From: Achromobacter insuavis | Lineage (GTDB): Bacteria > Pseudomonadota > Gammaproteobacteria > Burkholderiales > Burkholderiaceae_B | Reading direction: 5' to 3' | NCBI RefSeq assembly: GCF_902859645.1 | Contig: NZ_CADIJR010000030.1 | Span: 1 to 64,000 of the forward strand | DNA length: 64,000 nt | Part shown: one piece after another, positions 1 to 64,000 of the stretch | Layout: every line of letters begins with the position of its first letter | Position numbering within the stretch: the stretch's first letter is position 1 | Position numbers and translations under genes: made by a program | Notes under the pieces: generated by a model | The model's database searches: none | Told to the model about the DNA's origin: nothing | The model's input: only the letters and a program-made list of their open reading frames with translations

Positions 1-454
1 CTTACGGGGTCTGGCGCACCGGGCAAGCCTTCGATCCCGGGAGGTTGAACCTGAAAGCAGCTTGATCCGGACCATAGAATCTCGTCCGCCTTCGGCTCCC
101 TACGGTTTCCGCCGGGCGCATCTGACGGCGCGCCCACCCGCGCGCCACCCGCCAGGGTCGGCTGCGCGGGCAGCCGGCCCTGGCATGCGTGGTGTGGGGC
201 GTCGGGGCCGGGTTCGCTGCGCGCGGATGGCGATGTGTGTTGTGCTGGTGTGCGGGTAGGGGTGACGCCCCATGGTGTGGTGCATCGTGATGCGTCGTGC
301 ATACGTTGCATGTACCGGTGTTTCCGCCTCGCGGCATTGCTGCTTCAAGCCGGGGTAGCCCCAACGGTGGCAGCCATTGAGGGGCAGCGTGGGAATCAGC
401 AGAACCCTCCCGCTAAGACAGCCGGCCCGCCGCCCGGCCGCCCGAAGGCGGGCC
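1..454. other. Non-coding stretch, nothing recognised
   Basis: The short open frames here have no ribosome binding site, no recognisable domain and low-complexity Arg/Pro/His-rich translations typical of antisense or out-of-frame reading of GC-rich DNA. I see no tRNA, terminator or gene remnant. A GC-rich palindromic element follows at about 455-504. Confidence 0.5.
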
Positions 455-504
455 AGCCCCCTCGGGGGGCAGCAAGCGCGCGCAGCGCGCGCCGCGTGGG
501 GGCT
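455..504 (+). repeat. Dispersed GC-rich palindromic element, copy A
   Basis: The core runs from an AGCCCCC/GGGGGG arm pair through GGCAGCAAGC and a GCGCGC palindrome to GCGTGGGGGCT. It lies directly 3' of the Na/phosphate cotransporter stop codon. The same signature recurs near 3811-3855, 15740-15780 (partial) and 61557-61630, so it is a repeated intergenic element and not a one-off hairpin. A GC-rich flank at 413-454 (GCCGGCCCGCCGCCCGG) may belong to it. It could form a stable RNA hairpin and act as a terminator or 3' end stabiliser. Confidence 0.6.
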
Positions 505-505
505 C

Positions 506-2167
506 TCAATTCCCCGCTTCGCGCAGGCGGCTGGGGAGGAGTTCGCCGTGGCGGGCCAGGAGGGGGTAGGCGGCGGCGCCGACGAGGTGGGAGTTGATGC
601 CCTTCATGTCGCGCAGGATGTCGAGGTAGAGGGCGCCGACTTCGGCGGCGTCGACCTGGCCTGCCTTGATCTTCTGCAGGTGGGCGTCGGCGGCCTGGGT
701 CTCGATGGTGCGGAAGCGCGATTTTTCGCCGGCCAGGGCGCGGGCCTGGCGCAGGTCGTCGTTGACGAAGAGGGCGGCGGCCTGGCGTTGGTTGGCGATC
801 AGTTCGCCGAGGGTGTTATCGAGGCTGGCGCGTTGTTCGGGCGAGAAGGTCCAGCCCTGCTTGCGCAGCTTGGCGATGTGGCTGAGCAGGCCGTGGTGGG
901 CGATGTCGCCGGCATGGCCGATGTTGCTGGTGAAGGCCAGGATGCCATCGAGGCGTTGCAGGTCCTCGCGCGTCATGTTTTCCTGGTCCAGGGTGGCCAG
1001 GTAGGTGGTGATGGCGTTTTCCAGCTTGTCGAGGGCAGCGTCGAGCTGGCGTGCCTGCACCATGCGGTGGCGGTTGTCGCGCTTGAAGCCGGCGCGGGCG
1101 TACAGCAGCAGGGTCTGCAGCATGTCGGCCATGCGCAGCGCTTCGCGCGCGGCGTTGCCCAGGGCGACGGCGGGCACGTCGTGGGCCCATTCGTCGAGGT
1201 ATTGGGGACGGGCCGGGTCGTTGGGGTCGGTGCGCTTGGGCAGCCAGCGGGTCAGCAGCGCGGCGTACGGCGCCAGCAGCGGCAGGAAGGCCAGCGCGAT
1301 GACGGCGTTGAAGAGGGTGTGGAAGTTGGCGACGGCGCGGGCCGGGTCGCTGGACATCTCGCTCATCAGCGGTTGCAGCCAGGGCAGCAGCACCAGGCCG
1401 GCCAGCACGCCCAGGATGCGGGTCAGCAGGTTGCCCAGCGGCAGGCGGCGCGCGGCGGGGTCGTCGCCGGTGACGCCTTCGATCATGGGGTTGATGGCGG
1501 TGCCGAGGTTGGCGCCCAGCACCAGCGCGAAGGCGACGTGCGGGGCCACCATGTGATGGCTGGCGAGTGACATGACCAGCACCACCACGGCGACGCTGGA
1601 GTGGGCGGCCCAGGTGAAGGCGGCCGACAGCAGCACGGCGGCCACCGGCTGGGTCGCCAGGGCATCCAGGATCATGCCCAGCATGGGGGCGGTCTGGAAC
1701 GGCTCGAACAGTTCCACCAGCTGGTGCAGCGACAGCAGCAGCAGGCCCAGGCCGATGAAGACCCGGCCCAGGTCGCGGGTGCGGCCCGGCGGATAGCGGC
1801 GGAACATCCAGACGCCGGCCAGGATCAGGATGGGCGCCAGCGAGGTCAGGTCGAACGACAGCAGCTGGACGATCAGCGTGGTGCCGACGTTGGCGCCCAG
1901 CATGGCGGCCAGGGCCGGCACCAGGCCGACCACGCCGCCGGCGGCGAAGCCGGTGATCATCAGGCCGGTGGCGGTGCTGCTCTGCAGCGCGGCGGTGATG
2001 CCGAGGCCGGCGGCGAAGGCCCGCAATCGGGTTCCCAGGGCGCGGCCCAGCGCGGCGCCGAGGGCGGCGCCGAAGGCGCGCTGCACGCCCGTCTGGACCA
2101 TGTGGACGCCCCAGAGCAGCAGGGCGACGTAGCCGGCGAAGTCAAGCAGGGTAATGAGTCCGGACAT
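506..2167 (-). CDS. Na+/phosphate (NptA/PNaS-type) cotransporter with PhoU-like tail
   Basis: A 553-residue inner-membrane protein. The N-terminal ~310 residues hold repeated glycine-rich membrane segments containing the paired QSSTATG- and HSSVAVV-like signatures of the Na/Pi cotransporter family. The C-terminal ~220 residues are helical, soluble and PhoU-like, as in many bacterial members. Family role: sodium-coupled phosphate movement and phosphate homeostasis. The ATG start gives a natural N-terminus (MSGLITLLDF); the upstream Shine-Dalgarno is weak. It is divergent from sdaA across 175 bp and is followed by a palindromic element. Substrate direction cannot be told from sequence. Confidence 0.9.
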   Translation of the reverse strand: MSGLITLLDFAGYVALLLWGVHMVQTGVQRAFGAALGAALGRALGTRLRAFAAGLGITAALQSSTATGLMITGFAAGGVVGLVPALAAMLGANVGTTLIVQLLSFDLTSLAPILILAGVWMFRRYPPGRTRDLGRVFIGLGLLLLSLHQLVELFEPFQTAPMLGMILDALATQPVAAVLLSAAFTWAAHSSVAVVVLVMSLASHHMVAPHVAFALVLGANLGTAINPMIEGVTGDDPAARRLPLGNLLTRILGVLAGLVLLPWLQPLMSEMSSDPARAVANFHTLFNAVIALAFLPLLAPYAALLTRWLPKRTDPNDPARPQYLDEWAHDVPAVALGNAAREALRMADMLQTLLLYARAGFKRDNRHRMVQARQLDAALDKLENAITTYLATLDQENMTREDLQRLDGILAFTSNIGHAGDIAHHGLLSHIAKLRKQGWTFSPEQRASLDNTLGELIANQRQAAALFVNDDLRQARALAGEKSRFRTIETQAADAHLQKIKAGQVDAAEVGALYLDILRDMKGINSHLVGAAAYPLLARHGELLPSRLREAGN

Positions 2168-2342
2168 CCTGGGGCAGTTCCATTCTTTTTATGACAAGAA
2201 ATAATTCTGTAATGATCGCATGCCAAGGCGGGCGGGGAAACCCGTGGCTTGAATACAGCATACGCCCCGCGGGGCTTTGCTGCGCACGGCCGGACCTTCC
2301 GCGTATCATTGCCGGATCATTCTTGGATGCAGGGGATTTCCG

Positions 2343-3734
<1,392 letters not shown>

Positions 3735-3752
3735 GGCGGGTCCGCCCCAAGC

Positions 3753-3785
3753 AAAAAGCCCCTTGATCGCTCAAGGGGCTTTTTT
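3753..3785 (+). terminator. Rho-independent terminator after sdaA
   Basis: AAGCCCCTTGA and TCAAGGGGCTT form an 11-bp stem with a tiny loop (TCGC region), flanked by A5 upstream and T6 downstream, so it can work in both directions. It lies 19 bp past the sdaA stop. Confidence 0.9.
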
Positions 3786-3810
3786 CATTGCCGAACCGCC
3801 TCACGATGAA

Positions 3811-3855
3811 AGCGCCCCGGGGGACGCGAGCCGAAGGCGCGGCGTGGGGGCTTTT
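3811..3855 (+). repeat. Dispersed GC-rich palindromic element, copy B
   Basis: Shares the GCCCC-GGGGG arm and the terminal AAGGCGCGGCGTGGGGGCTTTT with copies A and C. It lies just 3' of the leftward htpX gene, the same relative position as copy A to its gene. Confidence 0.55.
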
Positions 3856-3873
3856 CCGAGGCCTGTGCCGGGA

Positions 3874-4755
3874 TCAGATCACGCGGGCGTTCTGCAGCGC
3901 GGCGATGCGGGCCGGGATCGGCGGGTGCGAGGCGAACATGGCCGCCAGGCCGCCCTTGCCGGTGATGCCGGAGGCTTCGAACGACTTGGGCAGTTCGCCC
4001 GGCTCCAGGCCGCCCAGGCGGGCCAGGGCGCGGATCATGGGTTCGCGGGCGCCCATCAGGTGGGCCGAGCCGGCATCGGCGCGGTACTCGCGCTGGCGCG
4101 AGAACCAGGCCACGATGATCGAGGCCAGGATGCCGAAAATGATCTCACAGACGATCACGGTGACCATGTAGCCCGGGCCGAGGCCGCGTTCGTTCTTGAA
4201 CACCACGCGGTCGATGAAGTAGCCGACCACGCGCGCCAGGAACACCACGAAGGTGTTGACCACGCCCTGGATCAGGGTCAGCGTGATCATGTCGCCGTTG
4301 GCGATGTGGGCCACTTCGTGGGCCAGCACCGCGGCGACTTCCTCTTCGCTCATGCTTTCGAGCAGGCCGGTCGACACCGCCACCAGCGAGTCGTTCTTGA
4401 AGGCGCCGGTGGCGAACGCGTTGGGCGCGCCGTCGTAGATGGCGACTTCCGGGCGGCCGATGCCGGCGCGGTCGGCGAGCTGGTGGACGGTGTCCAGCAG
4501 CCAGGCCTCGCGCTGGTTGCGCGGCGCGTTCGGGTCCAGCACCTGGGCGCCGGTGCTCCATTTGGCCATCGGCTTGCTGATCAGCAGCGAGATGATGGCG
4601 CCGGTGAAGCCGACCACCACCGAGAAGATCAGCAGCGCCTGCAGGTTCAGGCCGTTGGCGGTCAGGTAGCGGTCTACGCCCAGGATGCGCAGCGTGGCCG
4701 ACAGCACGAGCATGACGGCCAGGTTGGTAATGACGAAAAGGATGATGCGTTTCAT
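3874..4755 (-). CDS. htpX: Membrane-bound zinc metalloprotease HtpX
   Basis: A 293-residue M48-family protease, exactly the length of E. coli HtpX, which degrades misfolded membrane proteins alongside FtsH. Visible features: two N-terminal membrane segments ([19 protein letters not shown] and [18 protein letters not shown]), the zinc-binding HEVAH motif within [13 protein letters not shown], two further hydrophobic segments near the middle, and a downstream glutamate in the [12 protein letters not shown] motif. The start at 4755 (MKRIILF) matches the family and has a GAGGAA sequence upstream; the open frame runs further without homology. Confidence 0.96.
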
Positions 4756-4910
4756 GCTTTTTTTGTTCCTCAGCGAGCGGGACTTGTGCGGGATTGGACT
4801 GTGCCGCGGCATGGCAGTTCCCCGACCGCCGGCGCCGCTCCCGGTGACGGAGAGTATAGTATCGCTTTCCCCTATTTCCCCCTCACTTTCACCTGAGCGC
4901 AAACCCCCAA

Positions 4911-5765
4911 ATGCAGGCACTTTGGATGTTGCTGGCGTCCGCCATGTTCGCCATCATGGGGTCGTTCGTGAAGCTGGGCACCGAGCACGGCGCGTCGTTG
5001 CCGCAAGTGGTGCTGTTCCGTGGCCTGCCGTCGGTGGTGCTGTTGCTGTTGTGGGCCCGCGCCGGCCGCCAGTCCATCGTGCCCACCAGCTGGAAACTGC
5101 ACCTGTGGCGCAACCTGTCCGGCGTCACCTCGATGTGGCTCGGTTTCTTCGCCATTTCCCACCTGCCGCTGGCCACCGCCACCAGCCTGAACTACACGGC
5201 GCCGCTGTTCATCGCCTGCTGGATGCTGGGATGGGGCGGGGCGCAGCGCGATCCGGTGCGGATCGCCGCCGTGGCTCTCGGCTTTTTGGGCGTGATCGCC
5301 GTGTTGCGGCCCAGCATCAACGAAGACCAGTGGCTGGCCGCCCTGCTGGGCCTGGGGGCGGGCGCCATGTCGGCGATCGCCATGATGCAGATCCGCCAGC
5401 TGGGCCGCATCGGCGAGCCGGAATGGCGCACCGTGCTGTTCTTTTCGGTGGCGGTGTGCGCCTCCAGTTTCGCCGGCCTGGGCTTCGAGGGCTGGGGCCA
5501 TGCCGACTGGACCGGCTACAGCTCGCTGCTGGGCGTGGGCGTGACCGGCCTGTTCGGCCAGCTGGCCATGACGCGGGCGTTCGGCCTGGGTTCGGCGCTG
5601 CTGACCGCGGCCCTGCAGTACAGCACGATCATCTTCGCGGCCCTGCTCGGCATGGGCTTCTGGGGCGATACCCTGGACGGCCTGGCCTGGGCCGGCATGG
5701 GCCTGATCATCTCGGCGGGCCTGCTGTCGGTCTGGCGCACCCTGCGCGACCCCAAGCCGGCCTGA
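4911..5765 (+). CDS. EamA/DMT-superfamily membrane transporter
   Basis: A 284-residue protein with about ten hydrophobic segments arranged as two EamA repeats, the architecture of drug/metabolite exporters such as RhaT/YdcZ relatives. The signature stretch [16 protein letters not shown] is in the first repeat, and the second ends in [13 protein letters not shown]-like sequence. The substrate is unknown. It is divergent from htpX, with 155 bp between starts, and lies 37 bp upstream of the sulfurtransferase gene, so the two are probably cotranscribed. The ATG has only a weak ribosome binding site. Confidence 0.85.
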
Positions 5766-5802
5766 CCCCCGCGAACCCGATCCCATCAGAGGAGTTGTCC
5801 CG

Positions 5803-6654
5803 ATGAGCATGACCCTGATTTCCGCGGCCGATCTGGCCACGCACCTGGGCGCGGCGGACGTGCGCGTGTTCGACGTGCGCCACGACCTGACCAACCACGC
5901 GGCCGGCCGCGAAGCCTACGCCGCCGGCCACATCCCCGGCGCCCGCTACCTCGACCACGAGACCGAGCTGGCCGCTCCCCGGACCGGCAAGAATGGCCGT
6001 CATCCGTTGCCCGAGCGCGGCCAGTTCGGCGCGCTGATGGCGGCGCACGGCGTCACGCCGCAAACCCTGGTGGTGGCCTATGACGCCAGCGGCGGCATGT
6101 ACGCCGCGCACCTGTGGTGGATGCTGCGCTGGCTGGGCCACGACCGCGTCGCCGTGCTCGACGGCGGCTGGCAGGCCTGGCAGGCCGCCGGGCTGCCGAC
6201 CTCCACCGAGGCGGCCGCGCCCGTGCGGGCCGGCGCGCCGGTGACGCCGGCCGCGCCGCGCGTCGGCAGCGTCGATGCGCAGGCGGTGCTGGACAACATT
6301 GCCCGTCCCGCCTTCACCGTGATCGACGCGCGCGCGGCCAACCGCTATCGCGGCGAGGTCGAGCCGATGGATCCGGTGGCCGGCCACATTCCGGGCGCGC
6401 TGAACCGCCCGAACGGCCAGAACCTGCAGGCCGACGGCCGCTTCAAGGACGCGGCGCAATTGCGCGAGGAATTCACCGCGCTGCTGGATGGCCGCGATCC
6501 CGCGGCCATCGTGCACCAGTGCGGCTCGGGCATCACCGCCTGCCACAACCTGCTGTCGATGGAAATCGCCGGCCTGGCCGGCTCGCGCCTCTATCCGGGC
6601 TCGTGGAGCGAGTGGTGCAGCGACCCGTCGCGGCCGGTGGCCAAGGGCGAGTGA
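5803..6654 (+). CDS. Two-domain sulfurtransferase (3-mercaptopyruvate/thiosulfate type)
   Basis: A 283-residue tandem rhodanese-fold enzyme. The first domain (about residues 1-135) lacks a catalytic cysteine (the equivalent loop reads YDASGGMYA). The second carries the active loop CGSGITA with Cys240, the pattern of mercaptopyruvate sulfurtransferases (SseA: CGSGVTA) as opposed to thiosulfate-preferring rhodaneses (CRKGVT). It therefore likely transfers sulfur from 3-mercaptopyruvate to thiols or cyanide. The start has an AGAGGAG ribosome binding site. It follows the DMT transporter in the same direction and is followed by a 7-bp GC hairpin at 6667-6686. Confidence 0.9.
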   Translation: MSMTLISAADLATHLGAADVRVFDVRHDLTNHAAGREAYAAGHIPGARYLDHETELAAPRTGKNGRHPLPERGQFGALMAAHGVTPQTLVVAYDASGGMYAAHLWWMLRWLGHDRVAVLDGGWQAWQAAGLPTSTEAAAPVRAGAPVTPAAPRVGSVDAQAVLDNIARPAFTVIDARAANRYRGEVEPMDPVAGHIPGALNRPNGQNLQADGRFKDAAQLREEFTALLDGRDPAAIVHQCGSGITACHNLLSMEIAGLAGSRLYPGSWSEWCSDPSRPVAKGE

Positions 6655-6666
6655 GCGCGCGGCAAG

Positions 6667-6686
6667 GGCCTGGCCGAAGCCAGGCC
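6667..6686. terminator. Hairpin between convergent genes
   Basis: GGCCTGG and CCAGGCC pair around a six-base loop between two convergent genes. There is no T-run, so its termination activity is uncertain. Confidence 0.4.
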
Positions 6687-6703
6687 TGACGCCGTTCGCG
6701 GTG

Positions 6704-7273
6704 TTACCAGACCGCCGCCAGCTTGACCCGGCCGGAGACGCTTTCGGCGATCTCCAGGAAGTGGTCCAGCGGCGGCGTGGCCAGCCCCGGCACCTTGGCC
6801 ATGTCGTCCCAGCGCCTCAGGCGGATCGCATCCGGCGCGCCCGGCATGCTGGCGAAATCCACCGCCTGGCCCGCATCGAAGCTGCCCCCCTGAAGCGCCA
6901 GGCTGCGTTTCGAATCCTCCGAAAGCGTCGCTTCATACTGCGGCTCCACGTAGCAGAGGTAGCGTTTGGCCTCCACGTGCAGCCGGATCGGATCCAGTAC
7001 CGCCGAACTGAACAACCCGCGCAGGAACGGCAGCACGAAATACTGATGCTTGTCGTCGATGCCGCGCAGGGTGGGCGTGTCCGGATGGTCCGCGATCAGG
7101 TGGCCCAGGTCGTGCAGCAGGCAGGCGGTGATCAATTGGGCGTTGGCGCCATGGCGTTCGGCCAGCGCCGCGGTCTGCAGCGCGTGCCGCAGGTGGCTGA
7201 CGGATTCGCCATGGTAGGAACGGTGCCCGCGTTCCAGGAACAGTTGTTCGATATCCTGCAAGGTCAAGGCCAT
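6704..7273 (-). CDS. PhnZ/TmpB-type HD-domain diiron oxygenase, phosphonate-locus associated
   Basis: A 189-residue HD-domain protein in the AEP locus. By hand alignment it keeps the full PhnZ active site: ligands His30, His54-Asp55, His76, His99 and an Asp near 156, substrate-contact His58, and the lid pair Tyr20 and Glu23 (PhnZ Tyr24/Glu27), in the motif RSYHGESVSHLRHALQTA. PhnZ and TmpB are mixed-valent diiron oxygenases that cleave the C-P bond of 1-hydroxylated aminoethylphosphonates; the family was earlier annotated as phosphonate-associated HD hydrolase (TIGR03276). No PhnY/TmpA hydroxylase lies nearby. The start has an AGGAGA site. It lies 51 bp downstream of the LysR gene and is probably cotranscribed with it. 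Confidence 0.85.
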   Translation of the reverse strand: MALTLQDIEQLFLERGHRSYHGESVSHLRHALQTAALAERHGANAQLITACLLHDLGHLIADHPDTPTLRGIDDKHQYFVLPFLRGLFSSAVLDPIRLHVEAKRYLCYVEPQYEATLSEDSKRSLALQGGSFDAGQAVDFASMPGAPDAIRLRRWDDMAKVPGLATPPLDHFLEIAESVSGRVKLAAVW

Positions 7274-7324
7274 GGTTGTCTCCTGAGTGGCCGCAAGGGG
7301 AAGAGGCGGGCAGTGATCCGAGGA

Positions 7325-8188
7325 TCATCCGGCTGCCGGCGCCATCTCCAGAAAGCGCGCGATGAGTTGCACCGGTTGGCGCTCGCGCAGGCAGTACAGG
7401 TATTCATGCATCACGACATCGGCGCCCTCGATGTCCAGGGCCGCCAGTTCGGGATGGGACGGGATCTCGCGCGACGGGATCAGGCTGATGCCGAGTTCGC
7501 ACAGGATCGCCTGGCGGATCGATTCGCGGCTGCCGATCTCCAGGGTGCGGCGGACGGTCACGCCGGCCGCCTGCAATGCCTCTTCGGTCAGCTGGCGCGT
7601 CATTGAGCCCGGTTCGCGCAGCAGCAGCGCGTGGTCGGCCAGGTCGCCCAGCGCCACCTTGCCGCGCCGCGCCAGCGGGTGGTCGCGATGCGTCACCACG
7701 CGGATCGGGTCGGCCGCGATCATGCGGCGGTACAAATGCTTGTCATCCATCAGAAACGAGGACGTGGCAATCTCGATGCGATAGTCATGCAGCGCCTGCA
7801 GCATGCTCTGCGAGTTGCCGATGGCCACGGTCAGGTCGATGCCGGGGTAGAGCTGGTTGTAGCGGCGCACCGTGTCCATGATGTAGTACGGGCCGGTGGC
7901 GCCGATGCGCAGGTTGCCCTCGCGCAGGTCGCTGGCGTCGCGCAGGCGGAAATCGATCTCGGTTTCCTGCTGCACCAGCTTTTCCACCATCGGCATCAGG
8001 CTGTGCCCGGCGTCCGACAGCCGCATGCCGCGGCCCTGGCGGTGGAACAGTTCGACGCCGTAACGCGACTCCAACTGGCGCAGTTGCCCCGTCACCGTGG
8101 GCTGGCTCACGCCCAGCTGGGCGGCGGCCTTGGTGACGGTACCGCAGCGAGCCACGGCATAGAAGGACTTGAGTTCGGCGACGAGCAC
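7325..8188 (-). CDS. LysR-family regulator of aminoethylphosphonate catabolism
   Basis: A LysR regulator of about 287 residues. The N-terminal winged HTH reads FYAVARCGTVTKAAAQLGVSQPTVTGQL, followed by a periplasmic-binding-like effector domain. It is divergent from the AEP transport/degradation operon and cotranscribed with the PhnZ-like gene, so it most likely controls both directions (the known family is TIGR03339). The start is uncertain: the frame stays open to 8608, but homology begins at about 8180. I chose GTG at 8188, although it lacks a clear ribosome binding site and no better start lies near the conserved N-terminus. Confidence 0.88.
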   Translation of the reverse strand: MLVAELKSFYAVARCGTVTKAAAQLGVSQPTVTGQLRQLESRYGVELFHRQGRGMRLSDAGHSLMPMVEKLVQQETEIDFRLRDASDLREGNLRIGATGPYYIMDTVRRYNQLYPGIDLTVAIGNSQSMLQALHDYRIEIATSSFLMDDKHLYRRMIAADPIRVVTHRDHPLARRGKVALGDLADHALLLREPGSMTRQLTEEALQAAGVTVRRTLEIGSRESIRQAILCELGISLIPSREIPSHPELAALDIEGADVVMHEYLYCLRERQPVQLIARFLEMAPAAG

Positions 8189-8336
8189 GGTGTAGGGGGC
8201 CTGTAAATGGACGCAATGCGCAAGACCGCCAGTACACCAAAATAATTTGATGTTTTTATTACTGCATTTGCGCGAAGTGTCATAAACACTCAATACGCGC
8301 CTTCCATACTGCCTTCGTTCCCAGACCGGAGGCCCC
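8189..8336. promoter_or_regulatory. Divergent control region of the AEP locus
   Basis: 148 bp between the LysR start and the ABC ATPase start, holding an AT-rich patch (about 8238-8262, AAAATAATTTGATGTTTTTAT) that stands out in GC-rich surroundings. This is where a LysR regulator would normally bind, and both promoters should lie here. I could not assign exact -35/-10 boxes with confidence. An AGACCGGAGG ribosome binding site precedes the rightward gene. Confidence 0.55.
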
Positions 8337-9467
8337 ATGGCCCAACAGCTCCAACGCGATACCAACACTGTTCCGACGGGCGCTACGCCCCAGCCCGGAG
8401 CGCAGCGCGGGGGCTTTCTTTCGGTCAGCAATCTCGTCAAGCGCTTCGGTAGCCACACGGCGCTGTCGGATGTGTCGCTGGATATCCGCGCCGGCGAACT
8501 GGTGTGCCTGCTGGGCCCCTCGGGCTGCGGCAAGACCACGCTGCTGCGCGCCATCGCCGGGCTGGAGCGCCAGGACAGCGGCACCATTTTGTTGTCGGGC
8601 CGTGACATCTCCCACGCCGAGCCGCAGGAGCGCGACTACGGCATTCTGTTCCAGTCCTATGCGCTGTTTCCCAACCTGACGGTGGCCCAGAACGTGGCCT
8701 ACGGCCTGAGCGGCAAGCGCGCCCATCGCAAGCACGTGGCCGACCGGGTCGAGGAAATGCTGACGCTGGTGGGCCTGGCCGGCGCCTCCCATAAATATCC
8801 GGGACAGATCTCCGGTGGCCAGCAGCAGCGCGTCGCCCTGGCCCGCGCCCTGGCGCCGTCGCCGTCCCTGCTGCTGCTGGACGAGCCGATGTCGGCCCTG
8901 GACGCCCGGGTGCGCGAACATCTGCGCATCGAGCTGCGCGCCCTGCAGAAGCGCCTGTCCATCACCACGCTGATGGTGACGCACGATCAGGAAGAGGCCA
9001 TGGTCATGGCCGACCGCATCGCCGTCATGAACGGCGGCGTCATCGAACAATTCGGCACCCCGCGCGAGCTGTATCGCCAGCCGGGTTCGGCCTTCATCGC
9101 CGATTTCGTCGGCGAGGCCAACTGGCTGCCGTTCGAGCGCATCGACGCGCACCGCGCCCGCGTCGGCCGCCAGGAACTGGCGGTGGACGAGGCGCTGGAG
9201 CGCAACGTCGGCAAGCTGTTCGTGCGGCCCGAGGCGGTGCGCGTGAGCGTGGCGCGTCCGGATCAACCCAACAGCATGCTGGCCGATGTGCTGGACGGCG
9301 TGTTCCTGGGCCGCGGCTACCGTCTGGCGCTGCGCCTGGAAGGCGTGCCCGGCGCCACCGTGCACTCGATCGTGTCCCCTGAAACCGGAGATGCCCTGCT
9401 GGGTCCTCACGCTGCCAGCCGTTGCTGGGTGGAGCTGCCGCGCCATGCGATTCGCGCCTACGCTTGA
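8337..9467 (+). CDS. phnT: 2-Aminoethylphosphonate ABC transporter, ATP-binding subunit (PhnT-type)
   Basis: A 376-residue ABC ATPase. Walker A is GPSGCGKTT, the signature is SGGQQQR, Walker B is LLLLDEPMSALD, followed by the switch histidine in MVTHDQEEAMVMADR. The C-terminal ~120 residues form a TOBE-like regulatory domain as in PotA/FbpC-type importers. Assignment to AEP uptake rests on the adjacent phnX and binding-protein genes and matches the PhnT family known from such loci (TIGR03258). It is the first gene of the rightward operon, with a strong GGAGG site. The next gene appears to start inside its last codons. Confidence 0.9.
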   Translation: MAQQLQRDTNTVPTGATPQPGAQRGGFLSVSNLVKRFGSHTALSDVSLDIRAGELVCLLGPSGCGKTTLLRAIAGLERQDSGTILLSGRDISHAEPQERDYGILFQSYALFPNLTVAQNVAYGLSGKRAHRKHVADRVEEMLTLVGLAGASHKYPGQISGGQQQRVALARALAPSPSLLLLDEPMSALDARVREHLRIELRALQKRLSITTLMVTHDQEEAMVMADRIAVMNGGVIEQFGTPRELYRQPGSAFIADFVGEANWLPFERIDAHRARVGRQELAVDEALERNVGKLFVRPEAVRVSVARPDQPNSMLADVLDGVFLGRGYRLALRLEGVPGATVHSIVSPETGDALLGPHAASRCWVELPRHAIRAYA

Positions 9468-11238
9468 TCCGGCTTCGAGCCCCGTTCCCGCCGCCATGTC
9501 CGCGCCCGCCGACACGTCTGTCGCCCCTGTCGCTCCGTCATTGGGCCGCCGGCCGCTGCCCGCCTGGGTCGGCGCCTTCGGGCTGACGCTGGGGCAGGGC
9601 GCCCTGGCGCTGGGCCTGGCGCTGTTCCTGGCCTTGCCGCTGGTGGCCATTCTGGCCAAGTCGGTCACCGACGCCAATGGCGACTGGGCCGGCCTGTCGG
9701 TGGTGCTGGGCATCATCGGCGCCGACGGCTTCCTCGGCATGGTCGGGCGCAGCCTGACGGTGGGCGTGGTCACCATGATGCTGGTGGTGCCGTGCGCCTA
9801 TGCCTTCGCCTATGCCTTGACGCGCAGCCGCATTCCGGGCAAGGGCCTGCTGCGCACCATCGCGCTGCTGCCGCTGCTGGCGCCGTCGCTGCTGCCAGGT
9901 ATTGCGCTGGTCTACCTGCTGGGCAACCAGGGCCTGCTGAAAGGCCTGTTCGGCGGCGCGACCATCTATGGCTTCTGGGGCATCGTGGTGGGCGAGGCGT
10001 TCTACACCTTCCCGCACGCGCTGATGATCCTGCTGACCGGCCTGACGCTGGCCGACGGCCGCCTCTACGACGCGGCGCGCGCCATGGGCGCCGGACCGCT
10101 GCGCACCTTCATGACGGTGACCCTGCCCGGCACGCGCTATGCGGTGTTCTCGGCCTGCTGCGTGGTGTTCACGCTGACCGTGACCGACTTCGGCGTGCCC
10201 AAGGTGGTGGGCGGCGACTACAACGTGCTGGCGATGGAAGCCTACAAGGCCGTGGTCGGCCAGCAGAACTTCCCCAAGGGCGCCGCCATCGGCATCCTGC
10301 TGCTGCTGCCGGCGCTGCTGACCTTCGTGCTGGACCGCCGCCTGCGGGCCCGCCAGGGCGCCCAGCTGAGCGGCCGCGCCCAGCCCTACGCGGCCGGCGC
10401 CAACTGCCGGCGCGACGCGGCCTTCCTGTTGCTGGCGGGCGCCATGGCCGGGTTCCTGCTGCTGATCATCGGCGTGGCGGTGTGGGCCTCGTTCGTGAAG
10501 ATGTGGCCCTACAACCTGTCGCTGTCGCTGCGTTCGTACGACTTCGACAACATGGATGGCGGCGGCTGGCTGGCCTGGCGCAACAGCCTGGAACTGGCCT
10601 TCTGCACCGCGGTGATCGGCACGGTGGTGGTGTTCCTGGGCGCCTGGATGATGGAAAAGGTGCCGGCCCGCAGCGCCTCGTCGCGCGGCCTGCGCGGCGT
10701 GCTGGGCATGCTGGCGCTGATGCCGATGGCCGTGCCCGGCCTGGTGCTGGGCCTGGGCTACATCTTCTTCTTCAATGGCGCCGCCAATCCGCTCAACGTG
10801 CTGTACGGCACCATGCCGCTGCTGGTGCTGTGCACGGTGGTGCACTTCTACACCAGCGCGCACCTGACGGCGGCCACCGCGCTCAACGCGCTGGACCCGG
10901 AATTCGAAGCCGCCTCGGCCTCGCTCAAGGTGCCGCGCCTGACCACCTTCGTGCGCGTGACGCTGCCGATGTGCCTGCCGGCCGCGCTGGACGTCGCCCG
11001 CTACCTGTTCGTTTCCGCCATGACCACCGTGTCGGCCGTGGTGTTCCTGTACAGCCCGTCCACGGTGCTGGCCGCCGTGGCGGTGCTGAACATGGACGAC
11101 GCCGGCTTCATCGGCCCCGCCGCCGCCATGTGCAGCGTGATCATGGCCAGTTCGGCGGTGGCGGCGTTGCTGCTGCACCTGGCCAGCCGCGCCCTGGTGG
11201 CGCGCAGCCAGGCCTGGCGCCGGCCCGCGGCCCTTTGA
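9445..11238 (+). CDS. AEP ABC transporter permease, fused PhnU/PhnV type
   Basis: About 597 residues with roughly twelve membrane segments in two halves, each with a BPD_transp_1 'EAA' loop (ARAMGAGPLRTFMTVTLPG and SASLKVPRLTTFVRVTLPM). It thus supplies both transmembrane halves of the importer, like the fused AEP permeases (TIGR03262). I chose the ATG at 9445 because GGTGGAG precedes it and it overlaps phnT by 23 bp, as in translational coupling. The ATG at 9496 (580 residues) is an alternative. The N-terminal ~35 residues are Pro/Ala-rich and non-conserved in appearance. The phnX gene follows after 27 bp. Confidence 0.9.
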   Translation: MRFAPTLDPASSPVPAAMSAPADTSVAPVAPSLGRRPLPAWVGAFGLTLGQGALALGLALFLALPLVAILAKSVTDANGDWAGLSVVLGIIGADGFLGMVGRSLTVGVVTMMLVVPCAYAFAYALTRSRIPGKGLLRTIALLPLLAPSLLPGIALVYLLGNQGLLKGLFGGATIYGFWGIVVGEAFYTFPHALMILLTGLTLADGRLYDAARAMGAGPLRTFMTVTLPGTRYAVFSACCVVFTLTVTDFGVPKVVGGDYNVLAMEAYKAVVGQQNFPKGAAIGILLLLPALLTFVLDRRLRARQGAQLSGRAQPYAAGANCRRDAAFLLLAGAMAGFLLLIIGVAVWASFVKMWPYNLSLSLRSYDFDNMDGGGWLAWRNSLELAFCTAVIGTVVVFLGAWMMEKVPARSASSRGLRGVLGMLALMPMAVPGLVLGLGYIFFFNGAANPLNVLYGTMPLLVLCTVVHFYTSAHLTAATALNALDPEFEAASASLKVPRLTTFVRVTLPMCLPAALDVARYLFVSAMTTVSAVVFLYSPSTVLAAVAVLNMDDAGFIGPAAAMCSVIMASSAVAALLLHLASRALVARSQAWRRPAAL

Positions 11239-11265
11239 TTTGAATACTCTGCAAGGAAGACCCTC

Positions 11266-12087
11266 ATGACTGTTGCGCCTCTGCCCGTCCGCCTGGAAGC
11301 GGTGATTTTCGATTGGGCCGGCACGCTGGTCGACTTCGGTTCGTTTGCCCCGACCAAGGTGTTCGTCGACGCCTTCGCCGAGTTCGGCATGGAAGTCACG
11401 CTGGAACAGGCCCGCGGCCCGATGGGCGTGGGCAAGTGGGACCACATCCGCGCGCTGTGCGACGAACCCGCGATCGCCAATCAATACCAGGCCCAGTTCG
11501 GCCGCCTGCCGACCGACGACGACGTCACCGCCATCTACGAGCGCTTCCTGCCGATGCAGCTGGACAAGGTGGCCCAGTACTCGGCGGCCATTCCTGGCGC
11601 GGCCGAGCTGCTGCGCGCGCTGCGCCAGCGCGGCCTGAAGATCGGCTCGTGCTCCGGCTACCCCGGCAGCGTGATGCGCCGCGTGGTGGAGCGCGCCGCC
11701 AGCGAAGGCCTGGAACCCGATTGCATCGTCGCCAGCGACGACGTGCCGCGCGCCCGCCCGGCGCCGGCCATGGCGCTCAAGAACGTGGTGGAGCTGGGCC
11801 TGACGGACGTGGCCGGCTGCGTCAAGGTCGACGACACCGCCCCCGGCATCGAGGAAGGCCGCCGCGCCGGCATGTGGACCGTCGGCCTGCTGCTCTCGGG
11901 CAACGCCGCCGGCCTGACGCTGGACGAATACCTGAGCCTGGACGAGAACGGCCGCCAGGCGGCCCGCGAACGCGCCGGCCGCGAACTGTCGAGCGCCGCG
12001 CCGCATTACCTGATCGACACCGTGGCCGACCTGCCCGGCGTCATCGCCGATATCGAATCCCGCCTGGCGGCGGGACAGCGACCCTGA
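11266..12087 (+). CDS. phnX: Phosphonoacetaldehyde hydrolase (phosphonatase)
   Basis: A 273-residue HAD-superfamily enzyme that splits phosphonoacetaldehyde into acetaldehyde and phosphate. The nucleophile Asp16 is in [11 protein letters not shown], and the Schiff-base Lys57 is in [11 protein letters not shown]; both are offset by four from the Bacillus enzyme (Asp12/Lys53). The later HAD motifs are [11 protein letters not shown] and [13 protein letters not shown]. Its presence defines the locus as a hydrolytic AEP pathway. It lies 27 bp after the permease with an AAGGAAG ribosome binding site and 112 bp before the binding-protein gene. Confidence 0.96.
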
Positions 12088-12199
12088 GGCCGCGACCGCC
12101 GACCCCGACCAACCCTTTTTTCGCAACGCACCGCGGCGGGCATCCGCCGGCCGCGGGGACCTGACTCACCCTTTTTCCGCTCACCCACGGAGTTCCTTC

Positions 12200-13222
12200 A
12201 TGAAACGCTTCACGCTGCTTGCCCTGGCCGCCGCCTTCGCCGGCATCACCGGCGCCGCTTCCGCCGAGACCACGCTGACCGTCTACACGGCGCTGGAAGC
12301 CGACCAGATCAAGGCTTACCAGGCCGCCTTCGAGAAGGCCAACCCCGACATCAAGATCCAGTGGGTGCGCGACTCCACCGGCATCATCACCGCCAAGCTG
12401 CTGGCCGAAAAGGGCAACCCCAAGGCTGACGTGATCTGGGGCCTGGCCGGCACCTCGCTGGGCCTGATGGACAAGGAAGGCATGCTGCAGCCCTACGCCC
12501 CCAAGGGCCTGGACCAGATCGCCGCCAACATGCGCGATGCCAAGGCCGAGCCCACCTGGGTCGGCATGGACGGCTTCGCCGCCGCCATCTGCTTCAACAC
12601 CGTCGAAGCCGAAAAGCAGAAGCTGCCCAAGCCCGAATCGTGGCAGGACCTGACCAAGCCGGTCTACGCCGGCAAGATCGTCATGCCGAACCCGGCCTCG
12701 TCGGGCACCGGCTTCCTGGACGTCAGCGCCTGGCTGCAGATCTTCGGTGAAGAGAAGGGCTGGGCCTACATGGACGCCCTGCACAAGAACATCGGTTCGT
12801 ACACGCACTCGGGCTCCAAGCCGTGCAACATGGCCGCCGCCGGCGAATTCCCGATCGGCGTGTCGTTTGACTACCGCGCCGCCAAGCTCAAGGCCGACGG
12901 CGCGCCGGTCGAAGCCGTGTTCCCGTCGGAAGGCCTGGGCTGGGAAGTCGAAGCCACCGCCATCGTCAAGGGCACCAAGAACCTGGAAGCCGCGCGCAAG
13001 CTGGCCGACTTCTCGGCCAGCCGCGAAGCCAACGAGCTGTACAAGACCAACTTCGCGGTGCTGGCGATTCCCTCGATCGCCACGTCCAACCCCAATCTGC
13101 CGGCCGACCTGACCAAGCGCATGATCAAGAACGACTTCGTCTGGGCCGCCACCAACCGCGATCGCATCATCGCCGAGTGGACCCGCCGCTACGACGGCAA
13201 GTCCGAGCCCAAGAAGAAGTAA
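12200..13222 (+). CDS. AEP ABC transporter periplasmic binding protein (PhnS-type)
   Basis: A 340-residue protein with a clear Sec signal peptide (residues 1-24, cut after GAASA) and a mature extracellular-binding-protein fold of the Fe3+/polyamine class (TTLTVYTALEADQIKAYQAAFEKANPDIKIQWVRD). It should capture AEP or a related phosphonate for the PhnT/permease importer; this is the family known as TIGR03261. Its position between phnX and the FAD oxidase supports that role. It has a GGAG ribosome binding site. Ligand identity is inferred from context only. Confidence 0.9.
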   Translation: MKRFTLLALAAAFAGITGAASAETTLTVYTALEADQIKAYQAAFEKANPDIKIQWVRDSTGIITAKLLAEKGNPKADVIWGLAGTSLGLMDKEGMLQPYAPKGLDQIAANMRDAKAEPTWVGMDGFAAAICFNTVEAEKQKLPKPESWQDLTKPVYAGKIVMPNPASSGTGFLDVSAWLQIFGEEKGWAYMDALHKNIGSYTHSGSKPCNMAAAGEFPIGVSFDYRAAKLKADGAPVEAVFPSEGLGWEVEATAIVKGTKNLEAARKLADFSASREANELYKTNFAVLAIPSIATSNPNLPADLTKRMIKNDFVWAATNRDRIIAEWTRRYDGKSEPKKK

Positions 13223-13309
13223 TCGGGCCACCGCGGCGGCCACGCCGCCGCGGCAGGGGAGGCGCCCGGGCGGGCGCTTCCCGCGCAACCTCTTTGCCTC
13301 GTTTTCCAA

Positions 13310-14440
13310 ATGAAAAAATTCGACGTAGTCGTGGTCGGCGCCGGCATGCTCGGCATCGCCCATGCCTGGGCCGCCGCCAAGCGCGGCCTGTCCGTGGCCG
13401 TGATCGAACGCAGCCGCCAGGCGCATGGCGCGACCATCCGCAATTTCGGCCAGGTGATCGTCACCGGCCAGGCCCCCGGCATGATGCTGTCGCACGCCCA
13501 GCAGGCGCGCGAGCTGTGGCTGGAACTGGCGTCCAAGGCCGGCTTCCATGTGCGCGCCAACGGCGCGCTGGTGCTGGCGCGCGATGCCGGCGAAGCCGAC
13601 GTGCTGGACGAGTTCGCCCAGACCCGCCTGCGGCAGGAAGGCTATCGCGCCGAGCTGCTGTCGGGCCGCGACGTGGCCAGGCTGTACGACGGCCAGTTGG
13701 CGCACCACTGCGCCGCGCTGCGCGGACAGGACGACCTGCAGATCTACTCGCGCGAAGCGCTGCCGGCCATCACCCGCTACCTGGCCGAATCGCTGGGCGT
13801 CCAATTCATCACCGGCACGCTGGCGCGCGCCGTCGAGCAGGGCCAGGTCGCGACCACCGCGGGCGACTTCGCCGGCGCGCACGTGTTCGTCTGCCCCGGC
13901 CACGATTACCTGACGCTGCTGCCCGAACAGTTCGCGCCGCTGAACCTGGAGGTGACGCGCCTGCAGATGCTGCGCGCGGCCTTCGAGACGCGGCCGATGG
14001 CGCTGGACCGTCCGCTCTTGACCGGCCTGTCCTGCGTGCACTACGGCGCCTTCTCGGACCTGCCGTCGGCGCTGGCGCTGCGTGACCAGATCCAGGCGCG
14101 CACGCCGATGCTGCTGGAAAACGGCATCCATCTGCTGATCAGCCCCACGCCCTATGGCGAGCTGATCATCGGCGACTCGCATCGCTATGGCCAGGATGCC
14201 TTCCCGTTCAACGACGAGGCCGTCGACAACGCCATGCTGGACCTGGCGTCGCAGGCGCTGGGCGCGCGGCTGCGCGTTCTGGAGCGCTGGCAGGGCGTCT
14301 ATGGCACGCATGGACCGGCGCCGTTCTCGGTGATGCCGGTGGACGCCGCCACCACGGTGGCGGTGATGCACTCGGGCGTGGGCATGACGGTCGGGCTGGC
14401 GATCGGCGAACACACGGTCGCCGGCGCGCTCGGCCGCTGA
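13310..14440 (+). CDS. FAD-dependent amine oxidoreductase of phosphonate loci (DAO family)
   Basis: A 376-residue D-amino-acid-oxidase-fold flavoprotein. The dinucleotide motif is GAGMLGIAHAWAAAKRG, followed by the FAD-contact stretch GATIRNFGQVIVTGQ and a C-terminal GVGMTVGLAIGEH. The family (TIGR03364) recurs in phosphonate operons, and published work shows that such enzymes oxidise N-methyl-AEP, and in some cases AEP, directly to phosphonoacetaldehyde. Here it lies in the phnX operon with no phnW nearby, so it is the best candidate for the deamination step. It is the last gene of the operon and is followed by a terminator. Confidence 0.9.
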   Translation: MKKFDVVVVGAGMLGIAHAWAAAKRGLSVAVIERSRQAHGATIRNFGQVIVTGQAPGMMLSHAQQARELWLELASKAGFHVRANGALVLARDAGEADVLDEFAQTRLRQEGYRAELLSGRDVARLYDGQLAHHCAALRGQDDLQIYSREALPAITRYLAESLGVQFITGTLARAVEQGQVATTAGDFAGAHVFVCPGHDYLTLLPEQFAPLNLEVTRLQMLRAAFETRPMALDRPLLTGLSCVHYGAFSDLPSALALRDQIQARTPMLLENGIHLLISPTPYGELIIGDSHRYGQDAFPFNDEAVDNAMLDLASQALGARLRVLERWQGVYGTHGPAPFSVMPVDAATTVAVMHSGVGMTVGLAIGEHTVAGALGR

Positions 14441-14472
14441 CCGCGCGCCGCGCGGGCGGCCGCGCCAGGGCG

Positions 14473-14504
14473 AAAAAAAGGGCTCGCGATGGCGAGCCCT
14501 TTTT
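14473..14504 (+). terminator. Terminator of the AEP operon, bidirectional
   Basis: GGGCTCGC and GCGAGCCC pair around GATG, with A7 on the left and T5 on the right. It lies between the convergent FAD oxidase and Rieske genes and can serve both. Confidence 0.9.
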
Positions 14505-14520
14505 CATGCGTGTGGTGGCC

Positions 14521-15669
14521 TCAGAGCCGCTCCTGCATGATGCGGCGGTACCACTCGTGGAAGTGCTGCATGCCGTCTTCCATCGGCGACTGGTAGGGGC
14601 CGGTCTCGTTCACGCCGCGCAGCATCAGGGCCTTGCGGCCGGCGTCCATGCGCTCGGCGATCTCGTCGTCCTCGATCGCCGTTTCCATGTAGGCGGCGCG
14701 CTGGGCCTCGACGAATTCGCGCTCGAAGGCGGCGATTTCCTCGGGGTAGTAGAACTCGACCACGTTGACCGTTTCCTGCGGGCTCTTCGGGTACAGCGTC
14801 GACAGCACCAGCACGTGCGGATACAGCTCGATCATGTGGGTCGGGAAATACGTGACCCAGACCGCGCCGAAATCGGGCGCGTCGCCGTCGCGGAACGACA
14901 GCAGGCGGTCGTGCCATTGCTTGTAGACGTCCGAACCCGGCTGGGCCAGTGCGTTGTGCACGCCGACCTTCTGCAGGCTGTACCAGTCGTTGAACTCCCA
15001 GGTCAGGTCGTCGCAGGTGACGAAGCGGCCCAGGCCCGGATGGAACGGACCGACGTGGTAGTCCTCGAGGTAGACCTCGATGAAGGTCTTCCAGTTGTAG
15101 TTGCACTGGTGCACTTCGACGTGGTCCAGCACGTAGTCGCCGAAGTCGAACTCGGGCCGCGCGAACAGCGGCGCCATGTCGGCGGCCGGATCGCGCGGGC
15201 CCTCGAACAGCAGGCCGTGGCAATCGCGCAGGCGGAACTTCTGCAGGTTCATGCAGGGCGTGGTGTCGAACTGCGGCGCGCCCAGCAGCTCACCCTGGTT
15301 GTTGTAGGTCCAGCGGTGCAGCGGGCAGACGATGTTGCCGCCGGTGGCCTTGAGGCTGCCGTGCGAATTGCAGTGGCCGGTCACGTCGCCGGCTTCGCCG
15401 CCCAGCATCAATGCCTGGCGGTGGCGGCAGACATTTGAGATGAGGTCAACGCCTTGCTGGTTGCGAACCAGCACGCGCCCTCCATTTTCCTGGGCCAACG
15501 TGCGCCAATCCCCGATTTCGGGCACCAGCTTCTGGTGGCCGACGTACAGCGAGGATTGCTTGAAAATGAGTTCTTGCTCGCGGGCAAAGAGGGCTTCGTC
15601 AAAGTAAGCACTGACGGGTAGCTGGGTGCGAGCTGGCACAACATGTGCCATCCGACCGATGTCGGTCAT
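14521..15669 (-). CDS. Rieske non-haem iron oxygenase, large (alpha) subunit type
   Basis: 382 residues. The N-terminal Rieske domain has the first cluster half CRH in NVCRHRQALMLGG and a later CPLHRW; a CNSH at typical spacing lies between them (see findings). The C-terminal mononuclear iron site reads NWKTFIEVYLEDYHVGPFHPG, with the H-x4-H pair. Such proteins hydroxylate or demethylate aromatic or quaternary-ammonium substrates with a separate reductase, and none is adjacent. I chose 15669 because GGAGGGAATC immediately precedes it; the open frame extends 15 codons upstream. The substrate is unknown. It is downstream of the acyltransferase gene but separated by 341 bp. Confidence 0.88.
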   Translation of the reverse strand: MTDIGRMAHVVPARTQLPVSAYFDEALFAREQELIFKQSSLYVGHQKLVPEIGDWRTLAQENGGRVLVRNQQGVDLISNVCRHRQALMLGGEAGDVTGHCNSHGSLKATGGNIVCPLHRWTYNNQGELLGAPQFDTTPCMNLQKFRLRDCHGLLFEGPRDPAADMAPLFARPEFDFGDYVLDHVEVHQCNYNWKTFIEVYLEDYHVGPFHPGLGRFVTCDDLTWEFNDWYSLQKVGVHNALAQPGSDVYKQWHDRLLSFRDGDAPDFGAVWVTYFPTHMIELYPHVLVLSTLYPKSPQETVNVVEFYYPEEIAAFEREFVEAQRAAYMETAIEDDEIAERMDAGRKALMLRGVNETGPYQSPMEDGMQHFHEWYRRIMQERL

Positions 15670-16010
15670 GATTCCCTCCGCTCGGATGAATATTTCCCCC
15701 AACGCCGTGCCCACTCAGTACTGCGTACGCGGTGGGCGGGCTGCCCTCAATGGGGGCCTCTTTCTTGGGGCGGCCCGGCGTTAAAAAGCCAGGACGGCTT
15801 GAGCTTCGCCACGCCCTAGCTGTTCGGAAGGGGGTGGCTAAATCCGTTCTGGCGCGAAGAAAAATCGGTGTCTGGCCGATCAAGTAAGCCGTGAATTGTA
15901 CCCCAACCCTTTTCCCCCCGCCCGTGAAGATCGGTGAAGCTTAGTGAAGATCCGGCCCCGGCGACTTGACCCCGCGCAAATCGCGATTAACCCTTCGCGC
16001 CGTAGGTTTT
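15670..16010. other. Intergenic region with a partial palindromic element and probable Rieske promoter
   Basis: 341 bp without a gene. It holds a partial copy of the dispersed element (about 15740-15780) and should hold the promoter of the leftward Rieske gene. I see no terminator with a clear T-run for the acyltransferase gene and no small open frame with a ribosome binding site. Confidence 0.4.
15740..15780 (-). repeat. Dispersed GC-rich palindromic element, partial copy D
   Basis: GCTGCCCTCAATGGGGGC followed by CTTTCTTGGGGCGGCCCGGCG aligns with the corresponding part of copy C between sucC and sucD (GCTGCCCCCCAAGGGGGC ... CTAGGGACGGCCCGGCG). The distal GCCGCG/GTGGGGGC arm is missing. Confidence 0.45.
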
Positions 16011-17066
16011 TCAGACCAGTCTGCGGGTGGCAGGATGGCGTCGCAACAACCAGCTGCTGGCCGCCGACAGGGCGAACACGGCCAGCGTCAGCAACGGCAC
16101 GGCCCAGGCGTCGCGGCGCCCGCCGCCGATGGCCCCGGCCCGGTGCGCCACGTCCAGGAACAGCGGATGGATCAGGTAGACCCCGAACGTCAGCGGCGCC
16201 AGCGAGGCCAGGCGGGGCAGGCGCGGCGACGAGACGATCCACTGGAACGCGGCCAGCGACATGAACGGCACGGTCAGGCTGAAGTAGTCGTAGAAGTAGG
16301 TGTCCAGCGTCCGCGAGCTGGACATGGCGTATACGCCCAGGGCCGTGGCCGCGACGCTGGCGCCGAGCATCAGCGCCGGACGCGGCACGCGCAGTTCGCC
16401 ATCGAAGATCTGGCGGCCGGCGACGAAATAGCCCAGGTAGGGCAGGAACCAGGTCAGGAAAAAGCCGGGCTGGGCGCCGAGCGCGCGGCGGTACAGCGCA
16501 TCCAGGATCGCCAGGCCCAGGATGCCCACCACCCACAGCGAACGCGAGCGCGGCGTGCTGCGCACGTACAGCAGGCGCACCAGCGGCGCGAACAGGTACA
16601 GCCCCACGATCATGTACAGATACCAGAGGTGGTAGTAGGGCTCGCCCTGGGCCACCTTGCGCGGCCAGAACGAAAAGTCGACGTGGCCGTCGTCCCACCA
16701 GTCCAGCCCCGTGCGCCAGGCCAGGTAGAAGAGGGTCCAGAACAGCAGCGGCGTGCAGATCCGCGCCACCCGCTTGCTGTAGAAGCGCCGCGCGTCCTGC
16801 GGCTTGTCGGGGTCGAGCAGCAGGGCGCCGCTGACCATCACGAACACCGGCACGCACCAGCGGGCCGCGGAGTCATACAGATTGGCGGCCAGCCAGGCGC
16901 CGTTGCCGTAGGCCGACGGGTCGCTGACGATCAGGGCGGCGCTGTGCAGCAGCACCACCGCCGCGGCGGCGAGCCAGCGGGCGGCATCCAGCCGGGCGTA
17001 GCGGTCATCGGTCAGTGGCATCGGGCTCCCAGGTGAAGGTGTATCGGGGGCGGGCGCGGCGGCCAT
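16011..17066 (-). CDS. Membrane acyltransferase (acyltransferase_3 family)
   Basis: A protein of about 351 residues with roughly ten membrane segments and the family's N-terminal motif RLDAARWLAAAAVVLLHSAA (Arg and His of the acyl-transfer site). Family members O-acetylate surface polysaccharides, peptidoglycan or other glycans. The C-terminal segment GVYLIHPLFLDV is also typical. No polysaccharide cluster is adjacent, so its acceptor cannot be named. The start may instead be 17021 (MPLTDDRYARLD), where GGGAG sits four bases upstream; the first start gives a Pro/Ala-rich leader. Confidence 0.82.
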   Translation of the reverse strand: MAAAPAPDTPSPGSPMPLTDDRYARLDAARWLAAAAVVLLHSAALIVSDPSAYGNGAWLAANLYDSAARWCVPVFVMVSGALLLDPDKPQDARRFYSKRVARICTPLLFWTLFYLAWRTGLDWWDDGHVDFSFWPRKVAQGEPYYHLWYLYMIVGLYLFAPLVRLLYVRSTPRSRSLWVVGILGLAILDALYRRALGAQPGFFLTWFLPYLGYFVAGRQIFDGELRVPRPALMLGASVAATALGVYAMSSSRTLDTYFYDYFSLTVPFMSLAAFQWIVSSPRLPRLASLAPLTFGVYLIHPLFLDVAHRAGAIGGGRRDAWAVPLLTLAVFALSAASSWLLRRHPATRRLV

Positions 17067-17131
17067 CCTCGCTTTTCACCTTAGCAGCCGGGGCGCCGCG
17101 GGTTCTGTATCCAGGGGTTAGGGGGCGCATG

Positions 17132-17164
17132 AAAAACCGACAGGGCCCGCAAGGCGCTGTCGGT
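17132..17164 (-). terminator. Terminator of the Bug receptor gene
   Basis: ACCGACAG and CTGTCGGT form an 8-bp stem around GGCCCGCAAGGCG-like sequence. A5 on the plus strand gives a T-run for the leftward transcript. It lies 76 bp beyond the stop codon of the gene at 17241. Confidence 0.7.
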
Positions 17165-17240
17165 CGGTGGCCCCGCGGGGGCGTGGGTTCGCGGGCCGGC
17201 GCGGCGCCGCGAACGTTTTGTCACGAAACGGCTGCGGCCG

Positions 17241-18209
17241 TCATTGCAGGACGATGTTGGCCTGCTTGATCAGCTGCGACACGATGGGCTGTTCGCTCTT
17301 GACCTGCTTGTCCAGCTCGGCGGCGCTGCCGGAGCGCGGCTCGATTCCCATGTCGAGCATGCGCTTTTGCACGGCCTCGTCCTTGAGCGTCTCGGCCAGG
17401 GCGGCCTGCAGCTTGTCCAGCACCGGCGCCGGCGTGCCCTTGGGGGCCACGAAGCTGAACCAGGCGGTCATGTCGAAGGCCGGATAGCCTTGCTCGGCCA
17501 GCGTCGCCAGCTTTGGCTCGGTGGCCAGGCGGGTGGGGCTGGTGATCGCGAATACCTTGACCTTGCCGGCCTCGGCCTGCGGCATGCCGGTGGCGACCAT
17601 GTCGAAGAACAGGTCCACGTCGCCGCTGATCAGCGCCGGCAGGGCCTGCGTCGCGCCCTTGAACGGCACGTGCAGGATGTCGACGCCGGCGCGTTCCTTG
17701 AACAATTCGCCGGCCAGGTGCGACGACGTGCCCGCGCCGAAGGTGGCGAAGGTCAGCTTGCCCGGATTCTGCTTGGCGTAGGCGACCACGTCCGCGGTGC
17801 TGTTGAACGGGCGCTTGGGGCTGGACAGCAGCACCAGCGGGCCGATCCCGACCATGCCGATGGGCGCGAAGCCGTCGGGGTCGTAGGGCAGCTCCTTATA
17901 CAGATAGCGATTGGTGACCAGCGTGGAGTTGGTGGCCATCAGGATGGTGTAGCCATCCGGCGCCTCGCGCGAGACGAAGGCGGCGCCGATCGAGGTGCCG
18001 GCGCCGGCCTTGTTCTCGACGATCATGGGCTGGCCCAGGGTCTTGGCCATGCGTTCGGCCAGCACCCGCGTCAGCACGTCGGTGGCGCCGCCCGCCGGGA
18101 ATGGCGAGACCACCTTGATCGGGCGGGACGGGTAGGTATCTGCCTGGGCGCCCAGCGCGGCGAGGCTGAGCAGTAGACCCGCCAGGAACGGGTAGCGCTT
18201 GCGAATCAT
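17241..18209 (-). CDS. Tripartite tricarboxylate transporter receptor (Bug family)
   Basis: A 322-residue periplasmic solute-binding protein. The signal peptide covers about residues 1-23 (RYPFLAGLLLSLAALGAQA). Mature hallmarks are YPSRPIKVVSPFPAGGATDVLTR, ENKAGAGTSIGA and the late VAPKGTPAPVLDKLQ. Bug proteins bind carboxylates or other small anions and are greatly expanded in Bordetella and Achromobacter, often without linked TctA/TctB permeases, as here. The start at 18209 has AAGGGG upstream; the open frame extends further without homology. It is divergent from the IclR regulator, which probably controls it. Confidence 0.92.
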   Translation of the reverse strand: MIRKRYPFLAGLLLSLAALGAQADTYPSRPIKVVSPFPAGGATDVLTRVLAERMAKTLGQPMIVENKAGAGTSIGAAFVSREAPDGYTILMATNSTLVTNRYLYKELPYDPDGFAPIGMVGIGPLVLLSSPKRPFNSTADVVAYAKQNPGKLTFATFGAGTSSHLAGELFKERAGVDILHVPFKGATQALPALISGDVDLFFDMVATGMPQAEAGKVKVFAITSPTRLATEPKLATLAEQGYPAFDMTAWFSFVAPKGTPAPVLDKLQAALAETLKDEAVQKRMLDMGIEPRSGSAAELDKQVKSEQPIVSQLIKQANIVLQ

Positions 18210-18323
18210 GTTTTCCCCTTGAAATCGCGTGCTTGAGAGTGGTCGGCCGGGCCCGGCTCGGCCCGGCCAGCCTGCCGGTGAGGGCGGGGCGGGCAGGGCT
18301 TGCCAGGTCTCCATGGATGTTTT

Positions 18324-18344
18324 AAATTCCGTTAATTGGAATTT
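18324..18344. promoter_or_regulatory. Palindromic operator 1 (IclR/Bug intergenic)
   Basis: AAATTCC and GGAATTT form a perfect inverted repeat around GTTAATT. It lies in an AT-rich island in the 179-bp gap between the Bug receptor and IclR genes, 44 bp upstream of the IclR start. The half-site GGAAT recurs 20 bp further on, two helical turns away. Confidence 0.7.
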
Positions 18345-18351
18345 AATTTTG

Positions 18352-18364
18352 TTATTCGGAATAA
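18352..18364. promoter_or_regulatory. Palindromic operator 2 (IclR/Bug intergenic)
   Basis: TTATTC-G-GAATAA is a second inverted repeat next to operator 1 and shares the GGAAT half-site. The two together suggest cooperative binding of the divergent IclR regulator and probable autoregulation. Confidence 0.6.
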
Positions 18365-18388
18365 ACTATAAAAACGAAGCGAATAGAA

Positions 18389-19243
18389 ATGCAATCTTTT
18401 TCTGACCCTAAGCGCATCCCCCATCCCGCCGCCAAGCCCGACCAGAAGCTGGCGCTGAGCGCCCCCGCGCGCCGCAAGCGCGCCGGCGCCGTGGGCGAGG
18501 GGCCGGTGTCGCCCGACTTCATCACAGCGCTGGCGCGCGGCCTGGAAGTGCTGCGCTGCTTCCGGCCGGGCGTGGCGGCGCTGGGCAACCTGGACCTGGC
18601 GCGCCTGACCGGCCTGCCCAAGCCCACCATCAGCCGCATCACCTACACGCTGACCGAGCTGGGCTACCTGCGCTATCACCCGGACACAGGCAAGTATTCG
18701 CCGGGCTACGGCGTGCTGGCGCTGGGCTTCGGCCTGCTGGCCGGGCTGGAGGTGCGCGAGCTGGCCAAGGCGTCGATGACCGACCTGGCGCGCGAGACCG
18801 GCGGCGCGGTGGCGCTGGGCGCCTTCGATGGCGACGCCATGACCTACGTCGAGGCCATCCACGGCTCGTCCGCCCTGTATTTGCGCCTGCCGGTGGGCTA
18901 CCGCGCCAGCCTCGACAGCGCCATGGGCCGCGCCTATCTGGCCAGCCTGCCGGCGGCGGCCTGCGCCGACGTGCTGGAACGGCTGGGGCCGGCAGCGCCG
19001 GCGGCGGCCGCGATCGAGCGCGCCCGCGCCGAGCTGCGCGACACCGGTTGCTGCTTTGCGATCGGCGAGTGGCAGTCCGGCATCAATGCCGTGGCGGTGC
19101 CGTTCACGTCCGTGACCGGGGAGGGCGTGTTCGTCATGAGTTGCGGCGGCCCGGAGGGCCTGCTGCCCGAGGCCGGGCTGCGCACCCAGGTGGCGCCCGC
19201 GCTGCGGGCCGCCATCGCGGGCCTGGCGGGCGCGCCGGCCTGA
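18389..19243 (+). CDS. IclR-family transcriptional regulator
   Basis: 284 residues. After a basic ~35-residue leader, the winged-helix domain (about 40-105) contains LDLARLTGLPKPTISRITYTL, followed by the IclR effector domain with GINAVAVPF and a late VMSCGG segment. It is divergent from the Bug receptor gene with palindromes between them, so it is a likely local regulator responding to a small carboxylate or aromatic acid. The effector cannot be deduced. Confidence 0.92.
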   Translation: MQSFSDPKRIPHPAAKPDQKLALSAPARRKRAGAVGEGPVSPDFITALARGLEVLRCFRPGVAALGNLDLARLTGLPKPTISRITYTLTELGYLRYHPDTGKYSPGYGVLALGFGLLAGLEVRELAKASMTDLARETGGAVALGAFDGDAMTYVEAIHGSSALYLRLPVGYRASLDSAMGRAYLASLPAAACADVLERLGPAAPAAAAIERARAELRDTGCCFAIGEWQSGINAVAVPFTSVTGEGVFVMSCGGPEGLLPEAGLRTQVAPALRAAIAGLAGAPA

Positions 19244-19326
19244 GCGCGGCGGCGCGTCGTGGCGGGGGCGTGGTATCTCGTACAATTCACGGATTGATCC
19301 ACCCCCAAGTGCCCCCGGAGGCCCGT

Positions 19327-19593
19327 TTGGCCAAACCTTCTCAAGCCGATCCGCAGACCGACGACCGTCCCTTGCCCCAGGATTTCGAAACGGCCCTGGC
19401 CGAACTGGAATCGCTGGTCGCGGCCATGGAAGACGGTTCGCTGCCGCTGGAGCAGTCGCTCGCCGCCTACCGGCGCGGCGTGGCGCTGACGCGGGTCTGC
19501 CAGGAACGCCTGGCCCAGGCCGAACAGCAGGTCAAGGTCCTGGAGGGCGACTTGCTGCGCCCGCTGGACGCCGCGGCGCTGGATGACGAATAA
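19327..19593 (+). CDS. xseB: Exodeoxyribonuclease VII small subunit
   Basis: An 88-residue helical protein with the family core FETALAELESLVAAMEDGSLPLEQSLAAYRRG. It partners XseA in the nuclease that degrades single-stranded DNA. I chose the TTG at 19327 because GGAGG is correctly spaced before it and it gives the usual length; no ATG fits. The next gene's ATG overlaps its end, forming the xseB-ispA-dxs operon common in proteobacteria. Confidence 0.93.
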   Translation: MAKPSQADPQTDDRPLPQDFETALAELESLVAAMEDGSLPLEQSLAAYRRGVALTRVCQERLAQAEQQVKVLEGDLLRPLDAAALDDE

Positions 19594-20512
19594 GAATCGG
19601 ATGAAGCAAATTCAACTCGCTTTCCCGGAGTGGCTGCAGGGCCGCGTGCGGCATGTCGAAGACGTGCTCGACGACCTCCTGCCGCCCGCCGACGTTGTGC
19701 CCGCCCGCCTGCATGAAGCCATGCGCTACGCCGTGCTCGGCGGCGGCAAACGGGTGCGGGCCGCGCTGGTCTACGCCGCCGGCCAGGCCTGCCCGGTCAG
19801 CGGCAGCGTGCTGGCCGTCGAGGCCTCGCTGGACCGCGCCGCCGCGGCGGTGGAACTGATCCACGCCTACTCGCTGGTGCACGACGACCTGCCCTGCATG
19901 GACGACGACGTCCTGCGCCGCGGCCGTCCCACCACCCACGTGCAGTTCGACGAAGCCACCGCCATGCTGGCCGGCGACGCGCTGCAGCCGCTGGCCTTTG
20001 AATTGCTGGCCTCCATGCCCATCGCGCCGGCCCTGATCGTGCAGGCCACGCAGTCGCTGGCGCGCGCGGCGGGCAGCCAGGGCATGGCCGGCGGCCAGGC
20101 CATCGACCTGCTCAGCGTCGGCCACCGGCTGTCGCGCGACGAACTGCAGCAGATGCACAGCATGAAGACCGGCGCCATGCTGGCCTGCAGCGTGGCGCTG
20201 GGCGGCATCGTCGCCGGCGCCAGCTCGGCCTCGCGCCAGGCGCTGGATGTCTACGCCCAGGCCATCGGCCTGGCGTTCCAGGTGGTGGACGACATTCTCG
20301 ACGTGACCGCCGATTCCGCCAGCCTGGGCAAGACGCCGGGCAAGGACGCGGCCGAAAACAAGCCGACCTACGTCTCGCTGCTGGGCCTGGACGAGGCCCG
20401 CGCGTTCGCGAGCGAGCTGCGCGAAGCCGCGCTGGCCGCGCTCGAACCGCTGGGCGACGCCGGCAAGCGCCTGGCCGAGCTGGCTGATTTCATCGTCCTC
20501 CGAGACCGCTGA
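19583..20512 (+). CDS. ispA: Farnesyl diphosphate synthase
   Basis: A 309-residue prenyltransferase. The first aspartate-rich motif is DDLPCMDDD and the second is DDILD, with the GKRVRAAL substrate loop near the N-terminus. The two residues between Asp pairs in the first motif and overall length fit bacterial FPP synthases, which build C15 diphosphate from IPP and DMAPP in the cytosol. The ATG at 19583 overlaps xseB; a second ATG at 19601 is possible. dxs follows after 53 bp, so precursor supply and chain elongation are co-expressed. Confidence 0.95.
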
Positions 20513-20565
20513 ACCGTGACCCGTCCGGGCTGGCCGCAGGCCGGGCATACGAACCCCATACAAGC

Positions 20566-22428
20566 ATGACGACAGAATTACTGGACCGCATCCAATCCCC
20601 GGCAGACCTCAAGCGCCTGGATCGTCGCGAGCTCAAGCGCCTGGCCGACGAGTTGCGCGGCTTCGTGCTGGAGTCGGTCTCCAAGACCGGCGGCCACCTG
20701 TCGTCGAACCTGGGCACGGTCGAGCTGACGCTGGCCCTGCACCAGGTCTTCGACACGCCGCATGACCGCATCGTCTGGGACGTGGGCCACCAGTCCTATC
20801 CCCACAAGATCCTGACCGGGCGCCGCGCCGGCATGGCCAAGCTGCGCCAGCAGGGCGGCATCTCGGGCTTTCCCAAGCGCAGCGAATCCGAATACGACGC
20901 CTTCGGCACCGCGCATTCGTCGACCTCGATCTCGGCCGCGCTGGGCATGGCGGTGGCCTCGCGCAACGCCGGCGTGCAGCGCCAGCACATCGCCGTCATC
21001 GGCGACGGCGCGATGTCCGCCGGCATGGCCTTCGAGGCCATGAACAACGCCGGCGTCACCGCCAACATCAACCTGCTGGTGATCCTGAACGACAACGACA
21101 TGTCGATCTCGCCGCCGGTGGGGGCGCTGAACCGCTACCTGGCGCGCCTGATGTCCGGCCGCTTCTACGCCGCCGCCAAGAACGTCGGCCGCGCCGTGCT
21201 GCAGCACGTGCCGCCGGTGCTGGAACTGGCGCGCCGCTTCGAGGAACATGCCAAGGGCATGGTCACGCCGGCCACGCTGTTCGAGGAGTTCGGCTTCAAC
21301 TACGTCGGCCCGATCGACGGCCACGACCTCGACGCGCTGGTGCCGACGCTGCAGAACCTGAAGGCGCTGCAAGGCCTGCAGTTCCTGCACGTGGTCACCA
21401 AGAAAGGGCAGGGCTACAAGCTGGCCGAGGCCGATCCGGTGCTGTACCACGGCCCGGGCAAGTTCGACCCCGCCGTCGGCATCCAGCAATCGAAGGCGCC
21501 GGGCAAGCGCACCTTCACCCAGGTGTTCAGCGACTGGCTGTGCGAGATGGGCGAACAGGATTCGCGCCTGGTCGCCGTCACCCCCGCCATGCGCGAGGGC
21601 AGCGGCCTGGTCGAATTCGAGAAGCGCTTCCCGCAGCGCTACTTCGACGTCGGCATCGCCGAACAGCACGCCGTGACGTTCGCCGGCGGCATCGCCTGCG
21701 AGGCGCAGAAGCCGGTGCTGGCGATCTACTCGACCTTTCTGCAGCGCGGCTACGACCAGCTGATCCACGACGTGGCCCTGCAGAACCTGGACGTCACCTT
21801 CGCGCTCGACCGCGCCGGCATCGTCGGCGCCGATGGCGCCACGCACGCCGGCAACTACGACACCGCGTTCCTGCGCTGCGTGCCGAACATGGTGGTGGCC
21901 ACGCCCTCGGACGAAAACGAAACCCGCCTGCTGCTGTCCACCTGTTATCAGTATCCCGGCCCGGCCTCGGTGCGCTATCCGCGCGGCGCGGGCTGCGGCG
22001 CGGCGGAAACGGCCGGCCTGGACACGGTCGAACTGGGCCGCGGCGTGGTGCGCCGCGAAGGCCGCAAGATCGCCATCCTCGGTTTCGGCACGCTGGTGCA
22101 GCCGGCGCTGGCGGCGGCCGAAAAACTGGACGCCACCGTGGCCGACATGCGCTTCGTCAAGCCGATCGACCGCGCGCTGATCCTGGACCTGGCCAGCCGC
22201 CACGACGCCCTGGTGACGATCGAGGACGCCGCGATCATGGGCGGCGCCGGCAGCGCCGTGCTGGAAGTGCTGGCCGCCGAAGGCATCGCGATTCCTGTGC
22301 TGCAGCTGGGCTTTCCCGACGAGTTCATCGACCACGGCGACCAATTGGCGCTGCTGGCCGGGATCGGCCTGGATGCCGCCGGCATCGAGCAATCGATCCG
22401 GGCGCGCTACGCCTCGCTGCTGGCCTGA
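20566..22428 (+). CDS. dxs: 1-Deoxy-D-xylulose-5-phosphate synthase
   Basis: 620 residues, the normal size. It condenses pyruvate and glyceraldehyde-3-phosphate with thiamine diphosphate, the first step of the MEP isoprenoid pathway. Visible: [13 protein letters not shown] and [16 protein letters not shown] near the N-terminus, the ThDP-binding [18 protein letters not shown] ... LNDNDMSIS, then the transketolase pyrimidine domain with [13 protein letters not shown] and the C-terminal domain. It is last in the xseB-ispA-dxs run. Confidence 0.97.
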
Positions 22429-22618
22429 TTGGCCGCACCCACGGACCGGCCCGCCGGTTTGGTCCGTGTGGCGAAACAGTGTGTTCCGGCCCCGCCAGCC
22501 TACGAATGAAAGGGTTTTCCCTGGCGCTGGCGGGACTTTGGGCGATAATGGCCCCCTCTTAAAGATTCCTGGGTCTGCGTGTTCACGCCACGCTCGTCGC
22601 CCAGACAGGTAAGCCGAA

Positions 22619-23416
22619 ATGAATTCTCCGATCGACCCCGCCATCGTGATGCCCGACGTCCAGAGCTCGACGGACACGCGGCACATCCCGATCCAGCGCG
22701 TGGGCATCCGTGGCGTGCGCCACCCCATGCTCATCGAGAACGCCGACGGTTCGCCCCAGGGCACCGTGGCCAACTGGACCCTGACGGTGGCGCTGCCCCC
22801 CGAAGAAAAGGGGACGCACATGTCCCGCTTCGTGGCGCTGCTGGAAAAGTACCGCAGCACCCCCATGACGCCGACGCTGTTCCGCGCCATGGCGGCCGAC
22901 ATGCTGCCGCTGCTGCATGCCGAGCGCGGCGACATCACCGCAGCCTTCCCGTACTTCATCAACAAGTCGGCGCCGATCTCCGGCGTGCAGAGCCTGCTGG
23001 ACTACGAAGTGCAGTGGATCGCCCGCGCCCAGGGCGACCAGGTCGAGTTCGAACTGGTGGTGCAGGTGCCGGTGACCAGCCTGTGCCCGTGTTCCAAGGC
23101 CATCTCCGAATACGGCGCGCACAACCAGCGTTCGCACGTGACGGTCTCGGCCATCCTGGAATCCGACATCAGCATGGATGGCGTGATCCGCCTGATCGAA
23201 GACGAAGGCTCGTGTGAGCTCTGGGGCCTGCTCAAGCGCCCCGACGAGAAGTACGTCACCGAACGCGCCTACGACAACCCCAAGTTCGTCGAAGACCTGG
23301 TGCGCGACGTGGCCGCCCGCCTGAACGCGCATCCCGGCATCGCCCGCTACCGCGTCGAGGCCGAGAACTTCGAATCGATCCACAACCACTCGGCCTACGC
23401 CGTGGTGGAAGGCTGA
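22619..23416 (+). CDS. folE2: GTP cyclohydrolase FolE2 (GTP cyclohydrolase IB)
   Basis: 265 residues, of the metal-promiscuous GTP cyclohydrolase family that makes dihydroneopterin triphosphate for folate synthesis. The active-site segment is [21 protein letters not shown], with the catalytic cysteine and neighbouring ligands, and [13 protein letters not shown] lies near the C-terminus. In many bacteria folE2 replaces zinc-dependent folE under zinc limitation; I found no convincing Zur box in the 190 bp upstream. A GATAAT -10-like element lies near 22543. The DUF817 gene follows 7 bp later. Confidence 0.95.
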
Positions 23417-23423
23417 GTCCTCC

Positions 23424-24338
23424 GTGCGGCATCCGGCGGCCAGCGACTGGCCGCTCATTGCGCGACTGGCGGGATGGGAAGCGCGGCTGGCCGATCACCT
23501 GGCCGGCCGCGGTCGCTTGGGCGTCGCCTTCTACGAGTTCTTCCGCTTCGGCGTGAAGCAGGCCTGGGCCTGCCTGTTCGGCGGCCTGATGTGCGCGCTG
23601 CTGCTGGCCACGCACTGGTGGTATCCGCAGGACGCCTGGCTGGCGCGCTACGACTTCCTGACGCTGGCCGCGCTGGCCATCCAGGCCGCGCTGTTGGCCC
23701 TGCGCATGGAAACCTGGGACGAGGCCAAGGTCATCCTGATGTTCCATGTGGTCGGCACCGGCATGGAGCTGTTCAAGACGGCGGCCGGCTCCTGGATCTA
23801 TCCCGAGGCCAGCGTGCTGCGCATCGGCGGCGTACCGCTCTTCACCGGCTTCATGTACGCGGCGGTCGGCAGCTATCTGGCGCGGGTCTGGCGCCTGTTC
23901 GATTTCCGCTTCCGGGCCCATCCGCCGCTGGCCGCCACCGTGGCGCTGTCGGTGCTGATCTACGTGAATTTCTTCGCGCATCATTTTGTCCCCGATTTCC
24001 GCCTGGCGCTGTTCGGCCTGACGGCGCTGCTGTTCGCGCGCACCTGGGTCTACTTCCGCATCTGGCGCGACTACCGCCGCATGCCGCTGTTGCTGGGCTT
24101 CGTGCTGGTGGCGCTGTTCATCTGGTTCGCCGAGAACATCGGCACCTTCGCCAACGCCTGGCGCTATCCCAACCAGTCGCAGGGCTGGGAACTGGTCTCG
24201 ATAAACAAGCTGGGCTCGTGGTTCCTGCTCATGATCATCAGCTACGTGATGGTCAGCGTGGTCAGCCGGCCGCAGGAGATCGGTGTGGCCGATGCGCCGC
24301 GTCCGGTGGGGCCGGATAGCGCGTCCCCGATTTCCTGA
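23424..24338 (+). CDS. DUF817 integral membrane protein
   Basis: A 304-residue protein with about eight membrane segments, matching the DUF817 family (EFFRFGVKQAWACLFGG, FHVVGTGMELFKT, WIYPEASVLRIGGVPLFTGFMYAAVGSYLARVWRLF). The family's function is unknown. It starts with GTG only 7 bp after folE2 and lacks its own ribosome binding site, so it is probably translationally coupled. Whether its role relates to folate or metals is not shown by the sequence. Confidence 0.85.
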   Translation: MRHPAASDWPLIARLAGWEARLADHLAGRGRLGVAFYEFFRFGVKQAWACLFGGLMCALLLATHWWYPQDAWLARYDFLTLAALAIQAALLALRMETWDEAKVILMFHVVGTGMELFKTAAGSWIYPEASVLRIGGVPLFTGFMYAAVGSYLARVWRLFDFRFRAHPPLAATVALSVLIYVNFFAHHFVPDFRLALFGLTALLFARTWVYFRIWRDYRRMPLLLGFVLVALFIWFAENIGTFANAWRYPNQSQGWELVSINKLGSWFLLMIISYVMVSVVSRPQEIGVADAPRPVGPDSASPIS

Positions 24339-24458
24339 GCGCCGCCGGCTTGCGTCGAGCGGTCCGATCGGCGATAATCGAGAGCTTTCTTGCTCGACCG
24401 CCCATGTTTTTTGGGTAGCGGGCTGCCCCTTGCAAGCCATACGCCTTGAAGAAAAAGA

Positions 24459-24480
24459 CCAGTGATAGAGAAAGCACTGG
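24459..24480 (+). promoter_or_regulatory. Leader hairpin upstream of rpsF
   Basis: CCAGTG and CACTGG pair within the 234-bp leader of the ribosomal operon. S6:S18 leader RNAs in other bacteria bind these proteins for feedback control. I could not show the diagnostic CCG bulge with certainty, so this is only a candidate. Confidence 0.3.
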
Positions 24481-24572
24481 AAAGCCGGAACTGACCGCGA
24501 GCACGATGCGCGCGCGGGCTGATGACGGTGTCAGGCGGACGGCGGGCAAGACATCCTCAAGGAGTTTTACTC

Positions 24573-24947
24573 ATGCGTCACTACGAAGTGGTGTTTATCG
24601 TTCACCCCGACCAAAGCGAGCAAGTGCCCGCCATGGTCGAGCGTTACCAAGCGCTGGTCACGGGCCAAGGCGGCTCGGTGCATCGCCTGGAAGACTGGGG
24701 TCGCCGTCAACTGGCCTACCCGATCCAGAAGCTCGTCAAGGCTCACTACGTCTGCCTGAACATCGAGTGCGGCCAAGCCACGCTGGATGAGCTGGAACAC
24801 TCGTTCCGCTACAACGACGCCGTTCTGCGCCACCTGGTCATCAAGACCAAGAAGGCCCAGACCACGCCCTCGATCATGATGAAGTCGGTCGAGCGCGAAG
24901 AAGCCCGCAAGGCTTCGGCGGAAGCTGTCGCGGCTCAGGCCGAGTAA
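24573..24947 (+). CDS. rpsF: 30S ribosomal protein S6
   Basis: 124 residues beginning [18 protein letters not shown], the standard S6 N-terminus. It binds S18 and 16S rRNA in the platform of the small subunit. AAGGAG lies nine bases upstream of the chosen ATG; the frame extends upstream but not the homology. It is the first gene of the rpsF-priB-rpsR-rplI operon. Confidence 0.97.
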
Positions 24948-24999
24948 GCAGGGCTCACGCGAGAGCCCATCCCATGAAGTCCCCTCGGTGCCTGGCAGG

Positions 25000-25323
25000 A
25001 TGAACAAGCTGGAACTCAGCGCCCGCGTTCTCGAATGCGAGCCTTTGCGCCACACTCCCGCCGGTCTGCCAGCCCTGGAAATGGTGCTGGCGCACGAATC
25101 TGAGGTCATCGAAGCCGGCCATCCGCGCCGTGTCGAACTGACGATCTCGGCCGTGGCACTGGGCGATCTGGCGTTGCTGTTGCAAGGAACGGCGCTGGGG
25201 TCCGAATTGCACGTGCAGGGGTTTCTGGCCCCGGTGCGCAAGGACTCCGTGAAGTTCAAGCTGCACCTGCAGCAGGCGCGCAAGATCCGCGGCAGCGCAG
25301 GACGCGATCCGCTGGTGGCTTGA
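25000..25323 (+). CDS. priB: Primosomal replication protein N
   Basis: A 107-residue OB-fold single-strand DNA-binding protein ([35 protein letters not shown] ... [17 protein letters not shown]). It links PriA and DnaT in replication restart. Its position between rpsF and rpsR is the classical one. The ATG at 25000 is preferred over a GTG at 24988 because it gives the conserved N-terminus. Confidence 0.93.
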
Positions 25324-25429
25324 CGGGAATGGGTGACGGGCGCGAGAGCGCCTTCTGAATACGGATAGGTTACGGGGAGTCGGGCCCGATCAAGGTAGAC
25401 CCGGTCCTCTCAAACATAAGGCACATATC

Positions 25430-25702
25430 ATGGCTTTCTTCGGAAAACGCAAGGAAAAACGCAAATTCACGCAGCAGAACCCGCTCTTCAAGCGTCGTAA
25501 GTTCTGCCGCTTCACCGCCGCCGGCGTCGAAGAGATCGACTACAAGGATCTGGACACCCTGCGCGACTTCGTGCAAGAAAACGGCAAGATCATCCCGGCT
25601 CGTCTGACCGGCACCAAGGCAATCTACCAGCGCCAGCTGGACACCGCCATCAAGCGCGCGCGCTTCCTGGCCCTGTTGCCTTACACCGACAACCACAACT
25701 AA
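25430..25702 (+). CDS. rpsR: 30S ribosomal protein S18
   Basis: 90 residues, basic, with [29 protein letters not shown] and the late [18 protein letters not shown]. It forms a heterodimer with S6 on the ribosome. It lies 14 bp upstream of rplI. Confidence 0.97.
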
Positions 25703-25716
25703 TCCGGGGCACTGAA

Positions 25717-26172
25717 ATGCAAGTTATTCTGCTCGAAAAAGTCGTCAACCTGGGTAACCTCGGCGAAGTCGTCCGCGTGCGTGATGGTTACGCCCGCAAC
25801 TTCCTGATCCCCCAGAAGAAGGCCCGTCGCGCAACCGACGCCGCCCTGAAGGAATTCGAAGCCCGCCGCGCCGAACTGGAAAAGATCCAGGCCGAGAAGC
25901 TGGCCGCCGCCCAGGCTCTGGGTGAGCGCGTCAACGGCTACCAGCTGAAGATCGTCCAGAAGGCTGGTGTCGACGGCCGTCTGTTCGGCTCGGTCACCAA
26001 CGCCGACGTCGCCGAAGGTCTGAAGAAGGCCGGTTTCGAAGGCATCGAGAAGTCGCAAGTGCGCATGCCCAACGGCCAGCTGAAGGCCGTCGGCGAGTTC
26101 CCGATCCAGGTCGCCCTGCACGCCGACGTCGTCGTCGACGTCACGGTGCTGGTCGAAGGCGAACTGTCCTAA
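25717..26172 (+). CDS. rplI: 50S ribosomal protein L9
   Basis: 151 residues: N-terminal domain [32 protein letters not shown], long central helix and C-terminal domain with [16 protein letters not shown]. It binds 23S rRNA near the L1 stalk. It is last in the ribosomal operon and is followed by a terminator. Confidence 0.97.
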
Positions 26173-26194
26173 ACCGGACTCCGCGCCAGGAAAG

Positions 26195-26223
26195 AAAGCC
26201 GGCCCGCGTGCCGGCTTTTTTTC
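26195..26223 (+). terminator. Terminator of the rpsF operon
   Basis: AGCCGGC and GCCGGCT pair around CCGCG and are followed by a T-rich run. It lies 23 bp beyond rplI. Confidence 0.85.
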
Positions 26224-26325
26224 TTTTCCCGGCGCGCTTGCTTTTCCCCGCTTTGCCATGCGGTGTTTGCGTGTAGTCTTTCGGGCTGCATGCCCACCTT
26301 CCACGCTGTTGCCACCGAGGACCTC

Positions 26326-27165
26326 TTGACCCAGCCGCCCGTCCACCACAACGCCCCCCCCGGATTGCGCGCCTGGCTCGACAGCCTGGACGCCGAGCGC
26401 GAGCCGTCGGTGCGGGACGCCACCATCGATGGGGTGCGCTGCATCGTCAAGCGCCGCCGGCCTAGCCTGGCGAGCGGCGTCAGTTATGTGCTGCGCTATG
26501 CGCGCGCGCTGTTCCTCGGGGTGGGCTGCAAGCTGTTCCTGGGTGAATTCCCGCGTCCCGGCATCCTGCTGCGCAATGGCCTGGAGCATGAGGCCCGGCG
26601 CCTCAATCAACTGTTGCAGGCCGGCTGCCGCGTGCCCGAGGTCTGGTGGCAGGAGCAGGGCCTCCTGGTGCTGGAATTCGTCGGCGAGGACCTGGCCGAC
26701 CTGATCCGCAACGAGGACACCACCTCGCGCCTGTGGCTGACGCGCGCGGCCGCGACCGACCTGGCCGCTTTCCATGCCCGCGGGCTGTGGCACGGCGGCG
26801 CGCAGATCCGCAACATCACGCTGCAGGACGGCGAACTGTGGCGCATCGATTTCGAAGAGAACATCGGTTCCACGCTGTCGCGTCCGCTGGCCCAGGCCTA
26901 TGATCTGTTCCAGATGCTGGCCTCGCTGGTGTCGTTGCGTAAATTGCCCGACGACGTGGGCCGGACGCTGGGTAAACTGGCGCTGGACGTCTATTTCGAA
27001 TGTAATCCCGACCCCGAGGTCAAGGCCCGCCTGCGCCGCCTGACCCGGGTGCTTTCCTTCATCGCCACGCCGCTGCGGCCCCTGCTGGGCCGCCTGCCGT
27101 CGCGCGATGTGCAGGGTTTCTTCCGCGTCGCGGATATCCTGCAGCCGTTATTATTGAAGCCATGA
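26326..27165 (+). CDS. Protein-kinase-fold protein of unknown substrate
   Basis: About 279 residues. The lobe with IDGVRCIVKRRRPS resembles an ATP-binding beta sheet, and HGGAQIRNITLQDGELWRIDFEENIG has the catalytic-loop and DFx pattern of small bacterial kinases (Bud32/lipopolysaccharide-core-kinase-like), with Asn in the loop and Asp in DFEEN. The first loop Asp of canonical protein kinases is replaced (HGGAQIRN). I prefer TTG at 26326 because GAGG is well placed; ATG at 26290 is possible but has no ribosome binding site. Its last bases overlap the dnaB start (ATGA), so the two are coupled. Function in the envelope or in regulation is open. Confidence 0.7.
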   Translation: MTQPPVHHNAPPGLRAWLDSLDAEREPSVRDATIDGVRCIVKRRRPSLASGVSYVLRYARALFLGVGCKLFLGEFPRPGILLRNGLEHEARRLNQLLQAGCRVPEVWWQEQGLLVLEFVGEDLADLIRNEDTTSRLWLTRAAATDLAAFHARGLWHGGAQIRNITLQDGELWRIDFEENIGSTLSRPLAQAYDLFQMLASLVSLRKLPDDVGRTLGKLALDVYFECNPDPEVKARLRRLTRVLSFIATPLRPLLGRLPSRDVQGFFRVADILQPLLLKP

Positions 27166-28544
27166 ACACACCTGCCGACTCCCAGCTTGAATACCTGCGC
27201 GTTCCCCCGCATTCCATCGAGGCGGAGCAGTCGGTGCTGGGCGGCCTGCTGCTGGACAACGCAGCCTGGGACCGCATCGCCGACGTGCTGGTCGAAGAAG
27301 ACTTCTACCGCCACGACCATCGGCTCATCTGGCACCATATCGCCCGGCTGATCGGGCTGGCGCGGCCGGCCGACGTCATCACCGTGCACGAATCGCTGGT
27401 CAGCGCCGGCAAGGCCGACGACGCCGGCGGCCTTGCCTACCTGAACGCGCTGGCGCACAACACGCCGTCGGCCGCCAACATCCGCCGCTATGGCGAAATC
27501 GTGCGCGAGCGCGCCATGCTGCGCAAGCTGGTGTCGATCGCCGACGAGATCTCCTCGGCCGCCATGAACCCGCAGGGCAAGGAAGCGCGCCAACTGCTGG
27601 ACGAGGCCGAATCCAAGGTGTTCCAGATCGCCCAGGAAGGCGCGCGCGGCGCCGCCGGCTTCCAGGAAATCCAGCCGCTGCTGACGCAGGTGGTGGAACG
27701 CATCGACGAGCTCTATCACCGCGAAAGCACTTCTGATGTGACCGGCGTGCCCACCGGCTTCACCGACCTCGACAAGATGACCTCGGGCATGCAGGGCGGC
27801 GACCTGATCATCGTGGCCGGCCGCCCGTCGATGGGCAAGACCTCGTTCTCGATGAACATCGGCGAGCACGTCGCCATCGAAGAGGGCCTGCCGGTGGCGG
27901 TGTTCTCGATGGAAATGGGCGCGGTGCAGCTGGCCATGCGTATGCTGGGTTCGGTCGGCCTGCTCGACCAGCACCGCATGCGGACCGGCAAGCTGATCGC
28001 CGAAGACTGGCCGCGCGTGACCCATGCTGTGCAGTTGATGCAGGACGCGCAGGTCTACATCGACGAATCGCCCGCGCTCAGCCCGATGGAAGTGCGCGCC
28101 CGCGCGCGCCGCCTGGCGCGCCAGTGCGGCCAGCTCGGCCTGATCATCATCGACTACCTGCAGCTGATGTCGGGCAACGGCTCGGGCGAGAACCGCGCCA
28201 CCGAAGTGTCGGAAATCAGCCGCTCGCTCAAGGGTCTGGCCAAGGAACTGAACTGCCCGCTGATCGCGCTGTCGCAGCTGAACCGAAGCCTGGAGCAGCG
28301 TCCCAACAAGCGTCCCGTGATGAGCGACCTGCGCGAATCGGGCGCCATCGAACAGGACGCCGACGTGATCCTGTTCATCTACCGCGACGAGGTCTACAAC
28401 CCCGATTCGCCGGACAAGGGCACTGCCGAGATCATCATCGGCAAGCAGCGTAACGGCCCCATCGGCTCGGTGCGCCTGACCTTCCAGGGTTCGAGCACGC
28501 GCTTCCTGAATTTCTCCGGCGCGCAGCCGCGGGACCTGTACTGA
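27162..28544 (+). CDS. dnaB: Replicative DNA helicase
   Basis: 460 residues. The N-terminal domain opens LRVPPHSIEAEQSVLGGLLLDN. The RecA-like motor has Walker A GRPSMGKTSF near residue 221, the Walker B region LIIIDYLQLMSG, and motif 4 LSQLNRSLEQR. The hexamer unwinds DNA ahead of the fork and recruits primase. It overlaps the kinase-like gene by four bases and ends at a terminator. Confidence 0.97.
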   Translation: MNTPADSQLEYLRVPPHSIEAEQSVLGGLLLDNAAWDRIADVLVEEDFYRHDHRLIWHHIARLIGLARPADVITVHESLVSAGKADDAGGLAYLNALAHNTPSAANIRRYGEIVRERAMLRKLVSIADEISSAAMNPQGKEARQLLDEAESKVFQIAQEGARGAAGFQEIQPLLTQVVERIDELYHRESTSDVTGVPTGFTDLDKMTSGMQGGDLIIVAGRPSMGKTSFSMNIGEHVAIEEGLPVAVFSMEMGAVQLAMRMLGSVGLLDQHRMRTGKLIAEDWPRVTHAVQLMQDAQVYIDESPALSPMEVRARARRLARQCGQLGLIIIDYLQLMSGNGSGENRATEVSEISRSLKGLAKELNCPLIALSQLNRSLEQRPNKRPVMSDLRESGAIEQDADVILFIYRDEVYNPDSPDKGTAEIIIGKQRNGPIGSVRLTFQGSSTRFLNFSGAQPRDLY

Positions 28545-28561
28545 GCGCCTGTCGCCCACTC

Positions 28562-28593
28562 AAAAAAAACCGCGCCCCAGGGCGCGGTTTTTT
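28562..28593 (+). terminator. Terminator between dnaB and BASS transporter, bidirectional
   Basis: ACCGCGCC and GGCGCGGT pair around CCAG, flanked by A8 and T6. It serves the convergent genes on either side. Confidence 0.9.
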
Positions 28594-28611
28594 CATGGCG
28601 GCGTGGCGGAT

Positions 28612-29589
28612 TCATTCGTCCGTTTCGGGCCGCTTGCCGTAGCGCGCGGCCAGCACGCCGCAGACCATCAGCTGGATCTGGTGGAACAGCATCAGCGGCA
28701 GCACGATGGCGCCCACCGCGTGGCCGGCGAACAGCACCTGGGCCATCGGAATGCCGCTGGCCAGGCTCTTCTTGGAGCCGCAGAACAGCAGCGTGATGCG
28801 GTCGGGCAGGTTGAAGCCGAACATCCTGCCGGCCAGCGCCGACAGGCCCAGCGCCAGCGCCAGGATGACGGCGCAGCACACCACCAGGCCCAGCAGCGCC
28901 GGGATCGGCGTGGAACTCCACAGGCCTTCGTTGATGGCTTCCGAGAACGCCGTGTAGACCACCAGCAGGATCGAGCCCTGGTCGACGAACTTCAGCATCG
29001 CCTTGCGCTTGTGCACCCAGGCGCCGATCCAGCGGCGGGCGAACTGGCCCAGCACGAACGGCAGCAGCAGCTGCAGCATGATCTTGCCGACAGCGTCGAA
29101 CGAGATCGGCGCGCTGCCGGCGTTGGCGACCACGGTGCCCACCAGCAGCGGCGTCAGGAAAATGCCCAGCAGGCTCGAGGCCGAGGCGCTGCAGACCGCG
29201 GCCGGCACGTTGCCGCGCGCCATCGACGTGAAGGCGATGGCCGATTGCACGGTGGCGGGCAGGCAGCACAGGAACAGGATGCCGAGATACAGCTCGGGGG
29301 TGACCAGCGGTTCCAGCACCGGCTTGAGCGCCAGGCCCAGCAGCGGGAACATCAGGAAGGTGGCAGAGAAGATCGTGAGATGCAGCTTCCAGTGGGTGAG
29401 GCCGGCGATGATGGCCTCGCGCGACAGGCGCGCGCCGTGCAGGAAGAACAGCAGGCCGACCGCGATGTTGGTGATCCAGCCGAACACCACCACGCCCTGC
29501 CCGTGGGCGGGCACGATGCTGGCGATGATGACGGTGCAGATCAGGTAGAGGGTGAAGCGGTCGGGCAGGAGACGGACAAGGCGTGACAT
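28612..29589 (-). CDS. Bile acid:sodium symporter (BASS/YfeH-like) family transporter
   Basis: A 325-residue protein with about nine to ten membrane segments. Family traits: LPDRFTLYLICTVIIASIVPAHGQG at the N-terminus, the LPATVQSAIAFTSMARGNVPAAVCSASASSLLGIF crossover segment, and LFCGSKKSLASGIPMA. YfeH-type members are sodium-coupled anion transporters of mostly unknown substrate. It is alone between terminator-separated neighbours and downstream of the pdxA-like gene on the same strand with a 133-bp gap. Confidence 0.88.
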   Translation of the reverse strand: MSRLVRLLPDRFTLYLICTVIIASIVPAHGQGVVVFGWITNIAVGLLFFLHGARLSREAIIAGLTHWKLHLTIFSATFLMFPLLGLALKPVLEPLVTPELYLGILFLCCLPATVQSAIAFTSMARGNVPAAVCSASASSLLGIFLTPLLVGTVVANAGSAPISFDAVGKIMLQLLLPFVLGQFARRWIGAWVHKRKAMLKFVDQGSILLVVYTAFSEAINEGLWSSTPIPALLGLVVCCAVILALALGLSALAGRMFGFNLPDRITLLFCGSKKSLASGIPMAQVLFAGHAVGAIVLPLMLFHQIQLMVCGVLAARYGKRPETDE

Positions 29590-29722
29590 GGAGGGGGTAG
29601 GGGGATGACGGAAAGCGGCGGCGCGCCTGGCGCGCCGGAATCGGGGCGTATTGTAGACCCCGGGGGCTTGCGGGCCGCGGGCGGGCCGGGGCGGGTGTCC
29701 GCCTGTCGGGCCCCTTGGGGGC

Positions 29723-30703
29723 TCAGGGCGTCATGGCCAGCGCCAGATCGAACGCGGCGATCAGCGAGGCCTGGTCGGCCACGCCCTTGCCGGCGATGTC
29801 GAAGGCGGTGCCATGGTCGACGCTGGTGCGCACGAACGGCAGGCCGACGGTGACGTTGACACCATGGTCCACGCCCAGGTACTTCACCGGGATCAGGCCC
29901 TGGTCGTGGTACTGGGCCACCACGATGTCGAACTCGCCGCGGCGGGCCCGCATGAAGACCGTGTCGCCAGGCCACGGGCCGCTGGCGTCGATGCCTTCGT
30001 CGCGGGCGCGGCGGATGGCCGGCGCGATGACGTCGATGTCCTCGCGGCCGAACTTGCCGCCTTCGCCGGCGTGCGGGTTCAGGCCGGCCACCGCGACGCG
30101 CGGATGGGCGATGCCCATCTGGCGGCAGGCTCGGTCGGCCAGGCGCATGGCGGTCAGCTCGGCCTCGGGCGTGATGCGCGCCATGACGTCGGCGAGGGCC
30201 ACGTGGATGGTCACCAGCAGCACGCGCAGCTCGTCGTTGGCGAGCATCATGGCGAAGTCGTCGGTGCCCGAACGTTCCGCCAGGATCTCGGTGTGGCCGG
30301 GATAGTCGATGCCGGCCGCGTGCATGGACTGCTTGTTCAGCGGCGCGGTGACGATGGCGCGGATGCGGCCGGCCTGGGCGTCGTCGATGGCGGCGCAGAC
30401 GTAATCGTAGGCGGCGCGTCCGGCCGCGGCGTTGATCTGGCCGAAGGGCAGGTCGGGCGGCAGCGCGGGGCCACAGGCGATGACCTCGATGCGGCTGGCG
30501 TCGCCGCTGGCCAGGCCGGCGTGCGCGATCTCCGTGATCGCCAGGCGCGCGCCCAGCGCGCTCGCGGCGCGGCGCAGGGCGCCGGCATCGCCGTAGACCA
30601 CACAGGGCGCATTCAGGCCCTGGGCGCAGGCCTTGACGATGATTTCGGGGCCGATGCCGGCGGCATCCCCCATGGTGATGCCCACGGGCGGGGGAGTATT
30701 CAC
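29723..30703 (-). CDS. PdxA-family 4-phosphohydroxythreonine dehydrogenase, possibly PdxA2
   Basis: 326 residues. Motifs: GITMGDAAGIGPEI at the N-terminus, metal/substrate histidines in YPGHTEILAE, LVTIHVALADV and YHDQGLIPVK, AGLNPHAGE, and VDHGTAFDIAGKG at the end. PdxA oxidises 4-phosphohydroxy-L-threonine for vitamin B6 synthesis. PdxA2 paralogues act on 4-phosphothreonate or erythronate in sugar-acid catabolism. Canonical pdxA is usually linked to surA/ksgA, which is not so here, so a paralogue role is possible. The start is GTG 30703 (MNTPPPVGITMGD); the upstream frame overlaps the lipoprotein gene antisense of sense. Confidence 0.85.
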   Translation of the reverse strand: MNTPPPVGITMGDAAGIGPEIIVKACAQGLNAPCVVYGDAGALRRAASALGARLAITEIAHAGLASGDASRIEVIACGPALPPDLPFGQINAAAGRAAYDYVCAAIDDAQAGRIRAIVTAPLNKQSMHAAGIDYPGHTEILAERSGTDDFAMMLANDELRVLLVTIHVALADVMARITPEAELTAMRLADRACRQMGIAHPRVAVAGLNPHAGEGGKFGREDIDVIAPAIRRARDEGIDASGPWPGDTVFMRARRGEFDIVVAQYHDQGLIPVKYLGVDHGVNVTVGLPFVRTSVDHGTAFDIAGKGVADQASLIAAFDLALAMTP

Positions 30704-30717
30704 GATGTGTTTCCGGA

Positions 30718-31026
30718 TTACTGCTTGGCGTTCTTCGGCGGTTCGATCTCGCCGCATTCGAACGTGACCGTGGCGCGCTTGGAACCCAGGCCCGTGGCGT
30801 GATTGGACGTCACCGACGGCTTCTGCAGCTTGCGGCCGATGGACTGGCAATACTGGTCGGCGCGCTGCAGGGCCTGGTTCTTGATTTCGACCCAGGTCAG
30901 CAGCTGCGTGCCGGAGCTGTAGGTGACGCTGTAGCCATTCTTGCCGGTGGGCGTCACTTCGCTCATGCTGGAGCAGGCGGTCAGCAGGGCGAGCATGGCG
31001 GAGACGAAGGCAAGGCGTGCGAGCAT
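30718..31026 (-). CDS. Small lipoprotein of unknown function
   Basis: 102 residues. A signal peptide (MLARLAFVSAMLALLTAC) ends in a lipobox LLTAC, giving an acylated Cys18. The mature part is ~85 residues with two further cysteines (QYCQSIG and FECGEIE) that could form a disulfide. It is probably anchored in the outer membrane. It lies just upstream of the pdxA-like gene, but no functional tie is evident. Confidence 0.8.
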   Translation of the reverse strand: MLARLAFVSAMLALLTACSSMSEVTPTGKNGYSVTYSSGTQLLTWVEIKNQALQRADQYCQSIGRKLQKPSVTSNHATGLGSKRATVTFECGEIEPPKNAKQ

Positions 31027-31096
31027 GGGAGATCCGTAAAAGGCAATTGGCCAGATTACAACATTATGCCGCCCCCGCCGCGCGCCGGGGAGGGGC

Positions 31097-31555
31097 TCAG
31101 GGCGCGCCCACCGCGCTGCGGCGGTCGACCTTGCGGCTGAGCACGATGGAGGTCTGCGTCTGTTTCACGCCTTCGATCAGGCCGATGCGGTCGAGCAGCT
31201 CGTCGAGCTGTTCATGGGTTTCGCAGCGCAGGAAGATCAGGTAGTCATACGGGCCGCTGACCGAGGACACTTCTTCGACCTCGGGCATTTTCTCGAGCTC
31301 GCGGATGACCGCCGCCGGCGTCTTGGGCAGGACGCTGATGAAGCAGTAGGCGCGCACCGCGGCCTCTTCGAGCAGGCGGCCGAGCCGCACGCCGTAGCCC
31401 GCCACGATGCTCTCGCGCTCGAGCCGGGCGATGCGCGCCACCACGGTGGTGCGCGCCAGCCCCAGCTTGCGCGCCAGGATGGCGGCGGGTTCGCGGGCGT
31501 TGGCCTGCAGCAGGCTGAGCAGTTGCCGGTCGATGGCGTCTAGGCGTTCGTTCAT
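31097..31555 (-). CDS. Lrp/AsnC-family transcriptional regulator
   Basis: A 152-residue protein. The N-terminal HTH reads LDAIDRQLLSLLQANAREPAAILARKLGLARTTVVARIARLE. The C-terminal RAM domain carries EVSSVSGPYDYLIFLRCETHEQLDELLDRIGLIEGV. It likely senses an amino acid. ATG at 31555 (MNERLDAID) fits the family better than 31567. It has no divergent partner; the next gene on its left runs in the same direction. Confidence 0.92.
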   Translation of the reverse strand: MNERLDAIDRQLLSLLQANAREPAAILARKLGLARTTVVARIARLERESIVAGYGVRLGRLLEEAAVRAYCFISVLPKTPAAVIRELEKMPEVEEVSSVSGPYDYLIFLRCETHEQLDELLDRIGLIEGVKQTQTSIVLSRKVDRRSAVGAP

Positions 31556-31600
31556 GCGCCCGACCATACAGGGGCGGCGCGGCGCAAGTCAATGCGCGGC

Positions 31601-32212
31601 TCAGCCGTCGGATTCGGGCGGAATGCCGCCTTGATAGACGCGGCCGTCGAAGGCAAAGCGGGTGATGCTCCGGGAAGGCGCGTCGAAGACCCGGTCGCGG
31701 CGCGCGGCGTCCGCCTCGCGCGCCGATGCCAGCGTGAAGCGGCAGAGGTCGGCGGCGCTGTCGTAGCGGGCCTCGCGCACCAGGTCGCTGACGCCGAACT
31801 CCTGCACATGATGGGCGAACTCGCGCAGCTGCTCCATTTCGTGGAAGGCGCCGCGGTCGCTGACCAGCCGCATGCCGAACTTGTGCTCTTCCAGGGCGGC
31901 GGGCGGGGCGGCCGGCGCTGGCGTGAGGGTGGACGCATCGGAGGCGCCGTAGTCGAAGCGCGCGCCGGCCTCGCGCATGGCCGCCAGCACGCCTTGCCAG
32001 GCCGTCTCGTCCAGCGTCAGGCGGGCGGCCATGCCCAGCAGTCGCTGCTGCCCCAGCGCGCGCGGCTGCGGGCCGCCGACATAGCTGGACCAGGGCACGG
32101 CGGCGTCCAGGCCGGCCAACTCGGCCATCTGCGCATCGCTGTATCCCAGCCGTTCCTGCAGCCGCCGCAGCGAAGCCGCGTCGGGGGGCACATAGTCGTG
32201 GATCGTCTTCAT
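31601..32212 (-). CDS. Unknown protein with XRE-like N-terminus
   Basis: 203 residues. Residues 8-75 resemble a helix-turn-helix region (LRRLQERLGYSDAQMAELAGLD) followed by a Pro/Ala linker. The C-terminal ~95 residues (EEHKFGMRLVSDRGAFHEMEQLREFAHHVQEFG) match nothing I know. The ATG at 32212 has GGAG eight bases upstream, favouring it over GTG at 32218. It may be a DNA-binding accessory protein; function not assigned. Confidence 0.6.
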   Translation of the reverse strand: MKTIHDYVPPDAASLRRLQERLGYSDAQMAELAGLDAAVPWSSYVGGPQPRALGQQRLLGMAARLTLDETAWQGVLAAMREAGARFDYGASDASTLTPAPAAPPAALEEHKFGMRLVSDRGAFHEMEQLREFAHHVQEFGVSDLVREARYDSAADLCRFTLASAREADAARRDRVFDAPSRSITRFAFDGRVYQGGIPPESDG

Positions 32213-32332
32213 GGACACGCTCCGTTTACGCCGCGCTACGCTTGATGCTAGCGCGCACGGCGGCGCTTGCCCAGCGGGCCGGCCGGCCCATGCTAGGATT
32301 TGCGCCGATATTCATTGCCAGGAGGCTTTTCC

Positions 32333-32578
32333 ATGGACATCCAGGAACAAATCGCGGTCATCGTGCATACCATTTCGCACCAGGGCGGCCGCATCGACGC
32401 GCTCAACTCGGCGCTGCTGACGATGCTGCACCTGGCCAAGGGCTCGCCCGGCCTGCGCGAGGCGATCGAGGCGCAGCTGGAGCAGAACTATTCCAGCCTG
32501 CTGGCCCGTTCGGAAAACCCGCAATACGTGGCGGGCTTCGAAAGCGTGCGCGACCAGATCATCGCCGCGCTGAAGTAG
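32333..32578 (+). CDS. Small helical protein of unknown function
   Basis: 81 residues (MDIQEQIAVIVHTISHQGGRIDALNSALLTML), mostly amphipathic helix with no signal or membrane segment. AGGAGG is ideally placed before the ATG, which makes it a real gene. It is divergent from the XRE-like gene and followed at 27 bp by a paired DnaA-box-like repeat. Confidence 0.75.
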   Translation: MDIQEQIAVIVHTISHQGGRIDALNSALLTMLHLAKGSPGLREAIEAQLEQNYSSLLARSENPQYVAGFESVRDQIIAALK

Positions 32579-32604
32579 CCGCCGGCCGCCCGCGGCCTGT
32601 CGAA

Positions 32605-32640
32605 GTTACCCACAACTTCTGTGGACAAGCCTTGGGATAG
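32605..32640 (+). repeat. Paired DnaA-box-like repeat, copy 1
   Basis: TTACCCACA and TGTGGACAA face each other across five bases (ACTTC), followed by GCCTTGGGATAG. Each half differs by one base from the DnaA box TTATCCACA. The arms and 3' tail recur exactly at 37273-37308, while the five-base spacer differs. Confidence 0.7.
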
Positions 32641-32775
32641 CGCGGGCATAGAAAGCCTTTTTCCTTTAATTACAACGGCTTGCAAAGTGCGATCAAAGGC
32701 GGCGCCAAAACCGCCTGTGTTCGCCGCGCGACAGGGGCCGGCAGAGGTCCCGCAAGCCGGGTAATATGCCGCCCC

Positions 32776-33048
32776 ATGCGGAATCAGTATCCATTGGAAT
32801 ACCGGAATCGTGGCCTCGCGGCCCGGGTTTCGGAAGCGGCAAAGCTGGCGGCGTTCGACCCCGGCAAACTCTCCCCCGAGGCGCGTCAGAGCTGGGAGCG
32901 CCTGGGCCATGGCTTCAAGGCCTGGCACGACTTCGACCAGCGTCATCCCATCCTGCGGCGGCTGGCCCTGCTGCCGTTCATCGGTCCGCTGTATCGCAAG
33001 GCGCGCCGCCGGCACGTGTTGCGCGCCAGCGGCAAGCTGGTCTTCTGA
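32776..33048 (+). CDS. Short basic protein of unknown function
   Basis: 90 residues (MRNQYPLEYRNRGLAARVSEAAKLAAF), ending in a basic segment GPLYRKARRRHVLRASGKLVF. No domain is recognised. There is no obvious ribosome binding site before the ATG. Support comes from G/C third-position bias and from its fitting between neighbours, with its stop 12 bp from the convergent DedA gene. Confidence 0.5.
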   Translation: MRNQYPLEYRNRGLAARVSEAAKLAAFDPGKLSPEARQSWERLGHGFKAWHDFDQRHPILRRLALLPFIGPLYRKARRRHVLRASGKLVF

Positions 33049-33060
33049 GCGGCGCGCCGG

Positions 33061-33627
33061 TCACCGGCGCCGCCGCCGCGCAAACAGCCAGTAGGCCAGC
33101 CAGGTCGCCACGCCGATCACGGCGGCCACCGCCAGCTTGGTTTCCACGCCATGCAGACGACCGAGCAGGGACTCGATCGTCTGCCCGAACACATATCCCA
33201 CCAGGCTGAAGCACACCGCCCAGATCGCGGCCGCGATGGCGTTGAGCACCAGAAAGCGCAGCGAGGACACCTGCGAGACCCCCAGCGCCACCGGACCGAC
33301 CGTGCGCAGTCCATACAGAAAGCGCAACGCCAGGATGAAGCCGTGCGGATAGCGGTCGACCGCCGCCAGCGCTTTGCTGAACGCGGGCTGGGCGCGGACC
33401 CGCCGCACGTAGCGATGCTCGCGGTAGCGGCGGCCCAGATAGAACAAGGCCTGGTCGGCGATGAACGAGCCGGCGAACGCGCACAGCATCACGTAGGGCA
33501 GGTGCAGCAGGCGCTGATGCGACAGGAAGCCCGCCAGCACCACCACGCTTTCGCCCTCGAGCAGGGTGCCACCCAGCACCGCCCACAGGCCGTAGTCGAC
33601 GATGAATTGATGCAGGTGTGGATTCAT
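33061..33627 (-). CDS. DedA-family membrane protein
   Basis: 188 residues with five hydrophobic segments and the DedA/SNARE-associated core LLEGESVVVLAGFLSHQ and FLYGLRTVGPVALGVSQVSSLRFLVLNAIAAAIWA. DedA proteins are undecaprenyl-phosphate or lipid flippases and affect membrane homeostasis. The ATG overlaps the upstream MocR gene's stop by four bases (ATGA), so the two are one leftward unit. Confidence 0.9.
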   Translation of the reverse strand: MNPHLHQFIVDYGLWAVLGGTLLEGESVVVLAGFLSHQRLLHLPYVMLCAFAGSFIADQALFYLGRRYREHRYVRRVRAQPAFSKALAAVDRYPHGFILALRFLYGLRTVGPVALGVSQVSSLRFLVLNAIAAAIWAVCFSLVGYVFGQTIESLLGRLHGVETKLAVAAVIGVATWLAYWLFARRRRR

Positions 33628-35063
33628 GCCTGGCGCTCGCCGACGATGCGTGCCAGCGTCACCAGCGCCCGCGCGATCTCGGGCGTGTGGCGTTGCCCGC
33701 AACTGATGCGCAGGAAGTGGTTGTAGCGCGCGCCGTTGGAGAACATGGCGCCGGGCGCCACGCGGATGCCCTGCTGCAGCGCGGCCTCGAAGACATCCAG
33801 TCCCGAGCGGCCGTCCGGCATCTCCAGCCACAGCAGCATGCCGCCGGTCGGCATGCTGAGGCGGGTGCCGCGCGGGAAGTGCGCCGCGATGACTTCGGCG
33901 GTCTGCTCGCGCTGCGTCTTCAATTGCCGGCGCAGCCGCGCCAGGTGCCGGTCGTAGGCGCGCGATCCGAGGTATTCGGCCACGGCGATCTGCGCCAGCG
34001 GTTCGTTGGGCCGGCTCTGCGCGAATTTCAGCATGGCGATGCGCGCCTTCCAGCGGCCGCCCAGCAGCCAGCCCAGCCGCATGCCCGGCGCCAGCGTCTT
34101 GTGCAGCGACGAGCAGTAGATGACGTTGCCGGTCGGGTCCCAGGACTTGGCCGCGGCCAGCGGCGTGTCGTCGTCGTTCAGCGCGCCATAGGTGTCATCC
34201 TCGATCAGCGGCACCTGCTGGCGTTCGCACAGGGCCACTAGGCGCGCCTTCTCGGCGTCGGGCATGACGCAGCCCAGCGGGTTCTGGAAGTTCGGCACCA
34301 CCACCACCGCGCGGATGTTGCCGTGGGTCTGGAACGCCAGGTCCAGCGCCTCGATCGACAGGCCGTGCTGCGGACTGGTGGGAATCTCCAGCGCGCGCAT
34401 GCCCAGGCTTTCGAGGATCTGCAGCAGGCCGAAGTAGGTCGGCGACTCCACCGCGATGGTGTCGCCCGGGCGGGCCACGGCGCGCAGCGCCAGGTTCAGC
34501 GCCTCGATGCAGCCATGCGTGACGATGACGTCATCGGGCGTGGCGTTGATGCCGTTGGCCAGCGCGCGCCGCGCCAGCACCGTGCGCAGTTCGGGATGGC
34601 CCTGCGGCGGCACCGGGCTGACCAGCACCTGGGGCGACTGCCGCAGCGCGCGGATCATGGCCTGCTTCAGGTCTTCCATCGGATAGGCTTCCGGCACCGC
34701 CGCGGCCAGCGCGAAGTTGGCGCTGACGGGATGGGCCTCGCACTTGGCGATGAAGTCCGACACGCGGTCATGGATGCCGACGTACTGGGCCGTGCCCAGC
34801 GCCTGGCGGATGTCCGGCTCGTTGACGGGGGGAATGCTGTTGCGGCGCGGCTTGAGGACGAAGTAGCCGGACCGGGGACGGGCCTCGATCAGGCCGTCGT
34901 CCTCGAGCAGGCGGCAGGCCTGCAGCGCGGTCGAGAGGCTGACGTGGTGGGTGCGCACCAGGGTGCGCACGGACGGCATGCGCTGGTCGGGGGCCAGGAC
35001 CCCGGTCTGGATGGCGCGCCGGTAGTGGTTCGCCAGGCGTAGGTATAGCGGTTGCGGGTCCAT
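33624..35063 (-). CDS. MocR-type GntR regulator with aminotransferase domain
   Basis: 479 residues. The N-terminal GntR winged helix (PLYLRLANHYRRAIQTGVLAPDQRMPSVRTLV) is joined by a linker to a fold-type I aminotransferase domain with the PLP lysine in SSLHKTLAPGMRLGW and the substrate arginine in FLRISCG. MocR proteins are regulators that sense PLP or amino-compound adducts. It is translationally coupled to dedA downstream, and the divergent gene at 35233 may be a target. Confidence 0.92.
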   Translation of the reverse strand: MDPQPLYLRLANHYRRAIQTGVLAPDQRMPSVRTLVRTHHVSLSTALQACRLLEDDGLIEARPRSGYFVLKPRRNSIPPVNEPDIRQALGTAQYVGIHDRVSDFIAKCEAHPVSANFALAAAVPEAYPMEDLKQAMIRALRQSPQVLVSPVPPQGHPELRTVLARRALANGINATPDDVIVTHGCIEALNLALRAVARPGDTIAVESPTYFGLLQILESLGMRALEIPTSPQHGLSIEALDLAFQTHGNIRAVVVVPNFQNPLGCVMPDAEKARLVALCERQQVPLIEDDTYGALNDDDTPLAAAKSWDPTGNVIYCSSLHKTLAPGMRLGWLLGGRWKARIAMLKFAQSRPNEPLAQIAVAEYLGSRAYDRHLARLRRQLKTQREQTAEVIAAHFPRGTRLSMPTGGMLLWLEMPDGRSGLDVFEAALQQGIRVAPGAMFSNGARYNHFLRISCGQRHTPEIARALVTLARIVGERQA

Positions 35064-35232
35064 GCGCCGATCATGCTCCCCGAGGTTGGGTTGAGGGTAG
35101 GCACAGATTCACGCAAAGTACACCATAACAGAGCGGAAATCGAGAACCTGCATCGGTACAGAAAGTCAGATTGTGTGGCTGTTGCGCAAAACAGGGCGGG
35201 CGCAGACTGTGGGCGTCAGATTGGAGATGACC

Positions 35233-35613
35233 ATGGCCCTTTTTCCCGCCCCCGAACCGCGTTCGCAACGTATTGATCTGCTGGCCGGCGCCAGCCGCCA
35301 GGTGCGCCTGCGCGGCGGGGCGCTCATCGTCTGCACCAGCGGCAGCCTGATGGTGGCCGAGCCGCCGTACCGCTCGGATATGCCGCCAGGCCGGTATTTG
35401 CCGCCGCCGATGCGCCTGAACGCGGGTGAAAGCCATTGCCTGCCGGAAGGCGGTCCGTTGACGCTGACGGCGGTCGGCCAGGCGCAGGCGATCTGCCTGG
35501 ATCCGCCCGGGCTGCTGGCGCGCGTCGCGGCCATCGCAACGGGTTTTTTTGGCTCGGAAAGCAAAAATAATCGGCCCAATTCGCTGGGTGCGCTGCACAA
35601 GATTTCAAAATGA
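35233..35613 (+). CDS. Small unknown protein, DUF2917-like
   Basis: 126 residues (MALFPAPEPRSQRIDLLAGASRQVRLRGGALIVCTSGSLMV). The beta-rich pattern LRGGALIVCTSGSLMV ... LNAGESHCLPEGG resembles the DUF2917 cupin-like family, but the match is loose. ATG at 35233 has GGAG six bases upstream; ATG at 35227 is too close to it. It is divergent from the MocR gene and lies 20 bp upstream of tRNA-fMet. Confidence 0.55.
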   Translation: MALFPAPEPRSQRIDLLAGASRQVRLRGGALIVCTSGSLMVAEPPYRSDMPPGRYLPPPMRLNAGESHCLPEGGPLTLTAVGQAQAICLDPPGLLARVAAIATGFFGSESKNNRPNSLGALHKISK

Positions 35614-35633
35614 TGTATGATTCACACATCAGA

Positions 35634-35710
<77 letters not shown>

Positions 35711-35719
35711 GCATTCGAA

Positions 35720-35752
35720 GCCTTGATTTCATGACGAAATCAAGGCTTTTTT
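35720..35752 (+). terminator. Terminator after tRNA-fMet
   Basis: GCCTTGATTTC and GAAATCAAGGC form an 11-bp perfect stem around ATGAC and are followed by T6. Confidence 0.95.
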
Positions 35753-35780
35753 GCTTTCTGGCGCGCGCCGTCGGTGCGAA

Positions 35781-36281
35781 TCAGAACCTGGCTTTTGCCG
35801 GCGGCGTGTAGGCAGGCCCTGGAGATGGACTTGCATCGTCAAGCGAAACCGGTTCGATATTGTGCAGGTCGAGCTGCTCGAAGACCGATTTGCCGGATTT
35901 GAGATTCAGTCTGGCAGGAAACAGCTTGTCCAGTTCGTCGTTGCGCCAGATCACCTCTCCAGGCCTCACGTGCAGGCTGGCCAATACGCCCGACGCGAAG
36001 TTCAGGACGCCCCAGCCACGGTCATTCGCTTCACTTTCCGCATCCACCATCAGCGTGTACACGTGCTTGGGCTCCGACGCGTGGCGCATCAACATGATGG
36101 GTATCTTCTCGACCTCGGCATACGCAAAGGTCACGGTGTCGAGATCATCCTGTGCCGTCTCGAAATCGAGTCCGGTGCGACGCAACGCTTCGCCGGACAA
36201 GCTGAGCATGACGGCGGGATACCAGATGGGGACGGTTCGCCGGCGAGCGGGAGGTACGTGTTCAATGGTCAAAAGACGCAT
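35781..36281 (-). CDS. Unknown protein, accessory pair gene 2
   Basis: 166 residues (MRLLTIEHVPPARRRTVPIWYPAVMLSLSGEALRRTG), mixed alpha/beta in appearance, ending in a Pro-rich tail. No domain is recognised. Base composition is visibly less GC-rich than its neighbours. It overlaps the upstream gene by 13 bases, so the two form a unit. It lies between tRNA-fMet and the conserved flavoprotein region, a typical site for acquired genes. Confidence 0.65.
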   Translation of the reverse strand: MRLLTIEHVPPARRRTVPIWYPAVMLSLSGEALRRTGLDFETAQDDLDTVTFAYAEVEKIPIMLMRHASEPKHVYTLMVDAESEANDRGWGVLNFASGVLASLHVRPGEVIWRNDELDKLFPARLNLKSGKSVFEQLDLHNIEPVSLDDASPSPGPAYTPPAKARF

Positions 36282-36655
36282 GATGCTGCCCCGAGGTTGG
36301 CGGGTTGTGTGTAGGCAACCTTCCTCATGCTAACCGGAATCATGACAAATCCGGACTTCGCGGCTGCCTGGGCCTGTCCCTGGTACCAGTAGGCAACGGC
36401 CAGGGTGCTGGTGCCCGGCGTGGGCGGGATGTCGGTTTCGAATTCGATCCCATCGTCGCCGGCAGGCAGGGGGCCGAGGTATGCCTTGACGGAAGCAATT
36501 CCGGTGAGGAAGGCTCCTGTCCCCCAGACTTCCTTGCTGTGAGTCTGGTGGAAGGCGACGTCGAGTCGTTGTGTCGAACTGGCCAGACGATGGTAGAGAG
36601 GCATGGGCGGCGCTTGTGGGGAGTGGAGATCGCATGCAGCGGAGGTCGTCGCCAC
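36269..36655 (-). CDS. Unknown protein, accessory pair gene 1, N-terminus uncertain
   Basis: Up to 128 residues from GTG 36655. The segment AIVVATTSAACDL just at the start looks like the end of a lipoprotein signal peptide (lipobox SAAC), but an in-frame TGA lies 8 codons upstream of the GTG, so the signal appears incomplete. A separate signal-like peptide (MKKTATVVAVLLEAPVAAP) starts at 36795 in another frame. Either the real start is ATG 36604 (MPLYHRLASS) or the gene has lost its 5' end. The remainder (AYLGPLPAGDDGIEFETDIPPTPG) is unrecognised. Confidence 0.5.
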   Translation of the reverse strand: MATTSAACDLHSPQAPPMPLYHRLASSTQRLDVAFHQTHSKEVWGTGAFLTGIASVKAYLGPLPAGDDGIEFETDIPPTPGTSTLAVAYWYQGQAQAAAKSGFVMIPVSMRKVAYTQPANLGAASCVF

Positions 36656-36766
36656 TACGATAGCTGCTGTGTGACTTCACAGGATCGACCTGCGGCGCAG
36701 AATCAGCACGGTTCCGTGGATGGCCGGCGTACGGCTCTCGGCGCCGCCACCGGCGCTTCCAGGAGG

Positions 36767-36792
36767 ACCGCGACGACCGTCGCGGTTTTTTT
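36767..36792 (+). terminator. Strong orphan terminator hairpin
   Basis: ACCGCGAC and GTCGCGGT pair around GACC and are followed by T7. No recognised rightward gene ends just before it, since the gene pair to its left runs leftward. It may end an unseen transcript, or be the coding start of a lost gene (it coincides with the MKKTATVV frame). Confidence 0.6.
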
Positions 36793-36923
36793 CATCTCTC
36801 GCTTGCCCTGCATCAAGCCGGCGTTCCAGCCCGGAGTTTCCCGGGGGCGCGGGCCCGCACAGGTGGCGGACGCTGCGCTACCATGGCTCAAGCGCGCGAG
36901 TCCGCCGCACACGAGGAGGGTCC

Positions 36924-37268
36924 ATGGGCACGGCAAAATACGATCATCCCGGCTACGTCGCCGATACCGGCAGCGAAGGCAAGTACCACGTGGGCATCTG
37001 GTGCCCGCACGGCTATCCGGCCCACATTCACATCGGGCGGCCCGCCGAACGCGGCGATCCCCAGGCGCTGCTGCGGCTGCGCATTCCCGATGGCGTGTTC
37101 CAGTCGCTGCCGGACGATCCCGAAACCCTGTGCCGCCGCGCAATGGGGCAGGCGCTGGGATCGGGCCTGCTGCGCTCGGTCGCGGTCGACGGCGAATACC
37201 AGGAATTGCGTTTCCAGCTCGATGCCGAACCCTGGTCCGGGCCGATGCAGGCCGCCGGCAACGCCTAG
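36924..37268 (+). CDS. Small unknown protein
   Basis: 114 residues (MGTAKYDHPGYVADTGSEGKYHVGIWCPHGYPAHIHIG), with a His/Tyr/Cys-rich N-terminal third (WCPHGYPAHIHIG) that could bind metal. No family is recognised. GAGGAGGG is well placed before the ATG, supporting a real gene. A paired DnaA-box-like repeat begins 5 bp after the stop. Confidence 0.7.
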   Translation: MGTAKYDHPGYVADTGSEGKYHVGIWCPHGYPAHIHIGRPAERGDPQALLRLRIPDGVFQSLPDDPETLCRRAMGQALGSGLLRSVAVDGEYQELRFQLDAEPWSGPMQAAGNA

Positions 37269-37272
37269 CGCA

Positions 37273-37308
37273 GTTACCCACAGCGACTGTGGACAAGCCT
37301 TGGGATAG
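37273..37308 (+). repeat. Paired DnaA-box-like repeat, copy 2
   Basis: TTACCCACA, spacer GCGAC, TGTGGACAA, then GCCTTGGGATAG. The arms and tail are identical to copy 1 at 32605-32640. Both copies sit directly 3' of small unknown genes with strong ribosome binding sites. Confidence 0.7.
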
Positions 37309-37362
37309 GCGTTGCGCATGTCGCAATATCGCCGCAATATCAATGGCTTGGCCGCTGCGATG

Positions 37363-37391
37363 AAAAAATGCCCCATCCGGGGCTTTTTTTT
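37363..37391 (+). terminator. Terminator upstream of the flavoprotein gene
   Basis: GCCCC and GGGGC pair around ATCC, with A6 before and T8 after. It ends the transcript of the gene at 36924-37268. Confidence 0.8.
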
Positions 37392-37487
37392 GTCCGGCGG
37401 GTGCGATGGCCGGGCGCGGCGCCGCCGCGTGCGACAATCGCACCCCCGGCGGCCCGTCCCGCCCTGGCTTTCCTGAATTCCGCCGCC

Positions 37488-38798
37488 ATGCATTCCAACC
37501 CGCATCCGCCCTCGGGCGCCATGAGTCCGTCCGCCAAGCGCGTGGCCGTTATCGGCGGCGGGCCGGCCGGCCTGATGGCGGCCGAAGGGCTGGCCGCGCG
37601 TGGCGTGCAGGTCGACGTGTACGACGCGATGCCGTCGGTCGGCCGCAAGTTCCTCATGGCCGGGCGCGGCGGTTTGAACCTGACCCACAGCGAGGCCGCG
37701 GCGCCGTTCCTGGCGCGCTATGGCGAACGCGCCGGCCAGATCGCGCCCTGGCTGCGCGCGCTGGACGCCGATGGCTTGCGCGCATGGGCGGGGCAGCTCG
37801 GCATCGAGACTTTCGTCGGTTCGTCGGGCCGGGTCTTTCCCGCCGAAATGAAGGCGGCGCCCTTGTTGCGCGCCTGGCTGGCCCGCCTGCGCGCCAGCGG
37901 CGTGCGCTTTCACATGCGTCATCGCTGGCTCGGCTGGCCGTCGGATGGCGCGCCCGGCGCGGCCGAGCTGCGCTTCGACACGCCCGATGGCGTGCGCACC
38001 TGCGCGGCCGACGCGGTGGTGCTGGCCCTGGGCGGCGGCAGCTGGGCCAAGCTGGGGTCGGATGGCGCCTGGCTGCCCGGACTGGCGGCGCACGGCATCG
38101 CCACGGCGCCGCTGCGCGCGGCCAACTGCGGCTTCGACGTGGCATGGTCCGAACACTTCCGGCAGCGCCATGCCGGCCAACCGGTCAAGTCGGTCACGCT
38201 GCGCTGCGTCGGTGAATCGGGACCGGGGCCGGCCCGCCAGGGTGAGTTCGTCGTCACGGAAAACGGCATCGAGGGCAGCCTGGTCTACGCGTTGTCGGCG
38301 CCGCTGCGCGACCGCATCGAGACGGCCGGGCAGGCGGTGGCCCTGCTCGACCTGGCGCCGGGCTGGACCCAGGAGAGGGTGCTGGAAGCCGTCACGCATC
38401 CGCGTGGCGCGCGCTCGATGTCCAGCCACCTGCAGAGCCGGCTGGGGCTGACCGGCGTCAAGGCCGGCCTGCTGCGCGAGTGCGCCGGCGCCGATGACTT
38501 CCGTGATGCGGCGCGCCTGGGGCGCTTGATCAAGGCCCTGCCGCTGACGCTGGTGCGTACCCGTCCGATGGACGAGGCCATCAGCACCGCGGGCGGCGTG
38601 GCGTTCGACGCGCTGGAGCCCGGCCTGATGCTGCGCCAGGCGCCGGGCGTGTTCTGCGCGGGGGAAATGCTGGATTGGGAAGCGCCGACCGGCGGCTATC
38701 TGCTGACCGCGTGCATGGCCAGCGGGGTGGTGGCCGCCAGCGGCGTGGCGGCGTTTCTGGGGATGGCCGGCGCGCCGGCTCAGGAACTGCCGGGATAG
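37488..38798 (+). CDS. HI0933/BaiN-type NAD(P)/FAD-dependent oxidoreductase
   Basis: 436 residues. FAD-binding GGGPAGLMAAEGLAARG is near the N-terminus, followed by the family signature VGRKFLMAGRGGLNLTHSE, and a C-terminal GEMLDWEAPTGGYLLTACMASG. It belongs to the flavoprotein family of HI0933/PP_4765 type (TIGR03862-like), whose physiological substrate is mostly unknown. Start 37488 (MHSNPHPP) or 37521 (MSPSAKRVAVIGGG): neither has a clear ribosome binding site. It is convergent with the Nif11-like gene, whose stop overlaps its 3' end. Confidence 0.87.
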   Translation: MHSNPHPPSGAMSPSAKRVAVIGGGPAGLMAAEGLAARGVQVDVYDAMPSVGRKFLMAGRGGLNLTHSEAAAPFLARYGERAGQIAPWLRALDADGLRAWAGQLGIETFVGSSGRVFPAEMKAAPLLRAWLARLRASGVRFHMRHRWLGWPSDGAPGAAELRFDTPDGVRTCAADAVVLALGGGSWAKLGSDGAWLPGLAAHGIATAPLRAANCGFDVAWSEHFRQRHAGQPVKSVTLRCVGESGPGPARQGEFVVTENGIEGSLVYALSAPLRDRIETAGQAVALLDLAPGWTQERVLEAVTHPRGARSMSSHLQSRLGLTGVKAGLLRECAGADDFRDAARLGRLIKALPLTLVRTRPMDEAISTAGGVAFDALEPGLMLRQAPGVFCAGEMLDWEAPTGGYLLTACMASGVVAASGVAAFLGMAGAPAQELPG

Positions 38799-39181
38799 GG
38801 CGAAGCGCCCTGGGCCGGGCGCGGCGCCAGGTCGTTGACGACATGGCCGACCACGGTCGGGCCATCGGGTTGCGTGGCGATGCCGATGACGCGGGTGATG
38901 GCGCTGGCCGGCATGCTGGTGCCCTGGCCCGGATCCTGCACCAGCTGCCAGATCTTGGCGTCGCCCGAGAAGGCTTCGCTTTCGGCGCTGTCGTCGGCAT
39001 CGAGGCAGTCGCGGGTGAACATCGACCAGTCGGAGGCGCTGCAAGGCAAGCCGTGCGCGGTGGCCAGGCGGGCCAACGCCAGAGGCGCATCCGCCTGGCT
39101 CGCGGCGTGCTGGGCGGCCGCGCCCAGCGAGACATCCAGCGACAGCAGGCGGAGAAACTCCACGACATTGTCTGTATTCAT
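38780..39181 (-). CDS. Nif11-like domain protein of unknown function
   Basis: 133 residues. The N-terminal ~55 residues (NTDNVVEFLRLLSLDVSLG ... LARLATAHGLPCSASDW) fit the helical Nif11 pattern: a hydrophobic FL..L..D..L helix, an Ala-rich stretch, then LA..HG. Nif11 domains occur in nitrogen-fixation proteins and as leader regions of RiPP precursors. The remaining ~75 residues lack a Cys/Ser/Thr-rich core and a GG cleavage site. GGGAG lies eight bases upstream of the ATG. It is paired with the 119-residue gene just upstream, and no modification enzyme is adjacent. Confidence 0.6.
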   Translation of the reverse strand: MNTDNVVEFLRLLSLDVSLGAAAQHAASQADAPLALARLATAHGLPCSASDWSMFTRDCLDADDSAESEAFSGDAKIWQLVQDPGQGTSMPASAITRVIGIATQPDGPTVVGHVVNDLAPRPAQGASPYPGSS

Positions 39182-39243
39182 GCTTCGGTCTCCCTCTCTT
39201 TGGAGCGGTTCTGGCCGGCGGCTGGCGCGCGCCGGAGGTGGGG

Positions 39244-39603
39244 TCAGCCGGGTCCTTGTCCCAGCATCGCGACCAGGGACTGCTTCAGGCGCGCGGAAAA
39301 AATGGGTACGGTGTGGGAAACGCCGCTGCGGTCGACGCCTTCCTTGAGCTGGACCGATTGGCCCAGGAAGATCTCGGGGGCGGCGGCGATCTCGTTGTAT
39401 CGGGCCAGCAACTGGTCGACCTGTTCCTGGGCGTCGGCCAGGGTGGCGCTGGCGGCCAGCCTGCCGGCGGTGTAGTTCTGCAGGATGCGGTGCAGATCGT
39501 CGATGAAGAGCGCCAGCGCCGCCTGTCCGCGGCATTGTGGCTGTTCCCAGCCCCATGCCTGGGGCGTGCCGCCCGCGTTTTCCGATACGTGTTTCTTGTT
39601 CAT
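39244..39603 (-). CDS. Unknown helical protein, partner of the Nif11-like gene
   Basis: 119 residues (MNKKHVSENAGGTPQAWGWEQPQCRGQAALALFIDDLHRIL), largely helical after residue 25, with QVDQLLARYNEIAAAPEIFLGQSVQLKEG. No family is recognised. AGGA is well placed before the ATG. It is 62 bp upstream of the Nif11-like gene on the same strand, so they are likely cotranscribed. The long frame extending to 41433 is antisense shadow. Confidence 0.6.
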   Translation of the reverse strand: MNKKHVSENAGGTPQAWGWEQPQCRGQAALALFIDDLHRILQNYTAGRLAASATLADAQEQVDQLLARYNEIAAAPEIFLGQSVQLKEGVDRSGVSHTVPIFSARLKQSLVAMLGQGPG

Positions 39604-39726
39604 AGCGCATCCTAATCCATTGCCGCCAAATACGCGACAGGCGTACGGGGGAGGGGCGCACCCTGCGCAAACGGTGGCCTTTGCGGTATGCTGGCTTCGG
39701 TTTTCACGCCTCGACAGGAGATGCCC

Positions 39727-39858
39727 ATGAAGAACAAAGTGATTCTCGTCATGCTGCTTTCGATTGCCGCCATGTCGGCGGGGTGCAATACCGTTGCCGG
39801 CGCGGGCAAGGATATCCAGCGCGGCGGCGAGAAGATCGAGGGCGCCGCGACCAAATAG
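39727..39858 (+). CDS. Entericidin-type small lipoprotein
   Basis: A 43-residue lipoprotein: signal MKNKVILVMLLSIAAMSAGC with lipobox MSAGC (Cys20) and mature tail NTVAGAGKDIQRGGEKIEGAATK, the standard entericidin A/B pattern. Entericidins are small outer-membrane lipoproteins linked to stationary phase and envelope stress, and EcnA/EcnB act as antidote and toxin in E. coli. AGGAG precedes ATG 39727 with six-base spacing. A terminator follows at 39896-39937. Confidence 0.9.
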   Translation: MKNKVILVMLLSIAAMSAGCNTVAGAGKDIQRGGEKIEGAATK

Positions 39859-39895
39859 GGCGCCGGGCGTTCCGCGCGCCTGCGGGCGCGGCCAG

Positions 39896-39937
39896 GGCCA
39901 CGCAGAAATGTCGCGACATTTCGGGCGTGGCCTTTTT
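39896..39937 (+). terminator. Terminator after entericidin gene
   Basis: GGCCACGC and GCGTGGCC enclose a second internal palindrome (AAATGTCGCGACATTT) and are followed by T5. Confidence 0.85.
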
Positions 39938-39987
39938 GCGGCCGCTGGCATAATCGCGGGAATCCGAATCCGATGGCAGGAAGAATC

Positions 39988-40413
39988 ATGCGCAAGACTG
40001 TATGGGTGGGTGTCACGTTGATGGCGTTGCTGGGCGGTTGCGCCAGCACGGGCGTTTACGAGGCCGATACCGTGTTGAAGGAAACCTTCAGCGTGGATAC
40101 CAATTACCAGGCGGCCTTCCGCCGCGCCGGCGAATACGTGCGCACCTGCCATGTGAACGTGCAGCATCCGTACAACGTGTCGTATGCCTGGAAGCACGTC
40201 CTTGGCGAGAAGGGCGCGCCGGACGAGGTCCAGGTCTACAAGGTCGGCGAAACCGCCAAGATCCTCGAACTGATCTCCGCCGAGGCCGACGGTCCGGCCA
40301 AGGCCAAGGTCACCGTGACCGTGTTGGGCCAGGGCCGCTGGAACGCGGCCGAGATCGCCGCCGCCCGCGCCTCGATCCAGACCGCCACGCCGGCCTGCCG
40401 CAAGGAAGACTAA
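39988..40413 (+). CDS. Lipoprotein of unknown function
   Basis: 141 residues. The signal peptide MRKTVWVGVTLMALLGGC ends in lipobox LLGGC (Cys18). The mature part (ASTGVYEADTVLKETFSVDTNYQAAFRRAGEYVRTCHV) is a compact alpha/beta domain with two further cysteines (RTCHV and PACRK), consistent with one disulfide. AGGAAG lies before the ATG. The next gene starts immediately at its stop codon. Confidence 0.8.
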   Translation: MRKTVWVGVTLMALLGGCASTGVYEADTVLKETFSVDTNYQAAFRRAGEYVRTCHVNVQHPYNVSYAWKHVLGEKGAPDEVQVYKVGETAKILELISAEADGPAKAKVTVTVLGQGRWNAAEIAAARASIQTATPACRKED

Positions 40414-40827
40414 ATGGACCCGCGCGCCCAGCAGCTTCGCGCCGCCGGCCTGCCGTTCGCGCTGCTGGCCGGCGCGTTCCGCTTCCTGGGCTGGCTGAAC
40501 GGCGGCGCCGCGCTGGGACTGGCGGCGTTTTCGCTGGGCATCGTCGGCGGCGACATCGCCGCGCCCGATCTGCAACTGCCCCTGCTGCTGCTGTTGGCCG
40601 GCCTGCTGCTGGCCTGCCTCGGGGTCTTGTTCGCCTACCTGGCGCAGGTCAGCCTGTTGCGCCAGGGCTACACCGGCCGCTTGACCCGCGCGCACCTGCC
40701 GGCGCAGGTGCTTGCCATGCTCTGCTATGTCGTCAGCGCCCTGGCGTTCTGCGCCGGCTGCTGGCTGGCGGCCGGGCAGGGCACGACGGATGCCGCGCCA
40801 CAGATGACGACCTACGCTCGACGCTGA
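40414..40827 (+). CDS. Small membrane protein of unknown function
   Basis: 137 residues with about three to four hydrophobic segments (GGAALGLAAFSLGIVGG, LPLLLLLAGLLLACLGVLFAYLAQV, LAMLCYVVSALAFCAGCWLAA). Its ATG follows directly after the lipoprotein stop, with AAGGAAG serving as ribosome binding site, so it is in one operon with the lipoprotein. No family is recognised. Confidence 0.65.
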   Translation: MDPRAQQLRAAGLPFALLAGAFRFLGWLNGGAALGLAAFSLGIVGGDIAAPDLQLPLLLLLAGLLLACLGVLFAYLAQVSLLRQGYTGRLTRAHLPAQVLAMLCYVVSALAFCAGCWLAAGQGTTDAAPQMTTYARR

Positions 40828-40859
40828 GTTTCGAGGGTAAACCCGTGTGCGCAAAAGTG

Positions 40860-40889
40860 TTGGACATGCACTTGCGTTGGGAATAATAT
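40860..40889 (+). promoter_or_regulatory. Probable sigma-70 promoter of the HTH-ATCase gene
   Basis: TTGGAC (40860-40865) and TAATAT (40884-40889) with an 18-bp spacer, 39 bp upstream of the ATG. TGCG steps recur at intervals through and just after it (TTGCGT, ATGCGC, GTGCGTATA). Confidence 0.5.
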
Positions 40890-40927
40890 GCGCAGTGCGT
40901 ATACAAACCCTTTCTTCGGGACCTGTC

Positions 40928-42220
40928 ATGACCATTTCCCAGCAAGCCTTCCTGCGCGATGCGATGCGCCGCCTGAATCTCACGCGCGACGTGTTCGCGA
41001 CCCGGATCGGCGTCAAACGCCGCGCGCTCGACACCTGGCTGTTGCCGGAAGGCTCGCAGGAATTCCGCGCGATGCCGGAAGTGGTGCAGCGTTTCGTCAG
41101 CGAAATCGTCCAGAACGGCGTGCTGCTCGAAAAATATACGCAAAGCGTACAAGATGGCCCGCTGCGTGAGCGGATCGCGGTAGAGGGCAAGAACCAGCTG
41201 CTGTCGGTGGACCAGTTCACCCGCGAATCGGTCGAGGACCTGTTCCGCGTGGCCGACATGATGCAGCCCATCGCGCGCCGCCAGAAAATCTCGCGCGTGC
41301 TGGAAGGCGCGGTGCTCGGCAACCTGTTCTTCGAGGCCAGCACCCGGACCCGCGTCAGCTTCGGCTCGGCCTTCTGCCGCCTGGGCGGCTCGGTCTGCGA
41401 CACCACCGGCTTCACCTTCTCGTCGATGGCCAAGGGCGAATCGATCTACGACACCAGCCGCGTCATGAGCGGTTATGTCGACGCGATGGTGATCCGCCAT
41501 CCCGACCAGGGCTCGGTGGCCGAATTCGCGCGCGCCACCAACATCCCGGTGGTCAACGGCGGCGACGGCCCTGGCGAGCACCCGAGCCAGGCGCTGCTGG
41601 ACCTGTACACGATCCTCACCGAGTTCTCGCGCCTGGGCAAGCTGCTCGACGGCGCGCACATCGCCATGGTCGGCGACCTGAAGTACGGCCGCACGGTGCA
41701 TTCGCTGATCAAGCTGATGGCGCTGTACAAGAACGTCAAGTTCTCGCTGGTGTCGCCCAAGGGCCTGGAAATGCCCTCCTACATCATCGAGCAGGCCAGC
41801 CGCAACGGCAACATCATCGAGCAGAAGACCTCGCTGGCCGAGGGCCTGGCGGGCGCCGACGTGATCTACGCCACGCGCGTGCAGAAAGAGCGCTTCGCCA
41901 ACGAAGAGAACGAAGGCTACACGCCCGACTTCCAGATCAACCGCGCCATCATCGACGCCTATTGCGGCCCGGACACCATCGTCATGCACCCGTTGCCGCG
42001 CGACAGCCGGCCGGGCGCCAACGACCTGAGCGTGGACCTGAACCATGATCCGCGCCTGGCGATCTTCCGCCAGACCGACAACGGCATTCCCATCCGCATG
42101 GCCATCTTCGCGGTGCTGCTGGGCGTGGAAGGGCTGGTGCAGCACTCACTGCGCGACGTGACCTGGCAGCACCCGTCGCACATCGGTCCGGACGATTCGG
42201 TGTTCCACGGCCTGGAGTAA
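40928..42220 (+). CDS. Aspartate carbamoyltransferase-like protein with N-terminal HTH-like extension
   Basis: 430 residues against about 310 for ordinary PyrB. Residues ~1-65 form an HTH-like segment (FLRDAMRRLNLTRDVFATRIGVKRRALDTWLLP). Residues ~90-430 are an aspartate carbamoyltransferase: carbamoyl-phosphate loop ASTRTRVSFG near 138, GDGPGEHPSQALLDLYT, GDLKYGRTVHSL and VMHPLPRDSRPG. The catalytic signatures are intact, so it probably makes carbamoyl-aspartate. The extension may bind DNA or partner subunits. It stands alone, with no pyrC or pyrI beside it. The start MTISQQAF is chosen because it follows the promoter; the frame is open further upstream. Confidence 0.85.
   Translation: MTISQQAFLRDAMRRLNLTRDVFATRIGVKRRALDTWLLPEGSQEFRAMPEVVQRFVSEIVQNGVLLEKYTQSVQDGPLRERIAVEGKNQLLSVDQFTRESVEDLFRVADMMQPIARRQKISRVLEGAVLGNLFFEASTRTRVSFGSAFCRLGGSVCDTTGFTFSSMAKGESIYDTSRVMSGYVDAMVIRHPDQGSVAEFARATNIPVVNGGDGPGEHPSQALLDLYTILTEFSRLGKLLDGAHIAMVGDLKYGRTVHSLIKLMALYKNVKFSLVSPKGLEMPSYIIEQASRNGNIIEQKTSLAEGLAGADVIYATRVQKERFANEENEGYTPDFQINRAIIDAYCGPDTIVMHPLPRDSRPGANDLSVDLNHDPRLAIFRQTDNGIPIRMAIFAVLLGVEGLVQHSLRDVTWQHPSHIGPDDSVFHGLE
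41137..41149. promoter_or_regulatory. Palindrome at the HTH-ATCase domain junction
   Basis: TACGC-AAA-GCGTA, preceded by TA so that TATACGCA is the reverse complement of TGCGTATA at 40896-40903 beside the promoter. It could be a second site for the encoded HTH segment or simple coincidence. Confidence 0.3.
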
Positions 42221-42351
42221 GGCGTCCGCGGGACAGCGTGGCGCGGCCGCCATGACGGCCGACGCCGGCGATTTCAAGCATAATCCGCGCTGGTTTTTCC
42301 TGTCGCGTGTCGTTCCGAGACACGCCATGGAATCTTCGGTCGGATGGTCTT

Positions 42352-43764
42352 ATGTCTTCGAGCAGTCGCGCAGTCCCGTCTTCTCCTGATCCCGCCGGGC
42401 AGGCGTGCTACCTGAGCGCGTCCAATGCCCAGGCCTGGCAGGCGGTCTATTCGTCGGTCGATGCCTACACCCGCGGCCAGGTCGCGGCGGTGGTGTCCGA
42501 CAGCGCCAACGAGCTGGTCGACGCCTTCTATTCCACCTTGCTGGCCGATGCCGAGGCCGGCCCGCGCCTGTCGCACGAGATCGTCGCCACCCGCCTGCAC
42601 AAGGGCATGAAGGGCTGGCTCAAGGGCCTGCTGTGCGTGCGCGAGCAGGGCGACATCGCGGCGCTGATGGCGGTGCAGAAGAAGGTGGGCGAAGTGCATG
42701 CGCGCGTGCACATCCCGATCCACCTGGTGATGGCCGGCGCCCGCATCCTGAAGAACGAAATCGCGTTGCGCCTGCGCGCCAGTGACCTGGACGGCGTGGC
42801 GGCATCGGTCGCGACCCAGTACGTCTGCAATCTGTTCGACCTGGCGATCGAGCAGATGAGCCGCGCCTTCATGCGCGACATCAACCGCGGCGCCCGCAAC
42901 GACGAGGCCTACCGCCTGTTCGCGCTGGGCCAGAACATTTCCACCGAGCGCGAGCGCCAGCGCGCCGCCCTGCTCGAATGGAGCCAGGCGGTGCTGATCG
43001 GTCTGCACTACCGCGCGCCGGAACAGGTGCTGCCGCGCCTGGCGGCCTCCGAGTTCGGCCTGTGGCTGCAGCACAAGGGCGGCGTGCTGTTCGAGAGCGC
43101 GCCGGCGCTGCGGCAGATCACCGAAGCGGTGGCGCGGCTGGACGACGTGGTGCTGCCCAGCCTGCTGCAGGGCGGCCCGGCGTCGCTGCCGGACCAGGTG
43201 CGTGAACTGCAGGAACTGGTGGCGCGCATCAAGCACCTGCTCAATGGCCTGTTCGACATGGTGGCCGAGATCGAGAGCGGCAGCGATCCGCTCACCAACG
43301 TGCTCAATCGCCGCTTCCTGCCCTCGGTGATCGGCCGCGAGATCCTGATCGCCACGCGCGAGCGCTCGACGTTCTCGGTGCTGCTGCTGGATATCGATCA
43401 CTTCAAGGCGATCAACGATCAGCATGGCCACGCCGGCGGCGACCAGGTGCTGCGGCAGTTCGCCGAGGTGGTGCACCAGTCCTGTCGTTCGAGCGATTTC
43501 GTGTTCCGCTATGGCGGCGAGGAGTTCCTGGTGGTGCTGGTGGACACGGCGCGCGACGCGGCCCTGCTGGTGGCCGAGAAGCTGGGCGCCGAGATCCGCC
43601 GCCACGCCTTCATGATTCCGGAAGTGGGCGCCTTGCGCATCACCGCCAGCATCGGCGTGGCCGCCTTCGACGGCCATCCCGACTACGCCTACCTGATCGA
43701 CCGCGCCGACAAGGCGTTGTACCAGGCCAAGCAGTCGGGCCGTGACCGCAGCGTTGCCGCCTGA
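42352..43764 (+). CDS. Globin-coupled haem-sensor diguanylate cyclase (BpeGReg/DosC type)
   Basis: 470 residues. Residues ~15-165 form a globin-coupled sensor, with proximal haem ligand likely His116 in VGEVHARVHIPIHLV. A helical middle domain (~170-310) follows, then a GGDEF domain with GGEEF at 388-392 and a product-inhibition RxxD site (Arg379-Asp382) five residues before it. Such proteins make cyclic di-GMP in response to O2 binding; Bordetella BpeGReg has nearly the same length and promotes biofilm. ATG 42352 is preferred to the upstream frame start. Monocistronic. Confidence 0.94.
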   Translation: MSSSSRAVPSSPDPAGQACYLSASNAQAWQAVYSSVDAYTRGQVAAVVSDSANELVDAFYSTLLADAEAGPRLSHEIVATRLHKGMKGWLKGLLCVREQGDIAALMAVQKKVGEVHARVHIPIHLVMAGARILKNEIALRLRASDLDGVAASVATQYVCNLFDLAIEQMSRAFMRDINRGARNDEAYRLFALGQNISTERERQRAALLEWSQAVLIGLHYRAPEQVLPRLAASEFGLWLQHKGGVLFESAPALRQITEAVARLDDVVLPSLLQGGPASLPDQVRELQELVARIKHLLNGLFDMVAEIESGSDPLTNVLNRRFLPSVIGREILIATRERSTFSVLLLDIDHFKAINDQHGHAGGDQVLRQFAEVVHQSCRSSDFVFRYGGEEFLVVLVDTARDAALLVAEKLGAEIRRHAFMIPEVGALRITASIGVAAFDGHPDYAYLIDRADKALYQAKQSGRDRSVAA

Positions 43765-43853
43765 CGGGCGCGTGGCCATCTTGTTCGTGGCTGGCGCGCC
43801 GCACCCATTCAAGCCGCGCGCAAGCCGCCACGAGAACAAATGGCCGCCCCATG

Positions 43854-43887
43854 AAAAAGGCCGCCCCCTCTAAAGAGAGGAGCGGCC
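43854..43887 (-). terminator. Terminator of rdgC
   Basis: GGCCGC...CTCT and AGAG...GCGGCC pair around AAAG; A5 on the plus strand gives a T-run for the leftward rdgC transcript. Confidence 0.75.
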
Positions 43888-43914
43888 CGTCGCGGTGAAG
43901 CCGGAGCGCGGGGC

Positions 43915-44814
43915 TCAGATCTTCTTTTCGCCGCCCAGCGCGTCGACCAGCTCGGCCAGCATCTTGGCCAGCTCGCCCGTCATCAGCATCATGTCGGAAT
44001 CGAACTTCTCGTCGTCGTTGGTGGCGACGGTGTCGTTGCCTTCCTTGAGCACGTCCAGCGGCGCGACGCGCTTGACGTCCAGGCCTTCGGTCAGCACGAA
44101 CGAGATGCGGTCGGCCCAGGTCATGGCCAGGCGGGTGCACTGCTTGCCCGACTGGATATGGCGGCGCACGTCGTCGGCGTCGATCGAGTGCTTGACGTAG
44201 CGGATGGCCGCGCCGCTTTCGCCGGACGAACGCAGCTCGGTGTCCTGGTCGATGCTGAAATTGCTCGGCGCTTCGTCCTCGGCCAGCCAGCCGGTCATGG
44301 CGGAGGCGGGCGACTGGGCCACGTACAGGTTTTCGAGCGGGAACGGATCCACGCACTTGGCCAGCAGGCCGATGACTTCGTCGGCCTTGGCCGAGGCGGC
44401 GGCATCGATCACCAGCCAGTGGTTCTGCGGGTCGATCCACACGCGGGTGTCGCGGTACACGCTGAAGGCGCGCGGCAGCAGCTCGTCGGTGACGCGCTCC
44501 TTGATTTCCTTCATCTGCTTGCGGCCCGGCTTGTAGCCCTGCTGCTCTTCGATCTCCTGGGCGCGCGCCTTGGCGACCTGGTTGACCACGGTGCTGGGCA
44601 GCAGCTTCTTCTCGGCGCGCAGATTCAGCAGGATCTGCCCGCCGACGACGTGCGCCAGCCCGCCGTTCTCGCGCGGCGGGACCCAGCCCAGGCTTTGCAT
44701 TTCGAGGTTGTTGCCGGCCTGATAGGCGTGCCGCGCAAGCGTTTCTTCAAGCTGCTCGCCGGTCAGCGTCCACGGCGAGGAGAGACGGTAAATCTTGAGA
44801 TTCTTGAACCACAT
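43915..44814 (-). CDS. rdgC: Recombination-associated protein RdgC
   Basis: 299 residues starting [32 protein letters not shown], the standard RdgC N-terminus, with [38 protein letters not shown]. RdgC is a ring-shaped DNA-binding protein that limits RecA promotion. It is a single gene convergent with the diguanylate cyclase gene. Confidence 0.96.
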
Positions 44815-44965
44815 GAGCGTCGGCCAAAAGGGTTGATTCTATACGACGCGGACGGCTTTGCCGCAGCGGTGCAATACGATGGGGTCAGGCGACACGTTCT
44901 GTCACTGACAGCCGTGCGGCCATGCGGTAATGTCCGCGGCATCCGTGTGCAATAGGAGAAGAAGC

Positions 44966-45175
44966 ATGAAGATTGTCGGCGCCATCCTGATCGTGTTGGG
45001 CATCGCCGCCCTGGCGTATAAGGGCTTCAGCTACAAGTCCGAGGAAACCGTGCTGCAGGTCGGTTCGGTCAAGGCCACGGCCGAAACCGAGAAGTCCGTG
45101 CCGATCCCCATGTGGGCCGGCATCGCCGCGATCGTGGCCGGCGTGCTGGTCATCGGCGTGGGCATGCGCCGCTGA
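44966..45175 (+). CDS. Small DUF3185-like membrane protein
   Basis: 69 residues with two membrane segments (IVGAILIVLGIAALAYKGF and MWAGIAAIVAGVLVIGVGM) joined by a hydrophilic loop with SYKSEETVLQVGSVKATAETEKSVPIP. This matches the small DUF3185 membrane-protein family of unknown function. AGGAG precedes the ATG. It is divergent from rdgC. Confidence 0.8.
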   Translation: MKIVGAILIVLGIAALAYKGFSYKSEETVLQVGSVKATAETEKSVPIPMWAGIAAIVAGVLVIGVGMRR

Positions 45176-45248
45176 GGCGTGGTCCCGCGCAGTGCCCGGG
45201 CGGCCGATGCGAGGCCGCCTTTTTCTTGGGCGCGCGCAACGCGTCCGG

Positions 45249-45415
45249 AAAAAAAAGCGGCCCGGCTCAATAGAGGCCGGGCCGGTACGGGAGCACACAA
45301 TACCGCGTCATAAAAGGCTCGCGGGGAACGCGGTATCGGTGTCAGAACACTGGCCCTGCAATCGCCTGGCAGGGGGATCAATCGCCGGGCGATCAGGCGC
45401 AAGGCCGTAATCTGA
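45249..45415 (-). ncRNA. Candidate small non-coding RNA
   Basis: Read leftward, the segment ends in a textbook terminator: CGGCCCGGC and GCCGGGCCG around nine bases, then T8. Upstream it has hairpins ATACCGCGT/ACGCGGTAT (9 bp) and CCCTGC/GCAGGG. A weak promoter (AGGACG, 18 bp, TAGACT) lies at about 45424-45453. It does not overlap a gene and is insulated from the transporter by another terminator. I do not recognise it as tmRNA, RNase P or SRP RNA, and it lacks the clear long rod of 6S RNA. The 5' end is a guess. Confidence 0.35.
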
Positions 45416-45489
45416 GGCGCCAGTCTAACGGCGGGGGTCTGACAGCGTCCTGAATCGGGCGCGACCCGCTCAAGCCATTTCTCGCGCGC

Positions 45490-45516
45490 AAAAAAAAAGC
45501 TCCCAGGGGAGCTTTT
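45490..45516 (-). terminator. Terminator of the MHS transporter gene
   Basis: AAAAGCTCCC and GGGAGCTTTT pair around AG; the A9 on the plus strand supplies the T-run for the leftward transcript. It lies 48 bp beyond the transporter stop codon. Confidence 0.9.
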
Positions 45517-45563
45517 GAAAGGCCGGGCAGGCGCAGCAGTCCCGCCCGGCGGGGGATGGTCGT

Positions 45564-47240
45564 TTAGGCGTTGATGTCGTTGTCCTTGGATTCGCGCACG
45601 AACAGCGTGCCGATGACCAGGGTCATGACCGCGATGATGATCGGGTACCACAGGCCGTCGTAGATGTTGCCGGTGGCGGCCACCACGGCGAAGGCGACCG
45701 GGGGCAGGAAGCCGCCGAACCAGCCGTTGCCGATGTGATAGGGCAGGCTCATCGAGGTGTAGCGGATGCGGGTCGGGAACATTTCCACCAGCATCGCCGC
45801 GATCGGGCCGTACACCATGGTCACGTAGATCACCAGGATGGTCAGCAGCACGACGACCATGACGTTGTTGCTTTGCGCCGGGTCGGCCTTGGCGGGGTAG
45901 CCGTGGCTGCGGATGGCGGTGGTCAGGGCCTTGTCCAGTTCGGCGGCCTTGGCCTTGAAGTCGGCCGGCGCCATGGTCTTGCCGTCGAACGAGGCGAACT
46001 CGTCATTGCCGATCTTGACCTTGGCGACCGAACCCGCCGGGGCCGCTTCGTTCTTGTAGTTCACCGAATTGCGCGCCATGAACGACTTGACCACGTCGCA
46101 GGAGCTGGTGAACGACGAGGTGCCCACCGGGTTGAACTGGAATGAGCAGGTGGCGGGGTCGGCGATGACCGTGACCGGGGCAGTCGCCTGCGCCTTTTCG
46201 AGCGCGGGGTTGGCGAAGTGCGTCAGGCCCTGGAAGATCGGGAAGTAGGTCGCCGCGGCGATCAGGCAGCCCGCCATGATGATGGGCTTGCGGCCGATCT
46301 TGTCCGACAGCGCGCCGAAGATCACGAAGAACGGCGTGCCGATCAGCAGCGCGATCGCGATCATGATGTTGGCGGTGTTGGCGTCGACCTTCAGCGTCTG
46401 CGTCAGGAAGAACAGGGCGTAGAACTGGCCCGTGTACCAGACCACGGCCTGGCCGGCGGTCAGGCCCAGCAGCGCCAGGATCACGACCTTCAGGTTCTTC
46501 CATTGGCCGAACGATTCGGCGATCGGGGCCTTCGAACCCTTGCCTTCTTCCTTCATGCGCTGGAAGGTCGGCGATTCGTTCAGCTGCAGGCGGATCCACA
46601 CCGAGATGCCCAGCAGCACGACCGAGATCAGGAACGGAATGCGCCAGCCCCAGGCCTTGAAGTCGTCTTCGCCCATGACCGTGCGGATGCCCAGGATCAC
46701 CAGCAGCGACAGGAACAGGCCCAGCGTGGCGGTGGTCTGGATCCACGACGTGTAGAAGCCGCGGCGGCCGTGCGGCGCGTGCTCGGCGACGTAGGTCGCG
46801 GCGCCGCCGTATTCGCCGCCCAGCGCCAGGCCTTGCAGCAGGCGCAGCACGATCAGGATGGCGGGAGCGGCCAGGCCGATGCTGGCGTAGCTGGGCAGCA
46901 CGCCCACCAGGAAGGTGGACAGGCCCATCAGCACGATGGTGACCAGGAAGGTGTATTTACGTCCGACCAGGTCGCCCAGGCGGCCGAACACCAGCGCGCC
47001 GAACGGACGCACCGCGAAGCCGGCGGCGAAGGCCAGCAGCGCGAAGATGAAGCCCGCGGTCGGGTTCACGCCGGAGAAGAAGTGCTGGGCGATGATGGCC
47101 GCCAGCGAACCGTACAGATAAAAGTCGTACCACTCGAACACCGTGCCCAGCGACGAGGCAAAGATGACGCGGCGTTCATCCTTGGTCATCGGGCGCGGAT
47201 TCGCGGATGGACCGCGACCTGCCATGGTAGTTGTGCTCAT
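45564..47240 (-). CDS. Metabolite:H+ symporter (MHS/ProP-like MFS transporter)
   Basis: 558 residues with twelve predicted membrane segments. Family traits: SSLGTVFEWYDFYLYGSLA at the N-terminus, the loop GRLGDLVGRKYTF and the RLLQGLALGGEYGGAATYVAEHAPHGRRG motif. A soluble insertion of about 110 residues (near residues 375-490, with TCSFQFNPVGTSSFTSSCDVVKS) lies between membrane helices on the outer side and explains the extra length. Substrates of this family are organic acids, betaines or shikimate. The start has GAGGAGACATC. The adjacent two-component system may regulate it. Confidence 0.9.
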   Translation of the reverse strand: MSTTTMAGRGPSANPRPMTKDERRVIFASSLGTVFEWYDFYLYGSLAAIIAQHFFSGVNPTAGFIFALLAFAAGFAVRPFGALVFGRLGDLVGRKYTFLVTIVLMGLSTFLVGVLPSYASIGLAAPAILIVLRLLQGLALGGEYGGAATYVAEHAPHGRRGFYTSWIQTTATLGLFLSLLVILGIRTVMGEDDFKAWGWRIPFLISVVLLGISVWIRLQLNESPTFQRMKEEGKGSKAPIAESFGQWKNLKVVILALLGLTAGQAVVWYTGQFYALFFLTQTLKVDANTANIMIAIALLIGTPFFVIFGALSDKIGRKPIIMAGCLIAAATYFPIFQGLTHFANPALEKAQATAPVTVIADPATCSFQFNPVGTSSFTSSCDVVKSFMARNSVNYKNEAAPAGSVAKVKIGNDEFASFDGKTMAPADFKAKAAELDKALTTAIRSHGYPAKADPAQSNNVMVVVLLTILVIYVTMVYGPIAAMLVEMFPTRIRYTSMSLPYHIGNGWFGGFLPPVAFAVVAATGNIYDGLWYPIIIAVMTLVIGTLFVRESKDNDINA

Positions 47241-47349
47241 GATGTCTCCTCGATTTTTCTGGCCGGCGGTTTTCCGCCGTGCTTGACCCTCCGCCGGCGA
47301 GACCGACATCGAGCTATCGCAAGGTTGGGGCGCGAGGCTGACGAGGTTC

Positions 47350-47385
47350 TGACGTGACCCTTACCTGAATCTTAAATTTGAAACA
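47350..47385 (-). promoter_or_regulatory. Possible OmpR-type operator upstream of the MHS transporter
   Basis: On the leftward strand TAAG recurs with 11-bp spacing (TAAGATTCAGG TAAGGGTC), next to an AT-rich stretch (TTTACTTTTTGTTTCAAATTT). Tandem 10-11-bp repeats are the usual target of OmpR/PhoB-class regulators such as the one encoded at 49029-49718. Confidence 0.4.
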
Positions 47386-47536
47386 AAAAGTAAACATCCC
47401 TGGGCAGGCTAGGGATAGTCCTAGGGACGGAACGGGGAACTCGCGTGGCGGCAAGCGCGGCGCGCGACGGCGCCGGGCGGGAAAACGCCTGGGGCGGCGC
47501 GAGGCGCCCGTCAGGGGTTCAGGCGGGGTGGGGGGC

Positions 47537-49051
47537 TCAGTCGCCGAGGTCGTCGACGGGTTCGACGTAGAGCGGGAAGACGACCCGGATGCGCGTGCCC
47601 GGCAGGTTCGAGTGCGGGGTCGGGTGGTCGGTGACCACGACGGTGGCCTGGTGCTTCTGCGCGATCTCCCGGACGATGGCCAGGCCCAGTCCGCTGCCGT
47701 CCGACAGCGTGCCCAGCACGCGGTAGAAGCGGTCGAACACGCGTTCGCGCTCCTCCGGCGCGATGCCGGGGCCGGAGTCCTCGACCTCCAGCACGCCCTG
47801 GTCGCCCTGCGCCTGCACGCGCACTGTGATGTGGCCGCCGCGCGGCGTATAGCGCAGCGCGTTGTCCACCAGGTTGTTGAGCAGTTCGGCCAGCAGCAGC
47901 GGGTTGCCGTTGATCTCGACCGGGGTCTCCGACCCTTCGAAGCCCAGGTCGGTGCCGAGCGACAGCGCGTGCGGCACCCAGTGCATCGCCTGTTCGTAGG
48001 CGATGGCGTTCAGGTCGGTGGCGGCCAGTCCGATGGCGCTGGGGTTTTCGGCCCGCGCCAGCAGCAGCAACTGGTTCACCAGGCGGGTGGCGCGTTCGGA
48101 GCCGGTCACCAGCTGGCGCAGGCTGGCCTGCATTTCCTCGGGGCTGGCGTCGCGCAGGGCCAGTTCGGCCTGGGTCCGCAGGCCCGCCAGCGGGGTCTTC
48201 AACTGGTGCGCGGCATCGGCGACGAAACGGCGCTGCGCCTGGACGTTGTCCGACAGCCGGTCGAGCAGGTCGTTCATGGCCGCGACCAGCGGCGCGATCT
48301 CGGAGGGCGCGGCGCGTTCGTCAATCGGCGACAGGTCGTCCGGCCGGCGCGCCCGCAGCCGTTGCTGCAGCGCATTGAGCGGCGCGACCCCGCGCGACAG
48401 CCCGAACCACACCAGCAGCACCGCGATCGGCAGCACCACGAACTGCGGAATGATCACGCCCTTGATGATGTCGTTGGCCAGCTGGGTGCGTTTCTCGACG
48501 GTCTCGGCCACGATCAGCAGCGCCGGCTGGGTGTTGGGCAGGTTCAGGTCGACCCAGGTGAAGGCCAGGCGCACGCCGAAGCCGCGCAGGGTGTCGTCTT
48601 CGTACTGCACCTCGCCGGGGCGCGGCTGCCCGACCGAGGCGGGCAGGGGCAGGGCGCGGTCGCCGCCCAGGTATTCGCCGCGGCTGCCGAGCGCCAGCCA
48701 GAAGACGCTGTCGGTCTCGTCGGCGCGCAGCACGTCGCGCGCCGGGTCGGTCATCCGCAGCACCGCGCGGCCGTCCTGGGCGTGGACCTGGCGCGTCAGG
48801 ACGTGCAGGTTGTTGGCGAGCGCGCGGTCATAGGGCACGTTGGCGATGTTCTGCGCCACCACGTAGGTGATGGCGACGCTCATCGGCCACAGCAGGAACA
48901 GCGGCGCCAGCATCCAGTCGAGGATCTCGCCCAGCAGCGAGCGCTGCGGCGGCGCGAAGCTGGGGCCGCGGGCCCCGGCCTGCATCACATCCAGCGCTTC
49001 CTGGTTGAGCGCCTCCGGCTGTGGCGGTTCAGCTGGCGAGGTAGGCCGCAC
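47537..49051 (-). CDS. Sensor histidine kinase (TctE/QseC type)
   Basis: About 504 residues. One membrane segment (WMLAPLFLLWPMSVAITYVVAQ) is followed by a ~120-residue periplasmic sensor, a second membrane segment (IIPQFVVLPIAVLLVWFGLSRG), HAMP, dimerisation helix with phosphoacceptor in RFVADAAHQLKTPLAGL, and an ATPase domain with N box ELLNNLVDNALRYTP, DSGPGIAPEER and GSGLGLAIVREIA. GTG 49051 overlaps the regulator gene by 23 bases; a start at about 48985 near an AGGAAG site is an alternative. It probably phosphorylates the adjacent response regulator and may sense an organic acid. Confidence 0.93.
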   Translation of the reverse strand: MRPTSPAEPPQPEALNQEALDVMQAGARGPSFAPPQRSLLGEILDWMLAPLFLLWPMSVAITYVVAQNIANVPYDRALANNLHVLTRQVHAQDGRAVLRMTDPARDVLRADETDSVFWLALGSRGEYLGGDRALPLPASVGQPRPGEVQYEDDTLRGFGVRLAFTWVDLNLPNTQPALLIVAETVEKRTQLANDIIKGVIIPQFVVLPIAVLLVWFGLSRGVAPLNALQQRLRARRPDDLSPIDERAAPSEIAPLVAAMNDLLDRLSDNVQAQRRFVADAAHQLKTPLAGLRTQAELALRDASPEEMQASLRQLVTGSERATRLVNQLLLLARAENPSAIGLAATDLNAIAYEQAMHWVPHALSLGTDLGFEGSETPVEINGNPLLLAELLNNLVDNALRYTPRGGHITVRVQAQGDQGVLEVEDSGPGIAPEERERVFDRFYRVLGTLSDGSGLGLAIVREIAQKHQATVVVTDHPTPHSNLPGTRIRVVFPLYVEPVDDLGD

Positions 49052-49718
49052 CCTGATCCCGTTCCAGGCAGTAGCCCAGGCCGCGCACCGTCACGATCTT
49101 CACGCCGCTCGGTTCGAGCTTCTTGCGCAGGCGGTGCACGTAGACCTCGATGGCATTGGTGCTGACTTCTTCGCCCCATTCGCACAGGTGGTCGACCAGC
49201 TGGGTCTTGCTGACCATGCGGCCGCTGCGGGTCAGCAGGATCTCGAGCAGGCTGACTTCGCGCGCGGACAGGTCCAGCGTCTGGTCGTCAACCATCGCCA
49301 CGCGCCCGGTCTGGTCGAACACCAGCCGGCCGTGCTTGAGCAGCGTGGCGCCGCCGCCCGCGCCGCGGCGCGTCAGGGCGCGCACGCGCGCTTCCAGCTC
49401 GGACAGCGCGAACGGCTTGGCCATGTAGTCGTCGGCGCCCAGGTCCAGCCCCTTGACGCGCTGCTCGATGCTGTCGGCGGCGGTCAGGATCAGGACGGGC
49501 AGGGCGGAGTTGCGGGCCCGCAGCCGCCGCAGCACCTCCAGGCCGGCCAGTTGCGGCAGGCCGAGATCGAGGATGAGCAGGTCGAAGGCCTGGGCCGCCA
49601 GCGCCGAATCGGCCGCCAGGCCGTCGCGCACGGCGTCGACCGCGTAGCCGTTGTGACGCAGCGAGCGTGACAGGCCGTCGGCCAGGATGCTGTCGTCTTC
49701 GGCGATCAGAATGCGCAT
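49029..49718 (-). CDS. OmpR-family response regulator (TctD type)
   Basis: 229 residues. The receiver domain MRILIAEDDSILADGL has the phosphorylated Asp in LLILDLGLP and Lys in DDYMAKPFAL. The C-terminal winged helix ends in STNAIEVYVHRLRKKLEPSGVKIVTVRGLGYCLE. ATG 49718 gives the standard N-terminus; the frame is open to 50012. It overlaps the kinase gene downstream. The transporter gene next in line is a plausible target. Confidence 0.95.
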   Translation of the reverse strand: MRILIAEDDSILADGLSRSLRHNGYAVDAVRDGLAADSALAAQAFDLLILDLGLPQLAGLEVLRRLRARNSALPVLILTAADSIEQRVKGLDLGADDYMAKPFALSELEARVRALTRRGAGGGATLLKHGRLVFDQTGRVAMVDDQTLDLSAREVSLLEILLTRSGRMVSKTQLVDHLCEWGEEVSTNAIEVYVHRLRKKLEPSGVKIVTVRGLGYCLERDQGAAYLAS

Positions 49719-50086
49719 GGGCTGTCGAAAAGAAGTAGGGCGCGCCGGGTGAGCGACGCACGCGTGCCGCCCTCGGTGGAGTGCCGGGGCGGCGTGCCGG
49801 GAGCGCAATGGGGACATAGCGCCAGTTTTTTCCTCGATTCTGTCATACGGCACCGGGCTTGCCCACTCAGGGAATACGTGGAAAACTGTGGCACACTGTT
49901 TTTTTGTACAGTACAATCCGATGCCATAATCTGCGCTATCGCTTTCTGATCGGTGCCGATTGCAGCCTGGACCCACCGCTTCGGCGCCGTTTCGATCAAC
50001 CCCTTGCGACAACCCGCGCGCTGACCGGTATCCGTGCCGCGCCCGACACCCGATACGTTACAGACCTAGACCCGACAGGACACTAC
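49719..50086. other. Divergent control region between response regulator and recA
   Basis: 368 bp with no gene. It holds the recA promoter and SOS box and should contain the leftward promoter of the two-component operon. Nothing else is recognised. Confidence 0.6.
49896..49911 (+). promoter_or_regulatory. LexA-binding SOS box of recA
   Basis: CTGT-N8-ACAG (CTGTTTTTTTGTACAG), the full LexA consensus with the standard spacing. A -10-like CATAAT follows at 49925-49930, so LexA would cover the promoter of recA. The recA start is 176 bp downstream. Confidence 0.88.
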
Positions 50087-51151
<1,065 letters not shown>

Positions 51152-51250
51152 TCGTCGCGCCATCATCGGATTGCGCCGGGCCCGCCAGCCCGGCCGCCAG
51201 CGGCAGGCTCCCGTTCCGGGAGGCCTGCCGCTGGCACATAGAGGAAGCGC

Positions 51251-52003
51251 ATGAGCTGGAAACCGCCCGTCACGTCCGCCGATCGCTTGCGCGCCAAGCT
51301 GGACGATGAGTTCGAGACCGTGGCCAAGCCCGAGGGCTTGCGCCGCACGTCGGACCTGCGGCGGGCCGCTGAATCCGCCGCCGCGTCCGGCCATGAGCCG
51401 GAGGGCGCGGCGCCGGAAGACGGGGGCGCGCCGGCCTCGCAGTGGCAGCGCAGTTCCGAGCGGCGCGCGGCCGGCGGGCGCGGTCGGCGTGGCAAGGGGG
51501 GCGATGCCGATGCGGCGGGCGAGGGCGCGCCGTCGTCCGAAGACAAGCCCCGCACCCCTCCCAAGGGGCCATCCCTGAAGATGCGCGCGGTCGGTTATCT
51601 GTCGCGGCGCGAACATGCCCGCGATGAACTGGCGCGCAAACTCGCGCCCCACGCCGAAGATCCCGACGAAGTCGAGCGGGTGCTGGACGCGCTGGAAAAG
51701 GAAGGCTGGCTGTCTACCGAGCGCTTCGCGCAAAGCCTGGTGCATCGCCGCGCCTCGCGCCAGGGAGCGGCGCGCATCGTGCAGGAACTGCGCCAGCACG
51801 GCGTGGACGACGCCCAGGTGTCCGAACTGCGCGAGCAATTGCGCGCCACCGAATACGCGCGCGCGCTCGAGGTCTGGCAAAAGCGCTTCGGCGCGAAACC
51901 CGAGGATCGCGCCGCCTATGCCAAGCAGGCGCGCTTCCTGGCCAGCCGCGGTTTCGCGCACGACGTCATCCGCCGCATCCTGGGGGCGGGCGACGACGAC
52001 TGA
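51251..52003 (+). CDS. recX: Regulatory protein RecX with long N-terminal extension
   Basis: 250 residues against about 150 for many RecX proteins. The RecX fold is in the last ~150 residues (RAVGYLSRREHARDELARKLAPHAEDPDEVERVLDALEKEGWLSTERFAQSLVHRRA). The first ~100 residues are Arg/Ala/Glu-rich, apparently disordered and not conserved. RecX inhibits RecA filament extension. AGAGGAAG precedes the ATG. Usual position directly after recA. Confidence 0.93.
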   Translation: MSWKPPVTSADRLRAKLDDEFETVAKPEGLRRTSDLRRAAESAAASGHEPEGAAPEDGGAPASQWQRSSERRAAGGRGRRGKGGDADAAGEGAPSSEDKPRTPPKGPSLKMRAVGYLSRREHARDELARKLAPHAEDPDEVERVLDALEKEGWLSTERFAQSLVHRRASRQGAARIVQELRQHGVDDAQVSELREQLRATEYARALEVWQKRFGAKPEDRAAYAKQARFLASRGFAHDVIRRILGAGDDD

Positions 52004-52050
52004 GCCGCCCGCCTGGCAGGCAGCGCGGCGGCATGCGCCGGCTGCCGCGC

Positions 52051-52968
52051 TTATTTCGCCGACTTGATGCCGCTCAGCGTCTTGAAGCAGACGTCGCGCG
52101 TCAGCGTCAGGAATTCGTCGATGTACGAGGCGTCGGTGTCCTCGCTGCGCACCGTCGCGTACAAGGTGCGCCACACACCCTGCGGCCCGAGGCGGCACAG
52201 GCGCAGCCAACCCTGGTTCATGTATTCGGTCAGGGCCCAGTTGGGCAGGGCCGCGACGCCGCGATTGCTGGCCACCAGCTGCGCGATGATGGGCGTCAGC
52301 TCGGCCTTGCGGATCGCGGCCGGTTCGACGTCGGCGGGATCCAGGAATGCCGTGAAGATATCCAGGCGCTGCTTGTCCACCGGATAGGTGATGAGCGTCT
52401 GGTCGGCGAGCTGGTCCGGCATGACGAACTTGCTGCCGGCCAGCGGATTCGATTCGGACACGGCCAGCACCAGCTCGTACTTGAACAGCGGCAGGTATTC
52501 CACGGCGTCCAGCTGCTGCGGATCGGACGTGATGACCAGGTCCAGGTCGCCGCGCACCAGCGCGGGCAGGGGGGCGAACGAGAACGCCGCCGACAGGTCC
52601 AGCGCCACGTCCGGCCATTGCACGCGGAACGCGTCCAGCGCCGGCATCAGCCACTGGAAGCAGGAATGGCAGTCGATGGCCAGGTGCAGGCGGCCGGTGC
52701 GGCCGGCGGCCAGCCGCTGCAGTTCCCGTTCGGTGGCGCGGATGCGCGGCAGCACTTCGTCGGCCAGCGCCAGCACGCGCAGGCCCGCGGTGGTCAGGCG
52801 AGCGGGGCGGGTGCGGCGGTTCAGCAGCGGCGTGCCCAGCCGGGTCTCCAGGTCGCGCAGTTGATGGGACAGGGCTGACTGGGTCAGGTGCAGGCGGTCG
52901 GCGGCTTCCTGCAGGCTGCCGCCTTCACGGATGGCGGTCAGCGTTTCGAGATGGCGGATTTCCAGCAT
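52051..52968 (-). CDS. metR: LysR-family regulator MetR
   Basis: 305 residues, with HTH LETLTAIREGGSLQEAADRLHLTQSALSHQLRDLETRLG and the MetR-like effector domain (IDCHSCFQWLMPALDAFRVQWPDV). MetR activates methionine synthase genes with homocysteine as co-activator. It is divergent from metE across a palindrome that fits a MetR site. ATG 52968 gives the standard N-terminus. Confidence 0.93.
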   Translation of the reverse strand: MLEIRHLETLTAIREGGSLQEAADRLHLTQSALSHQLRDLETRLGTPLLNRRTRPARLTTAGLRVLALADEVLPRIRATERELQRLAAGRTGRLHLAIDCHSCFQWLMPALDAFRVQWPDVALDLSAAFSFAPLPALVRGDLDLVITSDPQQLDAVEYLPLFKYELVLAVSESNPLAGSKFVMPDQLADQTLITYPVDKQRLDIFTAFLDPADVEPAAIRKAELTPIIAQLVASNRGVAALPNWALTEYMNQGWLRLCRLGPQGVWRTLYATVRSEDTDASYIDEFLTLTRDVCFKTLSGIKSAK

Positions 52969-53046
52969 TGGAGCGGTAACGGTGAGGATGGCACGGCAAT
53001 CCAGCGGCCGGGGCTGCCGGCCCCGGAGGGAATGGACTCATATTGT

Positions 53047-53061
53047 ATGAGGTTTTCTCAT
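53047..53061. promoter_or_regulatory. MetR-type operator between metR and metE
   Basis: ATGAG-GTTTT-CTCAT, an inverted repeat with the five-base spacing of MetR sites (consensus TGAA-N5-TTCA; here TGAG-N5-CTCA). It lies in an AT-rich island 92 bp upstream of metE. Confidence 0.7.
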
Positions 53062-53152
53062 CTTATGGATGTAGACATTGATTTTGATTCATTTTGCTTT
53101 GGCCTCAGAATGGCTGGCACTTGAACAGATTTTGTCTAACGACGGGATTGCC

Positions 53153-55450
53153 ATGACTACGATTCATAATTTGGGGTTCCCCCGCATTGGTGCCCAGCGT
53201 GAACTGAAGCGCGCTGTCGAAGCCTACTGGGCTGGCAAGCAGACCGGCGAAGCGCTGGAACAGACCGGCCGCGAGCTGCGCGCCCAGCACTGGAAGGTGC
53301 AGGCCGCCGCTGGCGTCAAGTTCGTGCCCGTGGGCGATTTCGCCTGGTACGACCAGATCCTGGAATGGACCACGCTGCTGGGCGCCGTGCCCGCGCGGTT
53401 CGGCCAGAAGGACAATGAGCCGGTTTCGCTGGACACGCTGTTCCGCATGGGCCGCGGCCGCGCGCCGTCGGGCAATCCCGCCGCCGCCTGCGAAATGACC
53501 AAGTGGTTCGACACCAACTATCACTACATCGTGCCGGAGCTGGTGCCGGGGCAGACCTTCCGCATCGCCCGCGAGTCGCTGTTCGAGCAGATCCGCGAAG
53601 CGCAGGCGCTGGGCCATGCGGTCAAGCCGGTGATCCCGGGGCCGCTGACCTGGCTGTTCCAGGGCAAGGGCGACGCCTTCGCCGACGGCGCGGCCGACGC
53701 GGCCAAGCTGCAACTGCTGGCCAATCTGGTGCCCGTCTATGAAGAAGTGCTGTCGCGCTTCGCCAAGCTGGGCGTGGAATGGGTGCAGATCGACGAGCCG
53801 ATCCTGGTGCTGGACCTGCCGCAGGCCTGGCGCGACGCCTTCAAGCAGGTGTATGCCACGCTGTCGGCCAGCCCGGTCAAGCTGCTGATCGCCACCTACT
53901 TCGACGGCCTCAAGGACAACCTGGGCACGGCGCTGGGCCTGCCGGTGGCTGGCCTGCACGTGGACCTGGTCCGCGCCCCCGGGCAACTGGCCGAGGTGCT
54001 GGCCGGCCTGGGCGCCGACAAGGTGCTGTCCGCAGGCGTCATCAATGGCCGCAACATCTGGCGCACCGACCTGGACGCCGCCATCGCCACGCTGGCGCCG
54101 GTCCGGCAGCAACTGGGCGACCGCCTGTGGCTGGCCCCGTCGTGCTCGTTGCTGCACGTGCCGGTGGACCTGGCCAACGAAACCGAACTGGACGCCGAGC
54201 TCAAGAGCTGGCTGTCGTTCGCCGCGCAGAAGCTGGAAGAGTTGAGTCTGCTGGGCTGCGCGCTGGACGGCGGCGCCGATGCCGGCGTGCAGGAAGGCCT
54301 GGCCAGGCAGCGCGCCGCCCTGGCCGCGCGCCGCGCCTCGACCCGCATCCACAACCCCGCCGTGGCGCAGCGCATGGCCGCGTCGGTCAGCGTGTCGCGT
54401 GACCGCGCGCCGTTCGCCGGCCGCATCGCCCGCCAGCAGGAAGAGCTGGGCCTGCCGGCCTATCCGACCACCACCATCGGTTCGTTCCCGCAGACCGCCG
54501 AGATCCGCGCGCTGCGCCGCGACTGGAAGTCGGGCGCGCTGACGGATTCGGGCTATGAGACCGCCATCCGCAAGGAAATCGAGGAAGTGATCCGCTTCCA
54601 GGAGAAGGTCGGCCTGGACGTCCTGGTGCACGGCGAACCCGAGCGCAACGACATGGTGGAGTACTTCGGCGAGCTGCTGGCCGGCTTCGCCTTCACCAGG
54701 AATGGCTGGGTGCAGAGCTACGGCTCGCGTTGCGTCAAGCCGCCGATCATTTTCGGCGACGTGGCCCGCCCCGCGCCGATGACGGTGGGCTGGTCCTCGT
54801 ACGCCCAGTCGCTGACCGACAAGCCGGTCAAGGGCATGCTGACCGGTCCGGTCACCATCCTGCAGTGGTCGTTCGTGCGCGACGACCAGCCGCGCGAACA
54901 GACCTGCCGCCAGCTGGCGCTGGCGTTGCGCGACGAAGTGGTGGACCTGGAAGCCGCCGGCATCAGCGTCATCCAGATCGACGAGCCGGCCATCCGCGAA
55001 GGCCTGCCGCTGCGCCGCGCCGACTGGCAGGCGTACCTGGACTGGGCGGTGGACTGCTTCCGCCTGTCGACCGCCGGCGTGCGCGACGAGACGCAGATCC
55101 ACACGCACATGTGCTATTCGGAGTTCAACGACATCATCGAATCGATCGCCGCCATGGACGCGGACGTGATCACGATCGAGACGTCGCGCTCCAACATGGA
55201 ACTGCTCAAGGCGTTCGAGGACTTCCGCTACCCGAACGACATCGGCCCGGGCGTCTACGACATCCACTCGCCCAACGTGCCCGACGTGGACTGGATGGTC
55301 GGCCTGATGCAGAAAGCCGCCGCCCGCCTGCCGAAGGAGCGGTTGTGGGTCAACCCGGATTGCGGCCTGAAGACGCGTGCCTGGCCCGAGACCGAAGCCG
55401 CGCTGATCGGCATGGTGCAAGCCGCCCGCGCCCTGCGCGACGCCGCCTGA
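53153..55450 (+). CDS. metE: Cobalamin-independent methionine synthase
   Basis: 765 residues. It transfers methyl from 5-methyltetrahydropteroyl-triglutamate to homocysteine. The N-terminal barrel begins [23 protein letters not shown]. The C-terminal catalytic barrel has [12 protein letters not shown], the zinc ligands His in HTHMCYSEF (with its Cys) and the final Cys in [11 protein letters not shown], and [18 protein letters not shown] 53153 matches the family; the frame is open further upstream. It is probably activated by MetR from the divergent promoter. Confidence 0.97.
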
Positions 55451-55488
55451 TCGGCGGTCCCTTATCGGCGGTCCCTGATCGGCGGCGG
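55450..55488 (+). repeat. Short tandem repeat after metE
   Basis: A 14-base unit (ATCGGCGGTCCCTK) occurs twice and then partially a third time, beginning in the metE stop codon. No function is apparent. Confidence 0.6.
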
Positions 55489-55545
55489 CCGGTCGGGCCG
55501 CGGCCCGGAGGCGTCCGGGCCGGCCTTCCGGGTCCGGCAACCCGG

Positions 55546-55589
55546 AACCCCTGTGTTGTGCGCGGGACGCACGGCACAGGGGTTTTTTT
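55546..55589 (+). terminator. Terminator of metE
   Basis: AACCCCTGTG and CACAGGGGTT pair around a 19-base loop and are followed by T5-T7. Confidence 0.85.
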
Positions 55590-55665
55590 CATTGGCGCTT
55601 GAACGAAATCGCGCCTTGTGGGTCAATAGGCACAACATCCTTTCTGCTGGATTGTCGCCGTACCT

Positions 55666-58600
55666 ATGATTCTCCAAGGCCCCTATCGGCCGGATCTGCT
55701 TGCCGCGGAGACGCTGCCCGATATTCTGGAAGCCACGATCCTGCGGTATCCCACCGCCGCGGCCATTCATTGGCTGGATCAAACCCTCACCTACGAGACG
55801 CTCGGGCGACGCGCCGACCTGGCCGCGCACCACCTGATCGAGGCCGGCGTGCGGCCGGGCGATATCGTCGGCCTGTGCCTGCCGCGCGGCGACGACCTGC
55901 TCGTCATGCAGGCCGCCATCGCCAAGGCGGGCGCGGCCTGGCTGCCGTTCGAATCCGACACGCCGCCCGACCGCATGCTGGTGTGCCTGCAGGACGCGGG
56001 CGCGCGCGGCCTGGTCGCGGGCGGGGACGTGCGCCTGGATGGCATGATCACCTGGACCACCTGGGAACTGTCGGTGGCGGTCGATGCGCCGCTGCGTCGG
56101 CGCGACGGCCTGCTGCCCGAGCACCCGGCCTACGTGATCTATACCTCCGGCTCCACCGGCAAGCCCAAGGGCGTGCCGATCAGCCAGGCCAGCATCTGCC
56201 ATTTCCTGCGCAGCGAGAACGAAGTGCTGGGCGTGCGCCATGGCGACAAGGTCTACCAGGGCTTCTCGGTGGCCTTCGACATGTCGTTCGAGGAAATCTG
56301 GATCAGTTACCTGGTTGGCGCCACGTTGTGGGTGGCGCCCAAGATGCTGACCACCGATCCCGAGGCATTGCCCGACGCGCTGGTGCGCGAGGGCGTGACC
56401 GTGCTGCACGCGGTGCCGACGCTGCTGGCGCTGTTCGCGCGCGACGTGCCGGGCCTGCGCATCGTCAACCTGGGCGGCGAGATGTGCCCGGAATTCCTGG
56501 TGCAGCGCTGGGCCACGCCTGGCCGCCGCCTGTTCAACACGTACGGCCCGACCGAGACCACGGTGTCGGCCAGCCTCGCCGAGCTGCTGCCCGGCCAGCC
56601 CGTCACCATCGGCACGCCGCTGCCCAACTACGGCATGCTGATCCGCGGCGACGACGGCGCGGTGCTGCCGCAGGGGCAGACCGGCGAGCTCTGTATCACC
56701 GGCCCCGGCGTCGCCGGCGGCTACCTGGGGCGTCCCGAACTGACGGCCGAGAAGTTCCTGGCCAACCCGCGTCCCAGCGGCGACCATGACACCCGCATGT
56801 ACCGCAGCGGCGACCTGGCGCGCATCGACGAGAACGGCCAGATCCAGTGCCTGGGCCGCAGCGATGACCAGGTCAAGGTGCGCGGCTTTCGCGTCGAACT
56901 GGGCGAGATTGAGGCCGCGCTGTATCGGCAGGCCGGCGTCGGGGCCGCCGCCGTGGTGCTGCGCGATCTGGCGGGCATCGACCAGTTGGTGGCGTTCCTG
57001 ACGCCGGAGGGCGACGCGCGGCTCGATCCGCACGCGCTGCGCGCCGCGCTGGCCGCGGAGTTGCCCGCCTACATGATTCCGGCCCGCTTCGAACTGGTGG
57101 CCGAAGTGCCGCGCCTGACCTCGGGCAAGATCGACCGCAAGGCGCTGAAGGCGCGCGAGCTGGCCACCGCATCCGAGCCCAGCGGCGAAGACGACACGCC
57201 GGTCTCGCCGGCCGAGCACGCCTTGTTCGAGGCCCTGCGGCCGCTGTTCCCGGGCCAGCCGCTGCGGCTGGCCAGCGATTTCTTCCGCGACCTGGGCGGC
57301 CATTCGCTGCTGGCGGCCCGGCTGGTGTCGTCGCTGCGCAAGCATCCGCAGTTTTCCGCGCTGACCATGCACGAGCTCTACCAGCATTCCGTGCTGGGCG
57401 CGCTGGCGGCGCGGCTCGACGCGCTGGCGGCCGAATCGGCGGCCGCGGCGGCGCCGGTCCAGCAGGCGCCGATCGAGCGCGCGCCGGAATGGCGCCGCTG
57501 GGCCTGCGGCCTGGCGCAGCTGGCGGTGCTGCCGCTCCTGATCGGCGTGCGCATGCTGATCTGGCTGACGCCGTTCTTCACCTACCACTACTTCACCGGC
57601 GACGAGGGCGATTCGGTGTGGCGCGCGGTGGCGCTGTCGATCGCCAGCTACCTGGCCTGCAACCTGCTCAGCTTCGGCGTGGCGGTGGTCTGCAAGTGGG
57701 GCATCCTGGGCCGTCTCAAGGCGGGCCGCTATGCGCTCTACGGCTGGACCTTCTACCGCTGGTGGCTGGTCGACCGCATCCTCGACATTCCGCCCGCGCA
57801 CCTGCTGGCGGGTTCGCCGCTGCAGGCCTGGTACCTGCGCGCGCTGGGCGCGCGCATCGGCCGCGACGCCGCCATCAGCCGCATTTCGGTGCGGGCCCCG
57901 GACCTGCTGACGGTGGGCGATGGCGCCAGCGTCGGCGCGGCGGTGAACCTGGAGAACTTCGAGGTGCACGGCGCGCACTGGGTCGTGGCGCCCATCACGC
58001 TGGGCCGGAACGCCTACGTCGGTTCGTATGCGGTGGTGCAGGGCGACGTGACCATCGAGGACGACGGCCGGCTCGACGGCCTGTCGTCGCTGGCGACCGG
58101 CTCGCGCATCCCCGCCGGCCAGATCTGGAGCGGCGCGCCGGCGCGGCACGATCCGCAGGCGCGCGCCCCCGAACTGCCCGAGCGGCCGGTGCGCGAAGGG
58201 CGCTGGGCGCGGCTGGACATGCTGGCCTACGCCGCCGGCGGCACGCTGATCGCGGCGCTGTTCTTCATGCCGGTGTTCCCCAGCTTCGTGCTGATCGACT
58301 GGATCGACGCGCGCTGGCTGGACCTGATGGGCTCGCGCGTCTGGTGGCCGAATGCGTTCCTGGCCTATCTGCTGCTGGCCCTGCCGGCCAGCGCCTTGCT
58401 GCTGTTCCTGACCGTGCTGGTCTCGGCCATGCTGCGCTGGGCGTTGCTGCCGCGCTTGAGCGGCGGACGCTGGCCGGTCTATGGCCAGATCTACCTGCGG
58501 CGCTGGCTCACCAACCAGATCCAGGAGTCCAGCCTGAGCGTGCTGCACGGCCTGTATGCCTCCATCTATGCCGGCACCTGGTACCGGCTGCTGGGCGCCA

Positions 58601-59637
58601 AGGTCGGGCCCGGCACCGAGATCTCGACCGCGATGGGCATCGTGCCCGACATGCTGACGCTGGGCCGCGACAGCTTCATCGCCGACGGCGTGATGCTGGG
58701 CGACGAAGAAATCGACCGCGGCTGGATGACCATGCGGCCCACCGTCATCGGCAACCGCAGTTTTGTCGGCAACGGCGCCTACGTGCCGGATGGCTCGGTC
58801 CTGCCCGACGACGTGCTGATCGGGGTGCAGAGCCGGGCGCCGGCCAACGCCCGCATGGCCAGCGGCCAGACCTGGCTCGGCAATCCGCCGCTGGCGCTGC
58901 CTGCGCGCGAGCAGGCGGCGGGCTTCCCCGACCACCTGACCTTCCGTCCCAGCCTGGGCCGCAAGGTGGCGCGCGGCGCGGTCGAGTTGATGCGCATGAT
59001 CCTGCCGCTGGCGGTGGTGATCGCGGTGGGCTACCTGACGGTCATGAAGGTCATCCCGATCGCGGTGCGCGACGGTTTCGTGGCGGCGTTCGACGAACTG
59101 ATGCTGGCCGGCGTGCTGTACGGCGTCGGCACCTTCCTGTTCCTGGTGGCGCTCAAGTGGCTGCTGATCGGCCGTTACCGGCCGCACGCCGAGCCGATGT
59201 GGACGCCGTTCGTGTGGAAGAGCGAGGCCGTGACCAGCCTGTACGAGTCGATCGCGGTGCCGAACTTCTTCAACTTCCTGCGTGCCACGCCCTGGCTGCC
59301 GCTGGCCCTGCGCTGCATGGGCGCGCGCATCGGCAAGCGGGTGTTCATGGACACCACCGACATCACCGAGTACGACTGTGTATCAATTGGGGACGATGCG
59401 GTGCTGCACGCCTGGTCGGGGCCGCAGACGCACCTGTTCGAGGACCGCGTCATGAAGATCGGGCAGGTCCGCATCGGCAACGGCGTCAATGTCGGGCCGC
59501 GCAGCACCATCCTGTACGACACCCGGGTCGAGGACGGCGCTCGCCTGGGGCCGCTGACCCTGGTGCTCAAGGGCGAAAGCATCCCGGCGGGCCAGGCCTG
59601 GATGGGCAGTCCGGCCACTCCGTGGACACAAGGCTGA
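55666..59637 (+). CDS. Pls/PosA-type stand-alone amino-acid homopolymer synthetase (A-T-membrane domain)
   Basis: 1323 residues. The adenylation domain (~1-500) has A3 YTSGSTGKPKG (159-169), FDMSFEEIW (204-212), NTYGPTETTV (291-300) and a late catalytic lysine in TSGKIDRKAL. The carrier domain (~510-585) has DLGGHSLLA with phosphopantetheine Ser547. The C-terminal half has six membrane segments (near 612-638, 651-681, 851-876, 896-928, 1107-1133, 1145-1168) separated by hexapeptide-repeat-like soluble domains. This is the architecture and length of Streptomyces epsilon-poly-lysine synthetase (1319 residues), the Pls/PosA family. No condensation or thioesterase domain is visible. The product could be a basic homopolymer or a modified surface polymer. 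Monocistronic or with the downstream DUF2889 gene. Confidence 0.88.
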   Translation: MILQGPYRPDLLAAETLPDILEATILRYPTAAAIHWLDQTLTYETLGRRADLAAHHLIEAGVRPGDIVGLCLPRGDDLLVMQAAIAKAGAAWLPFESDTPPDRMLVCLQDAGARGLVAGGDVRLDGMITWTTWELSVAVDAPLRRRDGLLPEHPAYVIYTSGSTGKPKGVPISQASICHFLRSENEVLGVRHGDKVYQGFSVAFDMSFEEIWISYLVGATLWVAPKMLTTDPEALPDALVREGVTVLHAVPTLLALFARDVPGLRIVNLGGEMCPEFLVQRWATPGRRLFNTYGPTETTVSASLAELLPGQPVTIGTPLPNYGMLIRGDDGAVLPQGQTGELCITGPGVAGGYLGRPELTAEKFLANPRPSGDHDTRMYRSGDLARIDENGQIQCLGRSDDQVKVRGFRVELGEIEAALYRQAGVGAAAVVLRDLAGIDQLVAFLTPEGDARLDPHALRAALAAELPAYMIPARFELVAEVPRLTSGKIDRKALKARELATASEPSGEDDTPVSPAEHALFEALRPLFPGQPLRLASDFFRDLGGHSLLAARLVSSLRKHPQFSALTMHELYQHSVLGALAARLDALAAESAAAAAPVQQAPIERAPEWRRWACGLAQLAVLPLLIGVRMLIWLTPFFTYHYFTGDEGDSVWRAVALSIASYLACNLLSFGVAVVCKWGILGRLKAGRYALYGWTFYRWWLVDRILDIPPAHLLAGSPLQAWYLRALGARIGRDAAISRISVRAPDLLTVGDGASVGAAVNLENFEVHGAHWVVAPITLGRNAYVGSYAVVQGDVTIEDDGRLDGLSSLATGSRIPAGQIWSGAPARHDPQARAPELPERPVREGRWARLDMLAYAAGGTLIAALFFMPVFPSFVLIDWIDARWLDLMGSRVWWPNAFLAYLLLALPASALLLFLTVLVSAMLRWALLPRLSGGRWPVYGQIYLRRWLTNQIQESSLSVLHGLYASIYAGTWYRLLGAKVGPGTEISTAMGIVPDMLTLGRDSFIADGVMLGDEEIDRGWMTMRPTVIGNRSFVGNGAYVPDGSVLPDDVLIGVQSRAPANARMASGQTWLGNPPLALPAREQAAGFPDHLTFRPSLGRKVARGAVELMRMILPLAVVIAVGYLTVMKVIPIAVRDGFVAAFDELMLAGVLYGVGTFLFLVALKWLLIGRYRPHAEPMWTPFVWKSEAVTSLYESIAVPNFFNFLRATPWLPLALRCMGARIGKRVFMDTTDITEYDCVSIGDDAVLHAWSGPQTHLFEDRVMKIGQVRIGNGVNVGPRSTILYDTRVEDGARLGPLTLVLKGESIPAGQAWMGSPATPWTQG

Positions 59638-59714
59638 GGCGGCGCGGCGCGATCCGCCCGGGCGGCGGGCGTTCGCGGCGCGCATTTTGACGGTCGGGGC
59701 AGGGCGGGCTGCGC

Positions 59715-59720
59715 TATACT
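59715..59720 (+). promoter_or_regulatory. -10-like element upstream of DUF2889 gene
   Basis: TATACT in GCTATACTTTGAAGG, 60 bp before the DUF2889 start. The nearest TTGACG (59687) is 22 bp away, too far for a standard spacer, so the -35 is not settled. Confidence 0.35.
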
Positions 59721-59779
59721 TTGAAGGTTTTGTTGCCGCGCACCATGCGCCGGCCGTCTTCGCCCCGCAGGCCCCAAGC

Positions 59780-60382
59780 ATGCCCTTGCCACCGCCGGAT
59801 TGTCCTCGCCAGCCGCTGCACACGCGTTCCATACGCGTGCAGTCGTATGCGCGCGATGACGGCAAGTGGGACCTGGAAGCCGAGCTCATCGACGTCAAGG
59901 CGTACGATTTTCCCAAGCGCGACGGCGAGATGTTCAAGGCGGGGCAACCCATCCACCATATGCACCTGCGCATCACCATCGATGGCGATTTCACCATCGT
60001 GGCGGCGCAGGCCGTCTATGATGCCGCTCCCTACGGCGAGCACTGCATGGCCATCGAATCCGCCTACGCTGACCTGATCGGCATGAACCTGCTCAAGGGG
60101 TTCCGCCGCCAGGTCAAGGAGCGCTTCGGCCATGTCGAGGGCTGTACGCACATGACCGAGCTGTCGCAGGTGCTTCCCACCGCGGCGGTGCAGACCATGG
60201 CCAACCGCCGGCGGCAGGAAAGCAACCCGAACCGGCGTCCATTCCAACTGGACGGCTGTCATGCGCTGAGCACCGACGGCCCGGTGGTGGCTGAGCACTA
60301 TCCCAAGTGGTACACCGGGGGTAGCGCTGAGGCATCGGCCGATTCGACCTCCGATTCACCTTCTCTTTCTCATACGTCCTGA
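59780..60382 (+). CDS. DUF2889 family protein
   Basis: 200 residues with the family core HTRSIRVQSYARDDGKWDLEAELIDVKAYDFPKRDGEMFKAGQPIHHMHLRITID and a His/Cys-containing stretch (FGHVEGCTHMTELSQVLPTAAVQTM). Function unknown; DUF2889 occurs in other proteobacteria and actinobacteria. ATG 59780 (MPLPPPDCPRQPLHTRS) is the first plausible start for this core; the ribosome binding site is weak. It ends 10 bp before sucC. Confidence 0.85.
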   Translation: MPLPPPDCPRQPLHTRSIRVQSYARDDGKWDLEAELIDVKAYDFPKRDGEMFKAGQPIHHMHLRITIDGDFTIVAAQAVYDAAPYGEHCMAIESAYADLIGMNLLKGFRRQVKERFGHVEGCTHMTELSQVLPTAAVQTMANRRRQESNPNRRPFQLDGCHALSTDGPVVAEHYPKWYTGGSAEASADSTSDSPSLSHTS

Positions 60383-60392
60383 CAGGTAACAC

Positions 60393-61553
<1,161 letters not shown>

Positions 61554-61556
61554 CTA

Positions 61557-61630
61557 TGCCCCCACGCCGCGCCCCTTCGTGGCTTGCTGCCCCCCAAGGG
61601 GGCGCTTTGCACCTAGGGACGGCCCGGCGG
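61557..61630 (-). repeat. Dispersed GC-rich palindromic element, copy C (between sucC and sucD)
   Basis: TGCCCCCACGCCGCGCC, CTTGCTGCCCCCCAAGGGGGCGC and CTAGGGACGGCCCGGCGG together form the longest copy, in opposite orientation to copies A and B. It occupies nearly all the sucC-sucD spacer. Located inside an operon, it could adjust the expression ratio of the two subunits. Confidence 0.65.
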
Positions 61631-61656
61631 TACAAAGAAAATCCAAGGATTCACAA

Positions 61657-62538
<882 letters not shown>

Positions 62539-62554
62539 GATTGGTTGCATGAAG

Positions 62555-62582
62555 AAGGCCCGCTTCGGCGGGCCTTTTTTTC
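62555..62582 (+). terminator. Terminator of sucCD
   Basis: AAGGCCCGC and GCGGGCCTT pair around a TTCG tetraloop and are followed by T7. Confidence 0.95.
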
Positions 62583-62649
62583 GTTCTTTCCTAGGGAAAC
62601 CCCGTGTCCATGATGCGGCCGGTGAAACATACGGAAAGCTGAACGAAAC

Positions 62650-62655
62650 TATAAT
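62650..62655 (+). promoter_or_regulatory. -10 box of the first terC gene
   Basis: A perfect TATAAT (in AACTATAATGAAAG). No good -35 is found at 16-18 bp, which suggests activator dependence or another sigma contact. Transcription from it would give a leader of about 120 bases. Confidence 0.55.
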
Positions 62656-62703
62656 GAAAGAAATTCTGCACGTACCCAGCAAGAATGCCGTCGGGCTCGC
62701 ACC

Positions 62704-62733
62704 AAGACGGTCAGTACGTCTTTTTGTCTTTTT
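62704..62733 (+). promoter_or_regulatory. Attenuator-like hairpin in the terC leader
   Basis: AAGACG and CGTCTT pair around GTCAGTA and are followed by TTTTGTCTTTTT, the shape of a weak intrinsic terminator inside the leader, 53 bp upstream of the start codon. It could allow conditional readthrough. Confidence 0.4.
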
Positions 62734-62751
62734 CACCCATTCATTTGGTTT

Positions 62752-62775
62752 GTCCTAGGGGGATCACGTCCTAGG
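62752..62775 (+). promoter_or_regulatory. GTCCTAGG direct repeat before terC
   Basis: GTCCTAGG occurs twice with a 16-bp period (62752-62759, 62768-62775), each containing the palindrome CCTAGG. A third CCTAGG lies at 62590-62595. The repeats end 10 bp before the start codon, so a bound factor or RNA structure there could affect initiation. Confidence 0.4.
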
Positions 62776-62785
62776 AAAGAGAGGT

Positions 62786-63484
62786 ATGGAACTCAGTTCA
62801 GCGGCATTCTGGTTAGCGTTGCTCCAGATCATTTGGGTCAACATTCTGCTGTCGGGCGATAACGCCGTGGTCATTGCGCTGGCAGCGCGTTCGCTGCCGC
62901 CGGCGCAACAAAAGAAAGCGATCGTGGTCGGCTCGGCCGCCGCGATCATCATGCGTATCGTGCTGACGCTGGTGGCCGCCAAGCTGCTGATGCTGCCGTG
63001 GCTCAAGCTCATCGGCGCATTGCTGCTGGTCTACATCGGCGTGACCCTGTTGCTGCCGGAAGGCGAGGAAGAGGGCGACGGCAAGAATCATGGCAATCTG
63101 CTGACCGCGATCCGCACGATCATGATCGCCGACCTGGTCATGAGCCTGGACAACGTGGTGGCCGTGGCCGCCGCGGCGATGGGCGACACGACCCTGCTGG
63201 TGCTGGGTCTGGCGATCAGCATTCCGCTGGTGATTTTCGGCAGCACGCTGCTGCTCAAGGTCATCGAGCGCTTCCCCCTCATCGTCTGGGTGGGCGCGGC
63301 GCTGCTGGGTTTCATCGCCGGCGAATTGCTGGTGGGCGATCCGGCCCTGCAGGAACCGGTGGCGCGCATCGACGCGGCATTGGGTATGACGCAACACAGC
63401 TTCGCGCTCATGTGCGGCGCGCTGGGTGCGGTGCTGGTCCTGGCCATCGGCAAAGTTTTGCTGCTGCGCCAGAAAGCTGACTGA
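62786..63484 (+). CDS. TerC-family integral membrane protein 1
   Basis: 232 residues with about seven membrane segments and the TerC hallmarks: LSGDNAVVIALAARSLPPAQQKKA (Asp-Asn pair) and DLVMSLDNVVAVAAAA. TerC/YkoY/YjbE proteins export metals such as manganese or support metalation of exported proteins. AGAGAGG precedes the ATG. Followed by a second terC gene. Confidence 0.92.
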   Translation: MELSSAAFWLALLQIIWVNILLSGDNAVVIALAARSLPPAQQKKAIVVGSAAAIIMRIVLTLVAAKLLMLPWLKLIGALLLVYIGVTLLLPEGEEEGDGKNHGNLLTAIRTIMIADLVMSLDNVVAVAAAAMGDTTLLVLGLAISIPLVIFGSTLLLKVIERFPLIVWVGAALLGFIAGELLVGDPALQEPVARIDAALGMTQHSFALMCGALGAVLVLAIGKVLLLRQKAD

Positions 63485-63515
63485 AAGCTGAACTACAATA
63501 ATAAGTTGTTCCAAG

Positions 63516-63544
63516 CCCGCCGCCGCGCTCGTCGCGGCGGCGGG
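63516..63544 (+). terminator. Strong GC hairpin between the two terC genes
   Basis: CCCGCCGCCGCG and CGCGGCGGCGGG form a 12-bp stem around CTCGT. A second hairpin (GGCCGGC/GCCGGCC, 63547-63565) follows with TTTATATTTT. Together they probably terminate the first terC transcript. Confidence 0.7.
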
Positions 63545-63599
63545 TTGGCCGGCACGGGGCCGGCCTTTATATTTTGATAAATGCCTTCGGGGGTTCAAA

Positions 63600-64000
63600 T
63601 TGCTTGAGTTTTTCCAGACGCTGAGTTGGGCAGCGGTATTCCAGATCATCCTCATCGACATCCTGCTCGGCGGCGACAACGCGGTGGTGATCGCGCTGGC
63701 TTGTCGCAACCTGGAGCCCAAGCAACGCATGCAGGGCATCCTGTGGGGCACCGCCGGCGCCATCCTGCTGCGCGTGGTCCTGATCGCCTTCGCGCTGACC
63801 CTGCTGTCGATTCCGTTCCTGAAGGTGGTGGGCGGCCTGCTGCTGGTCTGGATCGGCGTCAAGCTGCTGGTGCCCGAGGATGACGCCCACGGCAACGTGA
63901 AGGGCGGCACATCCATCGTGGCCGCCATCAAGACCATCATCATCGCCGACTTCGTGATGAGCCTGGACAACGTCATCGCCATCGCCGGCGCCGCCCAGAA
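63600..64000 (+). CDS. TerC-family integral membrane protein 2 (partial, runs off window)
   Basis: The first ~133 residues are visible, beginning MLEFFQTLSWAAVFQIILIDILLGGDNAVVIALACRN and reaching the second signature DFVMSLDNVIAIAGAAQ. The start is TTG 63600, with GGGGG upstream; it aligns with the usual TerC N-terminus. Paralogous to the preceding gene, with the same metal-binding Asp-Asn motifs. It has its own -10-like AT-rich region after the terminator hairpins. The 3' end lies beyond 64000. Confidence 0.9.
   Translation, partial: MLEFFQTLSWAAVFQIILIDILLGGDNAVVIALACRNLEPKQRMQGILWGTAGAILLRVVLIAFALTLLSIPFLKVVGGLLLVWIGVKLLVPEDDAHGNVKGGTSIVAAIKTIIIADFVMSLDNVIAIAGAAQ

Follow-up and report, generated by a model that had tools for sequence, protein, structure and literature searches.

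A posA orthologue in Achromobacter insuavis whose product is predicted to assemble delta-poly-L-ornithine

The question raised by this locus was which amino acid would be polymerized by a stand-alone synthetase-like protein encoded in the window (the whole 64-kb stretch of A. insuavis DNA that was analysed). A preliminary description had presented the 1323-residue protein as a Pls/PosA-type synthetase with one adenylation (A) domain, one carrier domain and six membrane segments. This architecture was confirmed by Pfam, hydropathy and the open reading frame (ORF) coordinates (Table 1); the frame starts with ATG and is intact. At E <= 0.001, Pfam matches were limited to AMP-binding, AMP-binding_C, PP-binding and Hexapep, and condensation and thioesterase domains were absent. 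The family assignment also held: the NCBIfam model TIGR02353 matched residues 617-1317 over profile positions 2-695 of 695 (690.3 bits for a cut-off of 423.1), and no other protein of the A. insuavis genome scored above the cut-off. The genome is that of an Achromobacter, at 98% to A. dolens. In a 19-residue hydropathy scan, the membrane segments fell into three pairs (616-634/657-675, 850-880/902-920 and 1101-1130/1145-1163), and none of the windows starting in the first 590 residues exceeded the threshold. Judged from its sequence, the protein is a further representative of the already known Pls/PosA enzyme family.

Table 1. Features of the posA-like gene and its surroundings (coordinates of the window).
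Feature	Coordinates	Strand	Evidence or remark
metE-posA intergenic hairpin resembling a terminator (19 pairs followed by a T run)	55544..55586	+	Sequence read
posA-like gene, Pls/PosA family synthetase, 1323 aa	55666..59637	+	TIGR02353 690.3 bits, cut-off 423.1
Adenylation domain core, residues 22-354, code DMEHNGTVSK	55729..56727	+	Pfam PF00501 (AMP-binding) E 2.8e-71; phmmer to PosA A domain 8g95 E 7.2e-150
Adenylation C-terminal subdomain, residues 414-488, includes code Lys488	56905..57129	+	Pfam PF13193 (AMP-binding_C)
Carrier (PP-binding) domain, residues 532-584	57259..57417	+	Pfam PF00550 E 1.3e-6
Carrier motif LGGHS with Ser547	Ser codon 57304-57306	+	LGGHSL from residue 543
C-terminal polymerisation half, residues 617-1317	57514..59616	+	TIGR02353; hydropathy; AlphaFold2 mean pLDDT 88.6, pTM 0.89
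Third beta-helix repeat C3, residues 1164-1323, putative catalytic repeat	59155..59634	+	Residue conservation
Short posA-DUF2889 gap, site of a phosphopantetheinyl-transferase-like gene in 14/29 posA-bearing Achromobacter genomes	59638..59785	.	None in this strain
DUF2889 gene, bystander	59786..60382	+	PF11136 E 1e-43

When the A domain was used as query, the top solved structure was the PosA A domain (502.6 bits), and the epsilon-poly-lysine synthetase 7wew scored 252.9 bits. The full-length query, by contrast, ranked a linear gramicidin synthetase first among solved chains, with 512.1 bits summed over two A domains, narrowly above PosA (499.5 bits in one stretch); this was counted against the PosA assignment. 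Code residues were read by alignment to the PosA structure 8g95 as D205, M206, E209, H248, N268, G270, T292, V300, S301 and K488 (DMEHNGTVSK). Eight of the ten positions agreed with the earlier reading (D-M-E-H-V-L-T-V-S-K); its V-L at positions 5 and 6 came from an alignment slip and should be N-G. The code is that published for PosA in all ten letters, including the equivalents of PosA D217, M218, E221, T304 and S313. The same procedure applied to the A. baumannii posA gene as a positive control returned identical letters. For the survey of relatives, 128 loci were extracted and 117 kept, the rest being short pieces or short duplicate loci. DMEHNGTVSK was found in 114 of the 118 rows, which comprise the query and 117 relatives picked by similarity, with some species present twice; the other four carry Ser for Thr at position 7. 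A second, partial match in one genome was left unread.

PosA prefers L-Orn over L-Lys by >160-fold, according to PMC10522769, and activates Lys, Arg and His weakly, with low-level use of Lys and DAB. Such codes can thus be degenerate, and this was counted against a firm ornithine assignment. In the same source, the chain-length code position is Ala in lysine enzymes and Phe in DAP/DAB enzymes. Met206 stands at this second code position in A. insuavis, not the Ala that marks epsilon-poly-lysine synthetase (PMC10522769), and epsilon-poly-lysine was ruled out as the product by the code. The preliminary description had proposed a basic or diamino substrate; this was borne out and, since an enzyme with such a preference for L-Orn has exactly the same code, was narrowed to ornithine. 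Neither a non-basic code nor a clade with another known product was encountered in silico. It is unlikely that this family member uses another diamino acid (lysine or 2,4-diaminobutyrate) or a mixture, giving a polymer other than poly-ornithine. The code alone does not fix the product and PosA itself accepts Lys and DAB at low level, but all ten letters, including the chain-length Met, are those of PosA. Moreover, the flanking genes are metE and DUF2889, unlike those of a Streptomyces plasmid relative with the code DFECLSAVTK (Phe at the chain-length position); there the next gene encodes a diaminobutyrate transaminase, in keeping with a DAB enzyme.

The protein shares 55% identity with A. baumannii PosA over the full length, 61% in the A domain and 53% in the C-terminal half. 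Because of this close match to a characterized synthetase, the A. insuavis gene is very probably a posA orthologue, with a product that assembles delta-poly-L-ornithine, a short polymer carrying positive charge. Against 27 Achromobacter homologues, dN/dS was 0.05-0.18, and the gene is therefore under purifying selection. The split posA copy of one genome was excluded from the tree of these homologues.

A phosphopantetheinyl-transferase-like gene lies directly 3' of posA in 41 of the 62 relatives outside Achromobacter. Among the 29 posA-bearing Achromobacter genomes, it is present after posA in 14 and absent in 15. The posA-DUF2889 distance in A. insuavis is 151 bases, versus 652-711 where the gene is present (one measure), and the gap gave no match to any of 36 phosphopantetheinyl-transferase-like proteins (E <= 1e-3). 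Some matches obtained by tblastn near the posA 3' end were due to over-extended ORFs and were left uncounted. Pfam ACPS was matched by 35 of the 36 neighbour proteins at E <= 0.01, with weak scores (25-30 bits for a Pfam cut-off of 25, four members), and no NCBIfam model was above cut-off in five tried. The motif W..KE(A/S), which we take to be that of Sfp-type phosphopantetheinyl transferases, was found in none of the 36, and their conserved motif is W...EA..K with a conserved Asp. A literature search returned no paper tying a phosphopantetheinyl transferase to Pls/PosA enzymes, and the term is missing from the available main text of PMC10522769. The neighbour is a candidate activating enzyme and would be useful for producing active synthetase.

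The absence of this neighbour in A. insuavis could mean reduced function. Its lack between posA and DUF2889 was the one point in favour of posA being a relic or inactive in this strain, a reading judged very improbable. Besides the intact frame and the dN/dS values of the 27 comparisons, dN/dS is 0.05-0.12 against the eight nearest homologues that also lack the neighbour, and the 15 Achromobacter genomes mentioned above are without it. In A. baumannii, the ORF directly downstream of posA (361 aa) has no Pfam match, so the neighbour is no requirement of the PosA branch. Two ACPS-family genes above cut-off are also present in the A. insuavis genome, away from posA.

The gene order at the locus is metE-posA-DUF2889-sucCD. 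Because of the terminator-like hairpin that separates metE from posA, the two genes probably do not share a transcript. The proposed conservation of the posA-DUF2889 pairing was not upheld. The order metE-DUF2889-sucC persists without posA at 12 of 13 posA-less Achromobacter loci, which makes DUF2889 a bystander, and the genomes in which DUF2889 was found next to posA were limited to Achromobacter, Bordetella ansorpii and one further member of the same family. With the same site occupied in the absence of posA and a pairing so narrow taxonomically, DUF2889 was rejected as a functional partner.

Hydropathy, the AlphaFold2 model and repeat alignment placed a left-handed beta-helix repeat after each of the three membrane pairs of the C-terminal half. 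All 50 matches listed by Foldseek for the model of this half were left-handed beta-helix proteins, and the best match in a sequence search of solved structures was a hexapeptide protein (E 4.2e-9). No solved structure of a Pls/PosA C-terminal half was found by the sequence search or among these 50 Foldseek matches. Conservation was scored in 31 aligned family members, one relative whose match stops short of the C-terminal end being left out. Eight of the 11 invariant polar residues of the three repeats lie in the third: T1208, Q1254, H1256, E1259, K1264, Y1284, K1302 and E1304, each invariant in 31/31 members. H1256 is the sole invariant histidine of the three repeats. From this conservation we infer that C3 is a candidate active site, in which H1256 would probably act as base. 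No catalytic residue is named for the C-terminal half in the available text of PMC10522769, and these candidate residues are a testable output.

Synthesis would start with adenylation of L-ornithine by the A domain. The residues holding the delta-amine would be Glu209, Thr292 and Ser301, while Asp205 would hold the alpha-amine; chain length would be set by Met206. The positions were read here and the residue roles transferred from PosA (PMC10522769). The ornithyl group would then be loaded onto the phosphopantetheine arm at Ser547. The carrier would be activated by a phosphopantetheinyl transferase that would have to be encoded elsewhere, since the often-downstream gene is missing in this strain. 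The C-terminal half is embedded in the membrane and, in its predicted fold, consists of beta-helices like those of hexapeptide acyltransferases, joined as a pseudo-trimer in a single chain. It would transfer the ornithyl group to a side-chain amine, either on the next ornithine or on the growing chain, and so form isopeptide bonds as for PosA. A working site would be kept in the third repeat only, with H1256 as its likely base. A wider reading was held tentatively, at slightly less than even confidence: the whole Pls/PosA polymerising half would be a fused hexapeptide-acyltransferase pseudo-trimer with two decayed clefts and one active site on the third repeat, where E1259, K1264, K1302 and E1304 surround the general base H1256. 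On this reading, PosA enzymes of the betaproteobacterial branch would often be accompanied by a phosphopantetheinyl transferase of their own, gained or lost several times in Achromobacter lineages. If true, the single-site pseudo-trimer would identify the condensation catalyst of isopeptide polymers.

To our knowledge, A. baumannii is the one species for which biochemical proof of poly-ornithine synthesis has been given. The literature search found no paper joining Achromobacter and poly-ornithine. The earlier statement that poly-basic isopeptides are little explored in Gram-negative bacteria is outdated: PosA, published in 2023, is a Gram-negative enzyme, and many genera with matching code residues were already reported (PMC10522769). 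Added here are Achromobacter, with posA in 29 of 43 genomes, and relatives with the same code that are mostly betaproteobacterial; because of this distribution, poly-ornithine may be a common Gram-negative product. That the polymer acts chiefly on the cell surface or within biofilms, and less as a secreted antimicrobial, is compatible with a poly-ornithine product and was considered possible, though rather unlikely. A posA knockout in A. baumannii gave a modest rise in biofilm, whereas a synthetic 12-mer was antifungal (both PMC10522769). Nothing in the window favours either role.

Compared with known systems, the closest is PosA of A. baumannii (PDB 8G95-8G98), the delta-poly-L-ornithine synthetase, which has the same domain order and code. 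In neither species do biosynthetic genes adjoin posA (for A. baumannii, according to PMC10522769). The A. insuavis gene differs by its genus, its locus, the lower identity of its C-terminal half and a function that is predicted. According to PMC10522769, Pls, the epsilon-poly-L-lysine synthetase (7WEW), is built on the same plan of A domain, carrier, three membrane pairs and three repeats. Its A-domain bit score is half that of PosA, and it has Ala where A. insuavis has Met at the chain-length position. Hexapeptide acyltransferases of the maltose and serine O-acetyltransferase type are homotrimers using acyl-CoA. They have the left-handed beta-helix fold in common with the A. insuavis C-terminal repeats, but in A. 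insuavis a single chain holds all three repeats, separated by membrane helices, and the donor is expected to be carrier-bound.

An intact ORF of 1323 codons was found at window positions 55666–59637 (+). The architecture read in the preliminary description (one A domain, one carrier domain and a C-terminal half with six membrane segments) was confirmed by Pfam, by TIGR02353, the NCBIfam model of the Pls/PosA family (residues 617–1317; score 690.3 bits, cut-off 423.1), and by hydropathy, which placed all membrane segments passing the threshold, three pairs, in the C-terminal half and gave no segment in residues 1–590. Hexapeptide repeats were also matched by Pfam. The genome contains 27 AMP-binding matches and a single TIGR02353 match above the cut-off. 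The dN/dS values against 27 Achromobacter homologues (0.05–0.18) indicate that posA function is kept.

Coordinates of the posA protein domains and of the companion-gene features
Feature	Location	Source
AMP-binding	residues 22–354	Pfam
AMP-binding_C	residues 414–488	Pfam
PP-binding	residues 532–584	Pfam
Companion-less gap	window 59638–59785	
Companion gene, Achromobacter	L046:9984–10544	
Companion gene, Achromobacter	L048:7772–8329	

The A domain (445 residues) was compared with solved structures. The top match was PosA of Acinetobacter baumannii (8g95) at 502.6 bits, against 252.9 bits for epsilon-poly-lysine synthetase (7wew). When the whole protein was the query, a chain of linear gramicidin synthetase came first (512.1 bits) owing to the summing of two A domains, and PosA followed with 499.5 bits in one stretch. 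The Gly and Lys of the substrate code were placed by general A-domain anatomy. Code positions were transferred from the numbering of PMC10522769 via alignment to 8g95. The residues are D205, M206, E209, H248, N268, G270, T292, V300, S301 and K488 (DMEHNGTVSK); positions 5 and 6, previously read by hand as V-L, were thus corrected to N-G. All ten are identical to the code printed for PosA (DMEHNGTVSK; PMC10522769), which the same script also returned from the A. baumannii gene. According to that paper, PosA prefers L-Orn to L-Lys >160-fold and requires D217 and E221; T304 and S313 contribute and Met218 limits chain length. The window enzyme probably makes delta-poly-L-ornithine. The gene is an ordinary but well-supported addition to the known Pls/PosA family; two by-products are worth testing, the absent phosphopantetheinyl-transferase-like neighbour and a candidate active site (the third C-terminal repeat, with H1256).

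The code was surveyed in 118 rows (the query and 117 others, some species entering twice from two collections). DMEHNGTVSK was read in 114 and DMEHNGSVSK in four, an agreement expected inside the posA branch since rows were picked by similarity to the query. Across the phylum, 27 of 398 genomes matched at E ≤ 1e-60, 26 of them above the cut-off, the window's own genome counted. Among 26 other loci (one below the cut-off), the exact PosA code occurred in four, DLEDLGTVVK in eight, DLEDIGSVVK in five, DFEALGTVTK in six, and DVEANGTGSK, DMEHNGTVTK and DSECYGGVTK in one each. The 13 loci with DLEDLGTVVK or DLEDIGSVVK (L180–L192) resemble the DLEDIGTV(T/V/I)K group, listed in PMC10522769 as a group of unknown substrate. 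Loci L168–L171, L174 and L176, from one genus, form a branch with DFEALGTVTK and carry the carrier motif GANSL in place of GGHSL.

Within the host's taxonomic family, 13 of 200 genomes exceeded the TIGR02353 cut-off. In a quick tree (77 rows), Achromobacter and Bordetella ansorpii proteins grouped beside Iodobacter-type proteins, apart from most Burkholderiales, a position that hints at transfer of posA into this lineage. The closest relatives beyond the Achromobacter/Bordetella group are the Iodobacter-type loci (L056, L057, L058 and L063). They have an upstream gene in common, and its L058 member matches a DNA alkylation repair enzyme (PF08713).

The gene is present in 29 of 43 Achromobacter genomes. 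DUF2889 was found in 13 of the 14 posA-less genomes (the remaining one is 57% complete). At 12 of the 13 loci, DUF2889 is immediately preceded by metE (<500 bases) and immediately followed by sucC; the thirteenth stops short of where metE would lie. DUF2889 therefore belongs to the resident gene order. No DUF2889 gene was detected beside posA at E ≤ 1e-20 in 62 non-Achromobacter, non-Bordetella loci, some with short flanks. The pairing raised in the preliminary description is thus not conserved: it was found only in Achromobacter, Bordetella ansorpii and one further genome of the same taxonomic family, and DUF2889 stays where posA is missing.

Neighbouring ORFs of these 62 loci were clustered. 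One family occurred in 36 loci, on the same strand and directly 3′ of posA; the second-largest cluster reached nine. Pfam ACPS (4′-phosphopantetheinyl transferase superfamily) was matched by 35 of the 36 companions (E ≤ 0.01, best 1.2e-9). With tblastn the count rose to 41; two of the other 21 loci stop <250 bases past posA, and one of these two shows a partial match. Two Achromobacter companions scored 28.3 and 25.2 bits against ACPS (cut-off 25). None of five companions tried exceeded a curated NCBIfam cut-off; sub-cut-off matches in four were phosphopantetheinyl transferase models, and the fifth, from Achromobacter, had no NCBIfam match. Sfp-type enzymes carry the motif W..KE(A/S), found in none of the 36 companions; the invariant columns of the companion family include an Asp, W...EA..K and a Glu. 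On sequence grounds, a conserved family is well supported and its identity as a phosphopantetheinyl transferase fairly, not fully, so.

The companion occurs in 14 of the 29 posA-bearing Achromobacter genomes and is missing from 15, including the window's, which has two other ACPS-family genes above the cut-off. In Achromobacter and Bordetella, posA and DUF2889 are 145–268 bases apart without the companion and 652–711 with it; the window distance (151 bases) falls in the former range. On the posA tree (28 labelled rows), at least three changes (losses or gains) are needed.

Among named records, Achromobacter dolens is the closest (98% identity). By Pfam scans the gene order is recA, recX, LysR regulator, metE (cobalamin-independent methionine synthase), posA, DUF2889, sucC and sucD (succinyl-CoA ligase) and a TerC-family membrane protein. 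A simple scan found no sigma-70-like promoter. As in the window, no companion-type gene lies directly 3′ of A. baumannii posA. Because metE and posA are separated by a terminator-like hairpin of 19 pairs, the window gene is probably a separate transcription unit, like A. baumannii posA as described in PMC10522769.
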